This document shows, piece after piece, positions 1 through 19,548 of a DNA stretch of 19,548 nt. The notes below the pieces were generated by a model. It ran no database searches and was not told where the DNA came from. It worked only from the letters and a program-made list of their open reading frames with translations. The stretch spans positions 1 to 19,548 of the forward strand of contig JADFJB010000094.1 in the NCBI GenBank assembly GCA_022566355.1, written 5' to 3'. The translations under genes were made by a program, and so were the position numbers. Source of the DNA: a candidate division KSB1 bacterium. GTDB taxonomy: Bacteria > Zhuqueibacterota > JdFR-76 > DREG01. Within the stretch, counting starts at the first letter, position 1. Each line of letters starts with the position of its first letter.

Positions 1-2
1 GC

Positions 3-2561
3 TTTACCCCAGGCGACGATTACAAACTAGCCACTTACAGTCAGATGTTGGATTATTACAAACAATTAGATGCCGCCAGCGATCGGGTGCAATTGCGCGA
101 AATTGGTCAAACGGTTTTAGGGCGACCGATGCTGCTCATATTTATTTCCAGTGAAGAAAATATGAAGCAGTTAGATAAATGGCGTACGATCAGTGAACAG
201 CTTGCCAGGGCCCGCATCGATGATGAAACAGCAAGGCAATTGGCTAAAGAAGGCAAATCTATCACCTGGATCGACGGCGGGTTACACGCAACAGAAGTGG
301 CACATGCCCAGATGACGTCATTGCTGGCCTATAAAGTCGCTACAGAGGAAACCCCCGAGATGCAAAAAATCCGGGAGAACACCATACTACTGCTTATGCC
401 GGTGATGAATCCTGATGGACTGGACATCGTTGCGGCTTGGTATAAACGCAATCTTGGAACTCCATTTGAAACCACACGGCCACCCTGGCTTTACCACTAT
501 TATGTCGGTCATGACAACAACCGCGACTGGTTCATGAATAATATGCCTGAATCTAAAGCCGTCTCGCAAGTGATTTATAATGAATGGTATCCCCAAATCG
601 TTTACAACCATCACCAAACCGGCCCTAGCTGGACACGAATTTTCCTGCCTCCTTTTGCTGATCCAGTCAATCCGGTTATTCACCCTGGTGTTACTACGGG
701 AGTCAATTTAGTAGGCAGCGCAATGGCGAACCGTTTCGCAATGAAGAAAATGTCGGGTGTGGTCTCTGACGTTATTTACAGCATGTGGTGGAATGGTGGA
801 ATGCGGACAGTTCCCTATTTTCATAATATGATTGGCATCCTGACGGAAACCAGTCACGCCACCGCTTCGCCAAGATTTTTTGATCCGGATTCGATCCCAA
901 AATCGATAGCTAACCGGCGTGGTGGTGGAATGCCAACCAATGGAACAAATATTTTTTATCCATATCCCTGGAAAGGTGGAGAATCACATTTTAAAGATCC
1001 GGTTCGATATATGCTCACAGCTTCAATGGCAGTACTAAAAATTGCAACGGATTTAAAAGAGCATTGGCTTTATAGCATCTATCAAATGGGTCGAGAATCC
1101 ATTGAAAAAGGTGAGGCTGGCAAGCCATACGCCTATGTTATTCCATCTGAACAATGGAATGCCGGCGAAGAAATAAACCTGGTAAATATATTAATGAATG
1201 GCGGGGTGGAAGTTCATCAGGCAAATAAAGATTTTAAGGTTGAAGATAAGAAATATCCTGCAGGCTCGTTTGTTATTTATACAGGCCAGGCATTTCGACC
1301 TTACGTAGTCGATTTACTGGATAAGCAGGAATATCCCGATCGCCGTAGTTCTCCAAATGGGCCGCCGGAACCGCCATATGATATTGCCGGATGGACCCTG
1401 CCAATGCAAATGGGAGTCACCGTTGATCGAGTAGAAACTCCATTCCAAATAGAAACAGAGGCAATAGCCAGTCGTGTAAAATCCCAGCCCGGAAAAGTTG
1501 ACGGTAAAGCCGATTATGGCTACCTGTTTTCCCACCGTCCAAATGCAAGTATATTGGCCGCAAATCGGCTTTTGGCAGCTGGCGAATCTGTGTATTGGAG
1601 CGATGCAAGTATAGATGAGAAGAAGAAATTAGATAAAGGAACTTTTGTGGTAAAGACAAATGGGGAAGACACACAACAGCGGGTTAAAGTACTTGCAGAT
1701 GAACTTGGGTTGGATTTTTTTGGTGTTAAAAAAGAACCTTCGGTAAATCTTTCGCAATTAAAAAAAGCTAAGATTGGTTTGTATAAATCCTGGAGAGGTA
1801 ATATGGATGAAGGCTGGACCCGCTGGTTATTGACAGAATACCATTTTGATCACGATACTCTTCATGATGGCGATGTACAAAATTCGGACTTGTCGCAATA
1901 TCATGCGATTATTCTTCCTTCACAATCTTCAAATCAAATGTTGAATGGCCATGCCCCGGGTACAATGCCGGATGAATATACTAGTGGATTGGGACTCGAA
2001 GGTGCTGTGGCTTTGAAACGATATGTAGAGCAAGGCGGCACACTGATCGCTCTAGACGCGGCTTGCGATTTTGTCATTAGGCAATTTGGACTGCCGGTAC
2101 GAAATACTGTCGCTGGTGTGTCATCAAGCAAATTTTTCATACCGGGCTCATTGGTTAAATTAAACGTTTCAACGGATAATCCCGTGGCATATGGGATGAA
2201 GTCGGATGCTATTGCTTCATTTGTTCGCAGCCGGGCATTTACTACTATTCGGTTGTCAGGCAAAGGTGAAGGCGGAAAGGAAGATATTGCAAAGGCTGAT
2301 CCGCCACCTGTAGAGGTCATCGCTCATTACGCGAAAGAGGATATCTTGATGAGTGGTTGGGCTCTCGGTGAGAAAAAATACATCGGTGGAAAAGCGGCAG
2401 TGATGCGTGTTAAAGTAAACGAGGGTGATGTGATTTTAATCGGTTTCCGCCCGCAGTTTCGCGGCCAACCTCGCGGCACGTATAAATTGTTGTTTAATGC
2501 AATGCTGGCTGCTACACTGGATAAAATGCCTGAAATTGCGAAAGTGAGTGATAACCATTAA
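3..2561 (+). CDS. M14 zinc carboxypeptidase-like metallopeptidase, 5'-truncated by window edge
   Basis: Likely a secreted or periplasmic zinc peptidase of family M14. The frame is open from base 3 with residues typical of this family (FTPGDDYKLATYSQ) before the first in-window ATG at 45, so that ATG is internal and the true start and any signal peptide lie to the left. Numbering from that ATG, the zinc motif HATE is at 81-84, MNPDG at 121-125, NNRDWF at 158-163, the HH pair that should supply the third zinc ligand at 189-190, and the catalytic-type Glu in LTET at 268. Residues about 570-690 look like a class I glutamine-amidotransferase/DJ-1-like domain (AKIGLYKS..., YHAIILPSQ, GGTLIALDAA), which is common at the C-terminus of these large M14 proteins. 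Exact substrate unknown. The family call is firm; the C-terminal domain call is by pattern only. The next gene starts 39 nt downstream on the same strand. Confidence 0.88.
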   Translation, partial: FTPGDDYKLATYSQMLDYYKQLDAASDRVQLREIGQTVLGRPMLLIFISSEENMKQLDKWRTISEQLARARIDDETARQLAKEGKSITWIDGGLHATEVAHAQMTSLLAYKVATEETPEMQKIRENTILLLMPVMNPDGLDIVAAWYKRNLGTPFETTRPPWLYHYYVGHDNNRDWFMNNMPESKAVSQVIYNEWYPQIVYNHHQTGPSWTRIFLPPFADPVNPVIHPGVTTGVNLVGSAMANRFAMKKMSGVVSDVIYSMWWNGGMRTVPYFHNMIGILTETSHATASPRFFDPDSIPKSIANRRGGGMPTNGTNIFYPYPWKGGESHFKDPVRYMLTASMAVLKIATDLKEHWLYSIYQMGRESIEKGEAGKPYAYVIPSEQWNAGEEINLVNILMNGGVEVHQANKDFKVEDKKYPAGSFVIYTGQAFRPYVVDLLDKQEYPDRRSSPNGPPEPPYDIAGWTLPMQMGVTVDRVETPFQIETEAIASRVKSQPGKVDGKADYGYLFSHRPNASILAANRLLAAGESVYWSDASIDEKKKLDKGTFVVKTNGEDTQQRVKVLADELGLDFFGVKKEPSVNLSQLKKAKIGLYKSWRGNMDEGWTRWLLTEYHFDHDTLHDGDVQNSDLSQYHAIILPSQSSNQMLNGHAPGTMPDEYTSGLGLEGAVALKRYVEQGGTLIALDAACDFVIRQFGLPVRNTVAGVSSSKFFIPGSLVKLNVSTDNPVAYGMKSDAIASFVRSRAFTTIRLSGKGEGGKEDIAKADPPPVEVIAHYAKEDILMSGWALGEKKYIGGKAAVMRVKVNEGDVILIGFRPQFRGQPRGTYKLLFNAMLAATLDKMPEIAKVSDNH

Positions 2562-2600
2562 TTTTAGTTATTGAGTAGAATTTCATAAATATGAAGTGTA

Positions 2601-3182
2601 ATGAAAAAAATTAAACTACTGAGTCCATTATTAGCTATTCTCGTAACAATCGTAATGGGTTGTTTTAATAAAATGAGTGAAGAAATTCAGAACAAAACTG
2701 CTGGTATGAATGGAAGCTTCGAAGTTACAGAATCCGGTTTGCCAGTAAATTGGCTCATTTATTCACCAAAGACTGTTCCAACAGGACGCTTTGAACTCAT
2801 TATCGATACTACTGAATATAAAGATGGGAAACAATCATTAAAATTCTTAGTTGATGAATGTTCACCGGATGGTGGATTCCGTTCACCCGGAATATCTCAA
2901 GAATATGATGCTATTCCTGGCGAAAGCTATAAGTTAAGTTGCTGGATAAAAAATGATGGCTGTAAATTTATTATTAAAATTGGTGGGGTTAGTGCTTTCG
3001 AAGGACAAACTGATACGGTTATCGTATCCAAGGAATCAATTAATACATGGAAAAAGCTTGAGTATAATTATAAAATGCCCTCGGATTTCAAAAGAATTCG
3101 GTTTGACCTTAATATTTTACAACCAGGTAGTTTTTGGATCGACGATATAAAAATAGAATTAGTCAATAATAAAAATGAATAA
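2601..3182 (+). CDS. small lipoprotein with carbohydrate-binding-like (jelly-roll) domain
   Basis: A 193-residue protein starting with a lipoprotein signal peptide: KK at 2-3, hydrophobic core 6-18, then VMGC with the lipidation Cys at 21 (Met at -2 is slightly atypical). Residues about 37-187 follow the pattern of CBM4/9-type galactose-binding folds: N-G-SFE near the start, the DGKQSLKF segment, Y-x-LSCWIK, a TWKKLEYNYKMP segment, and a closing GSFWIDDIKIEL strand. Such modules bind glycans in many enzymes, but here the domain stands alone, so the ligand is unknown. It lies 39 nt after the M14 gene and may be co-transcribed. No strong Shine-Dalgarno sequence is visible before the ATG. The gene is visibly more AT-rich than the M14 gene. 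Confidence 0.75.
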   Translation: MKKIKLLSPLLAILVTIVMGCFNKMSEEIQNKTAGMNGSFEVTESGLPVNWLIYSPKTVPTGRFELIIDTTEYKDGKQSLKFLVDECSPDGGFRSPGISQEYDAIPGESYKLSCWIKNDGCKFIIKIGGVSAFEGQTDTVIVSKESINTWKKLEYNYKMPSDFKRIRFDLNILQPGSFWIDDIKIELVNNKNE

Positions 3183-3236
3183 AATTATTGAGAGAATATT
3201 TGAATTTTCAATAACGTTTCTAGAGTTATTTATCAA

Positions 3237-3556
3237 TCATATCAGAGCCTGTTTGTTATATGCTATCGTATAGATGAAGGCCAATAATATCGAAACAAAA
3301 TCACCCACCCCAAAATAATCATTTGTAATAAGATCCACTTTATCATCTATAATTCGTGTTCCAAGTTTAAGAGCTGCAAATGCAATGATTATTTGCGGAT
3401 AATTATTTAAAAGCCCTAAGAATAACATGAATCTTTCAAGAATTCCTTTGATAATAGAAAGCTTCTTTTTAACTTCCTCTTTAGGACCAAGAAAATGTCT
3501 TATCAACATATATATAAAAAGGAGACAATTTCTCCCAAAATAAAAATGATTAGCAT
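3237..3556 (-). pseudogene. small membrane protein, apparently frameshifted at a TA repeat
   Basis: The intact part (3509 to 3237) encodes 90 residues with two hydrophobic segments (around LERFMLFLGLLNNYPQIIIA and DFVSILLAFIYTIAY) and a charged GPKEEVKKK stretch before them. Reading the -1/+2 frame upstream, an ATG at 3556 gives MLIIFILGEIVSFLY, a third membrane segment that would join naturally onto MLIRHFLGPKEE. The two frames meet at the TATATATA tract around 3508-3516. Removing one TA unit restores a 105-residue, three-helix protein. I do not recognise a named family. It lies 28 nt after the stop of the SatD-like gene on the same strand, so the two probably form one unit. It could be a recent pseudogene, a slippage-controlled gene or a sequencing indel. 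If the 90-residue form is used, its ATG has no Shine-Dalgarno at normal distance. Confidence 0.55.
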
Positions 3557-3584
3557 CAATTAATAGTTCATTATTAATTAACCC

Positions 3585-4210
3585 CTAAAGCAAAGAATCA
3601 TAAATAAGAGTTTTAATAGTGTTATAGTCTTCTATTCGTAAACTTCTTCTTCGTTTCCATATCTGGGAACGATTTTTTTCAAATTTCTTACCAACATTGT
3701 GATCATTGTCATTAACCAACATTTCACTGATAATGGGATAATCAATATGTTTCCATTTGTCTATTAATGATTCTAACAAAAAAAATAATTGATTTAGCTG
3801 TTTTGATAAGTTCGAATCATCCAGTCCAAATTTGAATCTATGTGTATTTGGCTTTTTGTTATTTAACATGTGACGTGCTTGTGTCAAACCATTACCCAGC
3901 ATACCATGTGCAATTTTAGGATTGATCTTATTTTCAATTTTCCCATAATATGTTACATATCTAAGTGTAAAAGTGATTGTTTTTTTAAGAATAAATTCTT
4001 CAACAAAAAATATAGATTCAACAGCAGATTTTAAAGTACTTGTTATGCCTTGAAATTCATCTCCAAGTGTTACTGTATAAGGAGATAGAATTCTATTCCC
4101 AAAGTTTTTATTGCACGATCGACTAGGAGAGACAGGGAATTACTTACATAATTTCCATCATGAGAATGACTTGAAATTACATCGGACATGACAATATAAT
4201 ATTTTGGCAT
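3585..4210 (-). pseudogene. SatD-family-like protein, interrupted by an apparent -1 frameshift
   Basis: Two frames together make one SatD-like protein of about 208 residues, the normal family length. The first frame starts at ATG 4210 (MPKYYIVMSDVISS, like the family's N-terminal D-I-x-x-S motif) and hits a stop about 46 codons later. The second carries SPYTVTLGDEFQG, then LRYVTYYGKI, AHGMLGNGLTQAR and a C-terminal helix-turn-helix-like stretch (NRSQIWKRRRSLRIEDYNT), ending at TAG 3585. The join falls at the AAAAA run near 4104-4113 (GCAATAAAAAC on the coding strand). One extra A there would give one continuous protein. SatD was named from a streptococcal acid-tolerance operon and its biochemistry is unclear. 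The GDEFQ motif resembles GGDEF-type cyclase sites, which is inference. The frame may be broken in the cell, re-read by slippage on AAA, or be an assembly error. Confidence 0.65.
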
Positions 4211-4215
4211 AATGC

Positions 4216-4294
4216 TGCTTCAGTTATTGTGAAGCACAATATTATATATCAGTAAATATGAAGCAAATATATTTGATTCATTTATTCTGAAGCA
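4216..4294 (-). promoter_or_regulatory. TGAAGCA box array over the SatD-like promoter
   Basis: TGAAGCA occurs at 4230-4236, 4259-4265 and 4288-4294, exactly 29 bp apart, and its inverse TGCTTCA at 4216-4222. The first two elements form the dyad TGCTTCA-N7-TGAAGCA, ending 6 bp upstream of the ATG at 4210. On the coding strand a TATAAT hexamer (4241-4246) lies between boxes, and the middle box coincides with a possible -35 (TTGCTT). This arrangement suggests operators bracketing a promoter, perhaps autoregulation by the HTH-bearing SatD-like protein. The repeats are seen directly; the regulatory role is inferred. Confidence 0.5.
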
Positions 4295-4334
4295 ATAAAC
4301 GAAGATTAATCACAAAACTGACTCTTTGAACCTA

Positions 4335-5453
4335 TTATTTCATTCGAGTCGTGTTGATTTTCCAGGTTGTTGTAAATGTTTTTCCGTGATCTGTGCTTCT
4401 ATCCGTATGCCAATCGTAACTGTCTTTTTTGATGTTATGAAAAATATAATGATTGATAAAAGGATTCCCCGTATTGGTTTCGAATGGATATAAAAATATT
4501 TTGTCGTTTTCTTTCCTACCGCCAAAATAGAGAATTGAGTTCGCCCGATTTGTTAAATACATGCATTCCCAACGATGCATTGCCCGGTTATAAATCCGCA
4601 CAATTGTGGTTGCGGCATCCGGCAGAGCGGGATCAATATTATACCAATTCGTCTCCATAATTGCATGGCCATTAAGACAAAAAACCGCTGTTGAAGTGGA
4701 TGGAAATTTTGGATTTTGACCATTTGGTAACTTTATATCCTGGTAAGCATTCCATTCACCAATAAGAAAGTCAAATTGTCGTGCTTCCTGAGGTAGATCG
4801 GGAGCGAAAGATCCATATCCACTAGAATTGGCGAACAAGAAATCTTCAGACTCCTTTCTTTTCGTATAAGATTTTATCAGGGTAGTTCTCCAGGATTTCC
4901 CTTCATCGTGAGATACCTGGCTCATGAATTCAAATTGTTCGTCTGAGATTGGTTTATAACCTGCTCGAAAATAGGTTACCCGTAAACCTCCACCTAATCT
5001 AAGTGTGTTTTTCATAATAAGATTCTTCACGAGAAAATCACCATTGTAAATTGAAATGCTCTCAGTAAAACTATTGGCAATCCCCAAATTCCATTGATTG
5101 TTTGCTTTATTAAAAGTGAGAAATGTAATTGTATTCAGTTCATTGCCGTTGCCATCAAAATTTGGACAGCTAAATTTTTCTATAAAGGAGTGGCCGCGAT
5201 TCATATAATACACTAAAGCATATCCGGAGTCTGTAAGAGTGTTGCCATCTTTGTCGAATGATTTGTACTGAACATCCCATTGTCCCGGGTAAAATGACAA
5301 TGAATCAAGTTCTTCAGGGGCAGATTGAGCTTTATTTTCCATATTAAATCCCTGTTCAAATATTTCTCCGTCTCTCGATTGAGCGTGCAAAGTTTGGCTA
5401 AGAAAAATCATAAAAATAAGGATCGTCCAACAAAGCTGTTTGATTATATTCAT
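4335..5453 (-). CDS. secreted protein with two tandem DUF1579-like (lipocalin-like) domains
   Basis: A 372-residue exported protein. The start is placed at ATG 5453 because GGAAGAGG lies just upstream and the sequence then begins with a clear signal peptide (MNIIKQLCWTILIFMIFLSQ, probable cleavage after LHA at residue 24). The longer frame from 5513 only adds residues encoded by a repeat remnant. Two homologous halves follow: FYPGQWDV at 54-61 opens the first and DFLIGEWN at 228-235 the second. Each continues with a GH-x-(F/I)-x-E segment and an N-(K/R)-x-x-x-x-W segment, the pattern of DUF1579 proteins, which are beta-barrel, lipocalin-like and of unknown ligand. A duplicated single-chain arrangement suggests a pseudo-dimer. 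No metabolic partner is evident: downstream is the SatD-like block and upstream is a transporter gene ending at 5547. Confidence 0.75.
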   Translation of the reverse strand: MNIIKQLCWTILIFMIFLSQTLHAQSRDGEIFEQGFNMENKAQSAPEELDSLSFYPGQWDVQYKSFDKDGNTLTDSGYALVYYMNRGHSFIEKFSCPNFDGNGNELNTITFLTFNKANNQWNLGIANSFTESISIYNGDFLVKNLIMKNTLRLGGGLRVTYFRAGYKPISDEQFEFMSQVSHDEGKSWRTTLIKSYTKRKESEDFLFANSSGYGSFAPDLPQEARQFDFLIGEWNAYQDIKLPNGQNPKFPSTSTAVFCLNGHAIMETNWYNIDPALPDAATTIVRIYNRAMHRWECMYLTNRANSILYFGGRKENDKIFLYPFETNTGNPFINHYIFHNIKKDSYDWHTDRSTDHGKTFTTTWKINTTRMK

Positions 5454-5477
5454 GTTACCTCTTCCTTTTAATTTGAC

Positions 5478-5519
5478 AATGAGTGTATGGGCAAAGAGTT
5501 TTCGTTCAGACACTCATTT
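5478..5519. repeat. internally deleted MITE remnant
   Basis: AATGAGTGT (5478-5486) and ACACTCATT (5510-5518) form 9-bp terminal inverted repeats. The right part GTTTTCGTTCAGACACT (5498-5514) is an exact 17-base match to the reversed left end of the element at 12624. The whole is about 42 bp against about 140 bp for full copies, so the centre is missing. It sits in the 5' leader of the DUF1579-like gene. Confidence 0.6.
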
Positions 5520-5546
5520 AGGTATGTAATTATTTTGAAAACCAAG

Positions 5547-6419
5547 TTATCGGTTAGTTATTCCGACACCGCTTAGAACCAATCCACTGCCAAGAAAAAC
5601 CTGCCAATTAAGCGCTTGTCCCAGCCAAAGCCATTCTAAGAGTAAAGCAATGATAGGAATGATAAACACAATTAATGCAGCTTTTGAGAGCTTTATTTTA
5701 CTGATCAACCAATAATAACAAATAAAAGCCACACAAGATCCTAGAATCGCAAGATATAATAACGTACCAATTGACCTGAATGTAATTTTAAAATCGGATA
5801 AATTTTCAAAAATAAATCCAACAATCAACAGTGTAATTGCGCCACAAATCATGTGAACAACAGTCAAAACAATTGGATTTAATAATTCTGAATTTTTCTT
5901 GATAACCACGCTGGAGATCGCTGCGAAAATTGCGCTAATAATAATTCCTGCCGTGCCAAAAACAGCCATTGAATTTGCTATTGTCAAGTTGCCGATGAAT
6001 ATGATAACTACACCTGAAAAGCCTACTACTGAACCTAATACTTTGACCAATGATAGTTTGTCGTCTGCGATCATAAAATGGGTGAGAAAAAGTACAAAGA
6101 ATGGAAAAGTACTAAAGAGGATGGCTGTTAAACCCGCTGAAATATATTGCTCACTCCAGTACACAAGTCCATATGAGATTGAGACGGCAAAAATTCCAGT
6201 ATATACCATTAATGAAAGTATTTTCCAATTCGTAGGAATACGCAATCCTTTGGCACGCATAAAAGGATATAACAGGATAGCAGCGATTAAAAAGCGAAAC
6301 CCAGCTGATAAAAACGGGGGCGCGTCTTGAAGCCCAACTTTAATAAACACCCAGGTAGAGCCCCATATTAAACAAAGAATAATGAATACTAAAACGGGTA
6401 AAGATTTTTTGTGAGCCAT
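5547..6419 (-). CDS. EamA/DMT-superfamily transporter
   Basis: A 290-residue integral inner-membrane protein with about ten hydrophobic segments in two EamA repeats. The N-terminus has the characteristic CLIWGSTWVFIKVGLQ segment of the first repeat and the PPFLSAGFRFLIAAI continuation. The second repeat begins around FGTAGIIISAIFAAISSVVI and ends in VFLGSGLVLSGVGITNR. Family members export metabolites such as amino acids, purines or other small molecules; the substrate cannot be read from sequence. The length is normal and no residues appear missing. The ATG at 6419 is the natural start, although its Shine-Dalgarno is weak. It is followed by about 90 bp before the DUF1579-like gene, in which the MITE remnant lies, so read-through from this gene is possible. 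It is preceded by a 596-bp non-coding stretch. Confidence 0.9.
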   Translation of the reverse strand: MAHKKSLPVLVFIILCLIWGSTWVFIKVGLQDAPPFLSAGFRFLIAAILLYPFMRAKGLRIPTNWKILSLMVYTGIFAVSISYGLVYWSEQYISAGLTAILFSTFPFFVLFLTHFMIADDKLSLVKVLGSVVGFSGVVIIFIGNLTIANSMAVFGTAGIIISAIFAAISSVVIKKNSELLNPIVLTVVHMICGAITLLIVGFIFENLSDFKITFRSIGTLLYLAILGSCVAFICYYWLISKIKLSKAALIVFIIPIIALLLEWLWLGQALNWQVFLGSGLVLSGVGITNR

Positions 6420-6635
6420 GTATTTTCGAGAATTAAAAGGTGAATTTAAGCTTAATGGTCAGATTAGATTATTTATGGTTCATCACAAAGATGCATACTT
6501 TCCGATTTGAAAATGTAAGCGGATATGATAACTTTTTCAAACAATAAGATTATGGAAAGGATGGTTATAAAACTAGTGCTTATTTTTGAAGAATAGTACG
6601 GTATATAAACTATTCATGATCCTTAATTAATTATT

Positions 6636-6652
6636 AATCCTTTACGAGGATT
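6636..6652. repeat. short hairpin, first of three related
   Basis: AATCCT-TTACG-AGGATT: a 6-bp stem with a 5-nt loop. It shares the CCT..TACGAGG core with the hairpin at 6689-6704. Confidence 0.45.
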
Positions 6653-6677
6653 TGAAAGCCTTGATCGACTTCATATC

Positions 6678-6706
6678 TACAAAAATAAAACCTCTACGAG
6701 GTTATT
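6678..6706 (-). terminator. possible Rho-independent terminator
   Basis: On the minus strand AACCTC-GTA-GAGGTT (6689-6704) is followed directly by TTATTTTTGT, the layout of an intrinsic terminator. It lies about 310 nt past the stop of the FAD/Fe-S dehydrogenase gene and before the EamA start, so it could end the 11764-7016 transcript. The stem is short and the distance long, hence modest confidence. Confidence 0.4.
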
Positions 6707-6761
6707 TATGATCGATTTATAACTAAACTCATAAGGAATGAGCTATCCACAGACTTGAATT

Positions 6762-6776
6762 ATCCTCGTTTAGGAT
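6762..6776. repeat. short hairpin, third of three related
   Basis: ATCCT-CGTTT-AGGAT: a 5-bp stem and 5-nt loop. It is weakly related to the two hairpins to its left. Confidence 0.35.
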
Positions 6777-6788
6777 GGATTTATAAGA

Positions 6789-6828
6789 TCTCCCATAATT
6801 AAAACATTAGAGGTTTAATTATGGGAGA
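6789..6828. repeat. perfect 15-bp-stem hairpin
   Basis: TCTCCCATAATTAAA (6789-6803) pairs perfectly with TTTAATTATGGGAGA (6814-6828) around a 10-nt loop. No T-tract follows on either strand, so it is not a textbook intrinsic terminator. It could stabilise the 3' end of the dehydrogenase mRNA, or be a solo palindromic repeat or a DNA-binding site. Confidence 0.6.
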
Positions 6829-6929
6829 AATGAGGTTCCCTTATTTGAACATATTCGTCGGCTGACGGATACATAAAAAGGTGGATACAGATCATTTTGT
6901 AATATTCTTCATCCTGACATAATATTTTA

Positions 6930-6981
6930 CGTTTTAGTCTGTGTCAGTCTGTGGCCGTTTTAGTCTGTGTCAGTCTGTGGC
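6930..6981. repeat. 26-bp perfect tandem duplication with 10-bp sub-repeats
   Basis: Two identical 26-bp units (6930-6955, 6956-6981). Each contains CGTTTT followed by AGTCTGTGTC and AGTCTGTGGC, so the decamer AGTCTGTGKC occurs four times (6936, 6946, 6962, 6972). It lies 35 bp beyond the stop codon of the dehydrogenase gene. Confidence 0.8.
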
Positions 6982-7015
6982 AAGAATAAATACGCATTAT
7001 TATGATGATCCTTAT

Positions 7016-9952
7016 TTATTTAGGTTTTAACGCATCCCTGAGAATCTGTACGGGATGCACAGCCTCCACGCCACAACCATGTTGTATTTGTTGACGACAA
7101 CTCACCCCTGCGGCTACGATTATCGATCCTTTGGGTTTATTCCGAATGGCAGGAAATAATCGCATCTCGCCTATGGCCATCGAAATGTCATAATGCTCGG
7201 CTTCATAACCAAATGAGCCGGCCATGCCACAACAACCCGAATCGATTTCTGTGACAGTACTTCCGGTTAAGCCAAGCGCTTTTTTCGTTGGCTCCGAACC
7301 GACTAAAGATTTCTGATGGCAATGGCCGTGAAAAAGTATTTCTTGATTCTTGTCAGAAAATTCAAGGTTTAAGTTTCCTTCATCGGCTAGTTTCACGATG
7401 AATTCATCGAACATGTAAGCATGCTTTGCGATGGTTTTGGTCCTAGGATCATCCGGCAGTAAGTATAAGTATTCATCACGGAGAGAAAGCAGACAACTTG
7501 GTTCCAGGCCGATTATTGGAATACCTGCTTCTGCAAACGGTGCAAGACAATTTACAGTTTCCAAAGCCGATTCGCGAGCTTTCTTAACAAGCCCTTTTGA
7601 AATCATCGGCCGGCCGCAACATTTGTGCCCGGACAAGCTCACCTCAAAACCTGCTGCTTCAAGCACTTCAGTTGCGGCTATGGCAATTTCCGGATAGTTG
7701 CAGGTGTTAAATGTATCATTAAAAAGGACCACTTTTTTTTGATCAGCTGAATCCTTTCTTTGATGATTTCTTTTGTTGAACCAGGTAGTAAAGGGTTCAT
7801 TTGCAAACAAAGGCAACTGACGCTTACTGGTGATTCCCAATAATTTTTCCATAGCCAAACGGGTGAATCGGTTTTTTACTCCCCAATTTGCGATTGGCGC
7901 CAGTTTGCCACTGCTAAAACGACTTAAAGCAGGAATAAACCCAAATAATTTTGCCCGGAGTGGCACACCGTTGGCTTTATAGTATTGAGCCAGGAATTCG
8001 AATTTAATTTTAGCCATATCCACTGAAGAAGGGCATTCGGATTTGCACCCCTTACACTCGATGCATAATTCCATTATTTCGTACATCCGTTTGCTGGTAA
8101 ACTCTTCGAATGGAAGATCTCCTGAGAGTGCGGCAAGCAACGCATTTGCACGACCGCGAGTGCTATGTTCCTCTTCTCTGGTTACCATAAAACTTGGACA
8201 CATTGTACCGGTCGTCTGTTTTCGACAGATAGCAGCCCCGTTACACATTTCGATGGCCCGGTGAAAACCCTGGTCGCTGCTGAAATCTATTTCTGTTTTA
8301 AGTTCTTGTACGGAATAAGAAGATCCATAACGTAGGTTCTCTGTCATCGCCGGCGCATCGATAATGTTGCCGGGATTCAGAATGTTATGAGGGTCGAAAA
8401 TCTCCTTTACTTGTTTGTACAGACCATATAGCTCTTTACCAAAAAAGTGCTCATTTAACCAACTCCTGGAGCGGCCGTCGCCATGCTCACTGGAGAGCGC
8501 ACCGCCAAATTCTGTTAATAATTCCAAAGCAAATTGGCTAATTTGTGGAAGCTTTGCAACTTCACTTGCTGTTTTTGAATTAATCAGCGGCCGAATGTGA
8601 AGACACCCTGCACTTGCGTGGGCGTAATAGGCAACTTTATTGCCCAGGTCATTGCAGAAATTTTCAATTTTCGTAACATAGTCGGCCAAATGTTCCACTG
8701 GAACTGCAGCATCTTCAATAAATGGGATGGGCTTTAAATCCCCTTTGATGCTCATCATCAAACCTAAAGCGACTTTTCTGACATTCCATACATTCTGCTG
8801 GTGCTGAAGGCTTATAACTTCCTTTATGTTAGTTACAGGAACTCCCTGGCCTTTTATGTGATTTTTCAATTTCTCGATATGATCTTGCAATTCTTTGCTA
8901 CTGTTTCCATAAAACTCAGTAATAAGAATACAATTTGGTTCTCCTTCAATAAAAGTGTTTAGCAAACGTGCATACGCAGGAGTATCACGACAGAGTGTCA
9001 GTCCGATATGATCGATTAATTCCACGGCGGACGGATTAACTTCCAATATCACCGGTACGGAAGTTAACGCTTCGTACAGACTTTCATAATGAATAATTGC
9101 CAGGGCAGTCATTTTAGGCAATGGCACAAGGTTTAGTTTTATTTCATTCATCACTGCTAGCGTACCCTCTGCCCCACAGATCAATTTGGCAAGATTAAAT
9201 CGAGGGTCTTGAGGATATTTAAACGATATTCCTTTATTGATGAATCGATCTAAATTGTAACCACCACATCTGCGCCAATGTTTTGGTGTACCGGATTGAA
9301 TGATTTTTTGATTTTCATCTGATTGGGTTAATGCCAGAATTTTTTGATAAATAGTGTCTTCAAATCCCTTTCTCCGGGTTTTGGTGTCGAGTTGTTCGGT
9401 CTCTAAGGGGCCAAATTCTGCAATACTTCCATCACTCAAAATGACTTTAGCGCCAATAACATGGTCGGCCGTCATCCCGTACAAAATCGAATGGCTGCCA
9501 GTGGAATTATTGGAAACGATCCCACCCATCGCAGCTCGATTGCTACTGGCAGGATCCGGGCCGAATTGCAACCCGGTTGGACGTAAATCGATATTTAATT
9601 GATCGAGCACAACGCCTGGTTCAACACGTACCCACCGTTCCTCTTTATTGATTTCTATTACTTTATCCAGATGGCGAGCTAAGTCAATTATTATAGCTTC
9701 ATTCACTGCCTGCCCGGCAAGACTGCTGCCGCCGGTGCGCGGAAGAATGGGAACTTTGTATTTTGCAGCTAATTCGACAGCTGCCTGAAGCTCATCGACA
9801 TTCTTCGGAAAAAAAACAGCATAAGGCAGTACCTTGTAAATACTCGCGTCGGTGCTGTATAACACACGACTGTATTGATCTGTGCGAACATCCCCTGAAG
9901 CTACTTTCTTTAAATCATTGATGTAGTCCTGGACCGCATTCGGGTTCGTCAC
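7016..9952 (-). CDS. fused FAD-linked oxidase / Fe-S (CCG) 2-hydroxyacid dehydrogenase, YdiJ/Dld-like
   Basis: A single chain of 978 residues fusing an FAD_binding_4/FAD-oxidase-C dehydrogenase to an Fe-S/CCG electron-transfer module. Family members oxidise D-lactate or D-2-hydroxyglutarate and pass electrons to the respiratory chain. Start GTG 9952 is preferred over TTG 9967 because GGAGG sits 8 nt before it. With that numbering: FAD-binding PRTGGSSLAGQ at 71-81 and SNNSTGSHSILYG at 147-159; HIRP near 452-455 and EHGDG at 489-493 in the C-terminal oxidase domain. Cysteines 576 and 585 lie in the CRKQTTGTMCPS segment. A ferredoxin-type CIECKGCKSEC is at 630-640. CCG motifs are at 778-780 and 907-909. 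Length and domain order match E. coli YdiJ, about 1,018 residues. It starts 45 nt after the DUF885 stop, so the two are probably co-transcribed. Substrate among the D-2-hydroxyacids is not determined. Confidence 0.9.
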   Translation of the reverse strand: MTNPNAVQDYINDLKKVASGDVRTDQYSRVLYSTDASIYKVLPYAVFFPKNVDELQAAVELAAKYKVPILPRTGGSSLAGQAVNEAIIIDLARHLDKVIEINKEERWVRVEPGVVLDQLNIDLRPTGLQFGPDPASSNRAAMGGIVSNNSTGSHSILYGMTADHVIGAKVILSDGSIAEFGPLETEQLDTKTRRKGFEDTIYQKILALTQSDENQKIIQSGTPKHWRRCGGYNLDRFINKGISFKYPQDPRFNLAKLICGAEGTLAVMNEIKLNLVPLPKMTALAIIHYESLYEALTSVPVILEVNPSAVELIDHIGLTLCRDTPAYARLLNTFIEGEPNCILITEFYGNSSKELQDHIEKLKNHIKGQGVPVTNIKEVISLQHQQNVWNVRKVALGLMMSIKGDLKPIPFIEDAAVPVEHLADYVTKIENFCNDLGNKVAYYAHASAGCLHIRPLINSKTASEVAKLPQISQFALELLTEFGGALSSEHGDGRSRSWLNEHFFGKELYGLYKQVKEIFDPHNILNPGNIIDAPAMTENLRYGSSYSVQELKTEIDFSSDQGFHRAIEMCNGAAICRKQTTGTMCPSFMVTREEEHSTRGRANALLAALSGDLPFEEFTSKRMYEIMELCIECKGCKSECPSSVDMAKIKFEFLAQYYKANGVPLRAKLFGFIPALSRFSSGKLAPIANWGVKNRFTRLAMEKLLGITSKRQLPLFANEPFTTWFNKRNHQRKDSADQKKVVLFNDTFNTCNYPEIAIAATEVLEAAGFEVSLSGHKCCGRPMISKGLVKKARESALETVNCLAPFAEAGIPIIGLEPSCLLSLRDEYLYLLPDDPRTKTIAKHAYMFDEFIVKLADEGNLNLEFSDKNQEILFHGHCHQKSLVGSEPTKKALGLTGSTVTEIDSGCCGMAGSFGYEAEHYDISMAIGEMRLFPAIRNKPKGSIIVAAGVSCRQQIQHGCGVEAVHPVQILRDALKPK

Positions 9953-9997
9953 TAAGAGAGCCTCCAAATCAGAAGGTTTAATCCAAAAGTTGACCTT

Positions 9998-11764
9998 TTA
10001 AAATTTATCACCGGCGAATCTCCATTCAGATACAAAATCCTGTGTCAATGGCTGATTAATGAGAAGGGCGCGGACCATTTCCACCGGGATTCTGTTTTCT
10101 TTGAGAATAGCATCATGCAACTCCCGGCTGGTCTTTTGCCCGGATGCGACTAATTCTTCATACAAAGCACGAAACTGAAGCCCTCCTAACATATAGGCGC
10201 ATTGGTAAAGTGGGCTGTAGTTACCGGCAAAAGATCTTCTCACTTCGGCGCTGGCATTGGCCGGTTCGTGGCCTACTCGATTAACGAGAAATTCAATACA
10301 TTCTTCGGCGGTCATTTTTTCAAGATGGAAGCTCAGCGAAAAAATAATGCGGGCGCACCGGTGCATACGCCAGAACAGCATGCCAATGCGATTTTCCGGT
10401 GATTTTTGAAAATTGAGATCCCATAAAAGCAGTTCCCAATATAATGCCCAACCTTCACCCCAAAAAGGTGTGCGGAATATCCGGCGATGTGTATTATAGC
10501 GTGAAGTCATGAATCCCTGTAAATGATGCCCCGGTATTAATTCGTGATGAACGGTTGCACGGGCAAAGTGAATGTTATTGCCACGCATGCTCATCAGCTT
10601 ATCATCATGCTGCATGGTATTTGTTGGGAAGGATATGGAGATCGTTTCGCCACCGGTAAAAAATGGATTCACTCTTTGTCTTCTTGGCGACATCATCCGC
10701 ATACGCCAGGTCTCTTTGGCGAGTGGGGGAATCGTAACAAGGTCTCTATCCTCAAGAAATTGGATGGCTTCCAGGGCTAAATCTCTGATTAAATCCGGCT
10801 GTTTGCCCGGTTCCACATGCAGGGTTTTGACATGTTCAAGAGCTTTTCGCCAATCATCCCCAAATCCAAGCTCACGAGAGGCTTTGAGCATCTCAGCATC
10901 GCACCAGGCAAATTCCCGGTTGGCTATTGCGATCAATTCATCCGGTGTGTACGGGATCATTTCATTGGCAAGCTCAATCGAAAGAGCTTCCTGGCCGATG
11001 GGGTCGCCAACGATCGTATCGTTATCCTTTTCATTTAAACCAACCAATTTTTCACGAACGAACGCCGAATAATTTTGCAATGTGGAATCAAGCGTATTAA
11101 ACGGCTCTTCCACCCACCAGGAAAATAGGGGATCGTATCCGTAATAGTAGTGGTGCCAATCCTCTAGAACTTCACCCAGTTGGTTGATTGTATTCACAAC
11201 TCGATTTGCAACTGTACCTTTGACCAAGGATTTTTTGTTATTCCCATAAGCTTTTAATTTTTGTTCTAATTTTGTTTGTAAAGTTACAATTTGACGATTC
11301 ATATCTGTCAGAACTGTAGCTAGCACATCGGGTTTGATGGCTTCCATTTTTCTGCGCGATTCGTGCAGATCGATTATAACGCCGGCAAAAGGGATCAAGT
11401 GCTCCATTTCTGCAAATTTCTTTTTTTGCTGATCCAACAGACGAAGTTCATAAACCAGTCGGTTTTTAAACAGTAAATAATCCACACGTCCTGGTTGGCT
11501 GAGGTTCCCAAAATGAATTTTCTCCAGTTTATCCCGCCAGTCGATATAGAACTTTTCCATGCGTTCAAATCGCTTGGGTGAAATGTCTATGGTATAATAG
11601 CGATTAAGACTTCCTCTATCAGTGGAGTAATTTTCCAGGAAATTTCTTAATTCGCTTTCGCCAGGATCATCACAAGAAATGGCAATGGATCTTGACTCAA
11701 CCGAATGAACCAGGGATAAAACCAGGGCAAAGGTTAGGGTAAGAAATTTAATTTTAGTTTTCAT
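9998..11764 (-). CDS. secreted DUF885 metallopeptidase-like protein
   Basis: A 588-residue protein of the DUF885 family, predicted zinc-dependent peptidases or hydrolases. It has a signal peptide (MKTKIKFLTLTFALVLSLVH..., probable cleavage near residues 24-26), so it acts outside the cytoplasm. The family motifs are intact: HELIPGHH at 407-414, which contains the HExxxH-like metal site, and GEGWALY at 436-442 followed by WE. Family length is about 550-620, so the protein is complete. The start ATG 11764 has a GGGAG Shine-Dalgarno 10 nt upstream. It leads the two-gene operon with the FAD/Fe-S dehydrogenase; the link between peptide hydrolysis and 2-hydroxyacid oxidation is not evident and may be only co-expression for catabolism. 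Confidence 0.88.
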   Translation of the reverse strand: MKTKIKFLTLTFALVLSLVHSVESRSIAISCDDPGESELRNFLENYSTDRGSLNRYYTIDISPKRFERMEKFYIDWRDKLEKIHFGNLSQPGRVDYLLFKNRLVYELRLLDQQKKKFAEMEHLIPFAGVIIDLHESRRKMEAIKPDVLATVLTDMNRQIVTLQTKLEQKLKAYGNNKKSLVKGTVANRVVNTINQLGEVLEDWHHYYYGYDPLFSWWVEEPFNTLDSTLQNYSAFVREKLVGLNEKDNDTIVGDPIGQEALSIELANEMIPYTPDELIAIANREFAWCDAEMLKASRELGFGDDWRKALEHVKTLHVEPGKQPDLIRDLALEAIQFLEDRDLVTIPPLAKETWRMRMMSPRRQRVNPFFTGGETISISFPTNTMQHDDKLMSMRGNNIHFARATVHHELIPGHHLQGFMTSRYNTHRRIFRTPFWGEGWALYWELLLWDLNFQKSPENRIGMLFWRMHRCARIIFSLSFHLEKMTAEECIEFLVNRVGHEPANASAEVRRSFAGNYSPLYQCAYMLGGLQFRALYEELVASGQKTSRELHDAILKENRIPVEMVRALLINQPLTQDFVSEWRFAGDKF

Positions 11765-11876
11765 AGGCTTAATTCTCCCAGGAGGTGAACTGTGTAAGAA
11801 CTATTAACCTGCATTATTCATAGCGCAGTTCAAGGCTGTAAAAATATACTTTAACTAATCTAGATCTTCATTTTCA

Positions 11877-11941
11877 GACAGGATAAACTGGATTATCAGG
11901 ATAAAAATCCAGTATATCTTGTTAATCCTGTCAAAAAAGAA
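11877..11941. repeat. GACAGGAT-type palindromic repeat, copy 1
   Basis: Begins GACAGGATAAACTGG, ends AATCCTGTC at 11932 and is followed by AAAAAAGAA. The ends are complementary and fold into an imperfect hairpin. Its reverse complement matches the copy at 15344-15408 with about two mismatches in 65. It lies just beyond the ydbL stop. Repeats of this GACAGGATTAACA kind recur between genes in many bacteria (established knowledge, from memory). Confidence 0.8.
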
Positions 11942-11967
11942 ACTTTTCTTTTTTTTAATGGTGATCA

Positions 11968-12390
11968 TTAGTTTTTAGGGTTTCTTTTTATATCCTTTTT
12001 TTGCTGCCATACATCTTTTTTGTTTTTGAACATTTCTTTTGGTTTCGCTTTCTTGAAAATTCGCATTGCATTCGTTTTTGCCACGACTTCCGGAGTTGTT
12101 TTTTGTGCTTTTGCGATCAGTTCATACAACATTTTCCGGTCGTTGTTTTCTGCCGTGACGATGAGTTTGATCTTTACTTTGGCAGTATCTTTATTACTAA
12201 TGATTGCAACCAACCCAAGATAAGTTTCCCCGATTTTATTGTCTTTCTTTAGCATCTGTATTTCAGGAAAGCGTTTCTTCATACGTTCTCTAATTTTCTC
12301 TTTGGTATCGGCTTGAAGAGCATTCGGAAAAACGATCAGAAAAGAAAATAGAACTGCTAATAGGGATATGAATTTTATTTGATTATTCAT
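11968..12390 (-). CDS. ydbL: YdbL-family (DUF1318) periplasmic protein
   Basis: A 140-residue protein with a Sec signal peptide (cleavage probably after ALQA at 27). The mature part has the DUF1318/YdbL pattern: RFPEIQMLKKDNKIGETYLG at 40-59, the ENNDR signature at 81-85, LIAKAQKTTPEVVAKTNA at 91-108, and a basic tail. YdbL is known as the periplasmic partner of YdbH and YnbE. The ATG at 12390 overlaps the ynbE stop in an ATGA and has GGAG upstream inside ynbE, so translation is coupled. It is the last gene of the operon, followed by the GACAGGAT repeat. The lysine-rich C-terminus is longer and more basic than I recall for E. coli. Confidence 0.85.
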   Translation of the reverse strand: MNNQIKFISLLAVLFSFLIVFPNALQADTKEKIRERMKKRFPEIQMLKKDNKIGETYLGLVAIISNKDTAKVKIKLIVTAENNDRKMLYELIAKAQKTTPEVVAKTNAMRIFKKAKPKEMFKNKKDVWQQKKDIKRNPKN

Positions 12391-12587
12391 TGCTGGTTCT
12401 CCTTATTTTTCTTTTCATCAACTTTTTCGTCTTCGAAATCAAAAAAGTCCTCTAATTCTTTTTGGACTTTGATGTTGATATCGATGGTGATGTAGATCGG
12501 TTCAACTTCGTGTTTCACATTCACAGTTGGACTACACCCGCCTAAGACTACGAGGAATCCACAAATAAATAAGATTTTTTTTCTCAC
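12387..12587 (-). CDS. ynbE: YnbE-family outer-membrane lipoprotein
   Basis: A 66-residue lipoprotein. The start is GTG 12587, preceded by AAAGGAGG at ideal spacing. The longer frame opening at 12758 is only translation of the MITE. The signal peptide ends in LGGC with the lipidated Cys at 18, followed by SPTVNVKHEVEPIYITIDINIKVQ, the characteristic YnbE core that forms a beta strand. In E. coli YnbE (about 60 residues) is thought to cap the YdbH bridge at the outer membrane. The tail here (from about residue 44) is highly charged, rich in E, D and K. The stop overlaps the ydbL start by 4 bp. Its distance of 284 bp from ydbH is unusually large for this operon because of the inserted element. 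Confidence 0.87.
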   Translation of the reverse strand: MRKKILFICGFLVVLGGCSPTVNVKHEVEPIYITIDINIKVQKELEDFFDFEDEKVDEKKNKENQQ

Positions 12588-12623
12588 ATTGGCCTCCTTT
12601 GCCAAGCATGAATAATTAATCTG

Positions 12624-12762
12624 ATTAGTGTCTGAACGAAAACAACCTTTTCTGTCATTCCCGCATGTTTTAAGCGGGAATCTCCTGCCTGAAATAACGA
12701 GATTCCGGCCTAAAGATTGCCGGAATGACCTTTGACGAGCAGGTTTTAGGTCAGACACTAAT
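12624..12762. mobile_element. MITE-like palindromic element, copy 1
   Basis: About 139 bp with terminal inverted repeats (left ATTAGTGTCTGAACGAAAAC, right the complement of ATTAGTGTCTGACCTAAAAC). Inside are two REP-like hairpins: ATTCCCGC/GCGGGAAT and ATTCCGGC/GCCGGAAT. It is nearly identical to 18225-18366. It has no coding capacity. It sits between ydbH and ynbE. Confidence 0.85.
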
Positions 12763-12871
12763 TAATTCAACAGAATATCACTGAAAAATTTATTGACTAA
12801 ATCTAAAAGTATCAGAATTCTTCGGTGTATTTCAATGCTAAAATAGTTCATACTAAATAAATAAATTCTGA

Positions 12872-15289
12872 TTAATTCACTTTAAGATTGCCAGCGCTCA
12901 TATTAGAATAAATCAAACTATTTATTAATTCATCAAGATTATTAATATTTACATTTAATCCGCCGATTGGTATTTGATTTTCTTCATCACCGCGAGGTCC
13001 ATGCCCTTGCGCTTGAATGGTTGTCATCAATCCTTCAATTTCATCATTCTTGAATATGATTTTCAATTTCGTGTATTCCATATCCTGCAAAGCTTCGAAA
13101 ACCATGAGGCTCACGGTTTCTTCGAGATTCGCCGATTGTGGATCGATGTCTTCTGTTATGCCCAAAATTGTCCTGGCATTTTCCTCGCTTATTTGTAAGA
13201 CACCTTTATTTGGATTCGCTTCTAAAAAACCATCACCGAATGAAATACGATTTTTCTCTCCCCATTCCAACATGATTGGAATCTGACCGAATATTTTACC
13301 CTGTCCACGAACACCGTCATATCCTATAAAATCTAAAATTTCCTGTAAATCCAATCCCTCAACTTTCAACTCAAAACTGATAAAATTGTTAGTCAGATTG
13401 AGTATTGTGTTTTGACAAAATAGTTTTCCACCCAGCCAATCGAATTCAACTTGTTTTATGGTGACGGAATCTGTGTTATTAATGTCAAATAAAATAATGC
13501 CATTGGTGGCATTAAAGTTGCCGGAATGTATGGATTCGAAAGTGATTTTCTGGTCTATTTCCGAAGTTAAAGGAAATAAATCCGTAATCTTTACCATTCC
13601 ATTTATTCCCTGTAATTCGGTTCCAGAATAGGTATTGTGAGCAATCACATCTTTAAACGCTAAATTGATTGTCGAAAGTAAATTTCCTTTTTCCATCTTA
13701 AAATCAGCATCGACGCTGGCAACTCCGTCAAATTCATATTCCGAATACTCCCGGAGAAGATCGTTCCAGAATGCCTCATTATTTAAGGTAAGGTTGGCAA
13801 TAGTTGCATGGAATTCAGCAGTTGGATCGTTTTGATTCCAATCGACCCAACCGGAGAAATTCAAGTTTTCATCTTCTGCAATAATCCCTGAGCCTTGTAA
13901 ATCCAACCTGTTATTTGTAGAGTTTAGCATACCTGCAATGCCGGGAAATTGAATACCTCCGTATCCTATTGATTGAATGTTAAAGTTTCCTTGTTTGATT
14001 TCTTGATTTGAGAATGAATAGGGTACAGTCATCGAAATATCGCTAAACGATACTCCGGAACTTGTGTCGGAGAGTTCCATATTTTGAATGGTTACGATTG
14101 CGTTCGAAACCAAGAAAGGGTCGAGACTGAATTCAGCTTTGATTTTCATGGAATCTGTAGTCATCTGCAAATTTCGATTTTGAATTTCGGATGATACTGC
14201 AAGTCGGTCGCTTTGAAATATAGTCTCAAAAGAGCCGCCGGCACGACTAAATTTTGAGAAACCTCGTACATTTATTTTACCATCAATTTTAATCGGTACT
14301 GGTACGTTTTCATTGAACATTTTTTCAAATTGGTTAATTTCTAAGTCATGGATTGCAAATTCGATATGTCCGTTTTGAGTTTGGAGATTGATATTGGCGA
14401 TAGCAGTAATTGGCGATTGATTCAAGTTTGAATTGACCTTCACAAGAACCAGGTTGTTTTTGGATAAATTCAAATTTGCAAATAAATCTGTTAAGAAAAT
14501 GGGTAACGGGGAAACTTCTATCGGAGGTGTTAGAATTAGCTGGTCACTCACCACCTTGATTTCAGCTTTCCAATCGGATTTTGTTATTTGAAAATTTCCA
14601 GTCAAATCCAGGCTCCCTTCAGAGTCTAAATCAGGGACTGCAGTAAATGAACTGAGAATTTGGTAAAGTTGGTTAATTTGTAGTTTTTTGAGTTTAAAGC
14701 TGCCAAACAGTTCAGATGTTTTACTATCGAAATTACCTGTGAAAACTATAGGTGTACCTTGAAAGAGACCATCCACTTCGAGTGAGTAGTTGGTTTCATC
14801 TGATTCACGCATACTTACATTCATGGGTATCTTATATTCGTGATTATCCAATTCAATGGTTAAGACTGATTCTTCTACTTTTAATTCCTTAAATGGAATT
14901 CCGGAATCTCCGCCAGGTCGAAAATTAGTAAAAGGGCCCAAGTCCAATTGGCCATCTTTGAATTTTATCTTGACCATAACTCCAGACAATTTAATGGAAT
15001 GAATTTTCTGGTTCATTATTGATTTCGGAGAGTAGTTCATTTCTATGTTACGAATGGATAATTCTTTTTCTATGCCTAGCGAGAATTCTTTCAGGCTGGC
15101 TTGCCAGGGTGAAAGCGCATCAAAGCTTACCATTACATCCGTAAATCCGATTTTATTTAGTTCTAGAATCAGTCTATTCTCAATCATTCCTGGTAGGTAG
15201 GTTTGCTTAAAAACGATCAATCCTGAAACTGTAATAACCAGGAAACTGGCGAAAGAAATAAGGATGATTTTTATTCGTTTATGCGTCAA
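12872..15289 (-). CDS. ydbH: YdbH-family AsmA-like intermembrane lipid-transport protein
   Basis: An 805-residue protein anchored by one N-terminal membrane helix (about residues 9-28), followed by a long series of beta-rich AsmA-like repeats that would span the periplasm as a groove for phospholipids. The C-terminal part (about 656-800) matches the YdbH-specific domain: GQGKIFGQIPIMLEWG, GDGFLEANPNKGVLQIS, MVFEALQDMEYTKLKI and IPIGGLNVNINNLDELINSL. E. coli YdbH is about 880 residues, so this is a normal member. With TamB and YhdP it is part of a redundant system for outer-membrane lipid homeostasis (established in E. coli). The start is TTG 15289; a stop lies three codons upstream in frame and no ATG exists nearby, but no clear Shine-Dalgarno is visible, so the exact start is uncertain. 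First gene of the ydb operon, divergent from the gene at 15655. Confidence 0.85.
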   Translation of the reverse strand: MTHKRIKIILISFASFLVITVSGLIVFKQTYLPGMIENRLILELNKIGFTDVMVSFDALSPWQASLKEFSLGIEKELSIRNIEMNYSPKSIMNQKIHSIKLSGVMVKIKFKDGQLDLGPFTNFRPGGDSGIPFKELKVEESVLTIELDNHEYKIPMNVSMRESDETNYSLEVDGLFQGTPIVFTGNFDSKTSELFGSFKLKKLQINQLYQILSSFTAVPDLDSEGSLDLTGNFQITKSDWKAEIKVVSDQLILTPPIEVSPLPIFLTDLFANLNLSKNNLVLVKVNSNLNQSPITAIANINLQTQNGHIEFAIHDLEINQFEKMFNENVPVPIKIDGKINVRGFSKFSRAGGSFETIFQSDRLAVSSEIQNRNLQMTTDSMKIKAEFSLDPFLVSNAIVTIQNMELSDTSSGVSFSDISMTVPYSFSNQEIKQGNFNIQSIGYGGIQFPGIAGMLNSTNNRLDLQGSGIIAEDENLNFSGWVDWNQNDPTAEFHATIANLTLNNEAFWNDLLREYSEYEFDGVASVDADFKMEKGNLLSTINLAFKDVIAHNTYSGTELQGINGMVKITDLFPLTSEIDQKITFESIHSGNFNATNGIILFDINNTDSVTIKQVEFDWLGGKLFCQNTILNLTNNFISFELKVEGLDLQEILDFIGYDGVRGQGKIFGQIPIMLEWGEKNRISFGDGFLEANPNKGVLQISEENARTILGITEDIDPQSANLEETVSLMVFEALQDMEYTKLKIIFKNDEIEGLMTTIQAQGHGPRGDEENQIPIGGLNVNINNLDELINSLIYSNMSAGNLKVN

Positions 15290-15343
15290 TTGATTCTATG
15301 TGTTTTCGAAAAATAAAAGTGAAGGACATTATGTAGCTGTTTT

Positions 15344-15408
15344 TTCTTTTTTGACAGGATTAACAAGATATACTGGATTTTTATCCTTATAATCCTGTTT
15401 ATCCTGTC
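15344..15408. repeat. GACAGGAT-type palindromic repeat, copy 2 (inverted)
   Basis: TTCTTTTTT followed by GACAGGATTAACA..., ending TTTATCCTGTC. It is the reverse complement of 11877-11941 with about two differences. The arms GACAGGATtAACA and its partner fold into a long imperfect hairpin. It lies upstream of ydbH. Confidence 0.8.
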
Positions 15409-15450
15409 TAAGCTACTACTCGCAAAAACTTAAATTGCATGAACCCAAAA

Positions 15451-15475
15451 ATTTATTGAACTTTGTTCAATAAAT
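15451..15475. promoter_or_regulatory. 25-bp perfect dyad, candidate operator
   Basis: ATTTATTGAAC (15451-15461), spacer TTT, GTTCAATAAAT (15465-15475): perfect 11-bp arms with a 3-nt spacer, located between the divergent ydbH and propeller-like genes. The size suits a dimeric repressor such as TetR-type proteins, though a hairpin role cannot be excluded. Confidence 0.5.
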
Positions 15476-15654
15476 GGTTGTATATTTAAAATTATCTAAC
15501 CAAATTCTAAACCAAATACAAATTATTAATTGAAATATTAATCACCAAATATCGTTTTGAGATTAACTATTTTAATCAATTCTAATTCATTATACAAAAT
15601 TAATTGTTTTATGTTATTTCATTTTATCATTTTATTAAAAGAGGAGGTAGTAAA

Positions 15655-16770
15655 ATGAAAAGAATACTTTTCTGCATGTTGGTTTTTTCTCTTACCGCTG
15701 CGGTGGTTTTTGCAAATTCGCCAACTGTGATAAAATTCACCAAAGGTAAACCTGCCATCCAATCTATCGGAGTTTTAGCGTTTGGACCTGATGGGATTTT
15801 GTTCATCGGCGATTCACAAAGCGCTACCATATTTGCGATTAAACTTGGCGACCAGGCAACGAATGGTACAAATGAAACTTTGAATGTGCCGGATATCGAT
15901 GAGAAAATAGCGGCAATGCTTGGCACGACTACAAAAGATATCAGAATTCATGATTTGGCCGTAAACCCGGTTTCACACAATGCCTATCTATCAGTGACCA
16001 GGGGCAGCGGCAATAGTGCAGCGGATTTGTTGATTCGAGTCAAATCTGATGGAACGATTGAAGAAGTATCTTTGGAAAATGTCAGCTATACCAAAGCAGC
16101 TATCACAAATCCCATCGGCAAAGAAGCAAAAAGCCGCCGAGGCACAAGCTTACGCACTCAAGCAATTACCGATATTGCTTACGCAGATGGAAAAGTTTAT
16201 GTCGCTGGTCTATCAAATGAAGAGTTTGCTTCATCTCTTCGGGTCTTGCCATTTCCTTTTACAGATCAATCGTATTCTTCCAGCTTAGAAATATATCATG
16301 CAGCACATGGACGGTATGAAACCAATTCACCCATTAGAACATTTTTACCCTACACTGTGAATAACGAACCCCATATGTTAGCAGCTTATACTTGTACACC
16401 TTTGGTTACATTTCCGATGTCCGAGATCAAAGATGGTAAGCACGTCAAGGGCAAAACTGTGGCGGAATTAGGGAGCGGTAATCGTCCATTGGATATGATC
16501 GCTTACAAAAATAATGACAAAGATTATCTACTCATTGCGAACAGCAACCGCACTCTTATGAAGATTGATCCCGACGATATTGAAAAACAAAAAATGGGAC
16601 TTACAGACCCTGTAAAAGAACGAAATGCAACCGATGGTGTAAAATATGTTGCAATCTCGCAAGTTGGTGTTCAACAAATTGATAATCTGAATAGCGCCAA
16701 TGTCCTCGTTCTGCAAAGAATGAGTGACGGTTCTTTAAACTTAAGAACAATTTCGAATAGAAGATTATAA
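15655..16770 (+). CDS. secreted beta-propeller-like protein of unknown function
   Basis: A 371-residue exported protein. The start at ATG 15655 is fixed by GAGGAGGT at 15641-15648 and by the signal peptide that follows (MKRILFCMLVFSLTAAVVFA, cleavage near residue 20). The upstream TTG at 15604 in the same frame adds nothing plausible. The mature part shows repeated propeller-blade-like phrases: IGVLAFGPDGILFIGDS, IHDLAVNPVSHNAYLSVTR, ITDIAYADGKVYVAGLS and PLDMIAYKNNDKDYLLIANS. This resembles NHL/YVTN or SMP-30-type blades. No catalytic motif is recognised. It is followed after 7 nt by the Ig-like gene, so the two are surely co-expressed and may act together outside the cell. Confidence 0.7.
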   Translation: MKRILFCMLVFSLTAAVVFANSPTVIKFTKGKPAIQSIGVLAFGPDGILFIGDSQSATIFAIKLGDQATNGTNETLNVPDIDEKIAAMLGTTTKDIRIHDLAVNPVSHNAYLSVTRGSGNSAADLLIRVKSDGTIEEVSLENVSYTKAAITNPIGKEAKSRRGTSLRTQAITDIAYADGKVYVAGLSNEEFASSLRVLPFPFTDQSYSSSLEIYHAAHGRYETNSPIRTFLPYTVNNEPHMLAAYTCTPLVTFPMSEIKDGKHVKGKTVAELGSGNRPLDMIAYKNNDKDYLLIANSNRTLMKIDPDDIEKQKMGLTDPVKERNATDGVKYVAISQVGVQQIDNLNSANVLVLQRMSDGSLNLRTISNRRL

Positions 16771-16777
16771 AGATCGT

Positions 16778-17989
16778 TTGAATTTTAACCTGTTATTTGA
16801 TCTTTTATTCAGAGTTAAAATAGTCTCTTTAATACTATTTCTAATTTGGGTTGCTGCAAGCAATTGCCAGTTGATTGCACAACCCAAATTAATATTTAAT
16901 ACCCACACTGACCATCCTTATTATGGCTCAGTGGAAGTTGGGGAGTTCGATTTTCCTCTCGATCGATTACAATCTACAAATCTTTCTACCCGTCAATGGC
17001 AGGAGTTTTTTTCGGTATACACCGGCAAGGAAATTCCGCTAGATTCCAAACATCCACCTATAATGGGTAGTTATTCCGTAGATGGCAAAATCATCCGGTT
17101 TCAGCCTCGTTTTCCATTTGTAGCAGGATTGGTGTATACCGCCAGGTTCGATGGTACTCGCTTTAATTCTTTGATTGGCAAACAATCGCAGCCAGGACAA
17201 TCTACAACTAAAGTGGTAACGCATACTTTCCCGAAAAAAGAATCCATTGCAACAACATTCATAGAAAACGTATACCCAAGTACAAATAGTATTCCGGAAA
17301 ACCTGTTGAAATTTTATATTCAATTTTCCGCGCCAATGAGTCGGGGGAATGTCTACCGATTTGTGTATTTAATGGATGAATCAGGACAAAAAGTTAAACA
17401 GCCATTTTTAGAACTTGAACAGGGACTGTGGGATTCTGCCAGTAAACGTTTAACGATCTTTTTCGATCCTGGAAGAATTAAGAGGGGATTGCGCCAGCAT
17501 GAAGAAATGGGATTGGCATTAAAACCGGGTGCGTCTTACCGTTTAACAATAGATCGAGAGTTGCAGGATGCAGATGGAAATCCGTTAACGAAAAGTTATA
17601 TAAAACAGTTTTCAGTCATCGAAGCAGATCGTAAATCACCCAACCCTGACAATTGGAAAATTGTAACACCAGGGGCGAAGTCTTTTGAACCCATTATCGT
17701 GAGTTTCCCTGAACCTTTAGACCATGCTTTAGTGGGTAGACTTTTGTCTATCCGAAATGGAGGCAATGAATTAGTGGATGGCACAATTCAAATATCGAAA
17801 CAGGAAACTCGATGGTCGTTTAAACCAATCAACTACTGGGATGCCGGAAATTATGTCATCCACGTTAAAACCACCCTTGAGGATCTCGCTGGCAACAACC
17901 TCAAGAGTGTCTTCGATGTTGATGTGACAAGAAAAGGGGATCAATTAACAGACCGGGAAGCCATCACGATACCTTTCAGGGTGAGATAG
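16778..17989 (+). CDS. exported protein with SbsA-type Ig-like (Big_5) domain
   Basis: Up to 403 residues. The predicted start is TTG 16778, 7 nt after the preceding stop, probably translated by coupling since no strong Shine-Dalgarno is visible. A hydrophobic signal segment (VKIVSLILFLIWVAAS, about 13-28) precedes the mature protein. Residues about 164-290 carry the Big_5 pattern (VYPSTNSIPENLLKFYIQFSAPMSRG..., FDPGRIKRGL, then LTIDRELQDADGNPL). A further Ig-like segment follows (PIIVSFPEPLDHALVGRLL, then YVIHVKTTLEDLAGNNL). Proteins with exactly this FSAPMSRG / FDPGRIKRG / EPLDHAL layout recur in several environmental phyla, but no function is known to me. The propeller-Ig pairing suggests a surface complex. 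Confidence 0.75.
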   Translation: MNFNLLFDLLFRVKIVSLILFLIWVAASNCQLIAQPKLIFNTHTDHPYYGSVEVGEFDFPLDRLQSTNLSTRQWQEFFSVYTGKEIPLDSKHPPIMGSYSVDGKIIRFQPRFPFVAGLVYTARFDGTRFNSLIGKQSQPGQSTTKVVTHTFPKKESIATTFIENVYPSTNSIPENLLKFYIQFSAPMSRGNVYRFVYLMDESGQKVKQPFLELEQGLWDSASKRLTIFFDPGRIKRGLRQHEEMGLALKPGASYRLTIDRELQDADGNPLTKSYIKQFSVIEADRKSPNPDNWKIVTPGAKSFEPIIVSFPEPLDHALVGRLLSIRNGGNELVDGTIQISKQETRWSFKPINYWDAGNYVIHVKTTLEDLAGNNLKSVFDVDVTRKGDQLTDREAITIPFRVR

Positions 17990-18082
17990 CAATAAGCAAT
18001 TCGTTTAGTACAGCTTGATTGAGACACCTCAGTACTTAAAAACATAAATACTGTTACATAACAAAATAACCTCCCCCTAAGG

Positions 18083-18199
18083 TGCTGTCCAAAAAGCTCG
18101 TGAAGAGTCAGTAACGCGACATTCATGTCGCCGATCTTGAGGCTAGTTTCTCGACATAAATGTCGAGTTACGTATTTCCATGTCCCTTTTTGGATAGCA
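18083..18199. mobile_element. second MITE-like family, nested palindromes
   Basis: Terminal inverted repeats TGCTGTCCAAAAAG (18083-18096) and CTTTTTGGATAGCA (18186-18199) match at 13 of 14. Inside, GTAAC/GTTAC (18111-18115, 18167-18171) bracket two tight hairpins: GCGACAT-TC-ATGTCGC (18116-18131) and CTCGACAT-AA-ATGTCGAG (18150-18167). It is non-coding. Only this copy is in the window. Confidence 0.7.
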
Positions 18200-18224
18200 A
18201 TAAATATTGAGGGCCAATTAAACC

Positions 18225-18366
18225 TAATTAGTATCTGACCGAAAACAACCATTTCTGTCATTCCCGCATGTTTTAAGCGGGAATCTCCTGCCTGAAATAA
18301 CGAGATTCCGGCCTAAAGATTGCCGGAATGACATTGATGAGCAGGTTTTCAGTAAGACACTAATTA
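18225..18366. mobile_element. MITE-like palindromic element, copy 2
   Basis: About 142 bp. Left end TAATTAGTATCTGACCGAAA pairs with the right end (18345-18366) at about 19 of 22 positions. The interior is almost identical to the copy at 12624-12762, including both hairpins. Differences concentrate in the terminal repeats. Confidence 0.85.
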
Positions 18367-18375
18367 CGAGCATCC

Positions 18376-18413
18376 CGAGTAGTAATCACAGTTTTTTCGT
18401 GATTACGTATCGA
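18376..18413. terminator. hairpin, possible bidirectional terminator
   Basis: GTAATCAC and GTGATTAC pair perfectly around AGTTTTTTC; the outer CGAGTA/GTATCG extends the stem with mismatches. It lies between converging genes. The T-run is in the loop rather than after the stem, so the terminator role is tentative. Confidence 0.35.
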
Positions 18414-18624
18414 GGGGTGTTAGCGTTCAACTTTTGCAACAAATCTCGGAAGAACCGGAATTTGAGATACAATTATTTCCAGTGACATTTTTTAGTATCC
18501 GATATTAACTAATCTGGAAAACAAACAGATTGATATGGAATAAGCGCCCAAGTCCAGTTTAACCTTTGGCCCAAACCATATTGTCTTGCCGTGCTTGATT
18601 GTACAGTATTATTAATTTTCAACT

Positions 18625-19548
18625 CTAATAATAAAAAACCGCTTTTTCAACCTTCCGGTTTTCGTTAAGAATTGAGACTGAAGTAAACCGCTTTTCATCG
18701 TTCACTGCTTTTTCAAAAAGAACAGACGTTTCCAAATCTTCCGGAAAAAACTCGTGGTCGCTGATCGGGTACATTTTAAATTTTCCAATGCCAGATGTCA
18801 AAACCAGGTGATCTTTAACAACATCAACTGCCAATTCTCCTAAGAATCGATGGCGATATTTCCCGATATATTTACTTAAAACCGTTTTATTCACCTTAAC
18901 GAGTTTCGGCATTAATCTTTTTTGTGGTTCATATTCCACAAGATATGGCTTTGTTTTTGGCTCGGCTATTTTCGCCTGGAGAAGCAGGCCCAGCAGATCG
19001 ATGATTTGTTCATGCCGCCCGCCATTGTTGTCATACGTATTGACCATATGCACAAAAACGAGCTTAGATTGCGGCAGAACGCAAATCCTTTGTCCCCCGG
19101 AGCCGCTGGCAAAATACATCGGTTGGCCATTAACGCCGTCGGAGACCCACCACAGATATCCATAGCTGCCGCGATCATTGAACCGGCCGAGTTCCTTTGT
19201 GAATGGTTGGGTACTTTCCTTAACCCAATTTTCGGGTATAATCTGCTTGTCTTTCCATCTGCCGTTATTGAGGTAGAGCAAACCAATTCGGGCCATATCC
19301 CGGCCTGACATTCTAAATAGATACGCCGGGTGCCGGGATTTCTTGGCTTCGTTGCGGTAAAAGGTGTGTTCCATGCCGAAATCTTCCAGTTGCAGTGGAT
19401 TGGCTAAATGCTCGGCAAATGCTTTAAAAACGCCCTGGCCGGTTTCTTGTTTAAAAATCGTTGCAAGTGTGTTGAAATCCCAATTCTGGTAAAACCAGAA
19501 TGTGCCGGCAGGATGGCTGCCTCTTGCCGGCAGTGTTTTTTCCATGCT
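18625..19548 (-). CDS. class C beta-lactamase-fold serine hydrolase, N-terminus beyond window
   Basis: The C-terminal 307 codons of a penicillin-binding/beta-lactamase-related hydrolase (esterase, peptidase or similar). The frame stays open through the right edge (a Ser codon precedes the ATG at 19545), and residues SMEKTLPARGSHPAGTFW are internal family sequence, so the SxxK nucleophile motif lies outside. Visible: the YxN motif as YQN in FYQNWDFN, then the ISDH/MSGRDMARIGLLYLNNGRW segment and YGYLWWVSDG. The third motif, usually (H/K)xG, reads SGSGGQ, with Ser where His is common. About 85 C-terminal residues form a DUF3471-like extension (LSKYIGKYRHRFLGELAVDVV...). Substrate unknown; antibiotic hydrolysis is unlikely from these features alone. 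It converges on the Ig-like gene across the repeat-rich spacer. Confidence 0.85.
   Translation of the reverse strand, partial: SMEKTLPARGSHPAGTFWFYQNWDFNTLATIFKQETGQGVFKAFAEHLANPLQLEDFGMEHTFYRNEAKKSRHPAYLFRMSGRDMARIGLLYLNNGRWKDKQIIPENWVKESTQPFTKELGRFNDRGSYGYLWWVSDGVNGQPMYFASGSGGQRICVLPQSKLVFVHMVNTYDNNGGRHEQIIDLLGLLLQAKIAEPKTKPYLVEYEPQKRLMPKLVKVNKTVLSKYIGKYRHRFLGELAVDVVKDHLVLTSGIGKFKMYPISDHEFFPEDLETSVLFEKAVNDEKRFTSVSILNENRKVEKAVFYY

Follow-up and report, generated by a model that had tools for sequence, protein, structure and literature searches.

The SatD family (PF16264) is named after an operon of Streptococcus mutans called sat, for secretion and acid tolerance. In the open literature that was searched, which comprises open-licence papers only, SatD is mentioned solely in relation to acid tolerance (PMC10326533) or listed as a "DNA-binding protein" (PMC12005413). 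Searches for SatD regulation, SatD in combination with cyclases, DUF3307 and cyclase-HTH regulators returned nothing relevant from these papers, and no SatD operator, DNA target, fold or role as a cyclase-fold regulator was found described in them, a result that does not exclude a prior description elsewhere. With regard to the protein, the closest described systems are the class III nucleotide cyclases, such as Ma1120 of Mycobacterium avium and Rv1900c of M. tuberculosis, which the N-terminal domain of SatD resembles in its predicted fold, with two invariant aspartates whose places in the fold might correspond to the metal-binding pair; the SatD domain is, however, short and fused directly to a helix-turn-helix, and the alignment shows no conservation of the other catalytic residues. 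The multidomain mycobacterial cyclases Rv0386 and Rv1358 also combine a cyclase fold and a LuxR-type HTH in one protein, as in SatD, but are much larger and carry ATPase and other domains, and to our knowledge no operator array of the SatD kind is known for cyclases of this type. With regard to the operator, lambda CI at OR1-OR3 is an autorepressor acting on tandem operators, with several dyads over its own promoter, as proposed here for SatD, and the likeness extends to cooperative filling, which for SatD is presumed. SatD differs from lambda CI in its fold and in a fixed 28-29-bp step that is kept across phyla and domains while the half-sites diverge. Autoregulation from tandem dyads is already known, and what is likely to be new here, autoregulation by SatD being itself an inference, lies in the fold of the protein, the occurrence of the arrays in two domains of life and a step that has stayed the same.

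The window analyzed here (the whole stretch of 19,548 nucleotides, from a candidate division KSB1 bacterium) contains a satD gene that, like all the genes compared with it, belongs to the SatD family by profile score. The region in front of this gene meets the definition of an array used throughout, namely at least two dyads that stand immediately before satD and follow one another at 28-29-bp steps (Table 1). Read on the satD strand, each TGAAGCA box of the forward strand is the left arm of a 21-bp dyad with a 7-7-7 structure, of the type TGCTTCA-N7-TGAAGCA, and the three dyads follow one another with a start-to-start step of exactly 29 bp. The first dyad matches TGNTTCAN7TGAANCA, a pattern with only one other match in the genome, and the right arm of the second dyad, which overlaps the TATAAT, is the weakest of the array. 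A sigma-70 promoter scan of the satD strand yielded nothing above threshold and no acceptable -35 beside this TATAAT. The original prediction, made from sequence alone, had reported three TGAAGCA boxes at identical spacing, an inverted box forming a dyad by the start codon and a TATAAT between boxes, and all of these held, the box positions exactly, with the qualification that only the last of the three dyads had been recognized. The possible -35 that it placed under the middle box proved weak, and the interruption of satD by a 1-bp deletion had not been reported.

Table 1. Features of the satD region of the window.
Feature	Position	Strand	Basis	Remarks
TGAAGCA boxes	4230, 4259, 4288	+	sequence inspection	exact direct copies
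Inverted TGAAGCA copy	4216-4222		sequence inspection	
Dyad 1, TGCTTCA-GAATAAA-TGAATCA	4274-4294	-	sequence	aligns with TGTATCA-TAATCAT-TGAAACA of L012
Dyad 2, TGCTTCA-TATTTAC-TGATATA	4245-4265	-	sequence	aligns with perfect TGCTTCA-TAATATA-TGAAGCA of L012
Dyad 3, TGCTTCA-CAATAAC-TGAAGCA	4216-4236	-		sole perfect dyad in the genome of the window (G000)
TATAAT	4241-4246	-	sequence	possible -10 of satD promoter
satD ATG	4208-4210	-		array ends 5 bp upstream
satD (PF16264)	3585-4210	-		class III cyclase-fold domain (predicted from the L012 orthologue) and C-terminal helix-turn-helix; frame broken at codon 31 by a 1-bp deletion, as judged against L012
Partner membrane-protein gene	3237-3572	-		56% identical to L012 partner

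Assuming independent bases, the window would be expected to contain about 5.6e-7 equally spaced TGAAGCA triples with steps of up to 60, and TGAAGCA-N22-TGAAGCA has no second occurrence in the 4.62-Mb genome. The array scores 33 at step 29, a value reached by 0 of 100 shuffles in the later run, having merely tied with the best of 30 shuffles in the earlier family-wide scan. In the nearest relative (locus L012 of genome G001, from the same family and a different genus), satD is preceded by three dyads at the same 29-bp steps, the first and third of which are weaker. The perfect TGCTTCA-N7-TGAAGCA dyad occurs once in each of these two genomes, upstream of satD in both, and is absent from the 57 other genomes of the phylum. 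A relaxed version of the dyad is found at satD in 12 of 17 genomes and only six times elsewhere in those genomes, and the regulator therefore looks strictly local.

Beyond the phylum, orthologues with 46-50% protein identity were identified in the Balneolota, the Desulfobacterota, the Spirochaetota and other groups, and the dyads upstream of them are mostly TGTTTCA-N7-TGAAACA at 29-bp steps. In two of these phyla SatD genes are scarce, being present in 6 of 297 Desulfobacterota genomes and 1 of 247 Spirochaetota genomes, and no SatD match was detected in the phage records searched. Searching other phyla for the exact heptamer array proved too narrow (2 of 14 genomes), the half-site having drifted. 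A de novo scan that assumed no motif, only four 7-bp half-sites with a gap of 3-12 and a step of 20 to 45, was applied to 153 non-redundant SatD promoters, with significance defined as a score above all 30 first-order Markov shuffles. Significant tandem-dyad arrays were obtained in 97 of the 153, with best steps of 29 (55 promoters), 28 (38), 27 (3) and 22 bp (1); among the 56 promoters without a significant array, 31 still peak at 28 or 29. Only 5 of 176 control promoters, taken from other genes of the same loci, were significant, two of them at 29 bp (93/153 versus 2/176 for steps of 28 or 29; Fisher p 9e-38). The half-sites vary widely (TTCAACC, TAAACCA, TGTTTCA, TGAAGCA, TATCGGC, TATAAGT, ATTCGAT and TACAATA, among the promoters scanned); they differ between SatD subfamilies, but the step stays fixed. 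Four plasmid-borne satD genes, fetched by protein similarity after the rule had been fixed, also conform to it, with steps of 28 in Agrobacterium and Sphingomonas and 29 in Halorientalis and Haloplanus, and 0 of 100 shuffles reaching the score; the promoters of the last two are near-identical and count as one. The array thus spans bacteria, including the Alphaproteobacteria, and two haloarchaea, whose promoters are GC-rich.

Two tests of the prediction can be read against these results. The presence of arrays upstream of orthologues, set beforehand as a test, was borne out by arrays with a 28-29-bp step in several phyla, even if the heptamer itself is specific to a small group and it is the geometry, not the heptamer, that is conserved among orthologues. 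Random occurrence, named as what would refute the proposal, was not seen, since the array is absent elsewhere in the genome and was not found at other promoters. The proposal of a cooperative operator array to which the adjacent SatD-like protein binds is hence supported, also by the covariation of half-site and recognition helix described below, cooperativity and binding still being inferred.

The rule is not universal. Three satD loci from more GC-rich genomes (L014, L016 and L017) show no significant array, and some SatD groups seem to be without one. In a Spirochaetes MAG (L038), dyads separated by a 29-bp step lie at -216 and -187 upstream of satD, and a further perfect dyad at about -110, some 77 bp closer to satD, suggests two separate operator blocks. 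On the haloarchaeal plasmids (L179 and L180), the 230 bp before satD contain a 29-bp pair of GTTCGCC-N6-GGCGAAC, with apparent extra GTTCGG/CCGAAC dyads closer to the start codon.

The identity of the binding protein can be addressed through the covariation of helix and half-site. Within the subfamily of the window, an Asp in the recognition helix goes with arms ending in TGCA (26/34), and an Asn or Thr with arms ending in TTCA (104/106). Counted per locus, this single residue separates the half-sites in 7/7 versus 2/23 cases (p 1.8e-5), a p-value inflated by shared ancestry. The Asp is nevertheless present both in the group of Balneolota and in L111 and L115, which are more diverged, and the two exceptions to the rule (L031 and L032) stem from a weak flanking match. 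The helix of the window, KNRSQIWKRR, carries Asn, and 6 of its 6 arms end in TCA, of the TTCA type, in agreement with the rule. Across the whole family, the correlation between helix-turn-helix and half-site is weak once overall protein similarity is removed (partial r 0.09, Mantel p 0.009), in part because the half-site register is ambiguous, and the case for covariation consequently rests on one subfamily. Since Asn versus Asp in the recognition helix predicts TTCA versus TGCA, SatD itself is the most likely binder, in the absence of binding data.

A structural model of the SatD of L012, based on an alignment of 86 sequences (pLDDT 96.4), assigns residues 1-150 to a class III nucleotide-cyclase fold and places in the remainder a helix-turn-helix that is also detected by profile. 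The model matches Ma1120 with a Foldseek E of 1.7e-5 and a Z of 12.4 (rmsd 2.8 A over 128 residues). Five residues (D10, S14, G50, D51 and G106) are invariant in the 86 sequences, and D10 and D51 might form a metal-binding pair, an equivalence inferred from their place in the fold. In the sequence alignment, and without a residue-level structural one, the columns that are invariant or almost so do not include the substrate-selecting residues or the transition-state Asn and Arg. SatD is therefore predicted to be a class III cyclase fold joined to a helix-turn-helix, for which neither nucleotide binding nor cyclase activity has been shown. The gene downstream of satD encodes, in almost every locus in which it was readable, a membrane protein, of several sizes and sometimes with DUF3307 (PF11750), with a common C-terminal motif around ..GILER..AAK..R..EY.L.G; satD and this partner are the only genes seen to recur beside the array. 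Partners of four sizes (L012:2106-2450 and those downstream of satD in L060, L143 and L023) share GILER..F..AIGF.LAAK..R....EY.L.GTLLS even though only one of the sizes matches Pfam, as DUF3307, and these partners may constitute one unrecognized family.

Computation shows here that the arrays exist, that they keep a fixed step and are restricted to satD promoters and that helix and half-site covary, and it yields the predicted fold. The likely interpretation is that the array is the autoregulatory operator of an operon of satD and the membrane-protein gene, with SatD probably acting as a repressor; binding, cooperativity, repression and control by a ligand are all inferred. In this model, SatD dimers would bind each 21-bp dyad, and dimers adjacent on the DNA would touch each other; a step that stays at 28-29 bp, or about 2.7 turns of the helix, points to such contacts. 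The array would fill cooperatively, as a unit, and cover the promoter, so that both satD and the membrane-protein gene behind it are repressed, and the affinity would probably be set by a ligand of the cyclase fold, either a nucleotide or a metal, or by the membrane partner. Repression is favoured because, for most of the subfamily to which the window belongs, the last dyad overlaps or adjoins what is probably the promoter core or the leader, and, since no convincing -35 can be identified in the window, it is argued from position only.

The alternative that best survives, unlikely as it is, has SatD binding the array to activate the operon, or as a DNA-bound enzyme or structural filament, and not as a repressor. 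Arrays lying up to about 200 bp upstream in some promoters, as in L038, speak for it, as does an N-terminal enzyme fold with two invariant Asp residues; against it stand the location of the last dyad on the probable core or leader in most subfamily members, as in autorepression, and the ending of the window array 5 bp before the ATG. Much less probable is that another, unidentified regulator binds the array and SatD is merely its target. There is no direct evidence for SatD binding, and family-wide little is gained from the helix-turn-helix once overall protein similarity is accounted for, but from one SatD subfamily to another the half-sites are entirely different, with step and location unchanged, the Asn/Asp residue of the SatD recognition helix predicts the half-site, no gene other than satD and its partner has been seen recurring beside the array, and hardly any of the sites in a genome lie outside its satD promoter. 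It is less probable still that the dyads are RNA hairpins in the leader, serving as an attenuator or RNA-protein target: they are indeed inverted repeats near a start codon, but RNA structure does not require arms that recur in direct orientation, one dyad after the next, at a constant 28-29 bp, many of the dyads precede the likely start site, and the arm sequence tracks a helix-turn-helix residue. Finally, chance repeats or a drifting AT-rich tandem repeat can be all but ruled out: AT-rich flanks do readily give weak dyads, but about 6e-7 such arrays are expected in the window, steps of 28/29 bp occur in 93/153 promoters against 2/176 controls, and the comparison across orthologues, with four further promoters that fit, GC-rich archaeal ones included, contradicts it.

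A bolder reading of autoregulation by SatD can be put as one joint claim, namely that the SatD proteins, widespread in bacteria and archaea and built on a class III cyclase fold, bind DNA in response to nucleotides and polymerize on tandem dyads in an invariant 28-29-bp register, their DNA specificity diverging fast under a frozen assembly geometry, and that they form a self-regulating signalling module with their membrane partner. Taken whole, this claim reaches slightly further than we are prepared to endorse. For a widespread family that has so far had only an annotation name, the array suggests a testable role as a DNA-binding autoregulator, and supplies both a ready assay, on the promoter of satD itself, and a first specificity rule (Asn/Asp versus TTCA/TGCA). 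The relationship of the predicted fold to adenylate cyclases means that SatD may bind a nucleotide, and the combination of a constant step with free-running half-sites amounts to a natural experiment on how transcription-factor specificity evolves under a fixed assembly geometry.

In the window, the genes that the array would control are interrupted. The satD gene is the single SatD match in a 98.5% complete genome, and its reading frame is not intact. Its 3' part scores 45 bits with the PF16264 profile (curated cut-off 29 bits), rising to 54 bits when both frames are searched as one protein, as compared to 64.5 bits for the L012 orthologue. The partner gene is interrupted at codon 4 by a TAA and at codon 18 by a 1-bp deletion, leaving an open remnant frame of only 90 aa (3237-3509); the other long open frames of the window are intact. 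Differences between the satD genes of the window and L012 amount to 33%, 23% and 54% at the three codon positions, implying purifying selection until recently. The likeliest reading is a recent pseudogene, with an assembly error not excluded. A programmed frameshift in satD is disfavoured, there being no slippery sequence at the deletion (GTC-GATCG) and a second interrupted gene. With satD interrupted, this genome has no intact cognate SatD, and autoregulation at the window remains an inference without binding or expression data. Because satD and its partner both carry reading-frame lesions, the array of this genome has probably become a relic, orphaned not long ago, and an intact operator array beside two interrupted genes (3237-4210, minus strand) offers a possible case of a freshly orphaned operator.

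Elsewhere in the window, on the minus strand at 11968-15289, a gene for a YdbH-like protein of intermembrane phospholipid transport (PF11739) precedes a short lipoprotein-like ORF without a Pfam match, putatively YnbE, and a gene for a DUF1318/YdbL protein (PF07027), a set that resembles a ydbH-ynbE-ydbL operon.
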